A DNA stretch of 64,000 nucleotides, from positions 558,001 to 622,000 of the forward strand of contig NZ_AP022600.1 of NCBI RefSeq assembly GCF_010725885.1. The letters run 5' to 3'. The position numbers were made by a program, and so were the translations under genes. This document shows, in pieces, positions 1-64,000 of the stretch; the stretch's first letter is position 1; each line of letters begins with the position of its first letter. This DNA is from Mycolicibacterium tokaiense. Its GTDB lineage: Bacteria > Actinomycetota > Actinomycetes > Mycobacteriales > Mycobacteriaceae. The notes beneath the pieces are model-generated. The model was given only the letters and a program-made list of their open reading frames with translations, did not search any database and was not told where the DNA came from.

Positions 1-208
1 GACCGTGCTCCAACCGGAGATCGTCGAACATGCGCAACGCCTGCCGGGCGAACCAGCCGAGTTCGTGATGGTGGCGTTTGGCCTCCAACTCGCTGATCAC
101 TACCAGGGGAACGATGACCTCATGTTCGGCAAACCTGGTGCACGCCCAGGGATCCGAGAGCAGAACGGACGTATCGAGCACATAGGTCCGGACCGGCGAA
201 TCTGTCAC
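1..208 (-). CDS. phoH2: PhoH2, PIN-domain RNase/helicase, N-terminal fragment
   Basis: Only the first 69 codons are inside the window; the gene continues past the left edge. Residues 8-16 read TYVLDTSVL, which supplies the first metal-binding Asp (D12) of a PIN ribonuclease, and [10 protein letters not shown] further on carries a conserved acidic residue. In the family, the PIN domain is fused to a C-terminal PhoH ATPase, and the protein unwinds and cuts RNA; the PhoH part cannot be seen here. The GTG at 208 was chosen because GAGGAG lies six bases before it and an in-frame stop lies upstream at 242-244. The order phoH2-desA2-glyA matches Rv1095-Rv1093. Confidence 0.9.
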
Positions 209-338
209 TTGGCGCTCCTCGACTCCAGCGGCCCCGCGGAGTCATGTCGGCGGGCGCTGCGGCACCAGGACCGGGACCGGTCCTGCCGTAGGAACTACGG
301 GAGTACCGCCCGGATAGCAGAGCAATGTCGCTAGCCAT
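120..338 (-). CDS. Candidate small overlapping gene upstream of phoH2 (phoAT-like position)
   Basis: This 72-codon reading frame starts with ATG just before phoH2 and runs 89 bases into it in another frame. A -10-like TAGCGT (347-352) lies eight bases before the ATG, so a nearly leaderless transcript is possible. A short antitoxin gene called phoAT has been reported next to mycobacterial phoH2. The position fits, but I cannot confirm sequence identity. The product is rich in Arg, Gly, Ser and Pro and has no recognisable domain. The frame may be only a by-product of high GC content, so confidence is low. Confidence 0.3.
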
Positions 339-400
339 CGACTGCGACGCTACCCCCGTTGTGGCGTTCCCGCCGCGCAGGCGCGCGAGACTTCGCGTGA

Positions 401-1228
401 CTACTTCGTTACGAACTCGGCCAGTCGGGGCTCATCGGCCAGACCCAGCGCAGCGATCTCGTCGGAGATGACCTGTCGCAGCTGCTCAGGCCCGAAAATG
501 CCGGCCTCGGCCACCACCGTCAGCTTGTCGGCATAGGCGTCGATGTCGGCCCCGGGAACCTGCAGACCGGCGGCACGCGCCGCGATGGCGTCGATGGTCT
601 CGTCCTCGTGGTATTCGAGGCACCAACGCACCAGATTGGAGAAGAACAGTTCGTGGCGTTCCTCGTCGATGGCCATCTTCTCGACCATGGCCTTGAGCAC
701 CGGCTCGTCGATCTGCTCGGCGAGCCGGCGACAGAACACCCCGAACTCACGCTCGAACAGCGCCATGAACACCAGGGTCTCGATCTGACTGAACTGGTCG
801 GCCCGGTAACCCTTCATGACGTGCTCGACGCGGACGTCCTCGTTGGCTGTGGGATCGAAGTTGCGGGTCACTACGAAGTAGTTGCGCAGCACCACGGCGT
901 GCAGGTGCTCCTCGGCGGTCCACCGACCGAGCCAACGGCCCCACTTCCACTCCAGGATGAAGTGCTCGACGAGCTCGCGGTGGTAGCCGGCGAGGTTGTC
1001 CTTGGTGATGAGCAGGATCTCGCAGGCGTCGACGATGTGCTTGGGCAGGGTGACCTCGGACTGGTCCCAGTCGGTGCCACCGAGGAACGCGAAGTTCTTG
1101 CCCTGGTCGAAGGGCACGTAATCATGCGCGAACCACACGTTGGCGGAGTCGACGTGTCGCTGGTAGTTCTCCGCGACAACCGGTTCCAGATCCAGTGTCA
1201 AGGCGTTGGCGACGGGTGTTTCAGCCAT
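401..1228 (-). CDS. desA2: Acyl-[acyl-carrier-protein] desaturase DesA2
   Basis: A 275-residue soluble di-iron desaturase of the stearoyl-ACP desaturase family, which would introduce a double bond into acyl-ACP (mycolic acid precursors in mycobacteria). The two ExxH iron motifs are visible as EEHLH (residues 106-110) and DEERH (188-192). The ATG at 1228 is preferred over an in-frame GTG at 1252 because the protein then begins MAETPVANAL and matches the length and start of M. tuberculosis DesA2. It lies downstream of glyA, separated by 87 bases that hold a DosR-like palindrome (1289-1308), so it may have its own regulated promoter. Confidence 0.95.
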   Translation of the reverse strand: MAETPVANALTLDLEPVVAENYQRHVDSANVWFAHDYVPFDQGKNFAFLGGTDWDQSEVTLPKHIVDACEILLITKDNLAGYHRELVEHFILEWKWGRWLGRWTAEEHLHAVVLRNYFVVTRNFDPTANEDVRVEHVMKGYRADQFSQIETLVFMALFEREFGVFCRRLAEQIDEPVLKAMVEKMAIDEERHELFFSNLVRWCLEYHEDETIDAIAARAAGLQVPGADIDAYADKLTVVAEAGIFGPEQLRQVISDEIAALGLADEPRLAEFVTK

Positions 1229-1288
1229 GAGATAACCGTAACCCGAGTTCACACGTTCTCTGAAATCGCCGCCAGCGTGTCAGGCGAA

Positions 1289-1308
1289 CTAGGGACTTAG
1301 GTCCCTAG
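1289..1308. promoter_or_regulatory. DosR-like palindromic box upstream of desA2
   Basis: The 20 bases CTAGGGACTTAGGTCCCTAG form two perfect 8-base arms around TTAG. The core GGGACTTAGGTCCC differs from the DosR (DevR) consensus GGGACTWWAGTCCC at one base. It lies 61 bases upstream of the desA2 start and 8 bases after the glyA stop. A glyA terminator is the alternative reading, but there is no T-run. Confidence 0.55.
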
Positions 1309-1315
1309 TCGCACG

Positions 1316-2779
1316 TCAGAGCTGCAGGCCGGGGTACAACGGGTTGGCCGCCAACAGCTCCGAGGCAGCCGCGTGCACCCGGGCCGCGACACCATCGGCG
1401 ATCGTGTACTTGGCCTTGGACGAGCCCTCGGGCTGAGTGTTGGACAGCACCTCCACCACCAGCTCGGCCACCCGGTCGAAATCGTCGGCGCCGAATCCGC
1501 GGCTGGTCAGCGCAGGCGTGCCGAAGCGGATCCCGCTGGTGTACCAGGCGCCGTTCGCGTCGGCCGGAACGGCGTTGCGGTTGGTCACCACGCCTGAGTC
1601 CAGCAGCGCGCTCTCGGCCTGGCGGCCGGTGAGCCCGAACGAGGTGACGTCCAGCAGCACGATGTGGTTGTCGGTGCCGCCGGTGACCAGCGTGGCGCCC
1701 CGCTTGAGGAAGCCGTCGGCCAGCGCCTTGGCGTTGTCGGCGATGCGCTGGGCGTACACGCCGAACTCCGCCTGGCGGGCCTCGGCCAGGGCCACCGCCT
1801 TGGCGGCCATCACGTGCGAGAGCGGGCCGCCGAGCACCATCGGGCAGCCCTTGTCGACGAACGGGGCGTACTCCTCGGTGGCCAGCACCAGACCGCCGCG
1901 CGGTCCGCGCAGGGATTTGTGCGTCGTCGTGGTCACGATGTCGGCGTGCGGCACGGGGTCTTCGTCACCGGTGAACACCTTGCCCGCGACCAGGCCGGCG
2001 AAATGCGCCATGTCGACGAACAGCACCGCGCCCACCTCGTCGGCGATCTCGCGCATCTTGGCGAAGTTCACCCGCCGGGGGTACGCGGAGTAGCCCGCCA
2101 CCAGCACCAGCGGCTTGAATTCCCGCGCGGCGGCGGCCACCGCGTCGTAGTCCAGCAGACCCGTCTGCGGGTCGGTGCCGTACTGACGCTGGTGGAACAT
2201 CTTGCCGGAGATGTTGGGCCGGAAGCCGTGGGTGAGGTGACCGCCGGTGTCCAGCGACATGCCGAGCAGGCGCTGGTTGCCGAGCTTGCCGCGCAGGCTC
2301 TCCCAATCCGCCTCGGACAGGTCGTTGACGTGCTTGGCGCCCAGGTCGGCCAGCCCGGGCGCTTCGACCTTGGCAGCCAGGATGGCCCAGTAGGCCACCA
2401 GGTTGGCGTCGATGCCGGAGTGCGGCTGGGCGTAGGCGTACTGCGCCCCGAACAGCTCACGGGCATGCTCGGCGGCCAGCGCCTCCACGGTGTCGACGTT
2501 CTGGCAGGCGGCGTAGAACCGGTGCCCCACGGTGCCCTCGGCGTACTTGTCGGAGAACCAGGTGCCCATGGTCAGCAGCACCGCGGGCGAGGCGTAGTTC
2601 TCGCTGGCGATCAGTTTCAGCGAATCGCGTTGATCGGCAAGCTCTTTGCGGGTGGCATCGGCAACCCTCGGCTCGACGGACTCGATGACGCGCAGCGCGG
2701 CCTGGTAGGCCTCGCTGGCGGTGGCGGCGTAATCGGCTCCCGGAGCGACGTAGGAGGCGGCAAGAGACTCGGCAGTCAT
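1316..2779 (-). CDS. glyA: Serine hydroxymethyltransferase, long (insert-bearing) type
   Basis: A PLP enzyme interconverting serine and glycine while loading tetrahydrofolate with a one-carbon unit. The Schiff-base lysine is K288 in THKSLRG, and GHRFYA, HSGIDAN and NRNAVP are typical SHMT motifs. At 487 residues it is about 60 longer than the usual bacterial enzyme. The extra length is an N-terminal extension plus an insert of about 30 residues near 137-168 (including [13 protein letters not shown]), as in chlamydial GlyA. M. tuberculosis GlyA1 at the same locus, as I recall it, lacks the insert. A GGAGGG lies only one base before the ATG, so the exact start is uncertain. It sits 27 bases after the DUF885 gene, probably in one operon. 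Confidence 0.95.
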
Positions 2780-2806
2780 GCCCTCCAGAGTAGTCTCCGG
2801 CGGCGC

Positions 2807-4027
2807 TCAGGCCGCCCGCAGGCTGGACGGGATCAGGGGCTCGTCGAGCAGGCGGGTGAACTGCGCCGTCAGGCTCACCTCGGCGGGCCTGTCGTCCAGC
2901 CAGCCCCGCAACAGGCGGTAACCCTCGATGTAGGTGCTGGTGTACGCGCGCCACAGCGGCGAGGACAAGAACCGCAACGCCTGCCGGGCGCGGGCGTCGT
3001 TGACCAGCAGCCACCGCTGCAGGAAAGCGGCCACGTCGTCGACGTCACGGTGCTCGTCGTGCAGCATCAGCGCGGCGTCCTGGCGCACGTCGGCCAACTG
3101 TGCAGACGCCTCGGAGATGGCCTCGGCCCGCTCCCCGTCGAACGTCAGTCCCAGATCGGCGTAGATCTCCGCCGCCCAGGCGCCCCAGCCCGGGCCGACG
3201 ACCGCGTGCAACGCCAGGTCGGCCAGTCCCTCCGCCATCAAACACTGCGGGGTGTTGACCAGGAAGATCGTCTGTTCCAACTGGCCCTGCTTCTCCACCA
3301 GGCCGGCCTCTTTGCGGCAGTGCTCGGTGTGATGCCCCGGATAGGACTCGTGGGCCACCAGCCGGGGCAGGTTGGACATCTGCTGCTTGAGATCGGCGTT
3401 GACGGCCACCGTCGAGCGGTAGTCGCCCTCGTAGTAGTTGAACCCCGACCACGGTTTGTCGGTGACGATCTCGTAGGTGATGGTCTCGCGGGCATCCAGT
3501 GGGAACTCCGCGCGCACCCGGTCACGCAGCGCGCTGGAGAAGGCGTTGATGCAGTCAGCGAGGCGCTCCGGCGGAATCTCCTCGGCCGCGCGGTAGGCCT
3601 GCATGCGCTCGCCGAGCGGCCCGCTTCCGCCGAGCGCGGCGTCGAGTTTGGCGTGCGCCTCCCGGTACCGCTCGGGATCCCCTTTGGTGATGGACACGTC
3701 GAAGTAGTCGCGCACCTCGTCGACGAATCCGACCGGCTCGCCGGCGAACTTGCGCCCCGCGCAGTCCAGCGCCCGCAGGTGCGCGCGCAGGTAGTCCGCG
3801 CGGGGGCGTTCCAGCGTGGTCTCCTCGAGTGCGGCCAGCAGGTGGCGCGCCTGACGGCTCAGAGCGGCCGGATCGGGCGCCGGCTCGTCGGCCACGGCCC
3901 GGCGCAGCGCCTGATCGCCGGTGAAGGAGTCGACGTAGCCCTGCTCGATGCGGTCGAATCGCAGACCCAGGAGCAGGTACTCGCGGATCAGGGTGTCGGA
4001 GTCCATCTTCGACACCGTAGCGGCCAC
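2807..4027 (-). CDS. DUF885 family putative metallohydrolase
   Basis: A 406-residue soluble protein of the DUF885 family. The diagnostic motif HESYPGHHTEH (residues 226-236) is a zinc-binding HExxPGHHxxH-type sequence, which points to a metal-dependent hydrolase, possibly a peptidase; the substrate is unknown. It is probably the first gene of a DUF885-glyA-desA2 operon and is divergent from coaA, only 41 bases away. The start shown is a GTG at 4027. An internal ATG at 4006 gives a protein seven residues shorter, and neither has a strong ribosome site, so the start is open. Confidence 0.85.
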   Translation of the reverse strand: MAATVSKMDSDTLIREYLLLGLRFDRIEQGYVDSFTGDQALRRAVADEPAPDPAALSRQARHLLAALEETTLERPRADYLRAHLRALDCAGRKFAGEPVGFVDEVRDYFDVSITKGDPERYREAHAKLDAALGGSGPLGERMQAYRAAEEIPPERLADCINAFSSALRDRVRAEFPLDARETITYEIVTDKPWSGFNYYEGDYRSTVAVNADLKQQMSNLPRLVAHESYPGHHTEHCRKEAGLVEKQGQLEQTIFLVNTPQCLMAEGLADLALHAVVGPGWGAWAAEIYADLGLTFDGERAEAISEASAQLADVRQDAALMLHDEHRDVDDVAAFLQRWLLVNDARARQALRFLSSPLWRAYTSTYIEGYRLLRGWLDDRPAEVSLTAQFTRLLDEPLIPSSLRAA

Positions 4028-4068
4028 CTACCGTTCATGCGGAAGTGCCGATGCGGTAAGAACTACGC

Positions 4069-5007
4069 ATGGCGCGCCTGAGCGAGCCGAGCCCCTACGT
4101 GGAGTTCGACCGAAGTCAATGGCGGGCGTTGCGCATGTCCACTCCGCTGAAGCTGACCGAGGAAGAAGTGCTGGGTCTTCGCGGCCTCGGCGAGCAGCTG
4201 GATCTGCTGGAGGTCGAAGAGGTCTATCTGCCGCTGGCCCGATTGATCCACCTGCAGGTGGCCGCGCGGCAGCGGCTGTTCGCCGCCACCGCGGAGTTCC
4301 TCGGTGAGCCGCAGCAGAATCCGGACCGGCCGGTGCCGTTCATCATCGGCGTCGCGGGCAGTGTGGCCGTCGGCAAATCCACCACCGCCCGCGTGCTGCA
4401 GGCGCTGCTGGCCCGTTGGGGGCATCACCCCCGCGTCGACCTGGTGACCACCGACGGGTTCCTGTATCCCAACCATGAGCTGACACGCCGGAATCTGATG
4501 CATCGCAAAGGTTTTCCGGAGAGTTATGACCGTCGCGCCCTGATGCGCTTTGTCACCACGGTGAAGTCCGGGGCCGACCAGGTGTGCGCGCCGGTCTATT
4601 CGCATCTGCTCTACGACATCGTGCCCGACGAGTTGCACGCGATCCGGCATCCGGACATCCTGATCCTGGAGGGCCTCAACGTCCTGCAGACCGGGCCCAC
4701 CCTGATGGTCAGCGATCTGTTCGACTTCTCGGTCTACGTCGACGCCCGCATCGAGGACATCGAGCAGTGGTACGTTTCGCGGTTTCTGGCCATGCGCGCC
4801 GGCGCGTTCGCCGATCCGGCGTCGCACTTCCATCACTACGCCACGCTGACCGACGAGCAGGCCCTGTTCGCCGCCCGCGACATCTGGCACTCGATCAACC
4901 GGCCCAACCTGATCGAGAACATCCTGCCCACGCGGCCGCGGGCCACCCTGGTGCTGCGCAAGGACGCCGACCACTCGATCAACCGCCTCCGCCTTCGCAA
5001 ACTGTGA
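4069..5007 (+). CDS. coaA: Pantothenate kinase (type I)
   Basis: Phosphorylates pantothenate with ATP in the first step of coenzyme A synthesis. The 312-residue product carries the P-loop GSVAVGKST at residues 97-105, and the body matches the bacterial PanK type I family ([15 protein letters not shown]). Length and position correspond to Rv1092c. It is divergent from the DUF885 gene and is followed one base after its stop by a copy of the dispersed GGCGCGCTGGTAACCGC hairpin, which probably ends its transcript. Confidence 0.96.
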
Positions 5008-5008
5008 C

Positions 5009-5052
5009 TTCGGCGCGCTGGTAACCGCTGTGCGGTTGTGAGCGCGCCGAAA
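5009..5052 (+). repeat. Dispersed intergenic hairpin repeat, copy 1
   Basis: An imperfect palindrome with arms TTCGGCGCGCT and AGCGCGCCGAA and an inner pair AACCGC/GCGGTT around a TGT loop. It begins one base after the coaA stop, and nearly identical copies lie at 8646-8688 and 38146-38188. It probably acts as a transcription end or mRNA 3'-stabilising structure, although no T-run follows. Confidence 0.8.
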
Positions 5053-5094
5053 TCACGAGGAGAACGCGACGTGACCTCTCTCGTCGCGCCGGTG

Positions 5095-5487
5095 TCAGCT
5101 CATACGCCTCACCCCCGCCCACTGCAACGCTGCGAAGGCGGTGGTGTACACCGCGCTGAACCAGAGGCCCGCCAGGCCGAGAGTCGTCAGCGGCAGGACA
5201 CCGGACACTGCCACTCCCGCCGCCAGCGCGGTGCCCACCAGGTTGGCGATCACCACGCCAATTCCGGCGCGACGTACCGAGTGCATCCGGGCCAGCGAGA
5301 ACACCACCACTCCGTAGAACACCATCCCCGCGCCCACCACGTACTCCTGGGTGGGGGTGAAACCGGACAGCGACGACAGCGGGTCGGCGAACGCGGCCAG
5401 CGCGACCCCCACCAGACCGCTGAGAATCGCGTCGAGGCGGAGAGCCAGCCGGAGCAGGGAATCGGTGGGTGCGGAGATGACGGTCAT
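5095..5487 (-). CDS. Small four-helix membrane protein, function unknown
   Basis: A hydrophobic 130-residue protein with about four predicted membrane segments separated by short loops, for example LSGLVGVALAAFADPL, YVVGAGMVFYGVVVF, GIGVVIANLVGTALAAG and a C-terminal helix. No catalytic motif is visible and I do not recognise the family. The ATG at 5487 was chosen because GGAGGAG sits seven bases before it; a longer in-frame start at 5508 would override this site. It converges on coaA across the hairpin repeat. Confidence 0.7.
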   Translation of the reverse strand: MTVISAPTDSLLRLALRLDAILSGLVGVALAAFADPLSSLSGFTPTQEYVVGAGMVFYGVVVFSLARMHSVRRAGIGVVIANLVGTALAAGVAVSGVLPLTTLGLAGLWFSAVYTTAFAALQWAGVRRMS

Positions 5488-5569
5488 GGGGGTGCTCCTC
5501 CGTATCAATGGGGTGATACAGAAGATGCTGGTCAGCGGCCACTGCCAGATCCAGGCACGGCACTGCCAT

Positions 5570-6913
5570 CTACTGCCAGACGCTCACCTGGGCCCTCAGA
5601 TCGGCCGCTATCACCCGAGCCGCCGCGTTCTGCCAGTTGTGTAGCGAGCGCTGCGGCACCTCGGTGACCAGCCACTGCCAGGCCTGCCGGGCCACGGGGT
5701 CCAGGCCGGCCGCGGTGGCGTTCTGCGCGTAGGCCCGCACCCCGGCCACATACGGGAAGTACAGCGAGTTGTAGTGCCGCCACTGCTCGGTGGTGCCGAA
5801 GTCACCGCCGTCACGCGGCTTGAGCGCGGCGATGCGGTCGGCCAGCACGGCCTTGAGTTCGGCGGCACGCTCGAGCGGCTGGTCGGGTGCGCCGCGGGCG
5901 GCCAGCCGCTGGTCGATGACGGGCAGGGCGGTCAGAGGGCTGGCAACCAGCTTGGACAAATCGCCGTAGTGCCCCAGCGCCCGGCGGGTCAGCCGCGCGA
6001 AGGTGTCGTCGTCGAGATCATCGAGCGGATTCGCCGCCCGCAACGGCAGCGCCGCCTCGGTGCGGCGCAGGGTCGCCCGGTCCTTGCGCAGCTGCGGACC
6101 GAAGGCCACCCGGTCCAGTACCCCGGCCAGCGGGTCGGCCAGCACCGTGATGGCCAGGGCGACGGCCAGGCTGGTGAACAGCAGCACCAGCACCACCACC
6201 CGCCCGTCGCTGCCGACCGCGGCCAGTCCCAGCAGCGCCTGCCCGCCGAACACCACCGCCACCAGCACCGAGCCGATGAACGACCGCAGCATGTCTGCGC
6301 GCAGCGCCTGGCCCTCGTCGAAGGCGTCCCACACCGCGACGGCCACTCCGAGTAGCAGCACATCGAAACCTGTGGAGGCCAGCGCGAGCCAACTCGGCAC
6401 CAGTCCCAGCGGGATCACCACGATCGCGTTGCCGAGCGCGAAGAACAGCGTCGCCACCACCAGCACGCCCATCACCGAACCCGGCCGCTGCGGCCGCCGG
6501 TACGCGCGCACCATCGCCGTCAGCGACGACACCGAGATGGCGACGAACATCACCCAGTGACCGGCGCGCAACGGTCCGTCCACGCTGCCGGCCAGCGCCG
6601 CGCCCGCCCATGCCACCGCTGCCACTGCCGCCACTGCCGCGATCTCGCGCGGCCGCCAGCGTTCCCCGGGCCGGGCCATCTCCAGCAACACCGCGAACCA
6701 CGCCACGCCGGGCACCACCACGAGGTAGATCTCGATGCGGCCCAGCGTCTGCGCCGACGCGGCCAACCGCACGGCATCCAGCGCCACCACCACCGCGAAG
6801 CTGCACAGCCCCACCGCAGCGAGGACCAACAGGGGCTTGCGCGGATCGCGGGCCAGCAGATACAGGCCCAGCCACCAGCTCAGCGCGAACACCACGGCGG
6901 ACAGGGCGGCCAC
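5570..6913 (-). CDS. Multi-helix membrane protein with cytosolic C-terminal domain
   Basis: A 447-residue protein whose first ~240 residues form about seven membrane helices, similar in layout to the 7TM sensor regions of some actinobacterial regulators. An eighth or ninth helix pair follows. A soluble, charged C-terminal half (from about residue 270) has no kinase, GGDEF or HTH motif that I can see. The GTG start lies three bases after the stop of the Z-FPP synthase gene, so the two are co-transcribed. A link to isoprenoid or envelope metabolism is only an inference from that context. Confidence 0.75.
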   Translation of the reverse strand: MAALSAVVFALSWWLGLYLLARDPRKPLLVLAAVGLCSFAVVVALDAVRLAASAQTLGRIEIYLVVVPGVAWFAVLLEMARPGERWRPREIAAVAAVAAVAWAGAALAGSVDGPLRAGHWVMFVAISVSSLTAMVRAYRRPQRPGSVMGVLVVATLFFALGNAIVVIPLGLVPSWLALASTGFDVLLLGVAVAVWDAFDEGQALRADMLRSFIGSVLVAVVFGGQALLGLAAVGSDGRVVVLVLLFTSLAVALAITVLADPLAGVLDRVAFGPQLRKDRATLRRTEAALPLRAANPLDDLDDDTFARLTRRALGHYGDLSKLVASPLTALPVIDQRLAARGAPDQPLERAAELKAVLADRIAALKPRDGGDFGTTEQWRHYNSLYFPYVAGVRAYAQNATAAGLDPVARQAWQWLVTEVPQRSLHNWQNAAARVIAADLRAQVSVWQ

Positions 6914-6916
6914 GGG

Positions 6917-7714
6917 TCAGACTCCGAAGCGCCGGTGCCGTCTGGTGTAGTCGCGCAGCGCCCGGAGGAAGTCCACGCGGCGGAACGCGGGCCAGTGCGC
7001 CTCGGTGAACCACATCTCGGAGTAGGCGCTCTGCCACAACAGGAATCCCGACAGTCGTTGCTCGCCGGAGGTGCGGATCACCAGGTCAGGGTCTGGCTGG
7101 CCGGAGGTGTACAGGTTCTCCGAGATGGCCTCGACGGTGACGGCGTCGACCAGCTTCTCCGGGGCGGCGCCGTTGGCCAGCTGCTTGGACAGCAGCGACC
7201 GGACGGCGTCGACGATCTCCTGCCGGCCGCCGTATCCGACGGCGACGTTGACGTGGAAGGCCCCGGACTGTGCCGTGCTCGCTGTGCCTTCGACGGCATC
7301 CCGGACCCGGCGGGCGGGTTCTTCGCCGAGCAGCGAGAGGTCGCCGACGGTCCGCACGCTCCACCGGTTGGCCGGGGCGCAGATCTCCTCCACCACGCCG
7401 GTGATGATCTCGATCAGCGCCGCCAATTCGTCGTGGTCGCGCTGCAGGTTTTCGGTGGACAGCAGATACACCGTCGTCATTTCGATGCCGGCTTCCTGGC
7501 ACCATCGCAACATCTCCGCGATCTTGGCCGCACCCACCAGATAGCCGTAGCTCACATCGTCATATCCGGCGTCGCGAGCCCACCGGCGGTTGCCGTCGCA
7601 GAGCACTGCGATGTGGCGCGGCAGCTCGGATCTGGACCGCGTGAGATCCTGGCGCAGCCGCAACTCATACAGCCGATACATCGGCTCTTTGAGTCGCGGG
7701 GGGATCAGATCCAT
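6917..7714 (-). CDS. Short-chain Z-isoprenyl diphosphate synthase ((2Z,6E)-farnesyl diphosphate synthase type)
   Basis: A cis-prenyltransferase of 265 residues. The catalytic segment HIAVLCDGNRRWA (34-46) contains the key Asp40, and RTSGEQRLSGFLLWQS near the C-terminus binds pyrophosphate. Sequence and position match Rv1086, which adds one isoprene unit to geranyl diphosphate to make Z,E-FPP, the precursor of decaprenyl phosphate for cell-wall synthesis. The longer-chain enzyme (UppS/Rv2361c type) is a separate gene. It is divergent from the hemolysin III gene, with 201 bases between them. Confidence 0.93.
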   Translation of the reverse strand: MDLIPPRLKEPMYRLYELRLRQDLTRSRSELPRHIAVLCDGNRRWARDAGYDDVSYGYLVGAAKIAEMLRWCQEAGIEMTTVYLLSTENLQRDHDELAALIEIITGVVEEICAPANRWSVRTVGDLSLLGEEPARRVRDAVEGTASTAQSGAFHVNVAVGYGGRQEIVDAVRSLLSKQLANGAAPEKLVDAVTVEAISENLYTSGQPDPDLVIRTSGEQRLSGFLLWQSAYSEMWFTEAHWPAFRRVDFLRALRDYTRRHRRFGV

Positions 7715-7915
7715 GGGAACTACCGGTCTCTTCTACGTCGTCGGGCGTGCACTGCGCACCTAACAAAAGTACGGCACCAGCGGGTGTTGATCCCCCGACC
7801 CGGGACAACAACCTCGGTCCTTCCTGCGGTGAGCGCCACACCGTCGGACCATGGAATCGCCCGGTAGCGCCGACTACTGTGGAATTCGGCCAAGCCCGCT
7901 GCTGAAGGAGGTCGC

Positions 7916-8641
7916 ATGTCCGCACCGCTCGGCACCGACGACCCGCGGCGACACAGCCCGGAGGACCTGCCCGAAGCCATCGCGGACGGCGTTGCCGAGG
8001 TCCTCGGCAAGCCTCGCGCCAGGGGTTGGATCCACCTGTACTCCGCCATCGTTGCCGTGATCTGCGGCGCCGCGCTGGTGTCGGTGTCCTGGGCCGGGGA
8101 TTCCAGCCGAGCCGGCATCGCGACGCTGATCTACACACTCACCATCGTGGCGATGTTCGCTGTCAGCGCCACCTATCACCGGGTGCACTGGCACTCCGCC
8201 ACCAAGCGCAAGTGGATGAAGCGCGCCGACCATTCGATGATCTTCGTCTTCATCGCGGGCAGCTACACCCCCTTCGCCGTGCTGGCCCTGCCCGAGCAGG
8301 ACGGCCGCCTGCTGTTGTGGATCGTCTGGAGCGGTGCGCTGGCCGGAGTGCTGCTCAAGATGTTCTGGCCGTCAGCGCCGCGCTGGCTGGGTGTACCGCT
8401 CTACATCCTGTTGGGCTGGGTGGCGGCCTGGTTCATCGGGCCGATCATGCACGGCGCCGGTGTGGCAGCGGTGGTTCTGTTGATCGTGGGCGGCGCGCTC
8501 TACAGCGTCGGCGGCGTGCTCTACGCGCTCAAGTGGCCCAACCCGTGGCCCCGGACATTCGGCCACCATGAGTTCTTCCACGCCTGCACGGCTGTCGCGG
8601 CCATCTGCCACTACATCGCGATGTGGTTCGCGGTCTTCTGA
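7916..8641 (+). CDS. Hemolysin III / PAQR family membrane protein
   Basis: A 241-residue protein with seven predicted membrane helices. The conserved histidine and aspartate motifs of the PAQR/HlyIII family are present: [21 protein letters not shown] and, near the end, [11 protein letters not shown]. These residues form a buried metal site in the superfamily; bacterial members are often called hemolysin III, but their cellular role is unsettled. A strong AAGGAGG lies before the ATG. Position matches Rv1085c. A copy of the dispersed hairpin repeat begins four bases after the stop. Confidence 0.92.
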
Positions 8642-8645
8642 GTGA

Positions 8646-8688
8646 TTCGGGCGCGCTGGTAACCGCTCAGCGGTTGCGAGCGCGCCGA
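8646..8688 (+). repeat. Dispersed intergenic hairpin repeat, copy 2
   Basis: Same element as at 5009-5052: outer arms GGCGCGCT/AGCGCGCC and inner arms AACCGC/GCGGTT around TCA. It starts four bases after the stop of the hemolysin III gene and separates it from the converging ketosteroid-isomerase-like gene. Confidence 0.8.
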
Positions 8689-8724
8689 CCGCTTGCGCCG
8701 CCTCGTCGCCCGACGCCGAAATCG

Positions 8725-9093
8725 CTACAGCTGCTTCATGTCCGACGGGCCCCAATAGGCCTTCATCGAGGTGATCTCCCCCGCGCTGTTGAAGTTCATG
8801 ACCTCGATCGGCTCGACGCGGATCTTGGTGTCGCCCATGGTCACGGTGATGGCGAAGGCGAAAGCCGCCTCGTGGCCGCCGGTCCGCAGCTGCAGCAGCT
8901 CGGTGGACACCTCGGCGTTGGCCGTCATCGCGTAGAACCCGGCGATAGCCTGCCTGCCGATGTGCACCTCGCCGCCGCCCACCGGGTCCTCCAGCGTGGC
9001 GTCTTCGGCGTACAACGCGGCGACGTCCTCAGCCGATCCTGACACCACGGTGTCGAGGTAACGCTGGACCAGGGCTGCGGGATCGAGACTCAT
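8725..9093 (-). CDS. Steroid delta-isomerase-like SnoaL/NTF2-fold protein
   Basis: A 122-residue alpha+beta-barrel protein that aligns along its length with bacterial ketosteroid isomerase. The catalytic Tyr (Y12) and general base Asp (D36, in LEDPVG) are kept, while the oxyanion-hole Asp103 of the Pseudomonas enzyme aligns with Glu97. The family moves a double bond in 3-keto steroids, so isomerase activity is plausible but not certain. The ATG at 9093 gives the standard family length; a longer frame upstream has no similarity. It lies 10 bases after the YyaL-like gene. Confidence 0.8.
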   Translation of the reverse strand: MSLDPAALVQRYLDTVVSGSAEDVAALYAEDATLEDPVGGGEVHIGRQAIAGFYAMTANAEVSTELLQLRTGGHEAAFAFAITVTMGDTKIRVEPIEVMNFNSAGEITSMKAYWGPSDMKQL

Positions 9094-9103
9094 GGGCGGC
9101 ACG

Positions 9104-11074
9104 CTACACGGACATACCCAGGGAGACAGCGAGTTCTCCCACCGAGAGGACAGGCAGATCGCACGTCCGGCCCCGGCACACGTAGGCGGCATCGCGCCCG
9201 TTCACCCGGTCCCGTCCGGTCAGCAGCGGCGCGGAGTCCACGGCTCCACCCACCACGATGGATCCCCCGGGTGCCAGCTGCCGGGCCGCGGCCAGCAACT
9301 CGGAATCCGGGTCGCCGGCCACCGCGATCTGCAGAGGTCCGCGCACAGCGGCTTCGGCCACGGCCAGCCAGTGCCCCGCGGAACGGGGTGCGGCGGCCAG
9401 CAGTGCCGAATGCGCCGCCAGTGTCTGCGCCGCGGCGTGGCCGTAGCGTTCCGAGCCGGTGATGTGCGCGGCGGTCAGTAGCGCTTCGGCCATCAGCGAC
9501 GCGCCAGACGGGGTGGCGCCGTCCAACGGGTCGCCCGGACGCATCATCAATTGCTCTGCGTCATCGGCACTGTCGAACCAGCGGCCGGGTTGCTGCGGAT
9601 CGGTGAAGTGGGCCAGCGCGACGTCCAGCAACGCACAGGCCTGGTCGACGAACCGCCCGGTCAGCTGGTGCAGGCTGAGCAGGCCGACGGCCAGTGCAGC
9701 GTGGTCTTCCAGCGTGGCCGCCCCCGCGCCGATACGCCCACCCAGGCTGGTCCGGCGCAGCCTGCCGTCGACGAGGTGACCGTCGAGCAGCGCCTCGGCA
9801 CAGCGGAGAGCGGCGTCCACCAGAGCGGGCCGGTCCAGCGCCACCGCCGCCTCGCACAACGCGGTGATGGTCAACCCGTTCCAGGACGTCACGATCTTGT
9901 CGTCGCGGTCGGGCTGTGCCCGCTGCCCACGCGCCGCCAGTAGTGCCGCGCTCACCCGCTGTAACCGGTCCACGTCGGGCGCTACCCGTAACTGCAGCAC
10001 CGAGGAGCCGTGCTCGAACGTCCCCTCAGCGGTGACACCGAAAATAGTTGCGGCCCAACGTCCGTCGTCATCACCGAGTACGTCGCACAGCTGGGCCGGC
10101 GTCCAGACGTACGTGGCACCCTCGACACCGTCGGTGTCAGCGTCCAGCGAGGAGATGAACAGGTCACCGTCGCGCAGGTCGCGCAGCAGGAAGTCAGCCG
10201 TCTGAGCCGTGACGCGCTGCGCCAACGGGTCCGAGGTCCGGCGGGCCCAATGGCCGTAGAACCGCAGCAACAGGGCATTGTCGTAGAGCATCTTCTCGAA
10301 ATGCGGTATCACCCAGGCGGTGTCGACGCTGTAGCGGGCGAATCCACCTGCCAGTTGGTCGTAGATGCCACCGCGCGCCATTGCCGCACCCGCCCGCTCC
10401 ACCGTGGCCAGCACCTCGGCCGCGCCGGTGCGTTCATGGTGCCGCAGCAGTGCTTCCAGCAGCGCGGACGGCGGGAACTTGGGCGCCGCCCCGAAGCCGC
10501 CGCCTGCCACATCCTCGTCGGTGAGCACGGTTGCCACGGCCTGGTCGCACAACGCAGCGGAGAGGTCGGGCCCGGCACCGGGCAGCGCGCCGGTCATGCT
10601 GCGCAGTTCGCCGAGGATCTGCTCGGAGGCGGTCAGCACGTCGTCGCGGCGGGTCCGCCAGGTTTCGGTGACAGCCGAGAGCAGTTGCAGGAACTGGCTT
10701 TTCGGATAGTAGGTGCCACAAAAGAAGGGGCGGCCGTCGGGGGTGAGAAAGCACGTCATGGGCCAGCCGCCCTGCCCGGTCAGGGCGACGGTGGCAGACA
10801 TGTAGACGGCGTCGAGATCGGGGCGTTCTTCGCGGTCGACCTTGATGCAGACAAAGTTCTCGTTCGCCGCGGCGGCCACGTCCTGATCGGAAAACGACTC
10901 GTGGGCCATCACGTGGCACCAGTGGCAGGCGGCGTATCCGATGGACAGCAGGATGGGCACGTCGCGGCGGGCCGCGCCGGCCAGCGCGTCTGGCGACCAT
11001 TCCACCCAGTGCACCGGGTTACCGGCGTGCTGGCGTAGATACGGACTGGTCGCCGAGCCGAGCTTATTGACCAC
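9104..11074 (-). CDS. Thioredoxin-domain protein of the DUF255/YyaL family
   Basis: A 656-residue protein. The N-terminal ~160 residues are a thioredoxin-like domain with GYAACHWCHVMAHESF, the CxxC-type signature of the DUF255 family. The rest is an (alpha/alpha)-barrel resembling six-hairpin glycosidases or N-acylglucosamine epimerases. The biochemical role is unknown, and a redox or sugar-related function is inferred from the folds. Position and length agree with Rv1084. Its 5' end overlaps the preceding small membrane gene by 11 bases, so it is translated from the mca-led operon. Confidence 0.92.
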   Translation of the reverse strand: MVNKLGSATSPYLRQHAGNPVHWVEWSPDALAGAARRDVPILLSIGYAACHWCHVMAHESFSDQDVAAAANENFVCIKVDREERPDLDAVYMSATVALTGQGGWPMTCFLTPDGRPFFCGTYYPKSQFLQLLSAVTETWRTRRDDVLTASEQILGELRSMTGALPGAGPDLSAALCDQAVATVLTDEDVAGGGFGAAPKFPPSALLEALLRHHERTGAAEVLATVERAGAAMARGGIYDQLAGGFARYSVDTAWVIPHFEKMLYDNALLLRFYGHWARRTSDPLAQRVTAQTADFLLRDLRDGDLFISSLDADTDGVEGATYVWTPAQLCDVLGDDDGRWAATIFGVTAEGTFEHGSSVLQLRVAPDVDRLQRVSAALLAARGQRAQPDRDDKIVTSWNGLTITALCEAAVALDRPALVDAALRCAEALLDGHLVDGRLRRTSLGGRIGAGAATLEDHAALAVGLLSLHQLTGRFVDQACALLDVALAHFTDPQQPGRWFDSADDAEQLMMRPGDPLDGATPSGASLMAEALLTAAHITGSERYGHAAAQTLAAHSALLAAAPRSAGHWLAVAEAAVRGPLQIAVAGDPDSELLAAARQLAPGGSIVVGGAVDSAPLLTGRDRVNGRDAAYVCRGRTCDLPVLSVGELAVSLGMSV

Positions 11075-11354
11075 CGGGCTCCCGGGGCGGGGTCGCGGAG
11101 TCGGCTTCCACGGATTCGTTGTGCACGGAGTCGGCGTCCACGGTGCCCTCGTCCACGGCCTGGTCCGGTTCCGGGTGCTCCGGGTCGAACGACTCCGGCA
11201 GCCGCTTGAGGTGCCGGTTCATCGACCACACCAGCGCAAAGGTGCCGGCCAGCAGCAGCACGACGACGAGCAGGCCGAAGGGGCTGGCCTTGCCGAATTC
11301 GGGACCGGTGTTGCGGGGGGCCTCCTCGGCCAGCCACAAGACCAACTCGTTCAC
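11064..11354 (-). CDS. Small single-pass membrane protein (Rv1083-like)
   Basis: A 96-residue protein with one membrane helix ([18 protein letters not shown], about 26-43) and an acidic, disordered C-terminal tail rich in Asp, Glu and Pro. No enzymatic motif is visible. Its start overlaps the stop of mca by four bases and its end overlaps the YyaL-like gene, so all three belong to one translation-coupled operon. Position matches Rv1083. Confidence 0.88.
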
Positions 11355-12217
11355 GGCGCTATCCCCGCGAACAGGTCGTCTTCGGGCAGGGTCACCGGCA
11401 CCCGGGACCGGGCCAGCTCATACTCCTCGGTGGGCCACAGCCGCTTCTGCCATTCCATCGGCGTGGTGAAGAAGAAGCTCTTGGGATCGATCTGGGTGGC
11501 GTGCGCCAGCAGCGCTTTGTCCCGCACCTCGAAGAACTCCGAGCATTCGATACGGGTTGTCACCCGCTTGGCGAGCAGGTCGTCGTCCGGATCCCAGTTC
11601 TCCAGCCACTTGGCGAACGGGCCTTCCTGGCCATTCTTGGTGAATTCGTCCTGCAACACCTGCATGCGCTGCCGCAGGAATCCGTGGTTGTAGTAGAGCT
11701 TCGACACCTGCCACGGTTGACCGGCGTCGGGGTACAGGTAGTGGTCGCCGGCCGCTTCATACGCCGCCACCGAGACCTCATGGCAGCGGATGTGGTCCGG
11801 ATGCGGGTAGCCACCGTTCTCGTCATAAGTGGTCACGACGTGCGGCTTGAAGTCCCGGATCAGCCGCACCAGCTTGCTCACCGGCTGCTCCAGCGGGACC
11901 AGCGCGAAAGCGTCCTCGGGCAGCGGCGGCAGCGGGTCGCCCTCGGGCAGTCCGGAGTCGATGAAGCCCAGCCACTCGTGCTCGACTCCCAGGATCTCCG
12001 CAGCCCGCGCCATCTCCTCGCGGCGGATCTCGTGGATACGTCCGTGCACGTCGGGCAGGTCCATCGCGGGGTTGAGGATGTCGCCGCGTTCCCCACCGGT
12101 CAGTGAGACGACCATGACGCGGTGTCCTGCGGCCGCGTACTTGGCCATCGTTGCGGCACCCTTGGAGGACTCGTCGTCCGGATGCGCGTGCACCGCCATC
12201 AGCCGCAGTTGGGTCAC
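11351..12217 (-). CDS. mca: Mycothiol S-conjugate amidase
   Basis: A zinc amidase that cleaves mycothiol S-conjugates to release glucosaminyl-inositol and a mercapturic acid for export, a detoxification route specific to actinobacteria. The metal motif AHPDDE is at residues 10-15, and the partner histidines lie in [11 protein letters not shown]. The GTG at 12217 gives 288 residues, the exact length of M. tuberculosis Mca, with GAAGG upstream; the longer frame to 12349 has no family similarity in the extension. It leads the mca-Rv1083-YyaL operon and is divergent from the DUF4307 gene. Confidence 0.96.
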
Positions 12218-12334
12218 CGTTCGCCTTCGTTTCGCTGTTGTCCGGGTGCCGATACGATCGGCACTCCTTCTTAATACTTCCATCCCGGTCGTCGCATTCC
12301 GCGGGTCGGGACCCGAAAGTACGGTGATCCACTG

Positions 12335-12781
12335 ATGGCCGACGGCCAACTGCTCCGCTCGGAAGCGCGCTACGGACGTCAGCGCATGTCACGGCAGTCC
12401 CGCCGCCGGTTCGCTGTCCTGCTGGCCGTTCTGGTGGTCGTCATCGGCGGCATCGTCGCCGTGATCGGCTACCAGCGGATCAACAACTCCGAGGTCAGCG
12501 GGGAGATGGTGGCCTACCGCCTGATCGACGAACAGACGCTGGAAGTCACCTTCAACGTCACCAGAACCGACCCGCAGGCAGCCGCGGTGTGCATCATCCG
12601 GGGACGCTCCCGTGACGGCAGCGAAACCGGCCGCCGCGAGGTGCTGATCGCCCCGTCGACCGAGAAGACCATGCAGGTCAGGGCCATTGTGAAGACCAGC
12701 ATGCCGCCGGCCGTAGGGGACGTCTACGGCTGTGGCACCACGGTCCCGGACTACCTGGTGGCACCCGAGCCGGCGCCCTGA
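12335..12781 (+). CDS. DUF4307 membrane-anchored protein (Rv1081c-like)
   Basis: A 148-residue protein with one N-terminal membrane helix (about 27-45, [20 protein letters not shown]) preceded by a basic stretch. The extracellular beta-rich domain contains two cysteines (in AVCIIRG and VYGCGTT) that could pair. The family is conserved in mycobacteria without a known function. A TACGGT -10-like element lies nine bases before the ATG, so the 5' leader is very short. A hairpin at 12846-12872 separates it from greA. Confidence 0.88.
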
Positions 12782-12845
12782 ACAACCGAACGGCGGACGT
12801 CCAAAACATGAAAATCGGCTGGACCGCCGGTGGTATGCTGGCTTG

Positions 12846-12872
12846 ATACACGGTCCTGCTGGGACCGTGTAT
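12846..12872 (+). terminator. Hairpin between the DUF4307 gene and greA
   Basis: A perfect 11-bp stem (ATACACGGTCC / GGACCGTGTAT) with a five-base loop, 64 bases after the DUF4307 stop and 138 bases before greA. There is no T-run, so it may be a non-canonical terminator or a leader structure for greA. Confidence 0.45.
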
Positions 12873-13010
12873 TGCGTCTATAGCGCGTGCACCGCGGCTG
12901 TGGGATGGCAATACACGCGGCTGCCGCTGGCTCAGCAGCCTCGCCCGGCACCTCCGTCACAGACTGCCCGACGCGAACATCGCGGACCACACACACGACA
13001 GGAGCGCGAG

Positions 13011-13505
13011 ATGACTGATACCCAGGTGACGTGGCTCACCCAGGAGTCCTATGACCGGCTCAAGGCCGAACTGGACCAGCTGATCGCCAACCGGCCCATC
13101 ATCGCCGCCGAGATCAACGACCGTCGCGAAGAGGGCGACCTGCGTGAGAACGGGGGCTATCACGCCGCCCGCGAGCAGCAGGGGCAGGAAGAAGCCCGCA
13201 TCCGCCAGCTGCAGGAACTGCTGAACAACGCCAAGGTCGGCGAAGCTCCCAAGCAGTCCGGTGTTGCGCTGCCCGGCTCCGTCGTCAAGGTCTACTACGA
13301 CGGCGACGAGTCCGACACCGAGACATTTCTCATCGGCACCCGCGAACAGGCGGTCCAAGACGGCAAGCTCGAGGTGTATTCGCCCAACTCACCGCTGGGC
13401 GGCGCGCTTCTCGACGCCAAGGTCGGCGAGACCCGCACCTACACCGTGCCCAACGGCAACACGGTGAAGGTGACGCTGGTCAGCGCCGAGCCGTATCACG
13501 CCTGA
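13011..13505 (+). CDS. greA: Transcription elongation factor GreA
   Basis: A 164-residue factor that enters the RNA polymerase secondary channel and triggers cleavage of backtracked RNA. The N-terminal coiled coil (about residues 10-80) carries the acidic tip sequence [15 protein letters not shown], and the C-terminal half is the FKBP-like domain. The ATG at 13011 follows AGGAGCGCGAG; the frame is open further upstream but that part has no similarity. Position matches Rv1080c. Its last ten bases overlap the end of the converging metB gene. Confidence 0.96.
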
Positions 13506-14677
13506 CGGCTCAGCGCCTGCTCCAGATCGCCGATCAGGTCGGCGATCTCCTCGATGCCGACCGACAGCCGCACCAGGTCCGCAGGGACCTCCAACTGCGA
13601 TCCGGCGGTTGAGGCATGCGTCATCGCGCCGGGATGCTCGATCAGTGACTCCACGCCACCCAGCGATTCGGCGAGGATGAAGATCTCGGTGCCTGCACAC
13701 AACTCGCGCGCGGCCTCGATGCCACCGCGCATGCGTACCGACACCATGCCGCCGAATCCGCTCATCTGCCGGGCCGCGACGTCGTGGCCGGGGTGGCTCG
13801 GCAACCCCGGGTAGAGCACCGAGCTGACGGCGGGATGCTCCTGCAGGAATTCCGCGACCGCAGAGGCGTTTTCGCTGTGCCGCTGCATCCGCAACGCCAG
13901 CGTCTTGAGCCCGCGCATGGTCAGGTACGCGTCGAAGGGACCGGGCACGGCGCCGGCACCGTTCTGCAGGAACGCGAACGCGGTGTCCAATTCCTCGTCG
14001 TCGGTGACCAGTGCGCCGCCCACCACATCGGAGTGCCCGCCGATGTACTTGGTGGTGGAGTGCAACACGATGTCCGCACCCAGAGTCAGCGGCTGCTGCA
14101 GTGCCGGTGAGGCGAACGTATTGTCCACCAGGACTCTCGCCTTCACCTCGGCGCCCAGCTCGACGATGCCGGCGATGTCGGCGACGGACAGCAGCGGATT
14201 GGTGGGCGTCTCGACCCAGATCAACTTCGTCGCCGGCGTGCAGGCAGCCCGCACTGCGTCGAGATCACCGAGCGCGACCGGGGTGTGCGTCACGCCCCAG
14301 TGGGTGAACACCTTGTCGATCAGCCGGAAGGTGCCTCCGTACGCATCGTCGGGGATGACGATGTGGTCACCGGGGCGCAGGACGGCGCGCAGCGCGCAGT
14401 CGGTGGCAGCCATACCCGAGCTGAACGCCCGGCCGTAGGTGCCGTCCTCGACGGCGGCCAGCGACGCCTCGAGCGCCTGACGGGTGGGGTTGCCGGTGCG
14501 GGCGTACTCGAAGCCGCCGCGCAGGCCCCCCACGCCGTCCTGGGCAAAGGTCGAACTGGCATAGATCGGGGCGTTGACGGCGCCGGTGGCGGGGTCGGGC
14601 CGGAACCCGGCGTGAATGGCCTTGGTCGCCAGACCCTGCCAGCGGTGGGCATCGGCCTTGCTGCGCTGCTCGCTCAT
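13496..14677 (-). CDS. metB: Cystathionine gamma-synthase
   Basis: A 393-residue PLP enzyme of the Cys/Met metabolism family. It condenses O-acyl-homoserine with cysteine to cystathionine in the transsulfuration and methionine pathway. The PLP lysine is K210 in [11 protein letters not shown], and YARTGNPTR and SSGMAA are family motifs. It is syntenic with Rv1079 and lies in the same direction as pra and cbs, so cystathionine-forming and -using enzymes sit together. Some family members act as gamma-lyases, which cannot be excluded from sequence alone. Confidence 0.93.
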
Positions 14678-14725
14678 TGCACCGAGCCTAATGAACGCAG
14701 CAAGGCCCGGCTGACGCAGGGACCT

Positions 14726-15355
14726 CTAGCGCGGCGGCTGGATGGGCACGCAGACGGTGGTCATGATCTTGTCCGCGAAGGTCTGCCGCTTGCTGTCCCA
14801 CAGTGGCCACAGGTAGCCGAGGTAGCAGACCAGGCTGTCGAGGATGTGGGCGATCTGCCGCACGATCGACAACCCGAATCCGATGGGCTGCCAGGTCTTT
14901 TCGCTGACCACCTTGAACTTCATGATGGACTTGCCGACGGTGGACCCGGTGGTGCCCTGGCGGTAGCCGTAGTTCCAGATGGCGAACACGAAGGCCGCGA
15001 CGCCCACCACGATGGTGATGATGATGCCCAGCGCCGACGGCTCGGACGTGCAGTACGCGCTGTATCCGTCCACGGTGTCGGTGGTGCACTGGTTCTCCCC
15101 GGTGGCGATGGCGATGCCCTGTGCGATCGCGACCGGGATGCCGACGATCAAGCCGTCGATCAGGGCCGCCAGCACGCGGGTGAACCAGGAGGTGTAAGCC
15201 TCCTTGGGCAGCACCGGCGCCATCCCCGGCGGGGGTCCGTAGGCTCCCCCCGGCGGAGGTCCGTAAGCTCCCCCCGGCGGCGGTGGCGGCGGGTAGTTCC
15301 CGGGCGGTGGGGGCGGGTAATTGCCGGGCGGCGGCGGAGGCGGATACTCGGTCAT
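14726..15355 (-). CDS. pra: Proline-rich antigen homologue, RDD-family membrane protein
   Basis: A 209-residue protein. The first ~45 residues are a Pro/Gly/Tyr-rich repeat (PPPPPGNYPPPPPGN), followed by an RDD domain with membrane helices around 58-80 and 108-125 and the conserved FTRVLAALIDGLIVGIP start that gives RDD its name. It corresponds to the mycobacterial Pra antigen (Rv1078), whose function is unknown; RDD proteins are often linked to transport. A paralogue lies 46 bases upstream (15402-16055), so this is a tandem duplication. GGAG lies before the ATG. Confidence 0.9.
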   Translation of the reverse strand: MTEYPPPPPPGNYPPPPPGNYPPPPPPGGAYGPPPGGAYGPPPGMAPVLPKEAYTSWFTRVLAALIDGLIVGIPVAIAQGIAIATGENQCTTDTVDGYSAYCTSEPSALGIIITIVVGVAAFVFAIWNYGYRQGTTGSTVGKSIMKFKVVSEKTWQPIGFGLSIVRQIAHILDSLVCYLGYLWPLWDSKRQTFADKIMTTVCVPIQPPR

Positions 15356-15401
15356 GATCGCTCCTTGCTGGACGATTCTCGGTTGGAAGGGATGCCGGGG
15401 A

Positions 15402-16055
15402 CTAGAGGGGCAGGCAGACGGTGGTCATGATCTTGTCTGCCAGGGTCTGGCGTTTGTTGTCCCAGAGCGGGAACAGATAGCCGATGCCGCAGAGGAACGA
15501 ATCCACCAGGTGGGCCAACTGGCGCACGATCGACAGCCCGAATCCCAGCGGCTGCCCGGTCTTCTCGCTGACGACCTTGAACTTCATCACGGTCTTGCCG
15601 ATGCTCGAGCCGGTGGTGCCTTGGCGGTAGCCGTAGTTCCACAACACGTACGTCAGCCCCAGCAGACCGGCCAGCGTCACCGCCGTCTGACCGATGGTCG
15701 AGGCTCCACAGGTCTGCTCGTTGTACGACTCCCCCAGGATCTCGCCGAGACCGGTGTCCGAGAAATCAACGCACTCTTGGGTTCCCATGAGGAAGCCCCA
15801 GCCGATGCCGATGATGATCACGTAGGGGATGTAGTCGATCAGGAATGCCAGCACGCGGGTGATCCACGGGGTGTACGCCGACGTCGGCAGCACACCCATC
15901 CCGGCGTGGGGAAAACCCGGGGGTCCCCAGCCAGGAGGCGGGTAGTACCCGGGCGGCGGTTGCTGACCGGCGGGGGGAAACGCGCCGTGCGGCGGGGGGA
16001 AGCTGCCCTGCGGCGGCGGGTTGCCGGGCGGAAAACCTGGCGGTTGATCGGTCAT
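15402..16055 (-). CDS. Proline-rich RDD-family membrane protein, Pra paralogue
   Basis: A 217-residue tandem paralogue of the downstream pra gene. It has the same layout, a Pro/Gly-rich N-terminus and then an RDD membrane domain, and near-identical stretches such as VLWNYGYRQGTTGS and MKFKVVSEKTGQP. The C-terminal motif KRQTLADKIMTTVC is shared too. The Pro-rich part differs in repeat pattern (PPGFPPGNPPP). The ATG at 16055 is preferred because GTGGAAGG lies before it; a GTG at 16067 is possible. Co-transcription with pra is likely. Confidence 0.88.
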   Translation of the reverse strand: MTDQPPGFPPGNPPPQGSFPPPHGAFPPAGQQPPPGYYPPPGWGPPGFPHAGMGVLPTSAYTPWITRVLAFLIDYIPYVIIIGIGWGFLMGTQECVDFSDTGLGEILGESYNEQTCGASTIGQTAVTLAGLLGLTYVLWNYGYRQGTTGSSIGKTVMKFKVVSEKTGQPLGFGLSIVRQLAHLVDSFLCGIGYLFPLWDNKRQTLADKIMTTVCLPL

Positions 16056-16254
16056 GGCGCCTTCCACTCAGGAGTACCGCGGGCTGCTGTGGAGCGGCCT
16101 TACAGTACCCGAGAAAGGCGCAACACAGCGACGCAAAATGCAAACTTCACGGCGCCGACATCTGCGCCACCGCCGATGAATTCAGACTTTCCGGAAAGCG
16201 ACAGGCAATTCTTTGCCCCCGCCATTGTCACCGCCTGGCAACGGTGAATTCCGG

Positions 16255-17649
16255 CTATCGGCGGGACGTGCCCTCGGACAGGAATCCGAGCAGGTCACTG
16301 CGGGTGAGGACACCCACGGGTTTGCCGTCTTCGACCACCATCACCGCGTCCCATTCCCGCAGATCTTTCGCGGCGGCACTGACCAGTTCACCGGCCCCCA
16401 CCAATGGCAATGCCGGACTCATGTGCTGCGCCACCGCATCGGCCAGCTTGGCCCGTCCTTCGAATACCGCGGAGAGAAGTTCACGTTCGGAAACACTGCC
16501 CGCCACCTCCCCTGCCATGACGGGCGGTTCGGCACCCACCACCGGCATCTGGGACACCCCGTACTCACGCAGGATCTCGATGGCGTCGCGCACGGTCTCA
16601 CTGGGATGGGTGTGCACCAGGTCGGGCAGAGCACCCGACTTGCCGCGCAGGAGATCGCCCACCGTCACCTCCTCGGTGGAGCCGTCGAGGCGGCTGCGCA
16701 GGAAACCGTAGGACGACATCCACGAGTCGTTGAAGATCTTCGACATGTACCCGCGGCCACCGTCGGGCAACAGCACCACCACCAGCGAGTCCGGGCCGGC
16801 CTGCTTGGCCACCTCCACCGCGGCCACCACCGCCATGCCGCAGGAGCCGCCGACCAACAGCGCCTCTTCGCGGGCCAGGCGCCGCGTCATGTCGAACGAG
16901 TCGGCGTCGGAGACGGCGATGATCTGGTCCGGGATCGACGGGTCGTAGGCCGACGGCCAGAAGTCCTCGCCGACGCCTTCCACCAGGTACGGCCGGCCGG
17001 TGCCGCCGGAGTAGACCGAACCCTCCGGGTCGGCGCCGACGATCTTGACTGCACCGTCGGAGACCTCTTTGAGATAGCGGCCGGTGCCGGTGATGGTTCC
17101 ACCGGTACCCACTCCGGTCACGAAGTGCGTGATCTGACCTTCGGTATCCGACCAGATCTCGGGACCGGTTGTCTCGTAATGGCTTTCGGGTCCGTGCGGG
17201 TTGGAGTACTGGTCCGGCTTCCAGGCGCCGTCGATCTCGTTCACCAACCGGTTGGACACGCTGTAGTACGACGCCGGGTCATCGGGTGCCACCGCGGTGG
17301 GGCACACCACCACCTCCGCGCCGTAGGCGCGCAACACGTTGCGCTTGTCCTCGCTCACTTTGTCCGGGCAGACGAACACACACTTGTAGCCGCGCTGCTG
17401 CGCCACCAGCGCCAGACCCACCCCGGTGTTACCCGACGTGGGTTCGACGATGGTGCCCCCGGGCTTGAGCAATCCCTCGGCCTCGGCGGCATCGATCATC
17501 TTGATCGCGATGCGGTCTTTCGAGCTGCCGCCGGGGTTCAGGTACTCGATCTTGGCGACCACCCGGCCGGCGCCGTCGGGAACCACCGAGGTCAGCTCCA
17601 CCAGCGGAGTGTTGCCGATCAGGTCACTGATGTGCCGCGCGATACGCAT
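16255..17649 (-). CDS. cbs: Cystathionine beta-synthase
   Basis: A PLP-dependent enzyme joining homocysteine and serine to cystathionine in reverse transsulfuration. The PLP lysine is K44 in NPGGSSKDR, the substrate loop is SGNTGVGLA, and the phosphate loop is GTGGTITG. From about residue 335 there are two CBS domains (VGDLLRGKSGAL, then MVVEDGKPVGVLTRSDLLGF), which in other family members bind adenosyl ligands. There is no N-terminal heme region. The ATG at 17649 gives 464 residues, as for Rv1077; an upstream start at 17667 would add six unsupported residues. Confidence 0.95.
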   Translation of the reverse strand: MRIARHISDLIGNTPLVELTSVVPDGAGRVVAKIEYLNPGGSSKDRIAIKMIDAAEAEGLLKPGGTIVEPTSGNTGVGLALVAQQRGYKCVFVCPDKVSEDKRNVLRAYGAEVVVCPTAVAPDDPASYYSVSNRLVNEIDGAWKPDQYSNPHGPESHYETTGPEIWSDTEGQITHFVTGVGTGGTITGTGRYLKEVSDGAVKIVGADPEGSVYSGGTGRPYLVEGVGEDFWPSAYDPSIPDQIIAVSDADSFDMTRRLAREEALLVGGSCGMAVVAAVEVAKQAGPDSLVVVLLPDGGRGYMSKIFNDSWMSSYGFLRSRLDGSTEEVTVGDLLRGKSGALPDLVHTHPSETVRDAIEILREYGVSQMPVVGAEPPVMAGEVAGSVSERELLSAVFEGRAKLADAVAQHMSPALPLVGAGELVSAAAKDLREWDAVMVVEDGKPVGVLTRSDLLGFLSEGTSRR

Positions 17650-17682
17650 GCCTACATCTTTGCGCACCCGGCCCCGGGCGCC

Positions 17683-18735
17683 CTATCCGGTGGCCTCGCG
17701 GATGTACTCGCCGATCTGGCGCAGTGACCGCTTCGCCTCCGGTACCAGCGGGGCGAACAGCTGGAAGTCGTGGACCTGGCCGCGCCACACGCGCACTTCC
17801 GTGGGCACCCCCGCCGCGGCCAGTCGGCGCGCTGCCAGGCGGGCGTCGTGCAGCAGCACCTCGGAGCCGGAGACGTGGATCAGGGTGCTCGGCAGACCCG
17901 GCTCGATGTGGTCCAGCGGCTCGTAGATCTGTTCGGGCTCACCGTCGACCACGCGCTTGGCGGCCGCCCGCGCCACCAGGCCGACCAGCGCGTCGAAGGC
18001 TTTGGGCGGGAACATGGCGTCGGTCTTGATGTTCGGGTGGGCCTGCTTGGGTTCCTTGGCCAGCTGCAGCAACGGCGAGATGGCCACCAGCGCGGCGGGT
18101 TTCTCCCCGTCGGCCTGCAATCGCTGGGCCAGCGACATGGCCAGGTAGCCACCCGCGGAATCACCGGCCAGCACGATCTGGTCCGGGCCGTACCCGCGCA
18201 GCCGTAACCAGCGGTAGGCGTCCATGCAGTCGTCGATGGCCTGGCCGATGGTGTGCTTGGGGATCATCCGGTAGTTCACCACCAGCACCGGGGCGTCCGC
18301 CGCGGTGGACAGTGTGGTGACGATGCGGTTGTGGGAATTGACCCCGCAGGTCAGGAACGCACCGCCGTGCATGTACAGCACGATCCGCCGCCTGCCATCC
18401 GCGGGCAACACCCCCGGAGCCCGGACCAACTGGGCATTGGCGTTGGGCAGACCGATGGTGGCCCGGACGGTGCCCGCCTGGGGCACCAGAGCCCGCGAAG
18501 CAAAGTCGATGACGCCCCACGGCCACGGCAGGTTGGGCACGTGACTGGCCACCGCCAGCGTCGGCCGGACCGTCATACGGCACGTCAGCGACAGCAGCCT
18601 GGCCCGCAGACTCGTTCCGGTCTCGACCACCTCGACGGGTGCGCCGTCACTCACCGGGAATTTGCGGTACTGACGTGCGCCGGACTGGTTCAGCCGAGAG
18701 CGTTCCTCACCGGAGACTTTGCTTGGTGCGGTCAT
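17683..18735 (-). CDS. lipU: Hormone-sensitive-lipase-type carboxylesterase LipU
   Basis: A 350-residue alpha/beta hydrolase of the HSL family. The oxyanion-hole motif HGGAF is at 123-127 and the nucleophile elbow GDSAGG contains Ser193; the C-terminal Asp and His of the triad lie in the last ~80 residues (the His in GQVHDFQ). Family members hydrolyse short- to medium-chain esters. No signal peptide is seen. It lies 33 bases upstream of cbs in the same direction and corresponds to Rv1076. GGGGAGAG lies before the ATG. Confidence 0.92.
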   Translation of the reverse strand: MTAPSKVSGEERSRLNQSGARQYRKFPVSDGAPVEVVETGTSLRARLLSLTCRMTVRPTLAVASHVPNLPWPWGVIDFASRALVPQAGTVRATIGLPNANAQLVRAPGVLPADGRRRIVLYMHGGAFLTCGVNSHNRIVTTLSTAADAPVLVVNYRMIPKHTIGQAIDDCMDAYRWLRLRGYGPDQIVLAGDSAGGYLAMSLAQRLQADGEKPAALVAISPLLQLAKEPKQAHPNIKTDAMFPPKAFDALVGLVARAAAKRVVDGEPEQIYEPLDHIEPGLPSTLIHVSGSEVLLHDARLAARRLAAAGVPTEVRVWRGQVHDFQLFAPLVPEAKRSLRQIGEYIREATG

Positions 18736-18909
18736 CTCAAACTCTCCCCTACCTCGTTGTAGCGGTGTGCCGTGGCCCTACAGCGTGACACCTGTGATCT
18801 ACATAACGTCGCGGAAGGTCGAATTGATACCGCATCTGGTACCGGAACGTGACTCTCCGGCCTCGTCGGCGTCACCTTCTGTGTTGATTTGCCACCTAAA
18901 CTCGTGCTC

Positions 18910-19863
18910 GTGGGTACCCGCGTCAAGCGTCGGTCGGCCCTCGCGGTTGCGGCATTGCTGGGGTCAACCGGGGCGGCCGGTTACGTGGGCGTGCGCAACC
19001 TGCTCACCGGCCAAGCCGTCAAAGCCAGAGAAGTCATCCCCAAGTCCTGGGATGTGCCGCCCCGCGCGGACGGCGTCTACACCCGCGGCGGCGGGCCCGT
19101 GCAGCGCTGGCAACGCGATGTGCCGTTCGACATCCACTTGATGGTGTTCGGCGACTCCACCGCCACCGGCTATGGATGCAAGGTGGCCGACGAAGTGCCG
19201 GGTGTGCGGATCGCCCGCGGGGTGGCCGAGCAGACCGGACAGCGAATCCGATTGAGCACCAAGGCAATTGTGGGTGCGACATCCAAGGGGTTGTCCGGCC
19301 AGGTGGACGCGATGTTCGTGGCGGGGCCCCCGCCGGACGCTGCGGTGATCATGATCGGGGCCAATGACATCACCGCACTGAACGGCATCAACGCCTCAGC
19401 CCGCCGCCTTGGCGATGCCGTCCGCCGGCTCCGCGACAGCGGCGCAGTGGTGGTGGTGGGCACCTGTCCGGACTTCGGCGTCATCACCGCCATCCCGCAG
19501 CCACTGCGGTGGGTCACCCGCATCCGAGGGCTGCGCCTGGCCCGGAGGCAGGCCGCCGTGGTGCGTGCCGCGGGCGGTTTGCCGGTGCCGTTCGCCGATC
19601 TGTTGGCGCCGGAGTTCCTGCAGGCCCCGGACGTGTTGTTCTCCGAGGACCACTTCCACCCCTCGGCCGCGGGTTACGACCTGGCGGCCCAGCAGCTGTT
19701 GCCCGCGCTCTGTTATGCGCTGGGCGAGTGGACCGGTGAGCTGCCGTGGGAGTCGCGGGGAGCGGAGAACCGGTCGCTGGGCACCCGGCTGCGCATGCTG
19801 GCGCGGGTGTGGCCGCGGCGCACCACCGGGGTCCCCGCGCCGGTGGTGGTTTCCGCGAGCTAG
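18910..19863 (+). CDS. SGNH/GDSL-family esterase, membrane anchored
   Basis: A protein of about 317 residues with an N-terminal signal anchor (ALAVAALLGSTGAAGYVG) and an SGNH hydrolase domain. Block I VFGDSTATGYG carries the catalytic Ser, block III is GANDIT, and HFHPSAAGY carries the Asp/His-type end block. It corresponds to Rv1075c, an extracytoplasmic esterase. The GTG at 18910 was chosen because a TAAACT -10 element (18897-18902) ends exactly seven bases before it, the spacing of leaderless mycobacterial transcripts; no ribosome site precedes any of the candidate starts. fadA3 follows 37 bases downstream. Confidence 0.88.
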   Translation: MGTRVKRRSALAVAALLGSTGAAGYVGVRNLLTGQAVKAREVIPKSWDVPPRADGVYTRGGGPVQRWQRDVPFDIHLMVFGDSTATGYGCKVADEVPGVRIARGVAEQTGQRIRLSTKAIVGATSKGLSGQVDAMFVAGPPPDAAVIMIGANDITALNGINASARRLGDAVRRLRDSGAVVVVGTCPDFGVITAIPQPLRWVTRIRGLRLARRQAAVVRAAGGLPVPFADLLAPEFLQAPDVLFSEDHFHPSAAGYDLAAQQLLPALCYALGEWTGELPWESRGAENRSLGTRLRMLARVWPRRTTGVPAPVVVSAS

Positions 19864-19900
19864 CCTGGTAACCAACCAAGCACTTGCTCAAGGAGGCCCC

Positions 19901-21118
19901 ATGCCTGAAGCCGTCATCGTCGCCACCGCCCGCTCCCCCATCGGCCGCGCCGTCAAAGGCTCCCTGGCGTCCATCCGCACCGACGACCTCGCCGCCCAGA
20001 TGGTGCGCGCGGTGTTGGACAAGGTGCCCGCGCTGGATCCGCGGCATATCGACGATCTCATCATGGGCTGCGCCCAGCCCGCCGGTGAGGCCGGGTACAA
20101 CATCGGCCGCGCCGTGGCCGTCGAGTTGGGCTACGACTTCCTGCCCGGAACCACTGTCAACCGGTACTGCTCGTCATCGTTGCAGACCACCCGCATGGCG
20201 TTCCACGCCATCAAAGCCGGCGAAGGTGACGTGTTCATCTCTGCCGGGGTGGAGGCTGTCTCACGCTTTGGCATCGGCGCCGCCGACGGTGCGCCCAACA
20301 GCAAGAACCCCATGTTCGACGACGCCCAGGCCCGCACCGCCGAACAGGCCGCCGGTGCCGAGGAATGGCATGACCCGCGCAGCGACGGCAAGGTGCCCGA
20401 CGTCTACATCGCCATGGGCCAGACCGCCGAGAACGTCGCCAACTTCACCGGCATCAGCCGCGAGGACCAGGACCACTGGGGAGTGCGCTCGCAGAACCGC
20501 GCCGAAGAAGCCATCAAGAATGGTTTCTTCGAGCGAGAGATCGTTCCCGTGACTCTGCCCGACGGCACCGTCGTCTCCACCGATGACGGCCCCCGCGCCG
20601 GCACCACCTACGAGAAGATCAGCCAGCTCAAGCCCGTCTTCCGACCCAACGGCACCATCACCGCGGGCAACGCGTGCCCGCTGAACGACGGCGCCGCGGC
20701 CCTGGTGATCATGAGCGACACGAAGGCCAAGGAGCTGGGCCTCACCCCGCTGGCCCGAGTGGTGTCCACCGGGGTGTCCGGCCTCTCGCCGGAGATCATG
20801 GGCCTGGGCCCCATCGAGGCCGTCAAGAAGGCACTCGGCAACGCGGGCATGGCCTTGAGCGACATCGACCTCTACGAGATCAACGAGGCCTTCGCCGTTC
20901 AGGTGCTGGGCTCGGCGCGCGAGCTCGGGATGGATGAGGATCGGTTGAACGTCAGCGGCGGCGCGATCGCCCTGGGCCATCCCTTCGGCATGACCGGTGC
21001 CCGCATCACCACCACGCTGATCAACAACCTCAACACCTACGACAAGACCTTCGGCCTCGAGACCATGTGTGTCGGCGGCGGCCAGGGTATGGCAATGGTG
21101 CTGGAGCGACTCTCCTGA
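19901..21118 (+). CDS. fadA3: Acetyl-CoA acyltransferase (thiolase) FadA3
   Basis: A 405-residue thiolase that cleaves 3-ketoacyl-CoA in beta-oxidation or condenses acetyl-CoA. The acyl-accepting Cys90 is in NRYCSSSLQ, and [22 protein letters not shown] and CVGGGQGMA form the remaining active-site loops. The ATG at 19901 follows AAGGAGG; the frame is open upstream through the SGNH gene in another phase, which is not coding. Position matches Rv1074c. A palindrome at 21126-21182 follows eight bases after the stop. Confidence 0.95.
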
Positions 21119-21125
21119 CTCGCGC

Positions 21126-21182
21126 CGAAACTGCACACAGTGCGGGGTTTGGCCTCAAATCGCCGCACTGCGTGCAGTTTCG
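21126..21182. repeat. Long palindrome overlapping the DUF559 gene 3' end
   Basis: Arms CGAAACTGCACACAGTGCGG (21126-21145) and CCGCACTGCGTGCAGTTTCG (21163-21182) pair at 19 of 20 positions. It lies just after fadA3, and its right arm is the coding end of the DUF559 gene. The core ACTGCACACAGTGCGG recurs in the palindrome at 22052-22116 on the other side of that gene. Confidence 0.75.
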
Positions 21183-22027
21183 CGGGCTCGGCGCACGCGC
21201 TGCACGATCTCCCAATCGGTGTCCTCTTTCAGCACCCACACGATGCGCCATCCGAGTCGCGTCAATGCGTCGCGCTTCTTGATGTCTCTGACGTAGCGAC
21301 CCCGGTCGGTCTGGTGGTAGGCCCCTTCGTACTCGACACCGACTCTCCCGTGCTCCCAGCCCATGTCGATGAAGTACCAGCAGCCGTCGAGCGGATCGAA
21401 GACGGGGATCTGGGTTCGCGTCCTCGGCAGGCCGGCATTGATGAGAAGAATGCGGATCCTGGTTTCCTGCGGCGACTGCGCGCCGGGGTCGATGAGGTCG
21501 AGTGCCTGCCGCAGCTTCCGGAGGCCACGGGCCCCGCGGTGACGCTGTGCCACCACCTCGATGTCTTCCTTCGTGAGGCCGGTGGCAGCGGCCAACGCGT
21601 CGAGGCGGGCGAGGGTGTGCCATGTGAGCGGGTAGCGAGGCTGTTGTCGCCCGAGGTCGAACGCCGTGCGCGCAGCGGTGGTGACGCGCATCCCGTCGAG
21701 GGTCTCGAACTCGGCCCGCGGCAGGCGGGGGTTGCTGGTCCGGATGCCGCTCGGCGGCCTGGCCTGGGACCACACCAGGTCGATGGGCTCGTCTTCGTCT
21801 ACCCATTTCGCACCGTGCAGCGCCGCGGCGGCCTGACCGGCCACCACGCCCTCCCGATGGGAGTACAACCACGCTGCGAAGGTGCGCTGCCACAGCGTCG
21901 GTGCGTCGTGGCCTGACAGGTAGATGTCCGGGAAGAGCCACTGGTGCTTGCTCCGGAGCTCATGGACCGTCACCAGTCCGGCGGACAGCGCCTCGCGACC
22001 GACGAAGGGCTTCACATCATCGTTCAT
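21155..22027 (-). CDS. DUF559 (Vsr/PD-(D/E)XK endonuclease-like) protein, Rv1073-like
   Basis: A 290-residue protein. The N-terminal half (LVTVHELRSKHQWLFPDIYL, then GQAAAALHGA) resembles the winged-helix and linker part of AbiEi-type proteins. The C-terminal ~100 residues are a DUF559 domain with the nuclease-like acidic residues D221 (FIDMGWE), E232 and E234 (VEYEGAYH). Nuclease activity is an inference. The ATG at 22027 avoids the upstream palindrome, which a start at 22066 would include. The gene sits between fadA3 and the BI-1 gene like Rv1073 in M. tuberculosis, and is flanked by two related palindromes. Confidence 0.82.
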   Translation of the reverse strand: MNDDVKPFVGREALSAGLVTVHELRSKHQWLFPDIYLSGHDAPTLWQRTFAAWLYSHREGVVAGQAAAALHGAKWVDEDEPIDLVWSQARPPSGIRTSNPRLPRAEFETLDGMRVTTAARTAFDLGRQQPRYPLTWHTLARLDALAAATGLTKEDIEVVAQRHRGARGLRKLRQALDLIDPGAQSPQETRIRILLINAGLPRTRTQIPVFDPLDGCWYFIDMGWEHGRVGVEYEGAYHQTDRGRYVRDIKKRDALTRLGWRIVWVLKEDTDWEIVQRVRRARETARSAAI

Positions 22028-22051
22028 CCGGAGAGCTTCGCGAAACCACGG

Positions 22052-22116
22052 CTCCCGAGACTGCACACAGTGCGGCGGATTGTGGAGAAATCCCGCACTG
22101 TGTGCAGTCTCGGGAG
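22052..22116. repeat. Long perfect palindrome upstream of the DUF559 gene
   Basis: Perfect 24-bp arms, 22052-22075 and 22093-22116, around a 17-base loop. The arms contain GACTGCACACAGTGCGG, shared with the palindrome at 21126-21182. Placed between the DUF559 start and the BI-1 terminator, it may block read-through or mark the edge of a once-mobile unit. Confidence 0.75.
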
Positions 22117-22120
22117 TGCG

Positions 22121-22156
22121 AAAAGGGGCCCGGCGCGTCAGCGCCGGGCCCCTTTT
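22121..22156 (-). terminator. Rho-independent terminator of the BI-1 family gene
   Basis: A perfect 16-bp GC-rich stem (22121-22136 with 22141-22156) around a four-base loop. It ends in TTTT on the minus strand, 14 bases after the stop of the BI-1 gene. It is the most canonical intrinsic terminator in the window. Confidence 0.85.
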
Positions 22157-22169
22157 GCGGTCGTGACAG

Positions 22170-23006
22170 CTAGTCGTTCTGGAAGTAGCTGAGCAGACGC
22201 AGGATCTCGATGTACAGCCACACCAGGGTGACGGTCAGGCCGAGGGCGACGCCCCAGGCGGCCTTCTCCGGCGCACCGGCGCGGATCATCTGGTCAGCGG
22301 CATCGAAGTCCAGCAGGAAGCTGAACGCGGCGAGGCCGATGCAGACCAGCGAGAAGATGATGGCGATGGGGCCACCGTCACGCAGCGGGCCCGCACCATC
22401 GGTGAACAGCGAGAAGACCAGGTTGCCCAGGGCCAGGACGACGACGCCGATCATGCCGGCGACGAGCATCCGGGTGAACTTCGGGGTGACGCGGATGGCG
22501 CCGGTCTTGTAGACGACCAGCATGCCGAAGAACACGCCGAAGGTGCCCAGCACGGCCTGAGAGATCAGCGCACCGGCGCTGGCACCCTGGATGTTGAAGG
22601 TCAGCAGGAACGACACAGCGCCGAGGAACAGGCCCTCCAGCACGGCGTAACTCAGGACGATGGCGGGGTTGTCCTGCTTGCGCCCGAAGGTCGCGATCAG
22701 AACCAGGGCCAGGCCGCCGAGTCCACCCACGAGGGTGAACGGCATGGCCAACCCGGGGTTGGACCCCACCATGAAGTAGGAGACCGCAGCGACGGCGGAC
22801 AGCACGACCAGCGTGATGCCGGTCTTGGTGACCACGTCGTCGATGGTCAGGGGCCGCGAAACGCCTGTCTGCGGCGGCACCTGATAGGGCGCGTACGCCT
22901 GGTCTGCCTGCGCGGTCGCGGCGCCCGCAGCACCGGAGCCGAAAGTCGCGTACCCGCCCTGCTGCTTCGGCAGCGAGCGGAATACCGGATTGCTGGATTC
23001 CCGCAC
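22170..23006 (-). CDS. Bax inhibitor-1/YccA family membrane protein
   Basis: A 278-residue protein with a ~70-residue cytosolic N-terminus rich in Ala, Gly and Gln, then seven hydrophobic helices. The final hydrophobic stretch and SFLLDFDAADQMI match the BI-1/YccA family, whose bacterial members are proposed calcium leak channels through an Asp pair. The start is GTG at 23006 with AGGAA upstream. Position corresponds to Rv1072. A strong intrinsic terminator follows at 22121-22156. Confidence 0.9.
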   Translation of the reverse strand: MRESSNPVFRSLPKQQGGYATFGSGAAGAATAQADQAYAPYQVPPQTGVSRPLTIDDVVTKTGITLVVLSAVAAVSYFMVGSNPGLAMPFTLVGGLGGLALVLIATFGRKQDNPAIVLSYAVLEGLFLGAVSFLLTFNIQGASAGALISQAVLGTFGVFFGMLVVYKTGAIRVTPKFTRMLVAGMIGVVVLALGNLVFSLFTDGAGPLRDGGPIAIIFSLVCIGLAAFSFLLDFDAADQMIRAGAPEKAAWGVALGLTVTLVWLYIEILRLLSYFQND

Positions 23007-23167
23007 CGTTGATTCCTTCCTGTGAGGTCCCTGAAAGTCTTACACGAACACTGGCTCAACGAACAGAAAGCTGCCTTCGGTTCCCGCATAACGGGCCGAT
23101 TTTCGGGCGTTTCTCGGGCGATACGTTACCTGTGGGGCACCGCGCGCGGTGACGTGAGCCGGGTTAC

Positions 23168-23179
23168 TAGGATGTCCTA
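23168..23179. promoter_or_regulatory. Palindromic operator/promoter upstream of echA9
   Basis: TAGGATGTCCTA is a perfect palindrome arm pair around TG. It is followed by and overlaps TACTAT (23178-23183), a plausible -10 element about 30 bases before echA9. A TetR-type repressor of beta-oxidation genes is the natural candidate to bind here; its identity is not known. Confidence 0.45.
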
Positions 23180-23212
23180 CTATCTGACACCACCCGCGAC
23201 GGATGGGACGAC

Positions 23213-24259
23213 ATGCTGCAGACCGACGAGATCCTCACGCGTATCGACGGCAGCGTCGGCTATGTGACGCTGAATCGGCCGAAAGCCATCAACTCGCTGA
23301 ACCAATCCATGATCGACACACTCCGGGACGTGCTGTCCGCGTGGCGAGACGATCCGGCAGTCGAGACCGTGGTCATCGACGGCGCGGGCGAACGCGGACT
23401 CTGCGCCGGCGGCGACGTGGTGGCCCTGCGCACCAGCGCACTCGCCGACGGCGCCGAGGCGCGCAGGTTCTTTTTTGACGAGTACACCGTCAACGGCCTG
23501 ATCGGCCGCTTCCCCAAGCCGTATGTCGCCGTGATGGACGGCATCGTGATGGGCGGCGGCGTCGGGGTGAGCGCGCACGGCAGCGTCCGGGTGGTCACCG
23601 ACACCACCAAGCTCGCCATGCCGGAGGTGGGCATCGGCTTCATTCCTGACGTGGGCGGCACCTACGTGTTGGCGCACGCCCCCGGCGGTCTCGGCCTGTA
23701 CGCCGCCCTCACCGGGTCGTCGCTGTCCGGGCCGGACGCCATCGAACTCGGGTTCGCGGATCACTTCGTGCCGCACGACTCCCTCGATGCATTCAAGGCG
23801 GCCATCGCCTCCGACGGCGTGGATGCCGCCCTGGCCAAGCACACCGTCGCACCGCCGCCCAGCAAACTTGCCGCGCAACGGCTTTGGATCGACGAGTGCT
23901 TCGGCACCGCCGCCGATCCGACGCCGCTTCCGGAGCTGCTCTCGAGGCTGCGCAGACATGACGCCGAGGAGGCCCACAGGGCCGCCGACGTGATCAGCGG
24001 CCGATCTCCCATCGCGGTCGCGGTCACCCGGGAAGCGGTGCGGCGCGCCACCGATCACGCGTCCCTGGAAGAGGCGTTGATCCAGGAGTACCGCGTGTCC
24101 TGCGCCTCCCTGCGGTCGCACGATTTCGCCGAAGGCATCCGCGCCCAGCTGGTGGACAAGGACCGCAACCCGCAGTGGTCGCCGGCCTCCTTCGACGACG
24201 TCACCTCCGCCGAGGTGGACGCCTACTTCCAACCCGCCGACCCCGACCTGACCTTCTAG
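23213..24259 (+). CDS. echA9: 3-Hydroxyisobutyryl-CoA hydrolase/enoyl-CoA hydratase family protein EchA9
   Basis: A 348-residue crotonase-fold protein of the long HIBYL-CoA hydrolase type, acting in valine or acyl-CoA breakdown. AGGDVVALR and [18 protein letters not shown] form the oxyanion hole, and [19 protein letters not shown] contains the catalytic acid region. The extra ~90 C-terminal residues compared with EchA8 are typical of the hydrolase subgroup. It is followed 8 bases later by echA8, so the pair is an operon (Rv1071c-Rv1070c order). Confidence 0.92.
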
Positions 24260-24267
24260 GAGCACAC

Positions 24268-25041
24268 GTGTCTTACGAGACCATCCTGGTGGACCGCGAC
24301 GAACGAATCGCCACCATCACCCTCAACCGGCCGAAGGCCCTCAACGCGCTCAACAGCCAGGTGATGGCCGAAGTCACCACCGCGGCAGCCGAACTGGACG
24401 CCGACCCGGGAGTGGGCGCCATCATCCTCACCGGCAACGAGAAGGCCTTCGCCGCCGGCGCCGACATCAAGGAGATGGCCGACAAGTCGTTCGGCGAGAT
24501 GTTCGGCTCGGATTTCTTCGCCGGCTGGGCCAGGTTCGCGGCCGTGCGCACACCGACCATCGCGGCCGTCGCGGGTTACGCCCTCGGTGGCGGCTGTGAA
24601 CTCGCGATGATGTGCGACATCCTGATTGCCGCCGACACCGCAAAATTCGGCCAGCCGGAGATCAAGCTGGGCGTGCTGCCCGGGATGGGTGGCAGCCAGC
24701 GACTCACCCGCGCGATCGGCAAGGCCAAGGCGATGGACCTGATCCTGACCGGCCGCACCATCGGCGCCGAGGAGGCTGATCGCGCCGGCCTGGTGTCACG
24801 GGTGGTGCCCGCCGCCGACCTGCTGACCGAGGCGAAGGCCGTCGCCACCACCATCTCGCAGATGTCCCTGCCCGCGGCCCAACTGGCCAAGGAAGCGGTC
24901 AACCGATCCTTCGAGGTGACGCTCAGCGAAGGACTGCTGTTCGAGCGCCGACTCTTCCACAGCGCATTCGCCACCGAGGATCAGACCGAGGGGATGAACG
25001 CGTTCACCGAGAAGCGCGCCGCGAACTTCACGCACCGCTAA
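24268..25041 (+). CDS. echA8: Enoyl-CoA hydratase EchA8
   Basis: A 257-residue crotonase that hydrates trans-2-enoyl-CoA in beta-oxidation. The two catalytic glutamates sit in [11 protein letters not shown] and [15 protein letters not shown], and the oxyanion hole is AAGADIKEM. The GTG at 24268 gives exactly the length of M. tuberculosis EchA8, and TAGGAGCAC overlapping the echA9 stop serves as ribosome site. It is translation-coupled to echA9 and followed by the membrane hydrolase gene nine bases later. Confidence 0.96.
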
Positions 25042-25050
25042 AATCCATGC

Positions 25051-26745
25051 GTGACAGCGACCGTAGCGGCGGACGAAAAGCCTGAGGAACACCAGGCCGA
25101 GGTAGTCAGCAAAAAGGCTTGGTGGCTGCGGCACTACACGTTCTTCGGCACGGCCGGCGGTCTGGTGATGATCTGGCTGTCGCTCACCCCCTCGCTACTG
25201 CCCCGTGGTCCGCTCTTCCAGGGCATCGTCAGCGGCGCCTGCGGCGCGATCGGCTACGGGCTCGGCGTTTTCGCCGTCTGGCTGGTCCGGTTCATGCGCT
25301 CCAAGGAGACCAGTCCGCCGGCACCCCGGTGGGCGTGGTCGGCCCTGCTGGTGGTGGGTGTCATCGGCCAGGTGCTGATGATCATCTGGTTCCACCACTG
25401 GCAGGATGACGTCCGCGACATGTTCGGCGTCGCGCGGCTGGACCGCATCGACCATCCGATCGCCGCGGTGATCTCGATCGTGGTGCTCTTCCTGTTCGTG
25501 GAGCTCGGTCAGCTGATCGGACGGTTGGTGCGGTTCCTGGACCGCCAGCTGAGCCGGGTCGCACCCCCGCGGGTGTCGGCCACGGTGGTGGTGCTGTTGC
25601 TGGTGACGCTGACGATCGCGCTGCTCAACGGCATCGTGGTGCGGTTCGCGATGAGCACTTTGAACAACACCTTCGAAGCAGTGAACAACGAAGAGAGCCC
25701 CGACAACCCGGCACCCACGTCGGCCTTGCGCTCCGGTGGCCCGGAGTCCCTCGACAGCTGGTCGTCGTTGGGCCACCAGGGCCGGATGTTCGTCAGCGGC
25801 GGACCGACGGTGGAACAGCTCACCGAGTTCAACGGGGCGCCCGCCACCGAGCCGATCCGCGCCTACGCCGGACTGAACTCGGCCGACGGCATCTACGAGA
25901 CCGCCGAACTGGCCGCTCGCGAGCTGCAGCGCACGGGCGGACTGGACCGTGCGGTGGTGGCGGTGGCCACCACCACCGGCACCGGGTGGATCAACGAGGC
26001 CGAAGCCTCGGCGCTGGAGTACATGTACAACGGCGACACCGCGATCGTGTCCATGCAGTATTCGTTCCTGCCCAGCTGGTTGTCCTTCCTGGTGGACCGG
26101 GAGAACGCTCGCCAAGCCGGTCAGGCCTTGTTCGAAGCCGTCGACGAATTGATCCGGGAGATGCCGGAAGCCCAGCGGCCCAAGCTGGTGGTGTTCGGCG
26201 AGAGTCTGGGTTCGTTCGGCGGCGAGGCGCCGTTCCTGAGCCTGAACAACATCATCGCCCGCACCGACGGTGCGCTGTTCTCGGGGCCGACGTTCAACAA
26301 CACCATGTGGACCGAGCTCACCCGCACCCGGGACCCCGGTTCGCCGGAGTGGCTGCCGATCTACGACGACGGTGCCAACGTCCGATTCGCCGCGCGCCCT
26401 GAGGATCTCAATCGGCCCGACGCGCCGTGGGGCACCCCTCGCGTGGTCTATCTGCAACACGCCTCCGATCCGATCGCCTGGTGGAACACAGATCTGCTGT
26501 TCTCCGAACCGGATTGGCTGCGCGAGCCGCGAGGCTACGACGTGCTACCGAGCGTGCACTGGATCCCCGTAGTGACGTTCCTGCAGGTCTCGGCGGACAT
26601 GGCCGTCGCCGTGGATGTTCCGGACGGCCACGGACACCGCTACGTGCAGAGTGTGGTCGACGGCTGGGCTGCCGTGCTGCAGCCACCGGGGTGGACGCCG
26701 GAGAAGACCGCCAGGCTGCGGCCGCTGATGCACTCGGACGAGTGA
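25051..26745 (+). CDS. Membrane-bound alpha/beta hydrolase (Rv1069c-like)
   Basis: A 564-residue protein. The first ~220 residues hold about four membrane helices, and the C-terminal half is an alpha/beta-hydrolase domain with the nucleophile elbow VVFGESLGSFGGE (Ser385). The family is conserved in actinobacteria and a lipid or ester substrate is likely, but none is proven. The GTG at 25051 begins nine bases after echA8 and no other start fits the helix pattern, so it is probably the third gene of the echA9-echA8 operon, as in M. tuberculosis. Confidence 0.9.
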   Translation: MTATVAADEKPEEHQAEVVSKKAWWLRHYTFFGTAGGLVMIWLSLTPSLLPRGPLFQGIVSGACGAIGYGLGVFAVWLVRFMRSKETSPPAPRWAWSALLVVGVIGQVLMIIWFHHWQDDVRDMFGVARLDRIDHPIAAVISIVVLFLFVELGQLIGRLVRFLDRQLSRVAPPRVSATVVVLLLVTLTIALLNGIVVRFAMSTLNNTFEAVNNEESPDNPAPTSALRSGGPESLDSWSSLGHQGRMFVSGGPTVEQLTEFNGAPATEPIRAYAGLNSADGIYETAELAARELQRTGGLDRAVVAVATTTGTGWINEAEASALEYMYNGDTAIVSMQYSFLPSWLSFLVDRENARQAGQALFEAVDELIREMPEAQRPKLVVFGESLGSFGGEAPFLSLNNIIARTDGALFSGPTFNNTMWTELTRTRDPGSPEWLPIYDDGANVRFAARPEDLNRPDAPWGTPRVVYLQHASDPIAWWNTDLLFSEPDWLREPRGYDVLPSVHWIPVVTFLQVSADMAVAVDVPDGHGHRYVQSVVDGWAAVLQPPGWTPEKTARLRPLMHSDE

Positions 26746-26746
26746 C

Positions 26747-27505
26747 TCAGCGTTCGATCAGCGGCGCCAGCCCGTCGAGCACTCGGGCCAGACCGAAATC
26801 GTATGCGTGCGTGGCGCTGTAGGCACTGTCGTGCGCCTGGCCCGCCGCCGCTCCCACCCGGGCGGCCAGCGGGAACGCCGAGGCGTCGAACACCTCGGCG
26901 AGCAACGGCGCCGCACTCTCCCACCAACTGTGGTCACTCACCCCGCTGCCCGCGGCGGCCTCGTCGGTGGCGGCCGCGATGCCCGCCACCGCGGTGACGA
27001 ATCCCAGCACGTAGGTCAGCGCCGAATCCATCTCCAGGTCCGTCAGACCCAGGCCGTCGAAGGCGGTCAGCTCGTGGTCGTACTTGGCGGCCATGCCCGG
27101 CCCCAGGGGCGGCCGGGTGGTGCCCATCCTTATCACCCAGCGGTGCCGGGCCAACAGGTCGCGATTCTCGGCGGCGATCGTGGACACTCGTGTGCGCCAA
27201 CGCATCCGGCTCAGATCAGCTCTGGGCATGTCGCGGTAGACCGCGTCGAGCATGAGATCCAGCAGTTCGGCCTTGCCGGGAACGTAGGTGTACACCGACA
27301 TGGCCGTGATGCCGAGCCTGCCTGCGACCGCGCGCATGGTCAGCGCGTCGAGGCCCTCGGCATCGGCGAGGTCGATCGCGGCGCTCACCACTGCGTCGAC
27401 GGTGGTGCGTTGCCGCGGCCCGCGGGAGGGGCGGGACTCGCCGGGTGCCCGCCACAACAGCGCGAGCGTGCGCGCGGGGTCCCCTGCGCTACTGCGTTCG
27501 GCCAT
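26747..27505 (-). CDS. TetR-family transcriptional regulator
   Basis: A 252-residue repressor-type protein. The helix-turn-helix lies at about residues 57-77 (MRAVAGRLGITAMSVYTYVPGK), and the rest is a TetR_C-type ligand-binding domain. It is divergent from the NTF2-like gene, with 68 bases between the starts that contain a 25-base imperfect palindrome (27533-27557). The simplest reading is that it represses itself and its neighbour. The ligand cannot be predicted. Confidence 0.88.
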   Translation of the reverse strand: MAERSSAGDPARTLALLWRAPGESRPSRGPRQRTTVDAVVSAAIDLADAEGLDALTMRAVAGRLGITAMSVYTYVPGKAELLDLMLDAVYRDMPRADLSRMRWRTRVSTIAAENRDLLARHRWVIRMGTTRPPLGPGMAAKYDHELTAFDGLGLTDLEMDSALTYVLGFVTAVAGIAAATDEAAAGSGVSDHSWWESAAPLLAEVFDASAFPLAARVGAAAGQAHDSAYSATHAYDFGLARVLDGLAPLIER

Positions 27506-27532
27506 GGGGCGATCGTAGTTCCCACCTTTTCC

Positions 27533-27557
27533 ATACGATGTACACTGTACTTCGTAT
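27533..27557. promoter_or_regulatory. TetR operator between the divergent TetR and NTF2-like genes
   Basis: Half-sites ATACGATGTACA and TGTACTTCGTAT form an imperfect palindrome with two mismatched pairs (ATACGA-GTACA / TGTAC-TCGTAT). A TACACT -10 element for the rightward gene lies inside it (27541-27546), so a bound repressor would block RNA polymerase directly. Confidence 0.7.
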
Positions 27558-27573
27558 AGAGAAAGGTGTCACG

Positions 27574-27963
27574 ATGACTTTCACCCCCACCACCGCCGAC
27601 ATCAACTCGGTGCTCGACTGGTTCGCACGCTATGACGCACTGGCGGTCGCCAAGGACATCGACGCCATGGCGGATCAGGCCATGTTCCCACTCAACGAAG
27701 TCAGCGACAGCAAGGCTGAATCCTGTGACAAGGCACGGTTTGTCGCGCAGATGACCGAGCAACTCGGCGGCACCGGCGAGGTCACGATGGAGTCGGTCCG
27801 CACCCCGCACTTCATCAACGAGAACCTGGTGTTCGTGATCACCGACGCCACCATCACGGCCGACGACATCACCCGACCGGTGCGCTACGGCGACCTGCTG
27901 GTCAAGACGGACGGCGGCTGGAGATTCCAGACCATGGTCCAGGGTGGCTGGGGCGACTTCTGA
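27574..27963 (+). CDS. SnoaL/NTF2-fold small protein controlled by TetR
   Basis: A 129-residue single-domain protein of the nuclear transport factor 2 fold. The pattern of an N-terminal helix (INSVLDWFARYDALAVAKDID) followed by a beta sheet and a C-terminal GGWRFQTMVQGGW is typical of SnoaL-like enzymes and binding proteins. No catalytic residue set can be named. GAAAGG precedes the ATG, and transcription from the TACACT box would be blocked by the TetR protein encoded divergently. The gene ends two bases before the converging rhodanese gene. Confidence 0.8.
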   Translation: MTFTPTTADINSVLDWFARYDALAVAKDIDAMADQAMFPLNEVSDSKAESCDKARFVAQMTEQLGGTGEVTMESVRTPHFINENLVFVITDATITADDITRPVRYGDLLVKTDGGWRFQTMVQGGWGDF

Positions 27964-27964
27964 G

Positions 27965-28342
27965 TCAGACCAGCGCGCCGGCAGCCACCAAGGCGTGGAA
28001 GCCACCCACGACATCGGTGGAGCGGTGCAGCCCGAGGTCCTGTAGGGCCGCGGCTGCCAGGCTCGAGGTGTAGCCCTCGGAGCACAGGATCACCCATTCC
28101 ACGTCATCGCCCACCGCCTCGGGGATGCGGGCGTCGCTTGTCGGGTCGCACCGCCATTCCAGGACGTTGCGTTCGATGACCAGCGCCGCAGGCACGTCAC
28201 CTTCTGCGGCGCGCTGAGCGGCGGGGCGGATGTCGACCAGGATGGCACCGCGGTTCAGGGCCGCCGGGACCGCGGTGGCCTCCAGCCGGGTCAGCTTGGC
28301 GCGGGCCTGCTCCAGCACCGCGTCGATTCGACTGTGGCTCAT
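27965..28342 (-). CDS. Rhodanese-domain protein
   Basis: A 125-residue single-domain rhodanese. The persulfide-forming cysteine is C87 in VILCSEGYTSSLAA, and LVDIRPAAQR is the conserved front motif. The ATG at 28342 overlaps the stop of the cysteine dioxygenase gene by four bases, which indicates translational coupling. Together the two genes point to disposal of cysteine sulfur, with the rhodanese handling sulfane sulfur or sulfite-level products. A longer frame to 28492 overlaps the dioxygenase and is unlikely. Confidence 0.88.
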   Translation of the reverse strand: MSHSRIDAVLEQARAKLTRLEATAVPAALNRGAILVDIRPAAQRAAEGDVPAALVIERNVLEWRCDPTSDARIPEAVGDDVEWVILCSEGYTSSLAAAALQDLGLHRSTDVVGGFHALVAAGALV

Positions 28343-28887
28343 GGCTTCTCCGGCTGGTCGGTGAGCTCGGTGCGCTGGCGGCGCAGAGTACTGCGGTCGG
28401 TCACCTGGTAGTACGACATCGCGCTCAGTGGCGGCGAATAGGCGTGCACCGAGAGCGTCGGCCCGGTCACTGTGATCGGGGTGGGCGCCCACACCACGTC
28501 ATGCACCCAGCCGAGCGGGAACGCCGCCTGATCCCCGGCATCGAGTCGGCGACGGCGCAATTGGTCGCCGTCCCAGCGGAATTCGTCGAGCGCACCCGAC
28601 AGCACGGTGAGCGCGCCGAGGGAACTGCCGTGATCGTGCAGTTCGGTGGCGTGCCCGCGCACCCAGCTGATCAGCCAGATGTCGAGTTCGTCGTCACCGT
28701 GCACGCGGGTGAACCAGCGCCGGTCTGCCGGCACCCCGCCGACGGGCAACAGATGGTCATAGCGGCCGTCGAGCACGTCGTTGGCGGTGCGATCGGTGAC
28801 GTGCAGCAGATCGGGCAGTCGCAGCCGTGTGGGCCCCGAGACGGATGGGATGTCGGACGCGCGCAACGACGGGAGAACAGCGGTCAT
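28339..28887 (-). CDS. Cysteine dioxygenase family protein
   Basis: A 182-residue cupin that would oxidise cysteine to cysteine sulfinate with a mononuclear iron. The iron ligands are visible as H84 and H86 (HATELHDHGSS) and H129 (GWVHDVVW), as in bacterial type I CDO. The ATG at 28887 matches the family start. Upstream, a 13-residue peptide with three cysteines (28935-28976) suggests that translation of Cys codons controls the operon. The rhodanese gene overlaps its end by four bases. Confidence 0.88.
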   Translation of the reverse strand: MTAVLPSLRASDIPSVSGPTRLRLPDLLHVTDRTANDVLDGRYDHLLPVGGVPADRRWFTRVHGDDELDIWLISWVRGHATELHDHGSSLGALTVLSGALDEFRWDGDQLRRRRLDAGDQAAFPLGWVHDVVWAPTPITVTGPTLSVHAYSPPLSAMSYYQVTDRSTLRRQRTELTDQPEKP

Positions 28888-28934
28888 GATGAGTGGCTTT
28901 CGGGGGAATGAAGCGGGACAGGACGTGGTCGGGC

Positions 28935-28976
28935 TCAGCGAGCCTGACAACACTCCCGACAACCGATGCGCTTCAT
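28935..28976 (-). CDS. Cysteine-rich leader peptide upstream of cysteine dioxygenase
   Basis: A 13-residue reading frame, MKRIGCRECCQAR, ends 47 bases before the dioxygenase start. Three of its last eight residues are Cys, two of them adjacent. Polycysteine leader ORFs that sense cysteine supply are known in mycobacteria, often leaderless. Here a CACACT -10-like box lies six bases before an in-frame GTG at 28979 that could be the true start. This is inferred from position and composition. Confidence 0.6.
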   Translation of the reverse strand: MKRIGCRECCQAR

Positions 28977-29031
28977 CACGGAACCAGTGTGACACGGATG
29001 GGCCGGACATGGCCACCGCCGCCACATAGCC

Positions 29032-30039
29032 TCACCGTGATTCTGGAAAACCGCTGTTCGGCACGACGTCGTGATCGGTGCGGCGGGTGAGTGGGCGGCC
29101 TCGGGAACGGTAGAGCTCGGCATCCGCACGCGCATACAGGTCGGCGATGCCGAGTTCGGCGGACGTGGCCGTGCCCACGCTGGCGTCCGGGGTCTGCGAC
29201 CGCAGGACGCCCAGGAAGTCGGCGACGATCTCGGGTTTGTCATCGATCAGGCACACCGCGAACTCGTCCCCGCCGAGCCTGGCCAAGGCCGCGCCCCGCG
29301 GCAGTGCCCGTCGCCACGTCTGTGCGTAGTCGAGGATCCGGCGATCACCGGCGTCGTGGCCGTAGGTGTCGTTCAGTCGCTTGAGCCCGTCGATGTCGAG
29401 CGCCACCACGGTCACCGGCGCACGGGTGGCCCGCGCGCGCGTCACCAGCTCCGCGGTGGCCATCTCCCAGCCTGCGCGGTTCAGCAGACCCGTCATCGGG
29501 TCGGAGCACGAGTCGGCGAACAGCGCACGCATGAGCAGCCCGAACGATTCTGCGGCCCCGATGATCGCCACGATGATGATAAGGACGGTGATCACACCGA
29601 CGTGCGGCGCGGGCGCCATCACCACCGCCACCACGCAGGCAACGGTCAGGCAGCCGATCATCAGCCACGCGCGGCCCGGCCGGTGGAACGCCCGCAGGTA
29701 CATGGCCAGGAACATCGGCGCGATGAGGCACATGTACTCCGCAGTCAGGGTGACGTGGAAGGCCATCACCACCGGCGTTGCCAGTATCGAGGCCACGGTC
29801 GCGAAGGCGAGCCGACGGGGCCACACCGCCAGCTGAGCCAGCGCAGCCGCACCCAGCACGATCGCGACGATGCCGCCGGCCGGGTTGGCGTAGGCGATGT
29901 CGGTGCGGACCGGGAAGATCGTGAACACCACGCCATAGGCGTAGAGAAACGTGGTGGCGCCCAGATAGATCCTCAACAACCGGACCTGGTGCCCACCAAC
30001 GCGCCCCCCGGCCCCGGCAAGCGAGTTCGGTCGGAACAT
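29032..30039 (-). CDS. Membrane-bound diguanylate cyclase (GGDEF domain)
   Basis: A protein of about 335 residues with some six membrane helices in its first ~165 residues, then a GGDEF domain that makes cyclic di-GMP from GTP. The active-site motif is RLGGDEFAV, and DPMTGLLNRAGWE and DIDGLKRLNDTYGHDAGD are the other conserved blocks, so it looks catalytically intact. No EAL or PAS domain is seen. The ATG at 30039 follows AGGACAGGG; a GTG at 30060 would add seven residues. Confidence 0.9.
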   Translation of the reverse strand: MFRPNSLAGAGGRVGGHQVRLLRIYLGATTFLYAYGVVFTIFPVRTDIAYANPAGGIVAIVLGAAALAQLAVWPRRLAFATVASILATPVVMAFHVTLTAEYMCLIAPMFLAMYLRAFHRPGRAWLMIGCLTVACVVAVVMAPAPHVGVITVLIIIVAIIGAAESFGLLMRALFADSCSDPMTGLLNRAGWEMATAELVTRARATRAPVTVVALDIDGLKRLNDTYGHDAGDRRILDYAQTWRRALPRGAALARLGGDEFAVCLIDDKPEIVADFLGVLRSQTPDASVGTATSAELGIADLYARADAELYRSRGRPLTRRTDHDVVPNSGFPESR

Positions 30040-30126
30040 GAGGGCCCTGTCCTGCAGCACGAGTGTTTGCCAAGATTGCCGTAGCGTGGATTATCGCATT
30101 GGTGCACGGAGTCGTCGCGCCGACCC

Positions 30127-30157
30127 TTGACAGCCGGCGAGACACACGACTTACAGT
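30127..30157 (+). promoter_or_regulatory. SigA-type promoter of lpqV (leaderless)
   Basis: TTGACA (30127-30132) and TACAGT (30152-30157) are separated by 19 bases. The lpqV ATG follows the -10 by exactly seven bases, so the transcript should begin at or next to the start codon. Confidence 0.6.
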
Positions 30158-30164
30158 GGGCTCC

Positions 30165-30596
30165 ATGTGCAGTCACCGTGGTGGTCTGAGACCGTGGTCC
30201 GCCGGGGTGGCGGCACTGCTGGTGATGACTGTCGGTTGCTCGCAAGCCACCTCACCGCCGCCGCCCACATCCGCCGCGTCATCCAGTACCACCGCAGCGC
30301 CGCCTCCTCGAGCCTCGCCGCCGGGAGTGTCCCCCGGCGGCGTCACCACCGAGGTCGACGCCCCGTCCGACGCCACCGAATCGCAGTATGGCCAGGCCTG
30401 TCGCGCCGCCACGCTGTGGATGGACACCCAGCCCGGTGATCGCCGGCAACTCATCGAGCCGTACCTGGCGCAACTGCAGACGCCCGAAGCCGTGGGGCCA
30501 GGCACCTTCGGCACCACCTGGGCGTTGCTGTCCCGGGCTCAGCAGGCCGGCGTGGTGATGGCCGTGGAGGCGGCGGCCGACGGCGAGTGCGGGTAG
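30165..30596 (+). CDS. lpqV: Lipoprotein LpqV
   Basis: A 143-residue exported lipoprotein. A hydrophobic signal segment ends in LLVMTVGC, in which the Cys would be lipidated, followed by a Pro/Ser/Thr-rich linker. The remainder matches M. tuberculosis LpqV (Rv1064c), sharing VSPGGVTT-VDAP, QAC-AA-LWMD-QP and LIEPYLA and the same ending in ECG. The Thr at lipobox position -3 is atypical. Function is unknown. The ATG at 30165 is set by the promoter seven bases upstream. Confidence 0.9.
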   Translation: MCSHRGGLRPWSAGVAALLVMTVGCSQATSPPPPTSAASSSTTAAPPPRASPPGVSPGGVTTEVDAPSDATESQYGQACRAATLWMDTQPGDRRQLIEPYLAQLQTPEAVGPGTFGTTWALLSRAQQAGVVMAVEAAADGECG

Positions 30597-30600
30597 CACC

Positions 30601-31200
30601 TCACCCGAGGTCGCCGTCGACATAACGCTGCAGCGTGGGCGCCAGTGCGGCGATCGCCTGGGCATCCGACATCGACGCCACGGGTTCGATCTCCCAGACG
30701 TAGCGCATCAGGGCGAAGCCCATGAGCTGCGATGAGATCAGGCCGCTGCGCAGCAGACGATCGTCGTCATCGGTTCCGAACCGGGACACCCCGATCAGGC
30801 TGCGTTCGACAACCAGACGCAGCTTCTCCCGCGTCGTGGGTTCGTGTGCGGCCGTCTGCAGCACCGCCCGCAGGAAACTCCGGATCTCCGGATCCGCCCA
30901 GTTGGCCAGCAGGGCCTCCACCAGGGCCCTGCCCAGATCCGGTTCCGGCACCGTCCAGGTCGCCGCCACCCGTTCCAGAAAGCGCGGCTCGGGCGTGGTG
31001 GCCGCGTCCAGCAGCCCCTCCTTGGACCCGAAATAGTGATAGACCAGAGCGGGGTCCACGTCCGCTGCCCTGGCCACCGAGCGGATGGTGGTCCCAGCCC
31101 AGCCGGTCTCGGCGAACGCGTCGCGCGCGGCCCGCATGATGCGCGCGGCCAGCACACCGCGTTCGTCACGCGGCCCCGGCGTGGCGGGCTTCTTCCCCAT
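30601..31200 (-). CDS. TetR-family transcriptional regulator
   Basis: A 199-residue regulator with the helix-turn-helix at about residues 39-59 (TIRSVARAADVDPALVYHYFGSKE). The C-terminal domain is the TetR_C type common in actinobacterial acyl or drug regulators. It is divergent from the CocE/NonD hydrolase gene, with 63 bases between the starts, and so is the likely regulator of that hydrolase; no clean operator palindrome could be recognised in the gap. Confidence 0.88.
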   Translation of the reverse strand: MGKKPATPGPRDERGVLAARIMRAARDAFAETGWAGTTIRSVARAADVDPALVYHYFGSKEGLLDAATTPEPRFLERVAATWTVPEPDLGRALVEALLANWADPEIRSFLRAVLQTAAHEPTTREKLRLVVERSLIGVSRFGTDDDDRLLRSGLISSQLMGFALMRYVWEIEPVASMSDAQAIAALAPTLQRYVDGDLG

Positions 31201-31263
31201 GGTCCCATCCTAGGGCTAGAGTTTCTCGTTGCGTTGAGACTAGGTTCGCCGTACGTTGACCGG

Positions 31264-32940
31264 GTGGCCTCTGCCGACGCCGTCGCACCCGACCGACCCT
31301 GGCGGCGCCCCGGTGCGCTGCGCTACGCGCTGCACCGGTTGCACCGCATCATCCGGCCCACCGTGCGGATCGACGACGTGCCGACGGGTGCCCTTGTCAT
31401 CGACAACGACGTGGCCGTACCGATGCGCGATGGCACCCGGCTGCGGGTCAACGTGTACCGACCCGGGGGTGACGGACCATTCCCGGTGCTGCTGTGCGCG
31501 CACCCCTACGGCAAGGACAAGCTACCGACCGGTGGCCGAATCCCGTTCCCGTACCGCATCCTTCGTCAACCCGCCCCGGTGCAGTTCTCCAGCCTGACCA
31601 CGTGGGAGTCGCCAGACCCGGCATGGTGGACCGCACAGGGCTACGCAGTGGTGAACTGCGACCTACGCGGCGCCGGCACCTCCGACGGCACCGGCAGCCT
31701 GCTGAGCGTGCAGGAGGGGCAAGACGGCCACGACCTCGTGGAGTGGGCGGCCGCCCAGCCGTGGAGCACCGGCCGGGTCGGGATGATCGGGGTGTCGTAT
31801 CTGGCCATGTCTCAATGGAGTACCGCCGCCCAGCGTCCCGCCCACCTGCGCGCCATCGTGCCCTGGGAGGGCATGACCGACCCCTACCGTGACCTGCTGC
31901 GTCCCGGCGGGATCCAGGAGACCGGTTTCGTACAAATGTGGGCCCGCGGCCTGAAGGGCACGCGCCTGACCTACGACATGGGGCAGAAGAACATCGAGCA
32001 TCCCCTGCGGGACAGCTTCTGGGACTCGGTGACACCGGACCTGGCCGCCATCGACGTCCCGGCGCTGGTCTGTGGCAGCCTGTCGGACAACAACTTACAC
32101 AGCCGGGGCTCCATCAGGGGTTTCCAGCAGATCCGCTCGCGCGACAAGCACCTCTACACCCACCGCGGCGGCAAGTGGGCCACCTTCTACTCCTCCCAGG
32201 CCCGCGCCACCCAGCTGGCATTCCTGAACCGCCATCTACGCGACGGCGAAGATCCTGAGCTACCACCGGTGCGGGTGGAGGTCCGAGCGGGCCGCGACGA
32301 GATCGTCGACACCCGCGCCGAAGACGCCTGGCCGCTGTCCGACACCCGGTGGACGCCCTTGCACCTCGGCGCCGACGGTCTGACCCTGCAACCGTCTGCA
32401 GTCCCGGGGTCCGCCGGTTTCGACACCCGGCGCGGTGGTCTACGCTTCGGCTGGACGGTGCCCGAGGATGTGGAACTGACCGGTCCGATGGCACTGCGGT
32501 TGTTCGTATCGGTGGCAGGTGCAGACGACCTGGATCTGTTTGTCGGCGTGGAAAAGTGGCGCGGGTCAACCTATGTGCCCTTTGAAGGGTCCTATGGATT
32601 CGGCCGTGACCGGGTGACGACGGGCTGGTTGAAGGCCTCACTGCGCGACCTCGACACCGCGGTCTCCACCGCTTGGGATCCAGTCCCCACCTTCAGCTCC
32701 CCGCGACCGCTGCAGAGCGGTGAGGTGGTCGGGGTGGATATCGCGTTGGGCCCATCGTCCACCCTGTTCAGAACCGGCGAACAGTTGCGGGTCGTGGTGG
32801 CCGGACGCTGGCTCTGGCCCCACAACCCGCTGACCGGCCAGCTGCCCGCCCGGTATGCACCCGGCCCCCGAGCGACGTGCACGCTGCACTGGGGCGCCGG
32901 GCGCCGGCCCCGGTTGCTGGTACCGGTGGTCAGTCGTTGA
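31264..32940 (+). CDS. CocE/NonD family acyl hydrolase (S15-type)
   Basis: A 558-residue serine hydrolase. The alpha/beta-hydrolase domain holds the nucleophile Ser178 in GVSYLAMSQW, and the C-terminal ~200 residues form the jelly-roll domain of the X-Pro dipeptidyl-peptidase/CocE family (LFVSVAGADDLDLFVGVEKW). No signal peptide is present. Substrates of the family range from cocaine-like esters to peptides and cannot be called. The GTG at 31264 follows a TACGTT -10 box by six bases, suggesting a leaderless transcript. Its end overlaps the converging VOC gene by 11 bases. Confidence 0.9.
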   Translation: MASADAVAPDRPWRRPGALRYALHRLHRIIRPTVRIDDVPTGALVIDNDVAVPMRDGTRLRVNVYRPGGDGPFPVLLCAHPYGKDKLPTGGRIPFPYRILRQPAPVQFSSLTTWESPDPAWWTAQGYAVVNCDLRGAGTSDGTGSLLSVQEGQDGHDLVEWAAAQPWSTGRVGMIGVSYLAMSQWSTAAQRPAHLRAIVPWEGMTDPYRDLLRPGGIQETGFVQMWARGLKGTRLTYDMGQKNIEHPLRDSFWDSVTPDLAAIDVPALVCGSLSDNNLHSRGSIRGFQQIRSRDKHLYTHRGGKWATFYSSQARATQLAFLNRHLRDGEDPELPPVRVEVRAGRDEIVDTRAEDAWPLSDTRWTPLHLGADGLTLQPSAVPGSAGFDTRRGGLRFGWTVPEDVELTGPMALRLFVSVAGADDLDLFVGVEKWRGSTYVPFEGSYGFGRDRVTTGWLKASLRDLDTAVSTAWDPVPTFSSPRPLQSGEVVGVDIALGPSSTLFRTGEQLRVVVAGRWLWPHNPLTGQLPARYAPGPRATCTLHWGAGRRPRLLVPVVSR

Positions 32941-33298
32941 ACACCAGACAGAACGGGTGCCCGGCGGGATCGCGGAACACCCGGAAGTCGGTCTCCTCCT
33001 CGGCATCGGTGACCCGAGTTGCCCCCAGCGCCAGCACCTTTGCCTGCGCGTCCTCGACATCCTCGACGTAGATGTCGAAGTGGAACTGCTGGGAACCGCG
33101 CCGGTCCGGAAACGCCGGAGGCTCGTGTTCGGGCGCCAACTGGAACGCCAGCCGCACACCGTCCGGGGTGGTGAGCACCACCCACATTTCGTCGGACACC
33201 TGCACGTCGCCACCGAGCAGTTCGGCGTAGAACGCCGCGAGCAACCGCGGACTCTTGCAGTCGAGCACCACTGAACGCACTTTCCCGATCACAGTCAC
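32930..33298 (-). CDS. VOC-superfamily (glyoxalase-like) protein
   Basis: A 122-residue protein of the vicinal oxygen chelate fold, with two beta-alpha-beta-beta-beta halves. The first starts at KVRSVVLDC and the second at FHFDIYVEDV, and the closing DPAGHPFCLVF is typical of the glyoxalase-like domain. Putative metal ligands are the His/Asp pair in FHFDI and the Glu/His positions near the end, but no specific reaction can be named. The GTG at 33298 aligns with the family start. It is divergent from the patatin gene at 33345. Confidence 0.82.
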   Translation of the reverse strand: MTVIGKVRSVVLDCKSPRLLAAFYAELLGGDVQVSDEMWVVLTTPDGVRLAFQLAPEHEPPAFPDRRGSQQFHFDIYVEDVEDAQAKVLALGATRVTDAEEETDFRVFRDPAGHPFCLVFND

Positions 33299-33344
33299 GA
33301 GGGTTACCCGCAGTCGGCGCCGCCAACCACGCCACAATGGAGCC

Positions 33345-34301
33345 ATGCGGATGGCGCTGTGCCTGGGCAGTGGCGGGGCTCGTGGTTACGCCCACATCGG
33401 GGTGCTCCACGAATTGTTGGACGGGGGACACGAGATCGTCGGCATCTCGGGGTCCTCGATGGGCGCCCTGGTCGGCGGCGTGTACGCCGCGGGCAAGCTC
33501 GACGAATACACCGACTGGGCGCTGTCGCTGACCCAGCGCGCCGTGCTGCGCCTGCTGGACCCGTCGATCAGCGCTGCGGGCGTGCTGCGGGCGGAGAAGA
33601 TCCTGGACTCGGTGCGCGACATCTTGGGCGAGGTCACCATCGAAGCGCTGCCCATCCCCTACACCGCGGTGTCCACCGACCTGATCGCAGGCCGGTCGGT
33701 CTGGCTGCAGCGCGGCCCGGTGGACGCGGCCATCCGCGCGTCCATCGCCATCCCGGGGATCATCTCTCCCCACGTTCTGCACGGCCGGCTGCTCGCCGAC
33801 GGCGGCATCCTCGACCCGCTGCCCATGGCGCCGATCTCGGCCGTCAACGCGGACCTGACCGTCGCCATCAGCCTGGCCGGCAACGATCCCCGCCCGCCCG
33901 CGCCCGACGCCGACGCCCGGACCGGCACCGAGTGGATGAACCGGGTGTGGCGCAGCACGTCTGCGCTGCTGGACACCAAGGCGGCCCGCTCGATGCTGGA
34001 CACTCCGTCGGCGCGCTCGGTGCTCAGCCGCTTCACCACCTCCAGTGACGACGAACTGGTGGACGCGTCCAAGGAATCACCGGCGCCCAAGCTCGGCAGC
34101 TTCGAGGTGATGAACCGGACCATCGACATCGCCCAGGCGGCACTGGCACGCCACACATTGGCCGCCTACCCGCCCGATCTGCTGATCGAGGTGCCCCGAA
34201 CCGCCTGTCGCAGTTTGGAATTCCATCGCGCGGCCGAGATGATCGATATCGGGCGCGAACTGGCCGCGGCGTCGCTGGACGCCCTACCTCTGCCGTCGTA
34301 G
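33345..34301 (+). CDS. Patatin-like phospholipase (Rv1063c-like)
   Basis: A 318-residue patatin-fold lipid acyl hydrolase. The oxyanion loop is GSGGARGYAHIG (8-19), the nucleophile is Ser38 in GSSMG, and the Asp of the dyad is in LADGGILDPLP. All catalytic elements are present. Position matches Rv1063c. Its 3' end overlaps the converging second patatin gene by 18 bases, so the two opposed transcripts share antisense sequence. Confidence 0.9.
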   Translation: MRMALCLGSGGARGYAHIGVLHELLDGGHEIVGISGSSMGALVGGVYAAGKLDEYTDWALSLTQRAVLRLLDPSISAAGVLRAEKILDSVRDILGEVTIEALPIPYTAVSTDLIAGRSVWLQRGPVDAAIRASIAIPGIISPHVLHGRLLADGGILDPLPMAPISAVNADLTVAISLAGNDPRPPAPDADARTGTEWMNRVWRSTSALLDTKAARSMLDTPSARSVLSRFTTSSDDELVDASKESPAPKLGSFEVMNRTIDIAQAALARHTLAAYPPDLLIEVPRTACRSLEFHRAAEMIDIGRELAAASLDALPLPS

Positions 34302-35141
34302 GAACCGCGCCACATCCTCGGCGCAGCGACGACCCTGCTCGCGCCCGGCCAGGGCGGCAGGCCGTCGGCACCGCGGGTCCAGGGGGTCGGGCCCAAATGC
34401 GGCCATCGCGTTGTCATCGGCGAAGACGGCCAGGGTGTCGGCCGGGAAGGCTCTGATCTCCGCACCTGCGCCTGCCCCGAACGGCGACGGCGCGTCCTGC
34501 GGTGCAGGCACCAGGACCAGCACGGCGTCGCAGTCAGAGGCAACAGCGATGTTGACCGTGCTGGCCACGCCGCCGTCCATGTACCGGCGGCCCGCGATCG
34601 GCACCGGCGGCCACGCCCCCGGCACCGCGCAACTGGCAGCCACCGCGTCCACCAGCGCGACGCCACTGGAGCGGTCGAAGACCACCAACTCTCCACTGTC
34701 GATGTCGACGGCGGTCAACCGCAGCACGCGCGCCGGCCACTCATGTGACGGCAGCCGGTCGGCGATCACCTGATGCCGGGATGCCGCCGGCACTGTGTCC
34801 GCAGCGGCCGCGACCGCGCCGATACGCCGCAGGTGCTGCTGCGCGTCGCCGGCCGAATCCGCCAGGGCCGAGAGGAACAGTGAGGTCAACTCGTCGATGC
34901 CGACCCCCGGTTCGATCTCGGCCACGGTCCCGGCGAGCTGGCGCTCGAACAGCTCCGGCAGAGCCACGCCGCTGCTGATCTGGGCAGCCACTGCCGATCC
35001 CGCCGAGGTGCCCACCAGCACCTCCGAGTCCAGCACCGCTGCGGCGACGTCGGGCGCCGCATCGGCGATTCCGAGCAGCACCCCGGTCTCCCAGGCGATA
35101 CCGGCCAACCCTCCGCCGGCCAGCACAAGTCCACGTGTCAC
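34284..35141 (-). CDS. Patatin-like phospholipase (Rv1062-like)
   Basis: A 285-residue patatin-family protein distinct from its neighbour. The oxyanion loop is GGGLAGIAWETG, the nucleophile is Ser46 in GTSAG, and the catalytic Asp is in RYMDGG. Hydrolysis of phospholipid or acylglycerol is likely. It corresponds to Rv1062, and the convergent pairing with the Rv1063c-type gene is kept. It is divergent from the UsfY-like gene. Confidence 0.9.
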   Translation of the reverse strand: MTRGLVLAGGGLAGIAWETGVLLGIADAAPDVAAAVLDSEVLVGTSAGSAVAAQISSGVALPELFERQLAGTVAEIEPGVGIDELTSLFLSALADSAGDAQQHLRRIGAVAAAADTVPAASRHQVIADRLPSHEWPARVLRLTAVDIDSGELVVFDRSSGVALVDAVAASCAVPGAWPPVPIAGRRYMDGGVASTVNIAVASDCDAVLVLVPAPQDAPSPFGAGAGAEIRAFPADTLAVFADDNAMAAFGPDPLDPRCRRPAALAGREQGRRCAEDVARFLRRQR

Positions 35142-35162
35142 AGTTCCGTAGTTTTCCGCATC

Positions 35163-35187
35163 GTTAGATCACCACGACCTCGGGTAT
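35163..35187 (+). promoter_or_regulatory. SigF-type promoter of the UsfY-like gene
   Basis: GTTA (35163-35166), a 15-base spacer and GGGTAT (35182-35187) fit the mycobacterial SigF pattern GTTT-N15-17-GGGTAT. The ATG at 35198 lies ten bases downstream. Confidence 0.6.
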
Positions 35188-35197
35188 GCCCTCGACC

Positions 35198-35509
35198 ATG
35201 GGTAACAAGGCCAGTGACCCCGTTGACCATGCACGGACAACACGCAAGCACGCGGGTCAGAACCTGAAGAACACCAAAGCATTCCCGGCTCTGGTCGGCA
35301 TCGGCCTCGGGGTGCTGGCGCTGGTGATCGGCATCTTCGGCTTTGCGGCGGGACATCCGCCGCTCGGCATCGCCGGCGCGGTGATCGCCGTGGTGCTGTG
35401 GGCCGCCGGCTTCGGCTGGCTCAGCCGGGAACGGCGACGGGTCCGCCGGATCGAGGCGGACTACGTCAGGACCCACCCGGGCGCTGACTGGCAGACGCCT
35501 TCAAGCTGA
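35198..35509 (+). CDS. UsfY-like small membrane protein
   Basis: A 103-residue protein with two membrane helices (ALVGIGLGVLALVIGIFGF and GIAGAVIAVVLWAAGFGWL). The head DPVDHARTTRKHAG and tail RRVRRIEADYVRTHPGA resemble UsfY, encoded beside the SigF anti-sigma genes of mycobacteria. The ATG at 35198 is preferred over 35186, which lies inside the SigF-type -10 box. Its promoter fits stress and stationary-phase control by SigF. The role is unknown. It ends one base before the next, converging gene. Confidence 0.75.
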   Translation: MGNKASDPVDHARTTRKHAGQNLKNTKAFPALVGIGLGVLALVIGIFGFAAGHPPLGIAGAVIAVVLWAAGFGWLSRERRRVRRIEADYVRTHPGADWQTPSS

Positions 35510-35782
35510 TCATCGCCGTCGGTACTGGGCCTTGTAGATCATCCGTCGCATCTTGGTGCGACGGGCGTCCAGCAGACCGCCACCCTTCGAGCTCGCACGC
35601 AGCAACAACATGCCGGCCACGATGAGTGTCACGGCGATCAAGCCCAGGGCGACGGCTCCCCCGATGACGCCCAGTGCAGCTGCGGTCAGAAAAATTCCGA
35701 TCGCTGCAACGCCCACGAACAGCATCTCGAAGCCACCGAGCACCGCCAGATGACGCGTCCAACCCCAACGTGTGGAAGTCAT
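35510..35782 (-). CDS. Small two-helix membrane protein
   Basis: A 90-residue protein with two predicted membrane helices (FEMLFVGVAAIGIFLTAAALG and VIGGAVALGLIAVTLIVAGMLLL) and a strongly basic C-terminus (ARRTKMRRMIYKAQYRRR) that may contact membrane lipid or nucleic acid. The ATG at 35782 begins MTSTRWGWTRHL; longer upstream starts run into the neighbouring oxidoreductase gene. There is no spacer to the UsfY-like gene, so the two transcripts must overlap. No family is recognised. Confidence 0.6.
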   Translation of the reverse strand: MTSTRWGWTRHLAVLGGFEMLFVGVAAIGIFLTAAALGVIGGAVALGLIAVTLIVAGMLLLRASSKGGGLLDARRTKMRRMIYKAQYRRR

Positions 35783-35811
35783 GTCGGGGCGGATACCCGT
35801 CGAAAACCACC

Positions 35812-36873
35812 TCAACCACGGCGAAATTGCGGAGCGGCTTTGGCCGAGAACAAGGGCAGATCGAAGTAGGTGGCGATGCCGGGCGGGGCGGCGCACACTG
35901 CGGGGACGGAGTTCACACAATGCGCCGCAGTGGCCACCACACCGGCCTCGACGCCATCATCCTGGGCGCCGTACTCGGACTGGAAGCCTCTGACCACGAC
36001 GGTGAAATCGGGGTTGCCCCGCACCTCCATCTCGTAGCGCTGGCCTTCGACGCCGAAATTCCAGGCCGGGTCCAGATTTTCTTCGCCCATCAGCCAGTTC
36101 ACCGTCACCCGGACCACCGGGCGGTCTCCCACCAACGCCTCCCAGTGGAACTTGCGCCCGGCCACCTGACCCGGCTCGATGGTGCCGATGGGCGACGCGA
36201 TGGGGGCGGTGGCCACCGCAATTTCCTGTGTGGCACGCACTTTCGGATCGGCGGCGAAACCCATCTCGTCGACGATCATGCGCACCGCCTGGATGAAGCC
36301 GCCGTCGAGCAGCTTCTGCATGGGCCCCGACAGCGCCTTTTCCGGGGTGTCGCCGAAGCCCATCACGTGTCGCACCACGTCCGGAGCGAGATAGGTGCGC
36401 AGGTCCGAAAACTCTTCGGCGCGAACGAATGTCACGCCGGTGGACATCACCGAGAGCAACAACGGGAACTTCTCGCTGATCCCCCCGGGCGCGATGCCGG
36501 TACCGTGCAGGGTCGCGTTGCCCGCTTCGCCCGCGGCCCGCAGATCGGCGCCCTGGCGCTCACTCGGATAGACCCAGCCCACCGGTGTCACGACGTTCTT
36601 GCCCGAGCGCAGCAGCGCGGCCACCTCGTCGGGGTTGGGCAGCAGCGGTGCATAGATCACCGCATCGGCATCCAAGGCCAGGATGTCATCGAGGGAGTCC
36701 GTGGTCGTCACACCCAGCGGCGCGGTTCCGAGGAGTTCCCCCACGTCCTTGCCGGCCTTGGCCTGCGAATGCACCCAGCACCCGACGAGTTCGAGATTTG
36801 GGTGCTCCAACACCCCCTTGATGGCTGCGACCCCGACACCGCCGGTGGCCCACTGCACGACCTTCAGTGACAT
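35812..36873 (-). CDS. Dihydrodipicolinate-reductase-like NAD(P)-dependent oxidoreductase (Rv1059-like)
   Basis: A 353-residue protein with an N-terminal Rossmann domain (VVQWATGGVGVAAIKGVLEHPNL, 5-27) of the DapB-like group common in mycobacteria. Several members of this group are induced with steroid or lipid catabolism. The catalytic histidines of true DapB are not obvious. It is divergent from the SCP-x-type thiolase gene and shares with it a perfect KstR box (36896-36909), so a role in sterol-derived CoA or keto-acid reduction is inferred. It corresponds to Rv1059. Confidence 0.85.
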   Translation of the reverse strand: MSLKVVQWATGGVGVAAIKGVLEHPNLELVGCWVHSQAKAGKDVGELLGTAPLGVTTTDSLDDILALDADAVIYAPLLPNPDEVAALLRSGKNVVTPVGWVYPSERQGADLRAAGEAGNATLHGTGIAPGGISEKFPLLLSVMSTGVTFVRAEEFSDLRTYLAPDVVRHVMGFGDTPEKALSGPMQKLLDGGFIQAVRMIVDEMGFAADPKVRATQEIAVATAPIASPIGTIEPGQVAGRKFHWEALVGDRPVVRVTVNWLMGEENLDPAWNFGVEGQRYEMEVRGNPDFTVVVRGFQSEYGAQDDGVEAGVVATAAHCVNSVPAVCAAPPGIATYFDLPLFSAKAAPQFRRG

Positions 36874-36895
36874 CGCCAGCCTCCCGCACCTCGAC

Positions 36896-36909
36896 TAGAA
36901 CACGTTCTA
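36896..36909. promoter_or_regulatory. KstR operator between the DapB-like and lipid-transfer genes
   Basis: TAGAACACGTTCTA is a perfect palindrome matching the KstR consensus TnnAACnnGTTnnA at every defined base. It lies 23 bases from the leftward start and 45 bases from the rightward start. The rightward gene has a TATGTT -10 element at 36941-36946. Confidence 0.85.
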
Positions 36910-36953
36910 TTTAGATCTACACCAAACCGCCCGCGATCTGTATGTTTCTCGCC

Positions 36954-38144
36954 ATGGCCAAGAAAGTGTTCGTCATCGGTGTCGGTATGACCAAGTTCGA
37001 GAAGCCCGGCCGCCGCGAAGGCTGGGACTACCCGCAGATGGCCAAGGAGTCCGGCACCCGGGCGCTCGACGATGCGGGCATCGCCTACACCGAGATCCAG
37101 CAGGGGTATGTGGGCTACTGCGCCGGGGACTCGACCTCGGGCCAGCGGGCGCTCTACGAGCTGGGTATGACGGGCATCCCGATCGTCAACGTCAACAACA
37201 ATTGCTCTACCGGCTCCACAGCGCTGTACCTGGCGGCGCAGGCGATCCGCGGCGGGCTCGCCGAGTGCACGCTGGCGCTGGGCTTCGAGAAGATGCAACC
37301 GGGCTCGCTCGGCGGCGGCGCAGACGACCGCGAGTCGCCGCTGATGCGCCACATCGTGGCACTGAGCAAGGTTGACGAGATGGCATTCCCCGTGGCGCCG
37401 TGGATGTTCGGCGCAGCGGGCCGCGAGCACATGAAGAAGTACGGCAGCACGGCCGAGCATTTCGCGAAGATCGGCTACAAGAACCACAAGCATTCGGTGA
37501 ACAACCCGTACGCCCAGTTCCAGGACGAATACACCCTCGATGACATCCTGGGCGCACGGATGATCTCCGATCCCCTGACAAAGCTGCAGTGCTCCCCCAC
37601 CTCGGACGGCTCGGGTGCGGCCATTCTGGCCAGTGAGGACTTCGTGGCCGCGCACGAACTCGCCGACCAGGCGGTGGAGATCGTCGGGCAGGCCATGACC
37701 ACCGACTTCGCCAGCACCTTCGACGGCAGCGCGGCCAACATCATCGGCTATGACATGAATGTGCAGGCGGCGCAGCAGGTTTACCAGCAGTCCGGACTCG
37801 GGCCCGCCGACTTCCAGGTGATCGAACTGCACGACTGCTTCTCGGCCAACGAACTGCTGCTCTACGAGGCCCTGGGTTTGTGCGGGCCCGGTGAGGCTCC
37901 GGCGCTGATCGACGACAATGACACCACCTACGGCGGGCGCTGGGTGGTCAATCCCTCCGGCGGCCTGATCTCCAAGGGCCACCCACTGGGGGCGACGGGC
38001 CTGGCCCAGTGCGCGGAGCTGACGTGGCAGCTGCGAGGCACCGCCGACAAGCGTCAGGTTCCGGACGTCACTGCCGCACTGCAGCACAACATCGGCCTCG
38101 GCGGGGCTGCGGTCGTCACGGCCTACCAGCGCGCCACCCGGTGA
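36954..38144 (+). CDS. Thiolase-like lipid-transfer protein (SCP-x thiolase type, Rv1627c-like)
   Basis: A 396-residue thiolase-fold protein of the sterol-carrier-protein-x group. The nucleophile region is [23 protein letters not shown] replaces the classical NEAFA motif, and [13 protein letters not shown] supplies the His loop. Sequence resembles M. tuberculosis Rv1627c throughout. Members cleave or rearrange steroid side-chain acyl-CoAs. The ATG at 36954 is supported by TATGTT exactly seven bases upstream (leaderless), and a KstR box lies upstream of that. A copy of the dispersed hairpin follows the stop. Confidence 0.92.
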
Positions 38145-38145
38145 T

Positions 38146-38188
38146 TGCGGCGCGCTGGTAACCGCGCAGCGGTTGTGAACGCGCCGAA
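38146..38188 (+). repeat. Dispersed intergenic hairpin repeat, copy 3
   Basis: Same architecture as at 5009-5052 and 8646-8688: GGCGCGCT outer arm, AACCGC/GCGGTT inner arms around GCA, and closing ACGCGCCG with one changed base. It begins one base after the thiolase-like gene and lies before the YnfA-family start. Confidence 0.8.
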
Positions 38189-38210
38189 ACCCCTAGGGTC
38201 GTGGTCTGTG

Positions 38211-38543
38211 ATGGTGACCAAGTCGGTGCTGTTGTTCCTGTTGGCCGCCGTGTTCGAGATCGGCGGGGCCTGGCTGGTGTGGCAGGGCGTCCGCGAGCAC
38301 AGGGGTTGGGTGTGGATCGGCCTGGGGGTCGCCGCACTGGGCATCTACGGCTTCGTCGCGACCCTGCAGGCCGACGCCAATTTCGGGCGTATCCTGGCCG
38401 CCTACGGCGGGGTGTTCGTGGCGGGCAGCCTCGCGTGGGGCATGGCGCTCGACGGATTCCGCCCGGACCGCTGGGATGTCACCGGCGCGCTGATCTGTCT
38501 GCTCGGGGTCGCGGTCATCATGTACGCCCCGCGCAGCGCCTGA
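38211..38543 (+). CDS. YnfA/UPF0060 family small membrane protein
   Basis: A 110-residue protein with four membrane helices. [16 protein letters not shown], the central [10 protein letters not shown] and the ending [20 protein letters not shown] are characteristic of the UPF0060/YnfA family, relatives of the small multidrug-resistance transporters. The in-frame region upstream of the ATG at 38211 covers the hairpin repeat and is not coding. Export of small cations or drugs is possible but unproven. Confidence 0.9.
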
Positions 38544-38617
38544 CGAGCAACGTTGTGCCATCCCGCGGCGATGTACCGTCGAAAGCCAGGGCCGGGGTGT
38601 AGCAGGAGGAGATGGGA

Positions 38618-38914
38618 ATGCGGACCGCAAGAGCAATCGTCGTGGCGGGGGCGGCAGCGGGCGTGCTGGTGACTCCGGCGGGAATCGCGGCTGCCGACAT
38701 GACGGCCGCGGAGACCATCGCCAACCTGGAAGCGCAGGGTTACACCGTCAACATCGACCGGGTGGGAGCAGGCCCGCTGTCGGACTGCGTGGTGACCAAC
38801 GTGCGCAACCCTCAGACCAACAGCGAATACGTCGGCGTGGTCGGCGACGACGAGCCCGGAGCGGTCCGGGTGATCACCAGCCAGACCATTTCCGTCTCGC
38901 TGAACTGCACCTAG
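38618..38914 (+). CDS. Small exported protein, paralogue A
   Basis: A 98-residue protein with a cleavable signal peptide (AIVVAGAAAGVLVTPAGIAAAD). The mature part contains two cysteines, in DCVVTNVRNP and the C-terminal SVSLNC, that probably form a disulfide. It shares the pattern LEAQGY/F-V-DRVG--PL--C-VT-VRNP with the protein at 42320-42616. GGAGGAG is spaced correctly for the ATG at 38618 rather than 38612. Function is unknown. Confidence 0.75.
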   Translation: MRTARAIVVAGAAAGVLVTPAGIAAADMTAAETIANLEAQGYTVNIDRVGAGPLSDCVVTNVRNPQTNSEYVGVVGDDEPGAVRVITSQTISVSLNCT

Positions 38915-38924
38915 CGGACGCGCG

Positions 38925-40106
38925 TCAGACGCGCTCCAACTCGCGCACGGCGGGTCCGGCCAGCGCCTCGGGGGTGTTCATCCTGGCCAGCGCCGGCGGC
39001 GTGGCCGGTGCCACCGTGTACAGCGCCACCCGCCCGTCGAAGCCCGCGACGTACAGCAGGCTCCCGTCTCCGCTCTCGGCGACACAGGACGGCGCGGAGT
39101 CGGTGGTGATGACGTCGGCCACGGTGTGGCTGTCGGTGCACACCACGGACACCGCATCGGCGGTGACGGCGTAGACCCGGTCACCGGCGGCGCTGAGCAT
39201 CAGCTGTCGTACCGGTGCGTCCACAGCGACGGTGCGCATCACACGGTGTGACCGCATGTCGAGCACGTCGACCAGTCCGCCGGCGGCCTCGTCGTCGGTG
39301 GCGACCCACAAGGTGGCACCGTCGTGGCTGACAGCGAGGCTGCGCACCGGTTCCGCCACGGTCAGGGCGTCGATCACCGAGAGGTCAGCGGTGCTGATGA
39401 CCACCAGGCGGCCGCCGAGCTGATCGGTGGTGGCCAGCACGAGGAAGCGGCCGTCACCGCTGAGTCGCACGGTGGTGGCGACCTCGCCGGATCGGGTGGC
39501 GAGCTCCACGCTGCGCTGCATGCCCGATGCGGTGTCCACGACCACAACGTCCACGCCGGTGTCGCTGGTGCGCGCGACGTACACCGAACGTCCTTCGCGG
39601 TCGGCCACCAGGTCGGCGACGCTGTCGGTCAGCGCGTGGCTGTCCAGGATGGACTCACCGTCGAGCACGGCGAGTACGTCGTTTCCACAGTCGAGGGCAC
39701 TGACGTAGGCGCGGCCTCGCGCGATCGACAGCGCGTAGGGCTCAGGCACCTCGTCGATGACGGCGGCGGTCCGAAGAGTCCGACCGTCGAGCACCTTCAC
39801 GGCGTCGCCGGCGTAGTCGGCCACGAACACGCGTCCGTCGAACGGGTTGACCGCCATCGCGGTGATCGCACCCGAGCCCACTGCCGAGATGCCCACCGCA
39901 GCGAAGTCGCCGGACCGCAGTGTGCTGTCCCTCACCACAGAGTCGTCGACCTCGGCGGCCACCGCGGGCACACGATGCAAATGGCTGTGCAGCAGCTTCG
40001 CCGGCACCCCACCGAATCCGGGCACCCGGTGCTGAGCGCGGTCCAGCACAGCGACGCCGTTGATCGCATCCGTCACATCGTCCACATTCGCCACTTTGTT
40101 TGCCAT
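38925..40106 (-). CDS. YncE-like beta-propeller protein (Rv1057-like)
   Basis: A 393-residue protein made of seven or so repeated ~42-residue beta-propeller blades of the type AMAVNPFDGRVFVADYAGDAV and SLAVSHDGATLWVATDD. No signal peptide or enzymatic residue set is visible. Length and composition match Rv1057, a stress-induced beta-propeller protein whose promoter region in M. tuberculosis is bound by the TrcR and MprA response regulators. AAGGGAGG precedes the ATG. It faces the long AT-rich intergenic region at 40107-40818. Confidence 0.88.
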   Translation of the reverse strand: MANKVANVDDVTDAINGVAVLDRAQHRVPGFGGVPAKLLHSHLHRVPAVAAEVDDSVVRDSTLRSGDFAAVGISAVGSGAITAMAVNPFDGRVFVADYAGDAVKVLDGRTLRTAAVIDEVPEPYALSIARGRAYVSALDCGNDVLAVLDGESILDSHALTDSVADLVADREGRSVYVARTSDTGVDVVVVDTASGMQRSVELATRSGEVATTVRLSGDGRFLVLATTDQLGGRLVVISTADLSVIDALTVAEPVRSLAVSHDGATLWVATDDEAAGGLVDVLDMRSHRVMRTVAVDAPVRQLMLSAAGDRVYAVTADAVSVVCTDSHTVADVITTDSAPSCVAESGDGSLLYVAGFDGRVALYTVAPATPPALARMNTPEALAGPAVRELERV

Positions 40107-40818
40107 GTTGGCCGACCTCCCTTGCTGACGGCCGCGGTACCGACGCGTTCCCGTCTATTCTCAGCGCCATGCGACACTGACTCGGATCGAGTGTAACCGC
40201 GCGAAACAGTGCAATTCTGGTTCCTGCCAAAACTGCGGCGCGAAGTAGCGACATTACCTCAGCAGCTACTCACATACGATCCGCCGGCAGTCGAAAATTG
40301 CGCCAACAGCAACCTTCATAACACGTCTTTTACAGTATTTTTTGATCTGACAGCGAATGAGCTGATTTGAATTCTTGGACTACTCTTAATTATGTAATTC
40401 TTAGCTTGACGAATAAAATGAGGTCCAAATCACAGGGCCGGTTGCCCGCGTGTCCCCTGCCTAATCACGGCGAGTGACGTAACACAGCCGTGACACAGAC
40501 GTCGGGATCACACCGGGGATCGGCGGGCCGCGGCGGTTGTTCGCTGTAGTTGCAGCTGCCTCGGCGACTGCGAGGCGACGGAATCCGTACCTCGGTTCGG
40601 TGCCGGGGCACGGACCTGCGGGCGGTCGAGTCCGCAGGCCACAGCCCCCCACCCCGCCGCTCCGTCCGTTCCGAGGTGCAGCCGCCCCGCCGGCAGTCAC
40701 GGATTTCGTAGCCGGGGCTCGAGAATGGCAAACGATCTCATCTGACCTGGGCACGCGAAACGGCGCCTCGGAGCAGCCGCTGCTGACAGGATGTTTCCAC
40801 CGAGACGGGGAGGTGAAG
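40107..40818. other. Long AT-rich intergenic region upstream of the Rv1057-like gene
   Basis: A gene-free stretch of 712 bases, the longest in the window. Positions 40270-40430 are strikingly AT-rich (for example TTTTACAGTATTTTTTGATC and TTAATTATGTAATTC), unlike the surrounding DNA. Close to the minus-strand gene, GGGAAC (40147-40152) and CGTC (40127-40130), 16 bases apart, resemble a SigE-type promoter; this is a weak call. The right half (40450-40818) returns to high GC and I see no convincing gene in it. Confidence 0.6.
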
Positions 40819-42195
40819 ATGGCCGGACGCAGAGTCCTGACGGCGCTGGCCACGGTGGCGGCGCTGACGCTCGCGCCGGTGGTGACCCCGCCGACGGCCA
40901 CCGCGGTCAGCGCGCTGGTGATGGGTGGCACCGACCAGCCCGACCCGGAAAAGCTCGGTGACTACCTGCCGGACGTGCACACGACCTTTCTGGACCCCTT
41001 CACCGCGTGCTCGGCGACTGACTGCGACCTCACGGGAGTGGTGTATCCGGCGGAATTCTGGCCCTTCCCGCAATGGGGCGGGCTGGAAGGGCAGAAGTAT
41101 GACCGCTCGGTGGCCGAGGGTGTGGTCAACCTCGAGGCCGCGCTGCGGCGGCAGTATCTGGAGGACCCGGATGAACCCGTGGTGCTGTTCGGCGCGTCGC
41201 AGAGCGCCACGGTGGTCACCTTCGTCAAGCGCAAGCTCGCCACGCATCCGGAGGGCATGCCGGCCCAGGTCCAGATCGTGCTGATCGGCAACCCCAACCG
41301 ACCCAACGGCGGATTGCTGGCCCGGTTCGCGCCTCTCACCATCCCGGTTCTGGAGTTCACCGGTAGTGGCGGCACCCCCACCGACGCGGGTATGCCGACC
41401 ACCGACATCGCTTTCCAGTACGACATCGCCGCAGACTTCCCCAAGTACCCGCTGAACCTGTTCGCGCTGCTGAACTCGATCATCGGCATCGATATCCACG
41501 GCGACTACCTGCTGAACCGCAACGGATACACCGAAGCCGAGTTACAGGCCGCCATGCAGGATCCCGCCAACCAGCAGATCCACGGCGACACCACCTACAT
41601 CACCATCCCGACCAAGCGCCTGCCGCTGCTCGCGCCGCTGCGTCAGCTCGGCGTCGACCACAACGCCACCGCCGTCACCGAACCGCTTGCCGCGCTGATG
41701 GAACCGACGTTGCGCGTGCTGGTCGAGCTCGGCTACGACCGTGGTGCGGGATATGGTCGCGCAAGCGGATTCGGCCTGCTGCCCCGTGTCGATCCGGTGC
41801 GCCTGACCACCGATCTGGTCACCGCCGTGAGCACGGGCCTCCGCGATGCCCGCGCCGCCGCGGTGGCGCCGTCGTCACGCCAGGGCGAGCCGCCGCGCGA
41901 ACCTGAACCAAAGGTCCAGCAGATGTCCTCTGCTGCAGATCATTCCGATGTCGAACCCGCACCGGTACCCGAGCGGGACCGTCGGCGGCAGTCCGAGCCG
42001 GAGGTTGCAGACGACGCCGACGAGACCGACGACACCACCGACGAGGGCACCACCCAGGACGAGGACGATTCCGAGGACGCCTCCGTCGACGAGCCCGATC
42101 CATCGGACGCGTCCGACGCGGAGGACGAGGCCGACGCGGAGGACGAGGCCGACGAGCCCGCTTCCGATGCTCCCGCGGAGCCGGCCGCCGCCTGA
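40819..42195 (+). CDS. Exported PE-PPE-domain serine hydrolase with acidic tail
   Basis: A 458-residue protein with a signal peptide (VLTALATVAALTLAPVVTPPTATA) and a PE-PPE-type alpha/beta-hydrolase domain whose nucleophile Ser127 lies in FGASQSATVV. There is no PE or PPE domain at the N-terminus. From about residue 365 the chain becomes disordered, and the last ~85 residues are almost only Asp, Glu, Ser, Thr, Ala and Pro. Cutinase-like hydrolysis of esters or lipids is inferred from family members. GGGGAGGTG precedes the ATG. Confidence 0.85.
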   Translation: MAGRRVLTALATVAALTLAPVVTPPTATAVSALVMGGTDQPDPEKLGDYLPDVHTTFLDPFTACSATDCDLTGVVYPAEFWPFPQWGGLEGQKYDRSVAEGVVNLEAALRRQYLEDPDEPVVLFGASQSATVVTFVKRKLATHPEGMPAQVQIVLIGNPNRPNGGLLARFAPLTIPVLEFTGSGGTPTDAGMPTTDIAFQYDIAADFPKYPLNLFALLNSIIGIDIHGDYLLNRNGYTEAELQAAMQDPANQQIHGDTTYITIPTKRLPLLAPLRQLGVDHNATAVTEPLAALMEPTLRVLVELGYDRGAGYGRASGFGLLPRVDPVRLTTDLVTAVSTGLRDARAAAVAPSSRQGEPPREPEPKVQQMSSAADHSDVEPAPVPERDRRRQSEPEVADDADETDDTTDEGTTQDEDDSEDASVDEPDPSDASDAEDEADAEDEADEPASDAPAEPAAA

Positions 42196-42213
42196 CCGCG
42201 CTCCGCCCCGGAT

Positions 42214-42240
42214 CTCCAGGCAATCTCCACACTGCCTCCA
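42214..42240. promoter_or_regulatory. CTCCA direct-repeat array A (11-bp spacing)
   Basis: CTCCA occurs at 42214, 42225 and 42236, each exactly 11 bases apart, 80 bases upstream of the small exported protein at 42320. The helical-turn spacing is typical of OmpR/PhoB-family response-regulator sites. A four-repeat version with closely similar flanks lies at 55388-55425. Confidence 0.55.
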
Positions 42241-42319
42241 AGCACCGGACTGCCCGGGCCGACACCATGGTGATCATCAACCGTGAGCCGACAACGGCTC
42301 CTACACAGAGGATTTCACC

Positions 42320-42616
42320 ATGAAAAAGATGGTCTCGGTTTCCGGCCTGGCCCTCGTCGCCGCGTCCGCGGCACTGCTGGCAGCCCCCCTTGCACATGCG
42401 GCCGATTCGGCCTCGACCACCATCGGGCTGCTCGAGGCTCAAGGCTTCGACGTCAAGGTCGACCGGGTGGGCAGCGCCCCCCTGGACCAGTGCGAGGTGA
42501 CGTCGGTGCGCAACCCGCGGGTGCAGCGCTCGCTCATCGACTTCGACGACGATGACAACAACGTCTTCGACGTCGAGCGACGCACCATCACGGTGTCCCT
42601 GAACTGCGCGCGATGA
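42320..42616 (+). CDS. Small exported protein, paralogue B
   Basis: A 98-residue secreted protein with a clear signal peptide (MVSVSGLALVAASAALLAAP-LAHAA). Its mature part shares LLEAQGF-V-VDRVGSAPL-QC and the ending ITVSLNC with the protein at 38618-38914. Two conserved cysteines suggest a disulfide. A short acidic loop (DFDDDDNN) is unique to this copy. Upstream is a CTCCA repeat array (42214-42240), and GAGGATTTCACC before the ATG acts as ribosome site. Function unknown. Confidence 0.78.
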   Translation: MKKMVSVSGLALVAASAALLAAPLAHAADSASTTIGLLEAQGFDVKVDRVGSAPLDQCEVTSVRNPRVQRSLIDFDDDDNNVFDVERRTITVSLNCAR

Positions 42617-42652
42617 CGCTCCCGCGGCGCCGCGGTGTGGGAGCATCGGCGC

Positions 42653-43402
42653 ATGGAGGCGCAGGACGATCCGGAGGCCCGCATCAGGGACCTGGAACGC
42701 CCGCTGTCCGACCGGGCGCGGGCGTCTGAGCTCGGGACCCAGCCACCGGGTGCCGACCCCTACCCGCCGCCGACGCAGCCGTATCCCGCGTACCAGGACC
42801 CCTACCCGCCGCCCCCGCCCATGACGGGACCCCTGCCGCCGATGCCGCCGCCGGTCGGCTACGGCCCGCCGATGCCCGCCCCCGGGCGGCGCCCGGGGGC
42901 GGGCGCCAAGGTGGCCACGCTGGTCGGGGTGGGGGTGATGCTGATCGTGGGCGCGATGATCACCGGCGGTGCCCTGTGGTTCATCAATCAGTTCAACAAC
43001 GTCTCGTCGTTCGTCGACTCGTTCGACCCCACCCCGTCGGCGGCGCCGTCGATCGACATCGAGATCCCGCCGATCGTCATTCCCGATCGTCCCGACGTGG
43101 GCGCACCGGTGGCGCCGGACGTACCGGTGGGCCCCGGCGACGTGGTCTCGGTGTCCGGCGTGGGCATGGATCGGCGCCTCGAGTGCGCCGGCGGGACCGT
43201 CAGCATCAGCGGCGTCGACAATGTGGTCGAACTGACCGGGATGTGTGCCGAGGTCCGGGTTTCGGGGGTGCGCAACGAAGTCCGGGTCGCCGGGACGGGC
43301 AGCATCACCGTCTCCGGGTTCGACAACGTACTCACCTACCGCGACGGTGACCCGCAGGTCGCCGAGTCCGGCAACGGCAACTCAGTCCGTCGTATCGACT
43401 AG
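42653..43402 (+). CDS. DUF3060 membrane protein with proline-rich N-terminus
   Basis: A 249-residue protein. A Pro/Tyr/Gly-rich cytosolic segment (about 30-85) is followed by one membrane helix (VATLVGVGVMLIVGAMITGGALWF), a Pro/Ile/Val linker and a C-terminal DUF3060 domain of short repeated strands (GGTVSISGVDNVVELTG, then two similar turns), probably a small beta-helix. The ATG at 42653 begins MEAQDDPE. Its 3' end overlaps the converging amidase gene by 21 bases. Confidence 0.82.
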   Translation: MEAQDDPEARIRDLERPLSDRARASELGTQPPGADPYPPPTQPYPAYQDPYPPPPPMTGPLPPMPPPVGYGPPMPAPGRRPGAGAKVATLVGVGVMLIVGAMITGGALWFINQFNNVSSFVDSFDPTPSAAPSIDIEIPPIVIPDRPDVGAPVAPDVPVGPGDVVSVSGVGMDRRLECAGGTVSISGVDNVVELTGMCAEVRVSGVRNEVRVAGTGSITVSGFDNVLTYRDGDPQVAESGNGNSVRRID

Positions 43403-44254
43403 CCGCAGCCGCAGCGCGGCGGCGGTCGCCGGGCCGACCACTCCGTCAGCTCTCAGTCCTGTTGTGCGGCGCTGGAACTCGCGGACCGCGGCCTCGGTCT
43501 GCGGGCCGAAGATGCCGTCGATCTGCAGCTCGCCGGCGTACTGCGCGTAGGCGTTTTTGAGCCTGCGCTGCAGTTCGGCCACCTGTGGGCCCGTCGAACC
43601 GCGGAACAACAGCACGTCGGCGTACTCCCCCACGGGAACCGGGGGCCGGGGCGTCGGCGCGGGATCGACAAGCGCACCGATTCGTCGTGCGATGTCCGCG
43701 CGCAACGTGTCCATGTCGATGGCGCCGGGGTCCCACTTGCCCTGCGCGCGGCCCGCATACTCCTTGTGCCCGATCGTGCGCGACGACCCCTGGCCCAGCC
43801 GACGGTGGATGGCCGCACAACACCGCACCAGCGCGGTGTACTGCGTCTCGGGCCAGTTGTGGCGATGTGACGCCGACGGCGCCGTACCGCTGTTGGCGCA
43901 CTCGATCCCGATGGTGTGCCAGTTGCCCATGTTGGTGGGCAACCAGGGGTACATCCCCACACCGGCGTGCCAGGCCACCCCGGCGGCCACCACGGTGACC
44001 ACGCCGTCACGCGCGATGTGCAGGGCGGACAGCGGTCCGTCCAGACCCGGCCTGCCCCCGGCGATGGCGGCCGCAGTGGCGGTGTCGGAACCGGTGTGGT
44101 GCACCATCACCCCACGGATGTCTTTGAAGTCGCCGTGACCCCGCATGCGCCACCCGGGGTACTCCACCAGGTCAACCCCCTCGGCGCGTAGCACCTCGGC
44201 AAGCCAGGTGGGATCACCGATCCAGCGTGTCGTCGCGGCCACGCTGACCGACAC
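43382..44254 (-). CDS. N-acetylmuramoyl-L-alanine amidase with peptidoglycan-binding domain (phage-lysin-like)
   Basis: A 290-residue peptidoglycan amidase. The Amidase_2 domain shows the zinc ligands in MVHHTGSD and in the later GHKEYAGRAQGKWDPG, with ALHIARDG and AWHAG between them. The C-terminal ~70 residues are a PG_binding_1 domain (GPQVAELQRRL, IDGIFGPQTEAAVREFQ). It has no signal peptide, as expected for mycobacteriophage LysinA-type enzymes and a few chromosomal relatives. The start is uncertain between GTG codons at 44254 and 44242. No other phage genes are nearby. Confidence 0.88.
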   Translation of the reverse strand: MSVSVAATTRWIGDPTWLAEVLRAEGVDLVEYPGWRMRGHGDFKDIRGVMVHHTGSDTATAAAIAGGRPGLDGPLSALHIARDGVVTVVAAGVAWHAGVGMYPWLPTNMGNWHTIGIECANSGTAPSASHRHNWPETQYTALVRCCAAIHRRLGQGSSRTIGHKEYAGRAQGKWDPGAIDMDTLRADIARRIGALVDPAPTPRPPVPVGEYADVLLFRGSTGPQVAELQRRLKNAYAQYAGELQIDGIFGPQTEAAVREFQRRTTGLRADGVVGPATAAALRLRLVDTTD

Positions 44255-44275
44255 TACCGACGGTCAGAAGCCGGC

Positions 44276-45634
44276 TCAGCCGGCGAAGTGGGACTTGTAG
44301 ATCTGCCCGTGCACCCCGACCGTCCGGTCCACCACCTGCGAGACCGCGAAGTCCGCCGCCGCCGACAGGTAGGCATAGGCCGTGGCCCGGTCCATGCCCT
44401 GGTCCTGCTCCAGGAAGTCCAGCGCGTTGACCACAGCACGGCGCATCGCGATGTCCAGGTCGCTGCCCTGCTCATTGATCGACCCGTCGGGGTCGGACAA
44501 ACCGATGGGCACCCAGGCGTCCGCGGTTTCGGCGAAGGGGTACCGGTAAGCCACCGACGGCGCGTCACCGGATCCGGGTTTGCACACCGTCAGCCGGTAG
44601 GTGCCGCGCAACGAGCCCTCCATGGCGGTGAGCGCCACCTCGCCGTCGCCCATCGCCATGTGGGGATCGCCGACATAGAACAGCGCGCCCTCGGCGAACA
44701 CGGGGAGGTAGAACGTCGACCCCTCACCGAGCAGTTTGATGTCGATGTTGCCACCACCGAGCGTCGGAGGTATCGAATTGGCACTGGCAGCAACGGGATC
44801 GGTGTCCGGAGAGAAAGCCACGCCCATCATCCCCATGAAGGGGGTGAGCGGGAACCGCACCTGGGCGTTGCCGTAGCTCATGATGCCGTGACCGTCCTCG
44901 ACGGCGGTGAAGGTCGAGACGTTGCCGTACGCGGTGGGGTCCGGGCTGGGTCGGCCGTCGGTGGCGATCGGGGGCATCACCTCGGCATCGACGATCCCCG
45001 CCGGCGCGGCGCCGCCGGACGTGCGCCCGAGCGCTCCCTTGCCGTGCCTGCTGGAGACCACCCCGTAAGGCACCCGCGGAACCGCCTCCAGCGTCTCGAT
45101 TTTCAGCACATCACCGGGCGCGGCACCTTCGACGAACACCGGACCCGTGACGACGTGGGGGCCGTCCCTGTCGAAATTGCGCGGGGTCCGGGCGTAGTCG
45201 GCGGCGATGTCGATGGCGTCTTGGAGCACATCACCTTCGGCCACGCCCTGGGCTCCGAAGTACTCCACCGGATTGCGGCCCTGGTCTTCGAGAATGCCTT
45301 CGTGGGACACCGCGTCGACGGTCACGGTCTCACCGCTGCGCATCGTCATCACCGGCGCTGCATGCACATTGGGGACATACCCCCACAACACCTCATCCGG
45401 CAGCGACTGCAGGTAGTGATCTCCGCTGACGTCTCCCTGACCGGGTTGCAGGACGGTGAAACCCTCGGTCCCGCCGGCGGGGGCCGCAGGGGACGCACCG
45501 GGGCTGGAACTCCCGGACCCGCAGGCCGTCGCCACCGACGCGCCCGCTCCGACTGCCGCGACAACGCGGACGAAATCTCTCCTACCGATCCCGTGGAGCA
45601 GAGTAGTTGCTGCACTGCGGGCGAATTCGTTCAT
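44276..45634 (-). CDS. Tat-exported acetamidase/formamidase lipoprotein
   Basis: A 452-residue protein of the acetamidase/formamidase (FmdA_AmdA) family, which hydrolyses short amides to ammonia and acid; family blocks include FVEGAAPGDVLKIE and VGDPHMAMGDGEVALTAMEG. The N-terminus holds a twin-arginine motif RRDFVR (18-23) followed by a hydrophobic run and the lipobox ATAC with Cys38, so it should be exported folded and anchored outside the cell. Cytosolic enzymes of this family lack such a leader. It stands alone between the amidase and a thioesterase. Confidence 0.87.
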   Translation of the reverse strand: MNEFARSAATTLLHGIGRRDFVRVVAAVGAGASVATACGSGSSSPGASPAAPAGGTEGFTVLQPGQGDVSGDHYLQSLPDEVLWGYVPNVHAAPVMTMRSGETVTVDAVSHEGILEDQGRNPVEYFGAQGVAEGDVLQDAIDIAADYARTPRNFDRDGPHVVTGPVFVEGAAPGDVLKIETLEAVPRVPYGVVSSRHGKGALGRTSGGAAPAGIVDAEVMPPIATDGRPSPDPTAYGNVSTFTAVEDGHGIMSYGNAQVRFPLTPFMGMMGVAFSPDTDPVAASANSIPPTLGGGNIDIKLLGEGSTFYLPVFAEGALFYVGDPHMAMGDGEVALTAMEGSLRGTYRLTVCKPGSGDAPSVAYRYPFAETADAWVPIGLSDPDGSINEQGSDLDIAMRRAVVNALDFLEQDQGMDRATAYAYLSAAADFAVSQVVDRTVGVHGQIYKSHFAG

Positions 45635-45712
45635 CGGACCTCCGTGTCGTCGGTCCGCCCGAAGCTACCGATGCGATGTTGCGACGGTATTGCCCCTGGG
45701 AAAACCGGCAGT

Positions 45713-46525
45713 TCAGCGGGTCCGAGTGGGGAAGGGGTCGTCGGCGAAGTCGATCTGGGCGCCCGGATTGCTCACCGCGGTCACCAGACCCGTGCCGAAG
45801 GCACCGTCCCGATCGAACAGGGTGGCTGCGCCCACCGCAATGCCGTCGGCAGCCCAGTGCGAATCGGCCTCCAGTCCGATCCAGTCATCCACGGGTAGCC
45901 GGGACAGCGCCACAGTGAGGTCGCCGTTGATGTAGCCCACTCCGGCGGTGCCCAGGTTGGTCACCAGGCTGGTGCCCTCGGCGGTCATCGCCGCCCGAAC
46001 GAACGGTGAGCTCGGGGCGTCGTCCACCACGTCGATGGTGCGATTGAACGTGCGTTTGCGGTCGGCGTTCTGATGATCGGCGATGGCGGAAGTCCAGCCC
46101 AGCGCGTCGCTGCCGATGTTGATCCCCGGCGCCTCGTCGAGCTGCGGCGGGATGCTGAAGTGCGACGGCCGCACCCACTCCGTGCCGCGCGGCGCCTCGG
46201 CCCGGCGGTACTGCACCAGCACTGCACGCGCCACCGGGACGCCGTCCTGGGTCAGTTCACACTCGGAGTTGCGCACGCGGCGACCGTCGCGGATCAGCTC
46301 GGTCTTGGCGATGGTGGGTACCCCGCGGGCCGCTTTGAACAGGTCCACGGTCAGCCGCGCGGGGAGGAACTCGTCGAGGCCGTAGCACCCCTCCAGGACG
46401 TGCGCAGCCAGCCCCACCACAGCGGGCCCGTTGAGGTGATCCGGGCCCCAGTGACTCTGCGCGTACTCGGTGGGCTGGAAGCGGTCCTGGTCGAGACGCT
46501 GGAAGTGGAAGCGGGGCTGGCTCAT
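45713..46525 (-). CDS. Acyl-CoA thioesterase family protein (double hot-dog, TesB-like)
   Basis: A 270-residue protein with the two-hot-dog layout of TesB-type acyl-CoA thioesterases. An N-terminal half ends in EYAQSHWGPDHLNGPAV and a C-terminal half contains NGDLTVALSRLPVDDWIGL and HWAADGIAVGAATLFDRDG, the usual closing block in mycobacterial members. The ATG at 46525 begins MSQPRFHFQ; a longer frame enters the divergent CobW gene's promoter. It probably frees acids from acyl-CoA; the substrate is unknown. Confidence 0.85.
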   Translation of the reverse strand: MSQPRFHFQRLDQDRFQPTEYAQSHWGPDHLNGPAVVGLAAHVLEGCYGLDEFLPARLTVDLFKAARGVPTIAKTELIRDGRRVRNSECELTQDGVPVARAVLVQYRRAEAPRGTEWVRPSHFSIPPQLDEAPGINIGSDALGWTSAIADHQNADRKRTFNRTIDVVDDAPSSPFVRAAMTAEGTSLVTNLGTAGVGYINGDLTVALSRLPVDDWIGLEADSHWAADGIAVGAATLFDRDGAFGTGLVTAVSNPGAQIDFADDPFPTRTR

Positions 46526-46595
46526 TTCCGCATCGTCGCACAGCGGCCGACGGGGGGTCTCGGCGGCCGCAGCGGCAGCGGTAGAGTGCCCGGTC

Positions 46596-47606
46596 GTGCC
46601 ACCGATCCCCGTCATCGCCGTCACGGGCTACCTGGGTGCGGGTAAGACCAGCCTGCTGAACCACGTGCTGCGGACACCGCACGCACGGATAGGTGTGGTG
46701 GTCAACGACTTCGGCGACATCAACGTCGACGCCGGGCTGGTCAGCGGCCAGGTGGACGAACCCGCGTCGATTGCGGGCGGCTGCATCTGTTGCCTACCTG
46801 ACGACGGTGAACTGGATGCGGCACTGGCCCGTCTCGCCGATCCGAAGTTGCGGCTGGACGCCATCATCGTCGAGGCCAGCGGCCTGGCCGATCCGGTGTC
46901 CATCGCGCGGATGGTCGGGTTCAGTGGGGTGAGCGGGGTCCGTGACGGCGGCGTGGTGGACGTGGTGGACGCGGTGAACCATGCCGACCGGGTGGACGAC
47001 GGCGGTATCCCGCCGGCCCGCTACGGCGCGGCCACCCTGGTGGTGGTCAACAAGTTGGACCTGGTCCCGGAATCGGATCGGGACGCGGTGGTCCGGCACA
47101 TCGAATCCCGCGTGCGTCAACGCAACCCGCGCGCTCAGGTGGTGGGCGCCGTGGATGGGCGGATCGATCCGTCGCTGCTGTACGACGTGGCCTCGGCACA
47201 GGACGAGTCGGGCCAATTGTCCTTTCGCGATGTTCTTTTCGAGGCCGAGACGCAGACACACGACCACGTGCACGCGGATGCGGTCACCGTCACCAGCTCC
47301 GGCGACGTGGACCCCCTGGCCTTGGTGGAGCTCCTGGAGAACCCGCCGCCGGGCGTCTACCGCATGAAGGGCACCGTCGCCGTGCGACAGCGCTCGGCCC
47401 GTCGCAGACTCGACGTCAACGTCGTCGGTTCGGCGGTGCACGTCGCCCGGGCGTCCTCACGCACCCCGGCCAACTGCCTGGTGGCCATCGGTATGCATCT
47501 GGACACCCCCGCGGTGCGGGCCGCGGTGACCGCGGCCCTGCGTCCCACCACCGCACCGCCGTCGGCGGCTGCGGCCCGCCGGCTCCAGCGGCACCTGCAC
47601 AGCTGA
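46596..47606 (+). CDS. CobW/COG0523 family GTP-dependent metallochaperone
   Basis: A 336-residue G3E GTPase. The P-loop is GYLGAGKTS (11-19), the metal-binding motif GGCICC gives Cys63, Cys65 and Cys66, and NKLDL is the guanine-specificity motif. A His-containing stretch (HDHVHADAV) between the GTPase and the CobW C-terminal domain could also bind metal. Members deliver zinc or other metals to target proteins; no zinc-repressor site was recognised here. The GTG at 46596 follows a TAGAGT -10-like box by eight bases. Confidence 0.9.
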   Translation: MPPIPVIAVTGYLGAGKTSLLNHVLRTPHARIGVVVNDFGDINVDAGLVSGQVDEPASIAGGCICCLPDDGELDAALARLADPKLRLDAIIVEASGLADPVSIARMVGFSGVSGVRDGGVVDVVDAVNHADRVDDGGIPPARYGAATLVVVNKLDLVPESDRDAVVRHIESRVRQRNPRAQVVGAVDGRIDPSLLYDVASAQDESGQLSFRDVLFEAETQTHDHVHADAVTVTSSGDVDPLALVELLENPPPGVYRMKGTVAVRQRSARRRLDVNVVGSAVHVARASSRTPANCLVAIGMHLDTPAVRAAVTAALRPTTAPPSAAAARRLQRHLHS

Positions 47607-47617
47607 CCACCACCCCG

Positions 47618-47675
47618 CGAGCAGACGCGAACTCGGGTGATGTGTGACCACATCACCCGAGTTCGCGTCTGCTCG
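47618..47675. terminator. Perfect 27-bp hairpin between converging genes
   Basis: Arms 47618-47644 and 47649-47675 are exact inverted repeats around a four-base loop, begin 12 bases after the CobW-like stop, and end eight bases before the amidohydrolase stop. The symmetry and position fit a bidirectional terminator; there is no T-run on either strand. Confidence 0.75.
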
Positions 47676-47682
47676 GCATGGG

Positions 47683-49203
47683 TCAGTTGAGCCAGCACTC
47701 TCCGCGGCCGCTGTAACGGTCCATGGAGGTGCGGCGGTCCATCACGGCCGCATACTGCCGGTCGAAGGCGGGCAGCAGCGCCCGGTTCAACGACTCCAGC
47801 CGGTCCTGCCAGCTCCGCAACTCCGGCCCGCGAGCCTGGAGCTCGGCGAGCACCGCCCGTTCGTCGATGGTGGTCAGGGTGTTGTCCTGCAACACGATTC
47901 GGCCGTCCACCATCACCATGTCGATCGACGACCCGTTCTCGGAGTACACCAGGTGCAGCTCGGGGTTGTTGCGCGGGGTGAACGCCAGCGAGTTCATGTC
48001 ATAGAACACCAGGTCAGCGCGCTTGCCCACCTCGATGCTGCCCACGGTGTCGCCCAGCCGTGCCGAACGGGCGCCCCCGAGGGTGCCCGCCGTCAACACC
48101 TCAGCCGCGGTGGGCCACTGCCGGTAGTCCGGGCCGGTGACCTTGTGCAGCAGGGCCGCCGCCTTGACGGCCTCGGACATCCTGGCGGTGTCGCTGCTGG
48201 ACATCCCGTCGGTGCCGATGCCCAGGTTCACCCCCGCGTCGAGGTACCTGCGCCACGGCGCGATCCCGGAGCCGAGCTTGAGGTTGGAGATGGGGTTGTG
48301 CGACACCGACGCCCCCGTGTCGACCAGGACGTCGATGTCGGAGTCGGTCATCCAGATGCCGTGGGCCATGGTCACGCGCTCACTCAGTACGCCCAGGGAA
48401 TGGAGGTACTCGACCATGGTCTTGCCGTAGAACTCGGCACCGGTCACCGCCTGGGTCCGGGTTTCCAGGACGTGGATGTGGAATTCGAGGTCGAACTCCG
48501 CCGCCAGCCCGTCGATTTCGGCCAGCAGCTCCGGTGAACACCGTTGCGGCGCAGAGGGTCCGACCATGAAGCGCAGCCGCCCTTGCGCGTAGTCGGCGTA
48601 GCGCTGCGCCGACGACCGGGCGTAGGACAGGTACTCGTCGTCGGCGACCACGGCCAGGGCGTCGAGTTCGCGGCGCAGACCGGGTTCCAGCGCGTCCGCC
48701 AGGAACGGGAAGTGTTCCACGAACGGCCGGTCCATCACGTGCCCGGAGACATTGGCGCGGATCCCGATGTCGCGGTAGGCCTCGAAGACCGCGGCCAATT
48801 GGTCCTCGGTCTGCCCGGGGATCTCGAGCACGTCGTCCACCAGGGTGGTCACCCCGTTGCGCAGCGATTCGATGGCCACCAACTGGGAGCGCAGCCGGAT
48901 CAGGTCCGGCGCCAGCGGCGCCAGCCCCAGCACCGGGTAGCTCAGCAGCATCCAGTGCTCCAGCGGCAGGTTGTCCAGCCGCGCCCGGAACAATGCCTCC
49001 CAGGAGTGGGTGTGGGCGTTGACGTAGCCGGGCACCACCAGGCGGTCGCGGCCGTCGAGCACCGTCTCTCCGGGTTGGGCGTCGAGAGTGGCTGCGACGG
49101 CGGTGATCTCACCGTCGATGATCCGGATGGAGCGGGTGAGCGGGGTGGCCCCGGTGGCGGCGTCCATGGTCAGGACGGTTGCCCCCTGGATCAGGTAGTT
49201 CAT
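47683..49203 (-). CDS. Amidohydrolase of the chlorohydrolase/cytosine-deaminase type
   Basis: A 506-residue metal-dependent deaminase or dechlorinase. The metal ligands are visible as H64 and H66 (NAHTHSWEA), the later His in FHIHVLET and MAHGIWM, and the Asp in IGTDGMSSSD, all in the usual order of the AtzA/TrzN/guanine-deaminase group. The ATG overlaps the stop of the upstream NCS1 permease by four bases, so permease and enzyme are translated together. The substrate is probably an imported nitrogen heterocycle, but which one cannot be told. Confidence 0.88.
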   Translation of the reverse strand: MNYLIQGATVLTMDAATGATPLTRSIRIIDGEITAVAATLDAQPGETVLDGRDRLVVPGYVNAHTHSWEALFRARLDNLPLEHWMLLSYPVLGLAPLAPDLIRLRSQLVAIESLRNGVTTLVDDVLEIPGQTEDQLAAVFEAYRDIGIRANVSGHVMDRPFVEHFPFLADALEPGLRRELDALAVVADDEYLSYARSSAQRYADYAQGRLRFMVGPSAPQRCSPELLAEIDGLAAEFDLEFHIHVLETRTQAVTGAEFYGKTMVEYLHSLGVLSERVTMAHGIWMTDSDIDVLVDTGASVSHNPISNLKLGSGIAPWRRYLDAGVNLGIGTDGMSSSDTARMSEAVKAAALLHKVTGPDYRQWPTAAEVLTAGTLGGARSARLGDTVGSIEVGKRADLVFYDMNSLAFTPRNNPELHLVYSENGSSIDMVMVDGRIVLQDNTLTTIDERAVLAELQARGPELRSWQDRLESLNRALLPAFDRQYAAVMDRRTSMDRYSGRGECWLN

Positions 49204-50612
49204 CGGATCACCTTGTTGAGTGCGAGGTAACTCAGCGCCGCCGCGGTGCCACCGGCCAGCCAGGAAAGGTCGATGCCGCCCATCGCCGCGGCCACCGGAC
49301 CCTGCAGCACGGGCAGCAGCCCGTACATGCACATCCAGGTGCAGACGATGCCGATGGCCAGCGCGATCAGAGCGGCGGGTCGCACCGCGGGCACCAGGCC
49401 GGCCTCGGCGGGGGCCACCAGCGCCTGCGGGTCGACCTGCTGACGCGCGATGACGAAGTAGTGCACCAGCACCACCGCGGCCCAGGGTGACAGCCAACCC
49501 ACGATGCCGATGAGCCAGGCGTCGATGGTGGCAGCGAAGTCCCCGTTGAGGACGAACACCACCACCACCCCCATCGCCACCACACCGATGATGATGTTGA
49601 GCACCCGCCGGTCGATGCGGATGTCGAGGGCCTGGGTGGACACCGTGCAGGTGTAGATGTTGAGGATGTTGGTGGCCAGCGGGCCATGCACCACCAGCAG
49701 CAGCACCGGGATCGCCAGCACCCCGTAGGCGTCGACGATGATCTCGCCGGGATCGGTCGACGAGCTCAAGGTGGCCAGCGTGGCGCCCAGCGCCCCGAGC
49801 CAGACCACCGGGATGAACTGTCCCAACGCGCTGGCCAGGAACAGTTTGCGCGACGAGACCGAGGTGGAGACGAACCGGGAGTAGTCACCCGCGTAGCCCA
49901 ACCAGGTGATGCCCCAACCGATTCCGATCGCGGTCATGACACCGGTCACGGCAGCGAGGTGCTCGCCGGTGGTCAGGGCCGGGTCACCGGTGTACCCCCA
50001 CTGGACGTCGAGGCCGAACCAGGCCACCAGCGTCATCGCCACCAACACCAGGACGGTCGGGGGCACGGTCCAGCGTTCGAAGGCCGAGATCACCCGGTAG
50101 CCGAACCAGGCGATGACCACCTGGATCACCATGATGATCGCCGCCACCGCGATACGCGGCGCCGCCGAACTGTTCTCGGGGTCCACCAGGCCGATGCGCC
50201 CCAGCAGCGCCATCACCAGGTCCAGGACGATCCAGGTGTTGACCGCGCACCAGCCCATGCACACGATCGACTGGACCGCGGCGGGGACGTAGGCGCCGCG
50301 GCGGCCGAAGACCGCGCGCGAGAGCACCATGCCGGTGACACCGGTACGTTGCCCGATGACCACGAAGATGCCGAACAGCGACATGCCGATGGCGTTGCCC
50401 ACCGCCAGCACCGCGATGGTCTCGAACAGGCCGAGACCCATCGACACCCCGAGCGCGCCCAGCACCCAGTTGATCGGCGCGATGTTGGCGCCCGCCCAGA
50501 TCCAGAACTGGCCGCGCACATCGGTGGTGCGCATGGATTCGGGGATGACGGCGAGTTCGGATTCGAGATGGTCGGCGTCGGGTGTCGATGTACCCGCGGA
50601 GACAGCTGACAT
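49200..50612 (-). CDS. NCS1-family nucleobase/hydantoin permease
   Basis: A 470-residue transporter with about twelve membrane helices. FWIWAGANIAPINWVLGALG and GWGITWLGYAGDYSRF are typical of the purine-cytosine-hydantoin (NCS1) family of cation symporters. It is translation-coupled (ATGA) to the amidohydrolase and divergent from a PucR-type regulator, a layout seen in uptake-and-use operons for nitrogen heterocycles. The ATG at 50612 begins MSAVSAG; a longer upstream frame overlaps the regulator. Confidence 0.9.
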   Translation of the reverse strand: MSAVSAGTSTPDADHLESELAVIPESMRTTDVRGQFWIWAGANIAPINWVLGALGVSMGLGLFETIAVLAVGNAIGMSLFGIFVVIGQRTGVTGMVLSRAVFGRRGAYVPAAVQSIVCMGWCAVNTWIVLDLVMALLGRIGLVDPENSSAAPRIAVAAIIMVIQVVIAWFGYRVISAFERWTVPPTVLVLVAMTLVAWFGLDVQWGYTGDPALTTGEHLAAVTGVMTAIGIGWGITWLGYAGDYSRFVSTSVSSRKLFLASALGQFIPVVWLGALGATLATLSSSTDPGEIIVDAYGVLAIPVLLLVVHGPLATNILNIYTCTVSTQALDIRIDRRVLNIIIGVVAMGVVVVFVLNGDFAATIDAWLIGIVGWLSPWAAVVLVHYFVIARQQVDPQALVAPAEAGLVPAVRPAALIALAIGIVCTWMCMYGLLPVLQGPVAAAMGGIDLSWLAGGTAAALSYLALNKVIR

Positions 50613-50698
50613 AGAGGTTCCTGTTCCATCGAGGTGGAGGGAGACGGGCCGCGACGCTGCGTTGACTCCATCCTCTGGGCATCCAACTCCAGAAGGTG

Positions 50699-50724
50699 AT
50701 AGACATTCTGTCCATAGATTCTGT
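50699..50724. promoter_or_regulatory. Direct repeats between the NCS1 permease and PucR genes
   Basis: ATAGACATTCTGT (50699-50711) and ATAGATTCTGT (50714-50724) are two tandem copies that share ATAGA and ATTCTGT, and GACATTCTGTC is itself a small palindrome. In the divergent promoter region, they are the best candidate operator for the PucR regulator. Confidence 0.5.
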
Positions 50725-50754
50725 TGTTGTGTATAGCTTTGGTCGAGGTGTCGG

Positions 50755-52278
50755 ATGCTGCCCCCACAGTCCACACTGACTTTGCGCGATGTGCTCGACG
50801 ACCCGGCCCTCTTCGCGGCACGGCCGCAGGTGCTGGCCGGATGGGACCGGCTGGACACCGAGATCCGCTGGGTGCACACCAGCGAGGTGCTCGACATCGC
50901 GGAGTTGCTCAGCGGCGGCGAGTTACTGCTGGTCGCGGGGGTCATCCTCGGTGACTCGACGGCCGCGCAGTTACGCGCCTACGTCGACTCGCTGGCCGAC
51001 GCCGGGGCCGCCGGACTGGCGGTGGAGCGTCCCCGCGTGGGCACCATCCCGGCCGCGCTGGTGGAACGGGCCGGTGCGCGGGTGTTCCCGCTGATCGAAC
51101 TCACCGAGGTGGTGCGCTTCGTCGAGGTCACCCGCGCCGTCAACAGCCGTCTGGTGAACGAGTCGGTGCGCGCGCTGCATTTCAACGACGAGGTGACGCA
51201 TCTGCTGGCCGGGGTGCTGGCCGCACAGGGCGATCTCGATGACATGGTGGCGGCGTTGCGTGATCTCAGCGGGTGCTCCCTGGTGGTGCGCTCAGCCTCC
51301 GGCGCGGTGCTGGCTTCGGCGGAGGTCGACGGTGCACGCCCGCGCGGGTACGCACACGTGGCCGCCATCGAGTCCGCCGGCGTCACGATCGCCACCCTCG
51401 AGGTGCTGCCCCGCGCGGGCGTGGATCTGCAGATGGTGACCGCTGTGTGCCGGCGGGCGCCGGAATCGCTGGCGCTGGCCCTGCTGCGATGGCGTCCCCT
51501 CACCCGCTCGGATCAGCACCTGCGCGAGGTGTTCCGGCTGCTCATGCTCGCCGAGGACACCTCCCGCCCACCGGCGTTGCGCGCCGACACCCAGGCGGCG
51601 TTGCGGCGCGCGACCGGCGAGCTGGGATTCGCGCCGGGCGGGTGGTACGTAGCGGTGGTGGCGCTGTCCGTCGACGGGCCGTTGCAGGTGGCCGAACTGG
51701 CGGCCGCCCTGCACCGCGACGACCGGCCGGTGCTCTCGGAGATCCGCGACGGCAGACACCGCTCGATCGTGCGGTTCGACGGCCGCCGCGAGGCGGGCAC
51801 ACTCGCCGACGAACTGGTGGCCCAGCTGTATTCGTCACCGTTGCCCCGCGCCCTGCGTATCGGCGTCGCCGAACCCACCCGGGAACTGCCGGCGCTGGCG
51901 GAGGCCATGTCCGTCGCGGCGACGGCCGCCCATCTGGCCACCGAGACGGAGTTCGTGGGGTTGGCCCGGGACGTGGCCATCGATCACCTGCTCACGCAGC
52001 TCGATGCCAGCGCCGTCGACCGCTTCCTGCAGGCCGTGCTCGGCCCCCTGCTCACCACCGAACGCTCGACCGAGCTGGTCGCGACGCTGGCGATGCTGTT
52101 CCGTACGGGCTCCCGGGTGGCGGCGGCCAAGGAGCTCAACATCCATCGGCAGACCATGTACCAGCGACTGCACCGCATCGAGACGCTGCTCGGCCGTTCG
52201 ATTCACGACGCCTCCGGATCCACCGGCGCGTTGGCGGTGGCCGTCGAGCTGGCCACGGTGCGCCGCCGTCTGGGTTGA
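50755..52278 (+). CDS. PucR-family transcriptional regulator
   Basis: A 507-residue activator-type protein. It has an N-terminal PucR domain (LTLRDVLDDPALFAARPQVL through about residue 125), a middle GAF-like or GGDEF-related region and a C-terminal helix-turn-helix of the PucR/CdaR type (AAAKELNIHRQTMYQRLHRIETLLGR, about 458-483). The family responds to purine or related metabolites. Being divergent from the permease-amidohydrolase operon, it most likely controls that operon. GAGGTG lies before the ATG. Confidence 0.9.
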   Translation: MLPPQSTLTLRDVLDDPALFAARPQVLAGWDRLDTEIRWVHTSEVLDIAELLSGGELLLVAGVILGDSTAAQLRAYVDSLADAGAAGLAVERPRVGTIPAALVERAGARVFPLIELTEVVRFVEVTRAVNSRLVNESVRALHFNDEVTHLLAGVLAAQGDLDDMVAALRDLSGCSLVVRSASGAVLASAEVDGARPRGYAHVAAIESAGVTIATLEVLPRAGVDLQMVTAVCRRAPESLALALLRWRPLTRSDQHLREVFRLLMLAEDTSRPPALRADTQAALRRATGELGFAPGGWYVAVVALSVDGPLQVAELAAALHRDDRPVLSEIRDGRHRSIVRFDGRREAGTLADELVAQLYSSPLPRALRIGVAEPTRELPALAEAMSVAATAAHLATETEFVGLARDVAIDHLLTQLDASAVDRFLQAVLGPLLTTERSTELVATLAMLFRTGSRVAAAKELNIHRQTMYQRLHRIETLLGRSIHDASGSTGALAVAVELATVRRRLG

Positions 52279-52413
52279 ATGACATCAATGTTATTCACAG
52301 AATTTGCTGACGAGGCCACAGTGACGCCTGTGCAAATTTGACGAAACTGATGCGATTGTGTGACCCGTTAGGTACCGTATCGCCCGTCAGCAAACAATCG
52401 AAAGGAGGCCGGC

Positions 52414-52713
52414 ATGTTCGGCAGGATCATCTTCACCGCAGGTGTGGCCGCCGCCGGCCTGGCCTTGGGGACGGCAGCACCGGCTCTGGCCGACGAGAAC
52501 GACGACATCTTCATCAGCGTGATCGACGACGAGGCCATCCCGTATTCGTCGGCCGAGAACGCCATCGGCCTCGCCAAGGCCGTCTGCGAGTACGCCGCCG
52601 CAGGACAGGCGCCCGAGCAGATCGCCGTGGAGATCAGCGGACCCGCGAACTGGACCATCGAGCAAAGCGGCTTCTTCGTCGGTGCGGCCACCCAGGTGTA
52701 CTGCCCCTCCTGA
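52414..52713 (+). CDS. DUF732 small secreted protein
   Basis: A 99-residue protein with a signal peptide (IIFTAGVAAAGLALGTAAPALA) and a DUF732 domain, a family abundant in mycobacteria. YSSAENAIGLAKAVCEYAAAG and GFFVGAATQVYC carry the two conserved cysteines. Function is unknown; related small proteins are secreted or cell-wall associated. AAAGGAGG precedes the ATG, and a hairpin at 52734-52773 follows. Confidence 0.88.
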   Translation: MFGRIIFTAGVAAAGLALGTAAPALADENDDIFISVIDDEAIPYSSAENAIGLAKAVCEYAAAGQAPEQIAVEISGPANWTIEQSGFFVGAATQVYCPS

Positions 52714-52733
52714 TTTACCCCAACCCATTCCAG

Positions 52734-52773
52734 CACCCGCGGGACGTTTGCCGAAAAACGAAACTCGCGGGTG
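52734..52773 (+). terminator. Hairpin after the DUF732 gene
   Basis: Arms CACCCGCG (52734-52741) and CGCGGGTG (52766-52773) enclose a smaller GTTT/AAAC pairing, 20 bases after the DUF732 stop. It is a probable terminator without a T-run. Confidence 0.45.
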
Positions 52774-52850
52774 TTGTGCATTCATAGTCAGTTGTCTGCG
52801 GGAGGGCGCTTCAGCAGCACGGGTGCAGAACATCACCGGCCGTGACGAGC

Positions 52851-53132
52851 TCACTCCCCGTGTTGGTCGTAGTGCTTGACCAGACCCGCCGACTCGGCGG
52901 CGTCGATTTCGCGTTCCCACCCGACCCATACCGCGGCGATGACCGTGACGGCCGTGGTGAACCCGAGAACGGCGGAGACGGTGGCCATGGACCACTGGTC
53001 GGTGACCGCGGCAGCGCCGAGCAGGATCACGACGAACACGGAGGCGAGCGCGAACCGGCGGACGGTCGCCGGATGCCGTTGCGCAATGGTCGACGCGGCA
53101 CCAGCGCTGCGGACCTCGATCAGGTGAGACAT
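52851..53132 (-). CDS. Small two-helix membrane protein
   Basis: A 93-residue protein with two membrane helices (LASVFVVILLGAAAVTDQW and MATVSAVLGFTTAVTVIAAVWVGW) and short charged ends. No known domain is recognised. GTGGAGTC precedes the ATG. It lies downstream of the flavodoxin-reductase-like gene in the same direction, with 79 bases between, and may belong to that operon. Confidence 0.6.
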   Translation of the reverse strand: MSHLIEVRSAGAASTIAQRHPATVRRFALASVFVVILLGAAAVTDQWSMATVSAVLGFTTAVTVIAAVWVGWEREIDAAESAGLVKHYDQHGE

Positions 53133-53211
53133 GACTCCACTGTCGCGATCATTGCTAAGGAAGCGGCCAGAGACCGCTATGAGAACGAACTGAGTTCAGG
53201 GGCCGCATCGA

Positions 53212-54348
53212 TCACACATCCAGGACCAGCCGCGCTCCAACGGTTTTCGCACGCGACACACAGACCAGCATCTGCCCGTCGCGGCGCTGCTGTTCGGTGA
53301 GCAGGCTGTCGCGGTGGTCGACGTCGCCGTCGAGCACCCGCTGCACACAACTGCCGCAGAACCCCTGCTGGCAGGAGTAACCGACATTGGGTCTGACGTC
53401 CCGCAGCGCTGCGAGCGCGGTCCGGTCGGAGGGCACCGGGACCACCTCGCCGTCACCGAGTTGCATCTCGAACGGCGCGCCGTCGACCACGGGCAGCGGG
53501 GAGAAACGCTCGACGTGCACTTCGACCCCCGCATCCACCGGGATCGCCGCCCGCACCAGATCGGTCATCGCGGGCGGGCCGCAGACATACACGGCGGTGC
53601 GCACATCCACCTCCCCCAGTAGGTCAGCGGCGGTGGGGAGGCCGAATTCGTCGTCGGTGCGAACCCGGACTCGGTCACCGTAACCGGAGAGTTCGTCCAG
53701 GAACGGCAGACTGTCGCGGCTGCGGCCGGTGTAGCACAGCGACCACGGCACCCCTCGCCGCTGCGCCAGCCGCACCATGGGCAGAATCGGCGTGATCCCG
53801 ATTCCACCCGCAATGAAGCGCAATGTCTCTGCGCGCGAGGAGGTTCCGGGAATCGGCATCATGAACGCATTGCGCGGTTCACTGATCTCCACCGCATCGC
53901 CGACCGCCAGAGCGTGCGCCTCGCCCGACCCGCCGTCGCGCCCGATGAGCCGAACCGCGATCCGATACTCCCCGCTACGTTCCGGATCCCCACACAGCGA
54001 ATACTGGCGGGTGCGTCCCGACGGCAGATGCAGGTCGATGTGTGCGCCCGGGTGCCAGCGCACCAGCGGCGCCCCGTCGGGCGCCGTCAAGGTCAACTCG
54101 ACGACGTCCTGATCACGCGCCACCTGGCGCGCTGCGGCCACCCTCACCTGCCTGCGGTTGACGGCGGCCGGGAGATCCGGCAGGTCGGCGCTGCCACCCA
54201 ACCGGGTGACCACCGAAACAAAGTGCGGCACAGCCATTCCCGCAATCCGGATCAACAGATCGGGACGCTGCGACCGGTAGAGCCCCGGCGGTGGTTCACC
54301 GGCATACGGCCTGAGAAGACGCTGCAGCAGTTGCCTGCGGTCAGCCAT
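53212..54348 (-). CDS. Flavin reductase/2Fe-2S oxidoreductase (phthalate-dioxygenase-reductase type)
   Basis: A 378-residue electron-transfer protein. A ~65-residue N-terminal extension is followed by an FAD/FMN-binding barrel (RQYSLCGDPE), an NAD-binding domain (AGGIGITPILPM, VYVCGPPAMTD) and a C-terminal plant-type 2Fe-2S domain with ligands in SCQQGFCGSC and a later Cys. Such reductases pass electrons from NAD(P)H to an oxygenase. Its ATG overlaps the upstream ferritin-like gene by eight bases, so the two are translated as a pair and probably form one redox system. Confidence 0.88.
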   Translation of the reverse strand: MADRRQLLQRLLRPYAGEPPPGLYRSQRPDLLIRIAGMAVPHFVSVVTRLGGSADLPDLPAAVNRRQVRVAAARQVARDQDVVELTLTAPDGAPLVRWHPGAHIDLHLPSGRTRQYSLCGDPERSGEYRIAVRLIGRDGGSGEAHALAVGDAVEISEPRNAFMMPIPGTSSRAETLRFIAGGIGITPILPMVRLAQRRGVPWSLCYTGRSRDSLPFLDELSGYGDRVRVRTDDEFGLPTAADLLGEVDVRTAVYVCGPPAMTDLVRAAIPVDAGVEVHVERFSPLPVVDGAPFEMQLGDGEVVPVPSDRTALAALRDVRPNVGYSCQQGFCGSCVQRVLDGDVDHRDSLLTEQQRRDGQMLVCVSRAKTVGARLVLDV

Positions 54349-55228
54349 GGACCGCGCGGGCCGCCGGCGAGGTGGCCAGATAGGCGACCGCCTGCGCCGT
54401 ATCGCCTTCATCGACAGGGTTGTAACTGGGTTTGAAGAGCCGCCCGGCCGCGCGCGCGATCATGCCGCCGGTCGGAATGGCGCCCCGTTTGCCGGAGGCG
54501 CGCAGCTTCCACAACAGTCGCGGGTACCCGAGGTTGGGCAGATCAGGATCGGCGTGCACCAGGAACTTGGTGCCGCGCAAGACGATTCCCACCAGAGCAA
54601 AACTGACGATGACCCCGGACAGGGCCTGGGCCAGGTAATCCATGTTGAAATACTTGGCGACGTTGTACGACACGTGCCGGTGCTCGACCTCCTCGGCGCC
54701 GTGCCAGCGGTAGAGGTCGGCCAATGTGGGGTTGGCGCCCATCTCATCCCAGGAGTTGTTCAACGCCCAGTGGCCGAGCACACCCGTGAAGTGCTCGGCC
54801 GCACACAGCGCATGGGTTCCCGAGGCCAGCGCTTTACGCCGATGCCGTTGCGGGACCTTGGCCATCTGCAGGTCGTACTGCCCGGCCACCCATTCGAGCT
54901 GGGCCAGGAACCGGGCGGGGTCGATTCCGTGCCGCTGCAGGTAGTCCACCAGCACGCGGTCATGGGTCTGCGCGTGAACCGCTTCCTGGCCGACAAAGCC
55001 GACGATCTCTTCACGCAGGTGATCTGCCCGCACGTACTCCAGTGCGTCGGAGAGCAGAGCGCTGAACCACCGCTCGGCGGCGGGCAGGAAGAGATTCAAC
55101 GCGGTGACGGCGTGCGAACCGTAGGGATCACCGGGGATCCAGTGCAGCGGCGCGTCGTCGAGGTCGAACCGGACATTTCGGGGTCGCAACGCCACTTCTT
55201 CGGGAGCTACGCGGTCGGCCGGATCCAT
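54341..55228 (-). CDS. Predicted metal-dependent hydrolase family (PF10118) with ferritin-like ligands
   Basis: A 295-residue protein of the family labelled predicted metal-dependent hydrolase. The sequence itself shows a ferritin-like di-iron pattern: E52, then E82xxH85 with H89 (FVGQEAVHAQTH), E145, and later H176, E180 and H183 (WHGAEEVEHRH). That pattern fits a di-iron oxygenase or desaturase better than a hydrolase. AAGGAG precedes the ATG at 55228. Coupling to the 2Fe-2S reductase supports an oxidative role; the substrate is unknown. Confidence 0.82.
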   Translation of the reverse strand: MDPADRVAPEEVALRPRNVRFDLDDAPLHWIPGDPYGSHAVTALNLFLPAAERWFSALLSDALEYVRADHLREEIVGFVGQEAVHAQTHDRVLVDYLQRHGIDPARFLAQLEWVAGQYDLQMAKVPQRHRRKALASGTHALCAAEHFTGVLGHWALNNSWDEMGANPTLADLYRWHGAEEVEHRHVSYNVAKYFNMDYLAQALSGVIVSFALVGIVLRGTKFLVHADPDLPNLGYPRLLWKLRASGKRGAIPTGGMIARAAGRLFKPSYNPVDEGDTAQAVAYLATSPAARAVHG

Positions 55229-55387
55229 CGGCGGATCGGCTCCTTCCTCTTGGCTACACGTCACCTGAACAGAACGTCGCCAAGGCATACCCGCTTCGCC
55301 GCGGTCCAACAGTGTTTCCCGGGGCCACCGTACGCCGGGAGCGCACAACTATGTTGCTCCGGGGCGGTGACGCACGTGTGACGGTGT

Positions 55388-55425
55388 CTCCACCAGCTCT
55401 CCGCCCAATCTCCACACAACCTCCA
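55388..55425. promoter_or_regulatory. CTCCA direct-repeat array B (11-bp spacing)
   Basis: CTCCA, CTCCG, CTCCA and CTCCA begin at 55388, 55399, 55410 and 55421, exactly 11 bases apart, and end 35 bases before the ATG at 55461. The core CAATCTCCACAC plus CCTCCAAGC is shared with array A at 42214-42240. Confidence 0.6.
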
Positions 55426-55460
55426 AGCCCAGACCCGGGCCGCCGACGACGCTTGGTCAC

Positions 55461-55679
55461 ATGAACGATGACACCGCCACCTTGCCCTTCGGCTACCGCG
55501 TACTCGGCCCGGTTTCCGCCCCCGTCGGCACCATCCTGATCACCCCGTCGACACCACGATCACGCAGGTGGAGTCAGCTGCTGCGCACGTGGGCAGTCCG
55601 CCGCCGGCACCCGGCGCCGCGTCGGCGGCCGGACTTCTTCGAGGCCTCCGCGATGGCCAGGGAGATGCACCGGCTCTGA
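55461..55679 (+). CDS. Small basic protein of unknown function
   Basis: A 72-residue reading frame (starting MNDDTATLPFGYRVLGPVSA) with a basic middle (TPRSRRWSQLLRTWAVRRRH) and a helical end. No family is recognised. Support comes from its position directly behind CTCCA array B and from ending just before the ClC gene on the other strand; no strong ribosome site is present, and it could be a chance frame. Confidence 0.45.
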   Translation: MNDDTATLPFGYRVLGPVSAPVGTILITPSTPRSRRWSQLLRTWAVRRRHPAPRRRPDFFEASAMAREMHRL

Positions 55680-55689
55680 GTCGGCGGGT

Positions 55690-56979
55690 TCAGCGCGGCG
55701 GCGGCGGGCCCATTCGTTCGCCCAGACTGTCGTAGATGGGTGGGGTGCCGGTCAGCGAGGACACCAGCACCGCCGCCGCCGTCGCCGCCAGCATCGGTAC
55801 CGCCACCGACGTGGTGGCCGTCATCTCGATCACCACCACGATCCCGGTCAACGGCGCGCGCACGGTGGCGCCGAAGAAGGCCGCCATCCCCACCAAGGCC
55901 ATCGGGATGGCCAACGCCGTCACCTCACCACCCCACACGGCATCCAGACCCCCGATGAACAGCAGTCCCCACAATGCCCCCAGTGCCAACAGCGGCGCGA
56001 ACAGCCCACCGGGCACCGCGGCGGCATACGACAGCGGGCCCGCCAGGAACCGCACCAGCAGCAGCCCGATGATGACGGGCATCGCCACCTGCTGGCCGCT
56101 GAGGATCATCTGCGTCAGCGGGTCTCCGCCGCCGACCGACAGCGGGTAGATGATGATGGCCAGCCCGATGACGGCGCCGATGATCGCCGCCTTGGCCACC
56201 ACCGGCGGGCGCGGCAGCCGGGCGATGCGGTCGAGGAACCAGATGACGTTGCGGTTGTAGGCCGCGCCCAGCAGGCCGGTCAACAGGCCGAACACGATGA
56301 ACAGCGGCAGCCAGGCCAGATCCGGGGCGGGAATGGCCGCGACGTCGAAATCGGGGTTGTTGCCCAGCATCCACCGCATGCAGCTGACGGCGGTGGCCGC
56401 GGCGAACAACGTCGCCAACACGGCCTCCAAGCGGAAGGACTTGGTGACCTCCTCGAGTGCGAAGAGCGTGCCGGCGATCGGTGCGTTGAACGCGACGGCC
56501 AGTCCTGCGCCGCCGACCGCCGTCTGCATCAGCCGGATGTCGGCATCGGGCAACCGGGCCTGCCGCGCGGACTCCGCGCCGATCACCGCGCCCATGTGGA
56601 CCGTGGGGCCCTCGCGCCCCAAGACCAGTCCCGAGCCGATGGAGAGCACTCCCCCGATGAACCTGGCGGGCAGCACCAACAACGTCGGCGCTCCGACGTC
56701 GCCCCGGTAGACGGCTTCGACGTGCGGGATGCCGCTGCCCGACGCCAAGGGCACCCACCGCACGATCAGCGCCGCCAGGGCTGCGCCGGCAGCAGCCACC
56801 GCCACGGGTACCAGCCAACCCGGTCCCGGCGCCGCATGCGACCATTCGACCAGCTCACCACGGAGCCGGTCGGCGGTCATCAGACACCAGCGGAAGGCCC
56901 CGCCGATGAAGCCGATGAGAGCGCCTGCCACCACTGCAGTCAGGTACAGCAACGCCGTCCGGGTGTGGGGCCGCTTCAT
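55690..56979 (-). CDS. ClC-type chloride/proton exchanger
   Basis: A 429-residue membrane protein of the ClC family. The anion-binding motifs are GSGIP (81-85), GREGP (121-125) with the gating Glu123, and GGLFAP. The proton-path glutamate is kept as E177 in FALEE, and a Tyr in PPIYDSL matches the inner gate Tyr. It therefore looks like a proton-coupled exchanger rather than a channel. No C-terminal CBS domains are present. It lies 14 bases downstream of a small soluble-protein gene. Confidence 0.92.
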   Translation of the reverse strand: MKRPHTRTALLYLTAVVAGALIGFIGGAFRWCLMTADRLRGELVEWSHAAPGPGWLVPVAVAAAGAALAALIVRWVPLASGSGIPHVEAVYRGDVGAPTLLVLPARFIGGVLSIGSGLVLGREGPTVHMGAVIGAESARQARLPDADIRLMQTAVGGAGLAVAFNAPIAGTLFALEEVTKSFRLEAVLATLFAAATAVSCMRWMLGNNPDFDVAAIPAPDLAWLPLFIVFGLLTGLLGAAYNRNVIWFLDRIARLPRPPVVAKAAIIGAVIGLAIIIYPLSVGGGDPLTQMILSGQQVAMPVIIGLLLVRFLAGPLSYAAAVPGGLFAPLLALGALWGLLFIGGLDAVWGGEVTALAIPMALVGMAAFFGATVRAPLTGIVVVIEMTATTSVAVPMLAATAAAVLVSSLTGTPPIYDSLGERMGPPPPR

Positions 56980-56993
56980 TCGGGCACAGCGGG

Positions 56994-57371
56994 TCAGGCT
57001 CCCCCGGTGCCGGTGCCGGCCCACGAGGTCGACGCGTCGTCAGCGACCGCGATGACGGCGTCACCGACGTTGACCGTCACCACGTGGTCCACGAACGGGA
57101 TCTGCAACAGTCCGTGGAAATCGTCGGTCCGGACGAAGGTGTGCGCTCGGGCGAACAACGGCTGTACATCGAACACCCGCACCTGCAGTTGCTCGCGGCG
57201 CAGGATGCCGAGCTCGCGCCCCGATTCCGGGTCGGTGATCACCTGGCCGTCTCCGCACTGGACCGTGAACACCATGCCCGGCAGCACTCCCGCCTCGGCC
57301 CCGCGGTTGATCACCAGGGTGTGGTCGTCCTCGATGAAGGCGACCTGTCCCGACAGCGGCGCCGCGGTCAC
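56994..57371 (-). CDS. Small beta-rich protein, function unknown
   Basis: A 125-residue protein with alternating beta-strand segments (GQVAFIEDDHTLVINRGAEAGVLPGMVFTV and VRVFDVQPLFARAHTFV) that resemble an SH3-like or FlgT-C-like barrel; this is a fold guess only. The GTG start overlaps the stop of the upstream membrane protein gene by four bases, so the two are coupled and probably act together. No enzymatic motif is visible. Confidence 0.7.
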   Translation of the reverse strand: MTAAPLSGQVAFIEDDHTLVINRGAEAGVLPGMVFTVQCGDGQVITDPESGRELGILRREQLQVRVFDVQPLFARAHTFVRTDDFHGLLQIPFVDHVVTVNVGDAVIAVADDASTSWAGTGTGGA

Positions 57372-58084
57372 GAAGCCGCCATGGAATTACTCTCCCGCAG
57401 AAGCGATTTCGACACCGAACCGACTCTGATGCGGGGGCGTGCGGTCTGCTCGTCGCCGGGCAGGTCGATGGCACCGGCGCCGTCCTGTTCGGTGCCCAGG
57501 GTCAGCTCGACAGCGGTCTTGGCCTGGAAAAGAGCGATGACGGCCTGCTGATGACGATCGGTGCCGAAGGAGGTCAAGGCCACAGCGAGCTTCTTGTCGA
57601 CGTACTCGACCGAGCGGTGTAGCTCCGAGGTGGGCACGCTCGGGCGGTCACCGGACTCACTGCGGGGTCCGCTGTGCCAGCGTTGCCCTAGTGCACCGAG
57701 CACCAGCGCGCTGAGCGGGACCACCACCACGGTGCAGATCAGGCTCAGCGTGCCGGTGCCTGTGAGGGCGCCGGCGAGCCCGAACAACAGCGCCAGTAGC
57801 GCCGCACCGAAGAGCTGCAGCGACGCCGGGACCGCTTCGATCGCGCGCCAGGCCCCGGTGACGATCCGCCCGACGAAGCGCGCGGACGCCGCCAGTGCGG
57901 TCCCGATACCCGCCAACGCGATGCGGGCAGCACGGCCGGCCTGGTCGACGCGGTGCGCCGGGGGTGATGGCATTTTCCACACCCGTTGCGCAGTGACCGT
58001 CTCAGCGGTGGGGCTCGTCGGCGCTCCGGAGACGTCCGCCGCAGGGATGGAGTCCTCAGTAGTCACACTGGTCACATCGGCCAC
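57368..58084 (-). CDS. Membrane protein with coupled downstream partner, function unknown
   Basis: A 238-residue protein. Residues 1-50 are polar and Thr/Ser/Pro rich, and two long hydrophobic segments follow (LFGAALLALLFGLAGAL and SLICTVVVVPLSALVLGALG). A soluble C-terminal half (VEYVDKKLAVALTSFGTDRHQQAVIALFQAKTAVELTL) looks helical. I recognise no family. Its stop overlaps the next gene's start (GTGA), and the same-strand order to the ClC gene suggests one operon. Confidence 0.7.
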   Translation of the reverse strand: MADVTSVTTEDSIPAADVSGAPTSPTAETVTAQRVWKMPSPPAHRVDQAGRAARIALAGIGTALAASARFVGRIVTGAWRAIEAVPASLQLFGAALLALLFGLAGALTGTGTLSLICTVVVVPLSALVLGALGQRWHSGPRSESGDRPSVPTSELHRSVEYVDKKLAVALTSFGTDRHQQAVIALFQAKTAVELTLGTEQDGAGAIDLPGDEQTARPRIRVGSVSKSLLRESNSMAAS

Positions 58085-58156
58085 ATCGGTATCTTCTCGC
58101 GGTGGCGCCCCGATGTCTGCCTGACGCGCCGGGACGGCGGGCGTCTTTCCTGAGGC

Positions 58157-59614
58157 TTACGCCGCGGCTGACCCGCTGTCGGAGGACGAGGACGCCTTCG
58201 TTCCGGTGTCCTTCTTGTCCTTGTCCTTGTCCTTGTCCTTGTCGGTGGAGTCCGTGCGGTTGTCGGCATCCGCCTTGTCGGCCTTGGTGTCCTTGTCGTC
58301 CTTGGTGTCCTTCGAGCCGGACGTCGACGTGGTGTCGTCGGAGACGTCGGAGTCGGCGGTCTCGTTGTCCTGGGCGTCCTTCGAGGCGCCGGACTTGCCG
58401 TGGTGGCCGAGGATCTTGCCGAACTCATCCACGGCCGAGCGCAGCCCGTCCACCAGATCCTGTCCCGGGTTCCACTGCGTGGCGCGGGGGGTGGTGTCCT
58501 CGTCGGCGGCATCGTCGTCGACGACGACGACGGGCTCCGTCTCCGGCGGAGTCGACACCGGGTCCTCGACCGCAGTCGACGTGCCGGGCTCCTCGGCAGC
58601 GGTCGTCGGCTGTGTGGTGAGCAGTTGCGCGCTGGACGCGGGGATCTCGTCCACCGCGGCGAGCGTGCTGCGGCTTTCCTGATCTCCGCCCAGCGGGTTG
58701 CCGGTGCCGTCCCAGCCGATGGCCTTGGCGATGATCTTGTTCATCTCGATCAGTGATCCGATGAACCCGGGCCCCTGTCCGGTCGCGAGGTTGATCCGGA
58801 TGAGCGGCAGGCCCAGGATGTCGCGCTCATAGTCCAGGTCCAGAGCGTTGAAGATGGACCCGCCCGGGCTGAGCAGACCGCCGAAGGCGATACCCACCTT
58901 GGTGCCTTCGGGGAACGACACTCCGAACGACGGGCCCAACGCCTCGACCAGCGGGGTGACGTCGACGTGCACGTTCCCGTTGAGGAAGGCGTCGACCATC
59001 TGGGCCGGCGTGTTGACGACGGTGTTCAGCGCCCGCACTGCGTCCGGGTTCGCCGCAGCCAGGTCAGCGATGATCGACTGCAGGTTGGCCGCCAGCACCG
59101 CGATGGGTCCGGCGACAGGTCCCGCGAGCCCCAAGACCACACCCGACAGCGGGGACGCCGAGAAGTCGAGCAGCATCTGACCGGTCGGCGAGATCTGGAA
59201 CAGCAGGTCGACCCCGGGGATCGAGGTGATGATCGGCAGCGCGTTGTAGAGGAACGCGTGCTGAGCGTCCAGCGTGTCGGTCGACGGCGAGCCCGGCGCC
59301 GTGGCCCCGCGGGCGACATTCGTGGCGATCTGCTCGAGGATGCCCACAACGTCGGGGAGCTCGCCGAGGTAGCGGATCTGGTTGGCGATGCTCTGCTGCG
59401 TGATCGGGAACGGTGGATCAAAAGCCGAGGTGGCCAGGTTGCCGGCGTTGAGACCAGCCTTGTCGAAGATCTCCAGCCAGTCCGAATCGGCGGACAAGGC
59501 GACGGCCGGCTCCACGGTGTCCTGCAGCGGAGGCTTGATGGGGGTGGCCGCCATGACGCCCGCGCTCACGATCGCCACACCCGTGACCGCCAACGAACCC
59601 ACGCTCGCGTGCAT
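58157..59614 (-). CDS. GjpA-like outer-membrane porin-family protein with charged tail
   Basis: A 485-residue exported protein with an N-terminal signal peptide (SVGSLAVTGVAIVSAGVMAATP) and a ~330-residue hydrophobic-amphipathic domain similar to proteins annotated as GjpA-type porins in mycolic-acid bacteria. The last ~150 residues are low complexity. An acidic Asp/Glu/Thr stretch gives way to alternating Lys-Asp (TDKDKDKDKDKK), encoded by a short DNA tandem repeat near 58210-58245. The ATG at 59614 fits the signal peptide; the longer frame has no similarity. Confidence 0.75.
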   Translation of the reverse strand: MHASVGSLAVTGVAIVSAGVMAATPIKPPLQDTVEPAVALSADSDWLEIFDKAGLNAGNLATSAFDPPFPITQQSIANQIRYLGELPDVVGILEQIATNVARGATAPGSPSTDTLDAQHAFLYNALPIITSIPGVDLLFQISPTGQMLLDFSASPLSGVVLGLAGPVAGPIAVLAANLQSIIADLAAANPDAVRALNTVVNTPAQMVDAFLNGNVHVDVTPLVEALGPSFGVSFPEGTKVGIAFGGLLSPGGSIFNALDLDYERDILGLPLIRINLATGQGPGFIGSLIEMNKIIAKAIGWDGTGNPLGGDQESRSTLAAVDEIPASSAQLLTTQPTTAAEEPGTSTAVEDPVSTPPETEPVVVVDDDAADEDTTPRATQWNPGQDLVDGLRSAVDEFGKILGHHGKSGASKDAQDNETADSDVSDDTTSTSGSKDTKDDKDTKADKADADNRTDSTDKDKDKDKDKKDTGTKASSSSDSGSAAA

Positions 59615-59730
59615 CCCGACTCCCTCGTCCGCCCGCGCACCCTCTGCCCAGAACCGTACTGAGTATCCCGCACATTGCGAAGGAGTTTGCACTGACGGCC
59701 GCCCGGCACGCCGTCGTTACCGCTCTGTGA

Positions 59731-60060
59731 TCAGGTGCGGCGCTGCTTCGTGTGGCCGGCCGAGCCGGCACGCGCACCCGGATCTGCCGCCGTGACCTCC
59801 TGGACCGGCGATCCCCCGTCGGCCCCGGCAACGCCGGGCGCCCGCGTCGGATCGCCTCCGGAGGGTTGTGCGCCGGCCTCGAGTTCACGCTGGCGCGCCT
59901 CGAGCAGTTCGAGCACGGGGACGCGCGCGGCATGGCCGGCTTCGTGCACCATCACCGCTTCCAGTTGTTCGGCGTCGAGCGAGCGGATCCGGTGCCGCAG
60001 ATCGCCGAGTGCCATCTGGTCGTAGTCGGGCAATGGCAGTTCGTCATGGTTTTTGGACAT
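59731..60060 (-). CDS. Small soluble protein (DUF8129-like)
   Basis: A 109-residue protein with the conserved pattern LPLPDYDQMALGDLRHRIRSL-AEQLE-VM-HE-GHAARVPVLELLEARQRELEAGAQPSGGDPT of a small mycobacterial family (DUF8129-like) of unknown function. The middle is helical and charged; the end is Gly/Ala/Pro rich. GAGGAAGGTGCAC precedes the ATG. It overlaps the end of the NDH-2-like gene by 17 bases, which indicates translational coupling. Confidence 0.75.
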   Translation of the reverse strand: MSKNHDELPLPDYDQMALGDLRHRIRSLDAEQLEAVMVHEAGHAARVPVLELLEARQRELEAGAQPSGGDPTRAPGVAGADGGSPVQEVTAADPGARAGSAGHTKQRRT

Positions 60061-61462
60061 GTGCACCTTCCTCTTTCGGGCTTGCTGTGGCATTCGCCGC
60101 CGTGCGTAACGGGGCTCGGACGTCGTGAACCGGTTCGTCGGGGTCCCAGTTGGAGTAGGTGTAGCGCTGTTCCGGTCGGTCCGCGGCCCCCAGCATGAAC
60201 GCCCGGTGGTAGCGGCCGGGCCGGGCGATGTAGGCCAACCAGGTGGAGATCGTGCTGACGCGGTTCTTCACACCGGTGAGGAAGGCGATGTGGATCAGCC
60301 CCCACGCGAGCCATCCGAGCCCGCCGGCGACCCGCAGCGGGCCGAGTTGCAGGAGCGCGTTGCGGTGACTGATGTAGGCCGCCGATCCCAGATCGTGGTA
60401 GCGGTAGCGGCGTCGTGGGCGGCCGGCCAGGTCGCGGCGGATGCACCGGGCGGCGTGCAACCCACCCTGCATGGCGTTCTCCGCGACCCCGGGCAGGTTG
60501 TCACGTCCGGCGAGATCGCCGATGACGAACACCTCCGGGTGGCCCGCGACCGAGAGGTCGGGTTCCACCTCGATGCGGCCGGACCGGTCGGTGGCGGCGC
60601 CGAGCACGTCGGCGACGTGGCGGGCGAAGGGCACCGCCTCGACGCCGGCCGTCCACAGCACCGTACGGGTGGAGAACTCGACGGACGGGTCGCCGTTCTT
60701 CGGGGTGACAGTGGCGCCGTCGCGGCGCACGTCGGTGACGTGCACGCCGAGATGCATCTCCACACCCAGCTCCCGGAGCGAGGCGGTGGCCTTCTCCGAC
60801 AGTTCGGGCGCGAAGCTCTTGAGCACCCGTTGCCCGCCGTCGAACAGCAGCACTCGGGCCTCACCCGGGTCGATGTGGTGGAACTCGTTGGCCAGCGTGC
60901 GCGTCGCCATCTCCCGGATCTGACCCGCCAATTCGACACCGGTGGGCCCGCCGCCCGCGACGGCGAAGGTGAGCCAGCTCGCCCGCTCCGGACCGGGCGG
61001 CAGGGTTTCGGCGATCTCGAAGGCGATCAGCACCCGCTGCCGGATCTCCAGGGCATCGTCCAGGGTCTTCATGCCCGGCGCCCACTCCGCGAACCGCTCG
61101 TTGCCCAGGTAGGACTGCTGCATTCCGACGGCCAGCACCACCACGTCGTAGTCGATGGTGAACGTGGTCTCGTCGGGCCGCAACGCAGTGACGGTGCGGC
61201 GGTCGGGGTCGAGCTCGATGGCCTCGCCGAGCAGCGCACGCACATTGGCGCGCCCGGAGAATTCCTCCCGCAGCGGCCGGCTGATGTGCCCGATGCTCAG
61301 CTTGCCGGTGGCGCACTGGTACAGCAGGGGTTGGAACAGGTGGCTGGCGGCCCGATCCAGCAGGGTGATCTCGACGTCGGCACGCGCCAGGCGGCGGGCG
61401 CAGAACAGCCCGCCGAACCCGCCGCCGATGATCAACACCCTGGGCCGTTTCGGGATCGTCAT
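60044..61462 (-). CDS. Type II NADH dehydrogenase-like FAD oxidoreductase
   Basis: A 472-residue flavoprotein of the NDH-2 family, which passes electrons from NADH to quinone without pumping protons. The FAD-binding motif is VLIIGGGFGGLF (9-20), the NAD-binding motif is FAVAGGGPTGVELAG, and VFVIGDLAG is the second FAD contact. The C-terminal ~60 residues contain the amphipathic membrane-associating part. The ATG at 61462 begins MTIPKRPRV and fits the family; an upstream start would add 21 residues. Its end overlaps the small DUF8129-like gene. Confidence 0.9.
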   Translation of the reverse strand: MTIPKRPRVLIIGGGFGGLFCARRLARADVEITLLDRAASHLFQPLLYQCATGKLSIGHISRPLREEFSGRANVRALLGEAIELDPDRRTVTALRPDETTFTIDYDVVVLAVGMQQSYLGNERFAEWAPGMKTLDDALEIRQRVLIAFEIAETLPPGPERASWLTFAVAGGGPTGVELAGQIREMATRTLANEFHHIDPGEARVLLFDGGQRVLKSFAPELSEKATASLRELGVEMHLGVHVTDVRRDGATVTPKNGDPSVEFSTRTVLWTAGVEAVPFARHVADVLGAATDRSGRIEVEPDLSVAGHPEVFVIGDLAGRDNLPGVAENAMQGGLHAARCIRRDLAGRPRRRYRYHDLGSAAYISHRNALLQLGPLRVAGGLGWLAWGLIHIAFLTGVKNRVSTISTWLAYIARPGRYHRAFMLGAADRPEQRYTYSNWDPDEPVHDVRAPLRTAANATASPKEEGAHVQKP

Positions 61463-61550
61463 TCCCCCCCTATTCCCTATCGGCGAAGTTGCAAAAGTAG
61501 TCGCCGCAAAATGGTTGCGTGGCAATCACTTCCACCGGGTACCCGGGCGC

Positions 61551-62591
61551 ATGATCTCAGCAGTGCGCACCCTGGTATCCACGATGGCCGCACTGCTCGT
61601 GGTGTCGTGTGCCGAGAGTCCGACCTCGCACAGTGAGCCGCCTGGTCAGGGCGTCACCGATGTCGCCACCGGCCTGGCAGTGCCGTGGGGCATCGCGTTT
61701 CTGCCCGACGGCAGCGCGCTGATCGCCGAACGCAATACCGGTGCCATCATGCATCGCCTGCCGACTGGCGCCGTCACCGAGGCCGGCCGAGTGGCCGACG
61801 TCCAGGCGCGCGGTGAAGGCGGTCTACTGGGATTGGCCACTACGGGGTCCACGGTGTACGCCTATGTGACCACCGGCTCGGACAACCGGGTGGTCCGGGT
61901 GGACTTCGACGGTTCAGCGCTGGGAGCCCAGACGCCCATTCTGACGGGAATCCCCGCGGGATCCATTCACGATGGCGGGCGCATCGCGTTCGGGCCGGAC
62001 GGCAAGCTGTACGTGGCCACCGGCGAACGCGGCACACCTGAACTGGCGCAGGATCTTTCGTCGTTGGGCGGCAAGATTCTGCGGATCAACCCCGACGGGT
62101 CCATACCCGCGGACAACCCCGACCCGCAGTCACCGGTGTGGTCCTACGGCCACCGAAACGTGCAGGGGTTGGCGTGGGACCCGGCGGGGCGCATGTGGGC
62201 CACGGAGTATGGCGCGCGAACCTGGGATGAACTCAATCTGATCCAACCGGGCGGCAACTACGGGTGGCCGACGGTGGAGGGCCGCGCTGGACGCGACGGC
62301 CTGATCGACCCGGTGCTGCAGTGGTCTACCGACGAGGCATCGCCGTCCGGATTGGCCTACCACGCCGGGTCGCTCTGGGTGGCGGCGCTGCGCGGCCAGC
62401 GGTTGATCCGGATCCCGGTCGCCGCCGACGGTGCGCTGGGACCGTCGTCTCCGTTGTTCGTCAACCAGTTCGGCCGCTTGCGCACGGTGGTCGGCGCACC
62501 CGATGGTTCGCTGTGGTTCACCACGAGCAACCGCGACGGCCGCGGCGACGCCCGAGACGGGGATGACCGGATCCTGCAGTTCCGGGAGTGA
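61551..62591 (+). CDS. PQQ-dependent sugar dehydrogenase lipoprotein
   Basis: A 346-residue exported protein. A signal segment ends in LLVVSC (Cys20), a lipobox, followed by a beta-propeller of the glucose/sorbosone dehydrogenase family. The catalytic region (GGRIAFGPDGKLYVATGE) and YGHRNVQGLAWDP, which carries the conserved His/Arg contacts to PQQ, are present. It would oxidise an aldose outside the membrane if PQQ is supplied. The ATG at 61551 begins MISAVRTL; the divergent NDH-2-like gene starts 88 bases away. Confidence 0.87.
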   Translation: MISAVRTLVSTMAALLVVSCAESPTSHSEPPGQGVTDVATGLAVPWGIAFLPDGSALIAERNTGAIMHRLPTGAVTEAGRVADVQARGEGGLLGLATTGSTVYAYVTTGSDNRVVRVDFDGSALGAQTPILTGIPAGSIHDGGRIAFGPDGKLYVATGERGTPELAQDLSSLGGKILRINPDGSIPADNPDPQSPVWSYGHRNVQGLAWDPAGRMWATEYGARTWDELNLIQPGGNYGWPTVEGRAGRDGLIDPVLQWSTDEASPSGLAYHAGSLWVAALRGQRLIRIPVAADGALGPSSPLFVNQFGRLRTVVGAPDGSLWFTTSNRDGRGDARDGDDRILQFRE

Positions 62592-62609
62592 GCCGGCGAT
62601 CAGGTCGGC

Positions 62610-64000
62610 TCATCGTCCGCCATCGGCCAGCTCGTACTCTTCCGGGGGCGGGGCGTCAGCGGTGCCGGGAACCTCGGTGCCGTTGATGGGGCAACGGGCC
62701 GTCTCCGGCATCCGGATCAGCGCCAGAGCGCCGACCACGCACGAGGCCATCATATAGAACGCGGGCCACAGGTTGTTGCCCGTCTCTCCCACCAGCCACT
62801 CGTTCACCGCGGGTGCCGTCCCACCGAAGATCGACGTCGAAACGTTGTAGGCGATCGCGAAACCGGCGAACCTCACCTGGGTGGGGAACAGCGCGGGGAA
62901 CGTCGCTGAGATGGTGGCCAACTGCGGGACGTAGAGCAGACCCAGTACTGCGAAGCCGATCAGAGCTCCGATGGGTCCGGTGGACATCAGCATGAACATC
63001 GGCACCACGGCCACGAACAGTCCGACCAGAGACACCCACCACAGCGGCTTGCGGCCCACCCGGTCCGACAGCAGACCTGCGAACGGGAGGAACACCATCA
63101 TGGCGAGCTGCCCGATGATGGGGATCACCAGCGACATGTCGGTGGACAGCCCGATGGAGGTCTCCAGGTAGGTCGGCATGTAGCTCAGCAGCGTGTAGTT
63201 CACGACGTTGAGCGCCACCACCAGACCGGCGAGACGCACGATGGGGCCGCGGTACTGCGTCACCAGACTCCTGAACCCGGAGCTGACGTTCTCGTCCTGC
63301 CCGGACTCCTCCAGTTCCCGGTACACCGGGGACTCCTGCAGCTTCGAGCGCAGGTAGAACCCGATGAGCCCCAACGGGGCGGCGATCAGAAACGGGACCC
63401 GCCATCCCCACTCCTGCATCTGGTCGTCGGGCAGCACCAGCGAGACGGTGAGCATCAGCAACGCGCCCGCGGAAAAGCCCGCCAGTGTGCCGAATTCCAG
63501 GAAGCTGCCCAACAGACCGCGGCGGCGCGAGGGCGCGTACTCGGCCATGAAGGTGGCCGCTCCGCCGTACTCGCCGCCGGTGGAGAAGCCCTGCACCATC
63601 CGCAGGACCACCAGCAGCACCGGCGCCCAGAACCCGATGGACGCGTAGGAGGGCACCAGGCCGACGCAGAAGGTGGCCGCAGCCATCAGCAGAATCGTCA
63701 TGGCCAGGACCCGCTTGCGGCCCAACTTGTCCCCCAGGGGCCCCCAGACGAATCCGCCCAGCGGCCTCATCAGGAAGGACACCGCGAACGTCATCAACGC
63801 CAGCAGTGTGCTGCGCTGTGTGTCGCCCGGGAACATCGCCGCCGAAATGTAGGTCACGCCGTAGGCATAGATGCCGTAGTCGAACCATTCGGTGGCGTTG
63901 CCGATGGCGGATGCCGCGATGGCTCGTCGCACATCGCGTTTCGGCGGTGCCGGCACCGACGCCGACGCCGACCCGTCCGGTGTTCCTTCTTCGCGGACCA
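62610..64000 (-). CDS. MHS-family major facilitator transporter (5' end at window edge)
   Basis: A transporter of the metabolite:H+ symporter (MHS) subfamily with twelve predicted helices. IAASAIGNATEWFDYGIYAY opens the family pattern, GGFVWGPLGDKLGRKR is the signature loop and LSDRVGRKPLW the second, so it looks like a proton-coupled uptake carrier for small organic acids or osmolytes (ProP-like). The frame stays open to the right edge. The first internal start is a GTG at 63956 (448 residues), and an upstream start outside the window cannot be excluded. Confidence 0.85.
   Translation of the reverse strand, partial: VREEGTPDGSASASVPAPPKRDVRRAIAASAIGNATEWFDYGIYAYGVTYISAAMFPGDTQRSTLLALMTFAVSFLMRPLGGFVWGPLGDKLGRKRVLAMTILLMAAATFCVGLVPSYASIGFWAPVLLVVLRMVQGFSTGGEYGGAATFMAEYAPSRRRGLLGSFLEFGTLAGFSAGALLMLTVSLVLPDDQMQEWGWRVPFLIAAPLGLIGFYLRSKLQESPVYRELEESGQDENVSSGFRSLVTQYRGPIVRLAGLVVALNVVNYTLLSYMPTYLETSIGLSTDMSLVIPIIGQLAMMVFLPFAGLLSDRVGRKPLWWVSLVGLFVAVVPMFMLMSTGPIGALIGFAVLGLLYVPQLATISATFPALFPTQVRFAGFAIAYNVSTSIFGGTAPAVNEWLVGETGNNLWPAFYMMASCVVGALALIRMPETARCPINGTEVPGTADAPPPEEYELADGGR

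Follow-up and report, generated by a model that had tools for sequence, protein, structure and literature searches.

OmpR/PhoB-type response regulators carry a Trans_reg_C winged helix (PF00486), bind direct repeats at 11-bp steps and place the last repeat at the -35 position of the promoter. One-component regulators of the CadC/ToxR type have an N-terminal OmpR-type winged helix and no receiver domain. The alpha/beta-hydrolase fold is found in D14 and KAI2, which are plant hormone receptors, and hydrolases also occur in lipase/cyclase and LuxR-type fusions such as LipJ. In regulators of the SARP (AfsR) type, an OmpR-type domain acts on 11-bp repeats and activates over a weak -35 element; the 3' repeat of SARP promoters lies 8 bp from the -10 element and the upstream repeat, at -40 to -30, overlaps the -35 element (PMC10936776).

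Here we describe arrays of CTCCA units that, taking the explanation as a whole, are most probably the operators of a one-component OmpR-type winged-helix family, mostly hydrolase-fused. The candidate reader resembles response regulators in its winged helix, its 11-bp direct repeats and the position of the last repeat, but it has neither a receiver domain nor a cognate kinase, carries a hydrolase in most cases and is associated with a CTCCA box. It resembles CadC/ToxR-type regulators in domain order, but it lacks a periplasmic sensor domain and, in the predicted model, ends in a soluble hydrolase fold. In contrast to SARPs it has no BTAD domain, and its repeats lie one step further upstream. 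Although it shares the alpha/beta-hydrolase fold with D14 and KAI2, its top Foldseek matches are enzymes rather than receptors and its hydrolase is fused to a DNA-binding domain; its hydrolase region resembles LipJ, far under the cut-offs, whereas an OmpR-type winged helix forms its output domain. The new element is the hydrolase fold in the receiver's place, as OmpR-type regulation from repeat boxes is itself already known. In one open-access library, we found no paper describing the CTCCA box or the winged-helix/hydrolase fusion.

CTCCA arrays in the window and in the genus

The window, that is, the whole stretch of 64,000 nucleotides that was analysed, contains two arrays. An earlier note on this DNA had placed CTCCA/CTCCG units at 55388, 55399, 55410 and 55421 and at 42214, 42225 and 42236, and all of these starts were confirmed; the core AATCTCCACACNNCCTCCAAGC, shared by both arrays, is present exactly twice. 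The features of the two loci are as follows.

55388..55398, + strand: additional fourth unit CTCCACCAGCT, upstream of the other three, read from sequence
55399..55428, + strand: box of three units, CTCCGCCCAATCTCCACACAACCTCCAAGC, differing from the refined pattern at 1 position
55448..55453, + strand: predicted -10 element GACGCT, with A-11 at 55449 and T-7 at 55453
55461..55679, + strand: 72-aa protein of unknown function with conserved C-terminus RRRPDFFEASAMAREMHRL, mRNA predicted to be leaderless
42214..42243, + strand: three-unit box CTCCAGGCAATCTCCACACTGCCTCCAAGC, 0 mismatches to the refined pattern
42263..42268, + strand: predicted -10 element CACCAT, with A-11 at 42264 and T-7 at 42268
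42320..42616, + strand: 98-aa exported protein of unknown function, from a family of 25 behind boxes

The gene at window positions 41900-42195, which ends just 5' of the 42214 box, encodes a long acidic low-complexity tail (DEADAEDEADEPASD...).

Arrays of this kind exceed chance expectation, as the pattern CTCCR(N6CTCCR)2 has three matches in the window and none in 100 dinucleotide shuffles. Across the window's own genome (G000, one contig of 6,328,149 bp, 6.33 Mb), a scan for at least three CTCCR units at 11-bp steps gave 10 matches at 8 places, and the reversed pattern gave none. From the flanks of the loose-pattern matches a refined 30-bp box pattern, CTCCANNNNATCTCCACNNNNNCTCCAAGC, was derived, which at up to 3 mismatches has 7 matches in this genome against 0 for the reversed control; the seventh, at genome place 486516, has 3 mismatches and no clear target. 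A different CTCCA-like array at one of the 8 places, TCGCTCCAAC repeated at 11 bp (G000:C1:1681260-1681286, - strand), was counted as another element because its flank differs and a SARP gene (L040:3134-5059) lies behind it. That gene encodes a SARP with BTAD and ATPase domains in the Pfam scan and is unrelated to the candidate reader. An array of the TCGCTCCAAC type also precedes a similar SARP gene in G019 (L018), and it is likely to be an autoregulatory SARP box.

The box is conserved in relatives, a point on which the earlier note had made its regulon depend: in the genus, 55 of the 198 genomes searched contain the refined pattern, with 183 matches between them, compared with 7 matches to the reversed control. 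The 11-bp phasing is retained as well. Of 30 glycosyltransferase loci, chosen by protein similarity independently of the box, 29 show three CTCCA units at steps of 11,11 with no more than 1 mismatch over all three, and every other spacing tried occurs in 0-3 loci. At 58 loci chosen by similarity to the regulator the phasing is less clean (53 at 11,11, 53 at 11,9 and 50 at 11,12, with 3 mismatches allowed), which is explained by the degenerate boxes at these loci.

The window and 120 fetched regions yielded 113 distinct sites, of which 112 were aligned, an overlapping second match in L234 being left out. Their consensus is GATCTCCAnnC GATCTCCACac aaCCTCCAAGC. The first GAT is conserved though absent from the search pattern, as are GAT and AT upstream of the units generally, and the flanks outside the box and the -10 element are not conserved. 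A fourth repeat as a general feature was rejected, since CTCCA at -11 (at most 1 mismatch) occurs in 5 of the 112 sites.

Promoter anatomy and target genes

The -10 element, although used in no search, stands at a fixed distance from the box. An A at box +50/51 with a T four bases on is present in 111 of the 112 sites, compared with a maximum of 21 and a mean of 6.6 at control offsets; a free motif search found the element in 99/112 and 97/112, as against 111/112 for the direct count of the A..T pair. In -10 elements of the sigma-70/sigma-A class, conservation is highest at A-11 and T-7. We predict from the aligned sequences that the pair belongs to a sigma-A-like -10 element at the distance from the box that is typical of class-II activators. 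The three units lie near -61, -50 and -39, with the last at the -35 position; it ends 19-20 bp before a poor -10 hexamer, the spacer holds no repeat, and no separate -35 element is evident in the 112 aligned sites. Position -12 of the -10 element is C or G instead of T and, given this and the ECF sigma genes' own role, another sigma factor may act at the box promoters. In 64 of 111 sites the start codon follows T-7 by 7-10 nt, which implies a leaderless or nearly leaderless mRNA at those sites; a leaderless start at every target was rejected on the same count.

The two arrays of the window precede small genes, as had been noted, and the products of these genes belong to families found repeatedly behind boxes. 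More generally, boxes precede coherent genes, a point that the earlier note had wished to see checked: the downstream proteins of the 113 sites cluster into five families: macrolide-type glycosyltransferases (33 proteins at 32 sites, one being counted twice), lipoproteins or secreted proteins (27), the small exported family of window gene 42320 (25), ECF sigma factors (10) and small proteins ending in AMAREMHRL, the family of window gene 55461 (7). The other 11 downstream products include three (L050, L228 and L281) that gene picking assigned to the wrong frame; from their sequences we read these as members of the small exported family, outside the count of 25. Short products of the L208/L210 type are partly an artefact of crude gene picking. 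In the window's own genome, the box targets are the following.

42320 in the window: exported protein
55461 in the window: 72-aa protein
L038: ECF sigma factor (Pfam Sigma70_r2 and r4)
L041: 153-aa secreted-looking protein
L042: lipoprotein-like protein directly after the regulator gene
L043: glycosyltransferase

The glycosyltransferase scores 130.7 bits against the NCBIfam macrolide glycosyltransferase model TIGR01426, whose cut-off is 260, and is thus related to MGT but not a member. The 72-aa product of 55461 has no Pfam or NCBIfam match. The 42320 product has 353 homologues at E<=0.001, and among the best 120 of these the named ones are mostly hypothetical mycobacterial proteins; its model (pLDDT 75) matches no PDB structure at E<=0.001, for which reason a PASTA or other known fold was dropped.

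These observations leave next to no room for chance, or for a dispersed repeat without regulatory role. GC-rich genomes can carry such arrays, and outside the genus the loose pattern matches in 3 of 24 genomes of the same order, about as often as the reversed controls. However, reversed controls in the window's own genome are 0 for both the loose and the refined pattern, the unsearched -10 element recurs at its fixed distance, coherent gene families follow the boxes, and conservation stops beyond the box and the -10 element. The same promoter geometry makes it improbable that a SARP (BTAD) regulator reads the box, or that the box is the promoter of the regulon's ECF sigma factors. SARPs likewise bind repeats spaced by 11 bp, but their repeats lie 8 bp from the -10 element (PMC10936776), against 19-20 bp here; the CTCCA-like array that precedes SARP genes in two genomes, one of them G000 (L006, L018), has the different flank TCGCTCCAAC and falls outside the refined pattern. 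Sigma genes are indeed among the box targets, yet three repeats at helical steps with an A-11/T-7 -10 element are unlike an ECF promoter.

The candidate reader and its distribution

Our favoured reader of the boxes, a one-component winged-helix protein, is encoded beside one of them: the box at G000:C1:5484065-5484094 starts directly after the stop of a 423-aa regulator gene (G000:C1:5484101-5485369). Its N-terminal DNA-binding domain matches Pfam Trans_reg_C over the cut-off (residues 53-125, 1.1e-16), and Abhydrolase_1 also matches (3.3e-25); the Pfam scan found no receiver family at E<=0.1 and no BTAD domain. PhoB and MtrA are among the NCBIfam models nearest to the DNA-binding domain, with scores far under their cut-offs, and phmmer against structures matches it to RstA (2naz) and CadC (5ju7); none of the 60 sequence matches listed is a solved chain spanning both halves of the regulator. 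The 58 loci fetched by regulator similarity alone, mostly Mycolicibacterium and Mycobacterium records and including M. vaccae, M. austroafricanum, M. litorale and M. iranicum, carry a box immediately 3' of this gene in 53 cases (with up to 5 mismatches) and anywhere in the fetched locus (up to 5.3 kb) in 57. Autoregulation from the regulator's own upstream promoter was rejected, as there is no box on its own strand there (best 7-11 mismatches in the 58 loci).

Among the 198 genomes of the genus, the regulator is full-length in 44 and the DNA-binding domain stands alone in 6 more (61-68% identical). Boxes occur in all 50 genomes with the domain (178 matches) and in 5 of the 148 without it, with one match each, which is near the reversed-control rate; Fisher's test gives p 1.4e-41 without correction for relatedness. 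Presence was called from matches listed at E<=1e-20, a threshold that a weaker DNA-binding domain could escape. A quick tree was built from mtrA and part of mtrB for 90 genomes, of which 50 have the domain and 40 lack it (G157 forms a very long branch), and along this tree the domain switches between present and absent 17 times. Supported branches provide 13 independent pairs, in which the box follows the domain in 10-12 cases and never does the opposite (sign test p 0.0005-0.002); the co-variation holds up on the tree and is more than shared ancestry. Co-varying target genes, for example the ECF sigma factors, may be additional players.

The best 30 glycosyltransferase loci show the same association, since 29 are in regulator-positive genomes, each with a box of at most 2 mismatches, and the thirtieth, in regulator-negative G028 (67% identical protein), has no box (best 7 mismatches). 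Among the five regulator-negative genomes with a match, G119 has a worn box before the remnant of an exported-protein gene whose start is lost, and G195 has one before a fragment 79% identical to a sigma-factor target; to judge from these sequences, both look like relics before broken target genes. The surroundings of the box in regulator-negative G157 have no match to the target families. A glycosyltransferase relative (57%) in regulator-negative G168 (C322:5354-6364) has an in-frame stop, which fits decay after loss of the regulator.

The earlier note had proposed that the arrays mark a regulon of an OmpR/PhoB-type response regulator. The regulon and the winged-helix repeat pattern hold, and the two-component part is not supported. 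Direct repeats at a helical turn fit any OmpR-type winged helix, and PhoB and MtrA are among the nearest models of the candidate domain, if far under cut-offs. However, boxes are confined to 55 of the 198 genomes, whereas MtrA, taken as an example and control and the sole named regulator counted genome by genome, is present in 196, and the boxes track the candidate reader's family in 50 of 50 genomes and, in 53 of the 58 regulator loci, adjoin the gene for it. We therefore see little chance that a phosphorylated response regulator (MprA, PhoP, RegX3, MtrA or other) reads the boxes, and the two-component assignment is most likely wrong.

Box and DNA-binding domain also stay together where the hydrolase is missing. 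In the six domain-only genomes, a short gene with a short tail in place of the hydrolase occupies the fused gene's locus beside the same two neighbours, an ECF sigma gene adjoins in several, and the boxes are kept; thus, the box follows the DNA-binding domain. Four domain-only loci (L188, L190, L191 and L193) have, behind the DNA-binding gene, an ECF sigma gene and a gene that we liken to an anti-sigma factor and that has no Pfam match; in L188 and L191 a lipoprotein gene with a box (4 mismatches) follows. The window's own genome has two paralogues of the regulator, one fused and 55% identical, at 1632710 (L186:3055-4404), and one domain-only, at 101958 (L185:2938-3318) and divergent from an ECF sigma gene; the three could share or divide the boxes among themselves.

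Outside the genus, 3 of 200 genomes of the order have a full-length homologue (55-61%), and all three carry a CTCCA array at 11-bp steps in the intergenic region that separates the regulator from a divergent gene.

L406: array with 2 mismatches to the pattern
L407: array CTCCT, CTCCA, CTCCA
L405: array CTGGA, CTCCA, CTCCA

By sequence, we read one of the divergent genes as SAM methyltransferase-like and another as acetyltransferase-like, and the third matches FAD-oxidoreductase families, mostly under cut-offs. A MAG labelled Agromyces (L173) encodes a 61% full-length homologue and has no box in 5.2 kb.

The hydrolase half and the proposed circuit

The regulator model (pLDDT 84.5, pTM 0.67) places the winged helix at residues 30-128 and the alpha/beta-hydrolase at residues 146-421. 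Foldseek supports the latter fold (5e-18), with esterases, haloperoxidases and an enol-lactonase as top matches and D14 and KAI2 chains also present (E about 3e-15 to 4e-15, 18-20% identity). All 38 proteins aligned share the triad S248 (in GVSQG), D373 and H401 without variation. Among NCBIfam models, the region is similar to macrolide esterases and to the lipase/adenylate cyclase LipJ, with scores far under the cut-offs. From these sequence and model features we infer that the hydrolase domain is a ligand-binding, possibly ligand-cleaving sensor; an ester, lactone or polyketide-like ligand would be a guess from sequence, its macrolide-like character being suggested by the resemblance of the glycosyltransferase and the hydrolase to macrolide glycosyltransferases and esterases, both under cut-offs.

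In the circuit that we propose, the DNA-binding domain would bind the CTCCA box (motif GATCTCCAnnCGATCTCCACacaaCCTCCAAGC), with protomers sitting head to tail on the three 11-bp direct repeats, and the bound protein, its last unit in place of a -35 element, would recruit RNA polymerase to the poor -10 element, so that the candidate reader is a putative activator of the box promoters. The hydrolase would control the DNA-binding half by binding, and perhaps cleaving, a small molecule (an ester, a lactone or a polyketide-like compound), and the DNA-binding half would switch the genes for the macrolide-family glycosyltransferase, the envelope and exported proteins, the small conserved protein and the ECF sigma factors. 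It is unlikely, if less so than a response-regulator or SARP reader, that the same family is instead a repressor or a dual regulator whose hydrolase ligand relieves repression: the direction of control cannot be read from sequence, and the six domain-only genomes keep their boxes without the supposed sensor, but the box covers the -35 position and the DNA upstream of it, and the -10 element and the start stay free of it in 111 of the 112 sites, which, together with the lack of a separate -35 element, suits an activator.

Returning to the activator circuit, we tentatively consider, with more doubt than conviction, that the regulator is a bacterial counterpart of the plant hydrolase-receptors, in which a bound and slowly turned-over signal switches the OmpR half and turns the programme on. 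The intact triad would then act on an ester, lactone or macrolide-like signal, and the programme would consist of small-molecule modification, envelope proteins and ECF sigma factors; the modification genes would be the glycosyltransferase and, outside the genus, the methyltransferase-like, FAD-oxidoreductase and acetyltransferase-like genes. Some lineages would have lost the sensor and placed the DNA-binding half beside sigma genes. A soluble enzyme-fold sensor would thus sit on an OmpR-type DNA-binding domain, where receiver domains usually occur. Should the hydrolase prove to be the sensor, the regulator could serve to identify a natural molecule sensed by these bacteria and would offer a simple system for studying the change from enzyme to receptor. 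An unexplained motif has thereby become a testable circuit in environmental mycobacteria, with a candidate reader, a box, a promoter geometry and targets.

Directly upstream of the regulator lies a 109-aa gene (L042:6389-6715, - strand; CRWCGREV...RRRQYCRQSCRQRAYEQRA) with no Pfam match, and this gene stands beside the regulator in 10 of 10 loci checked (L042, L046, L047, L051 and six domain-only genomes).
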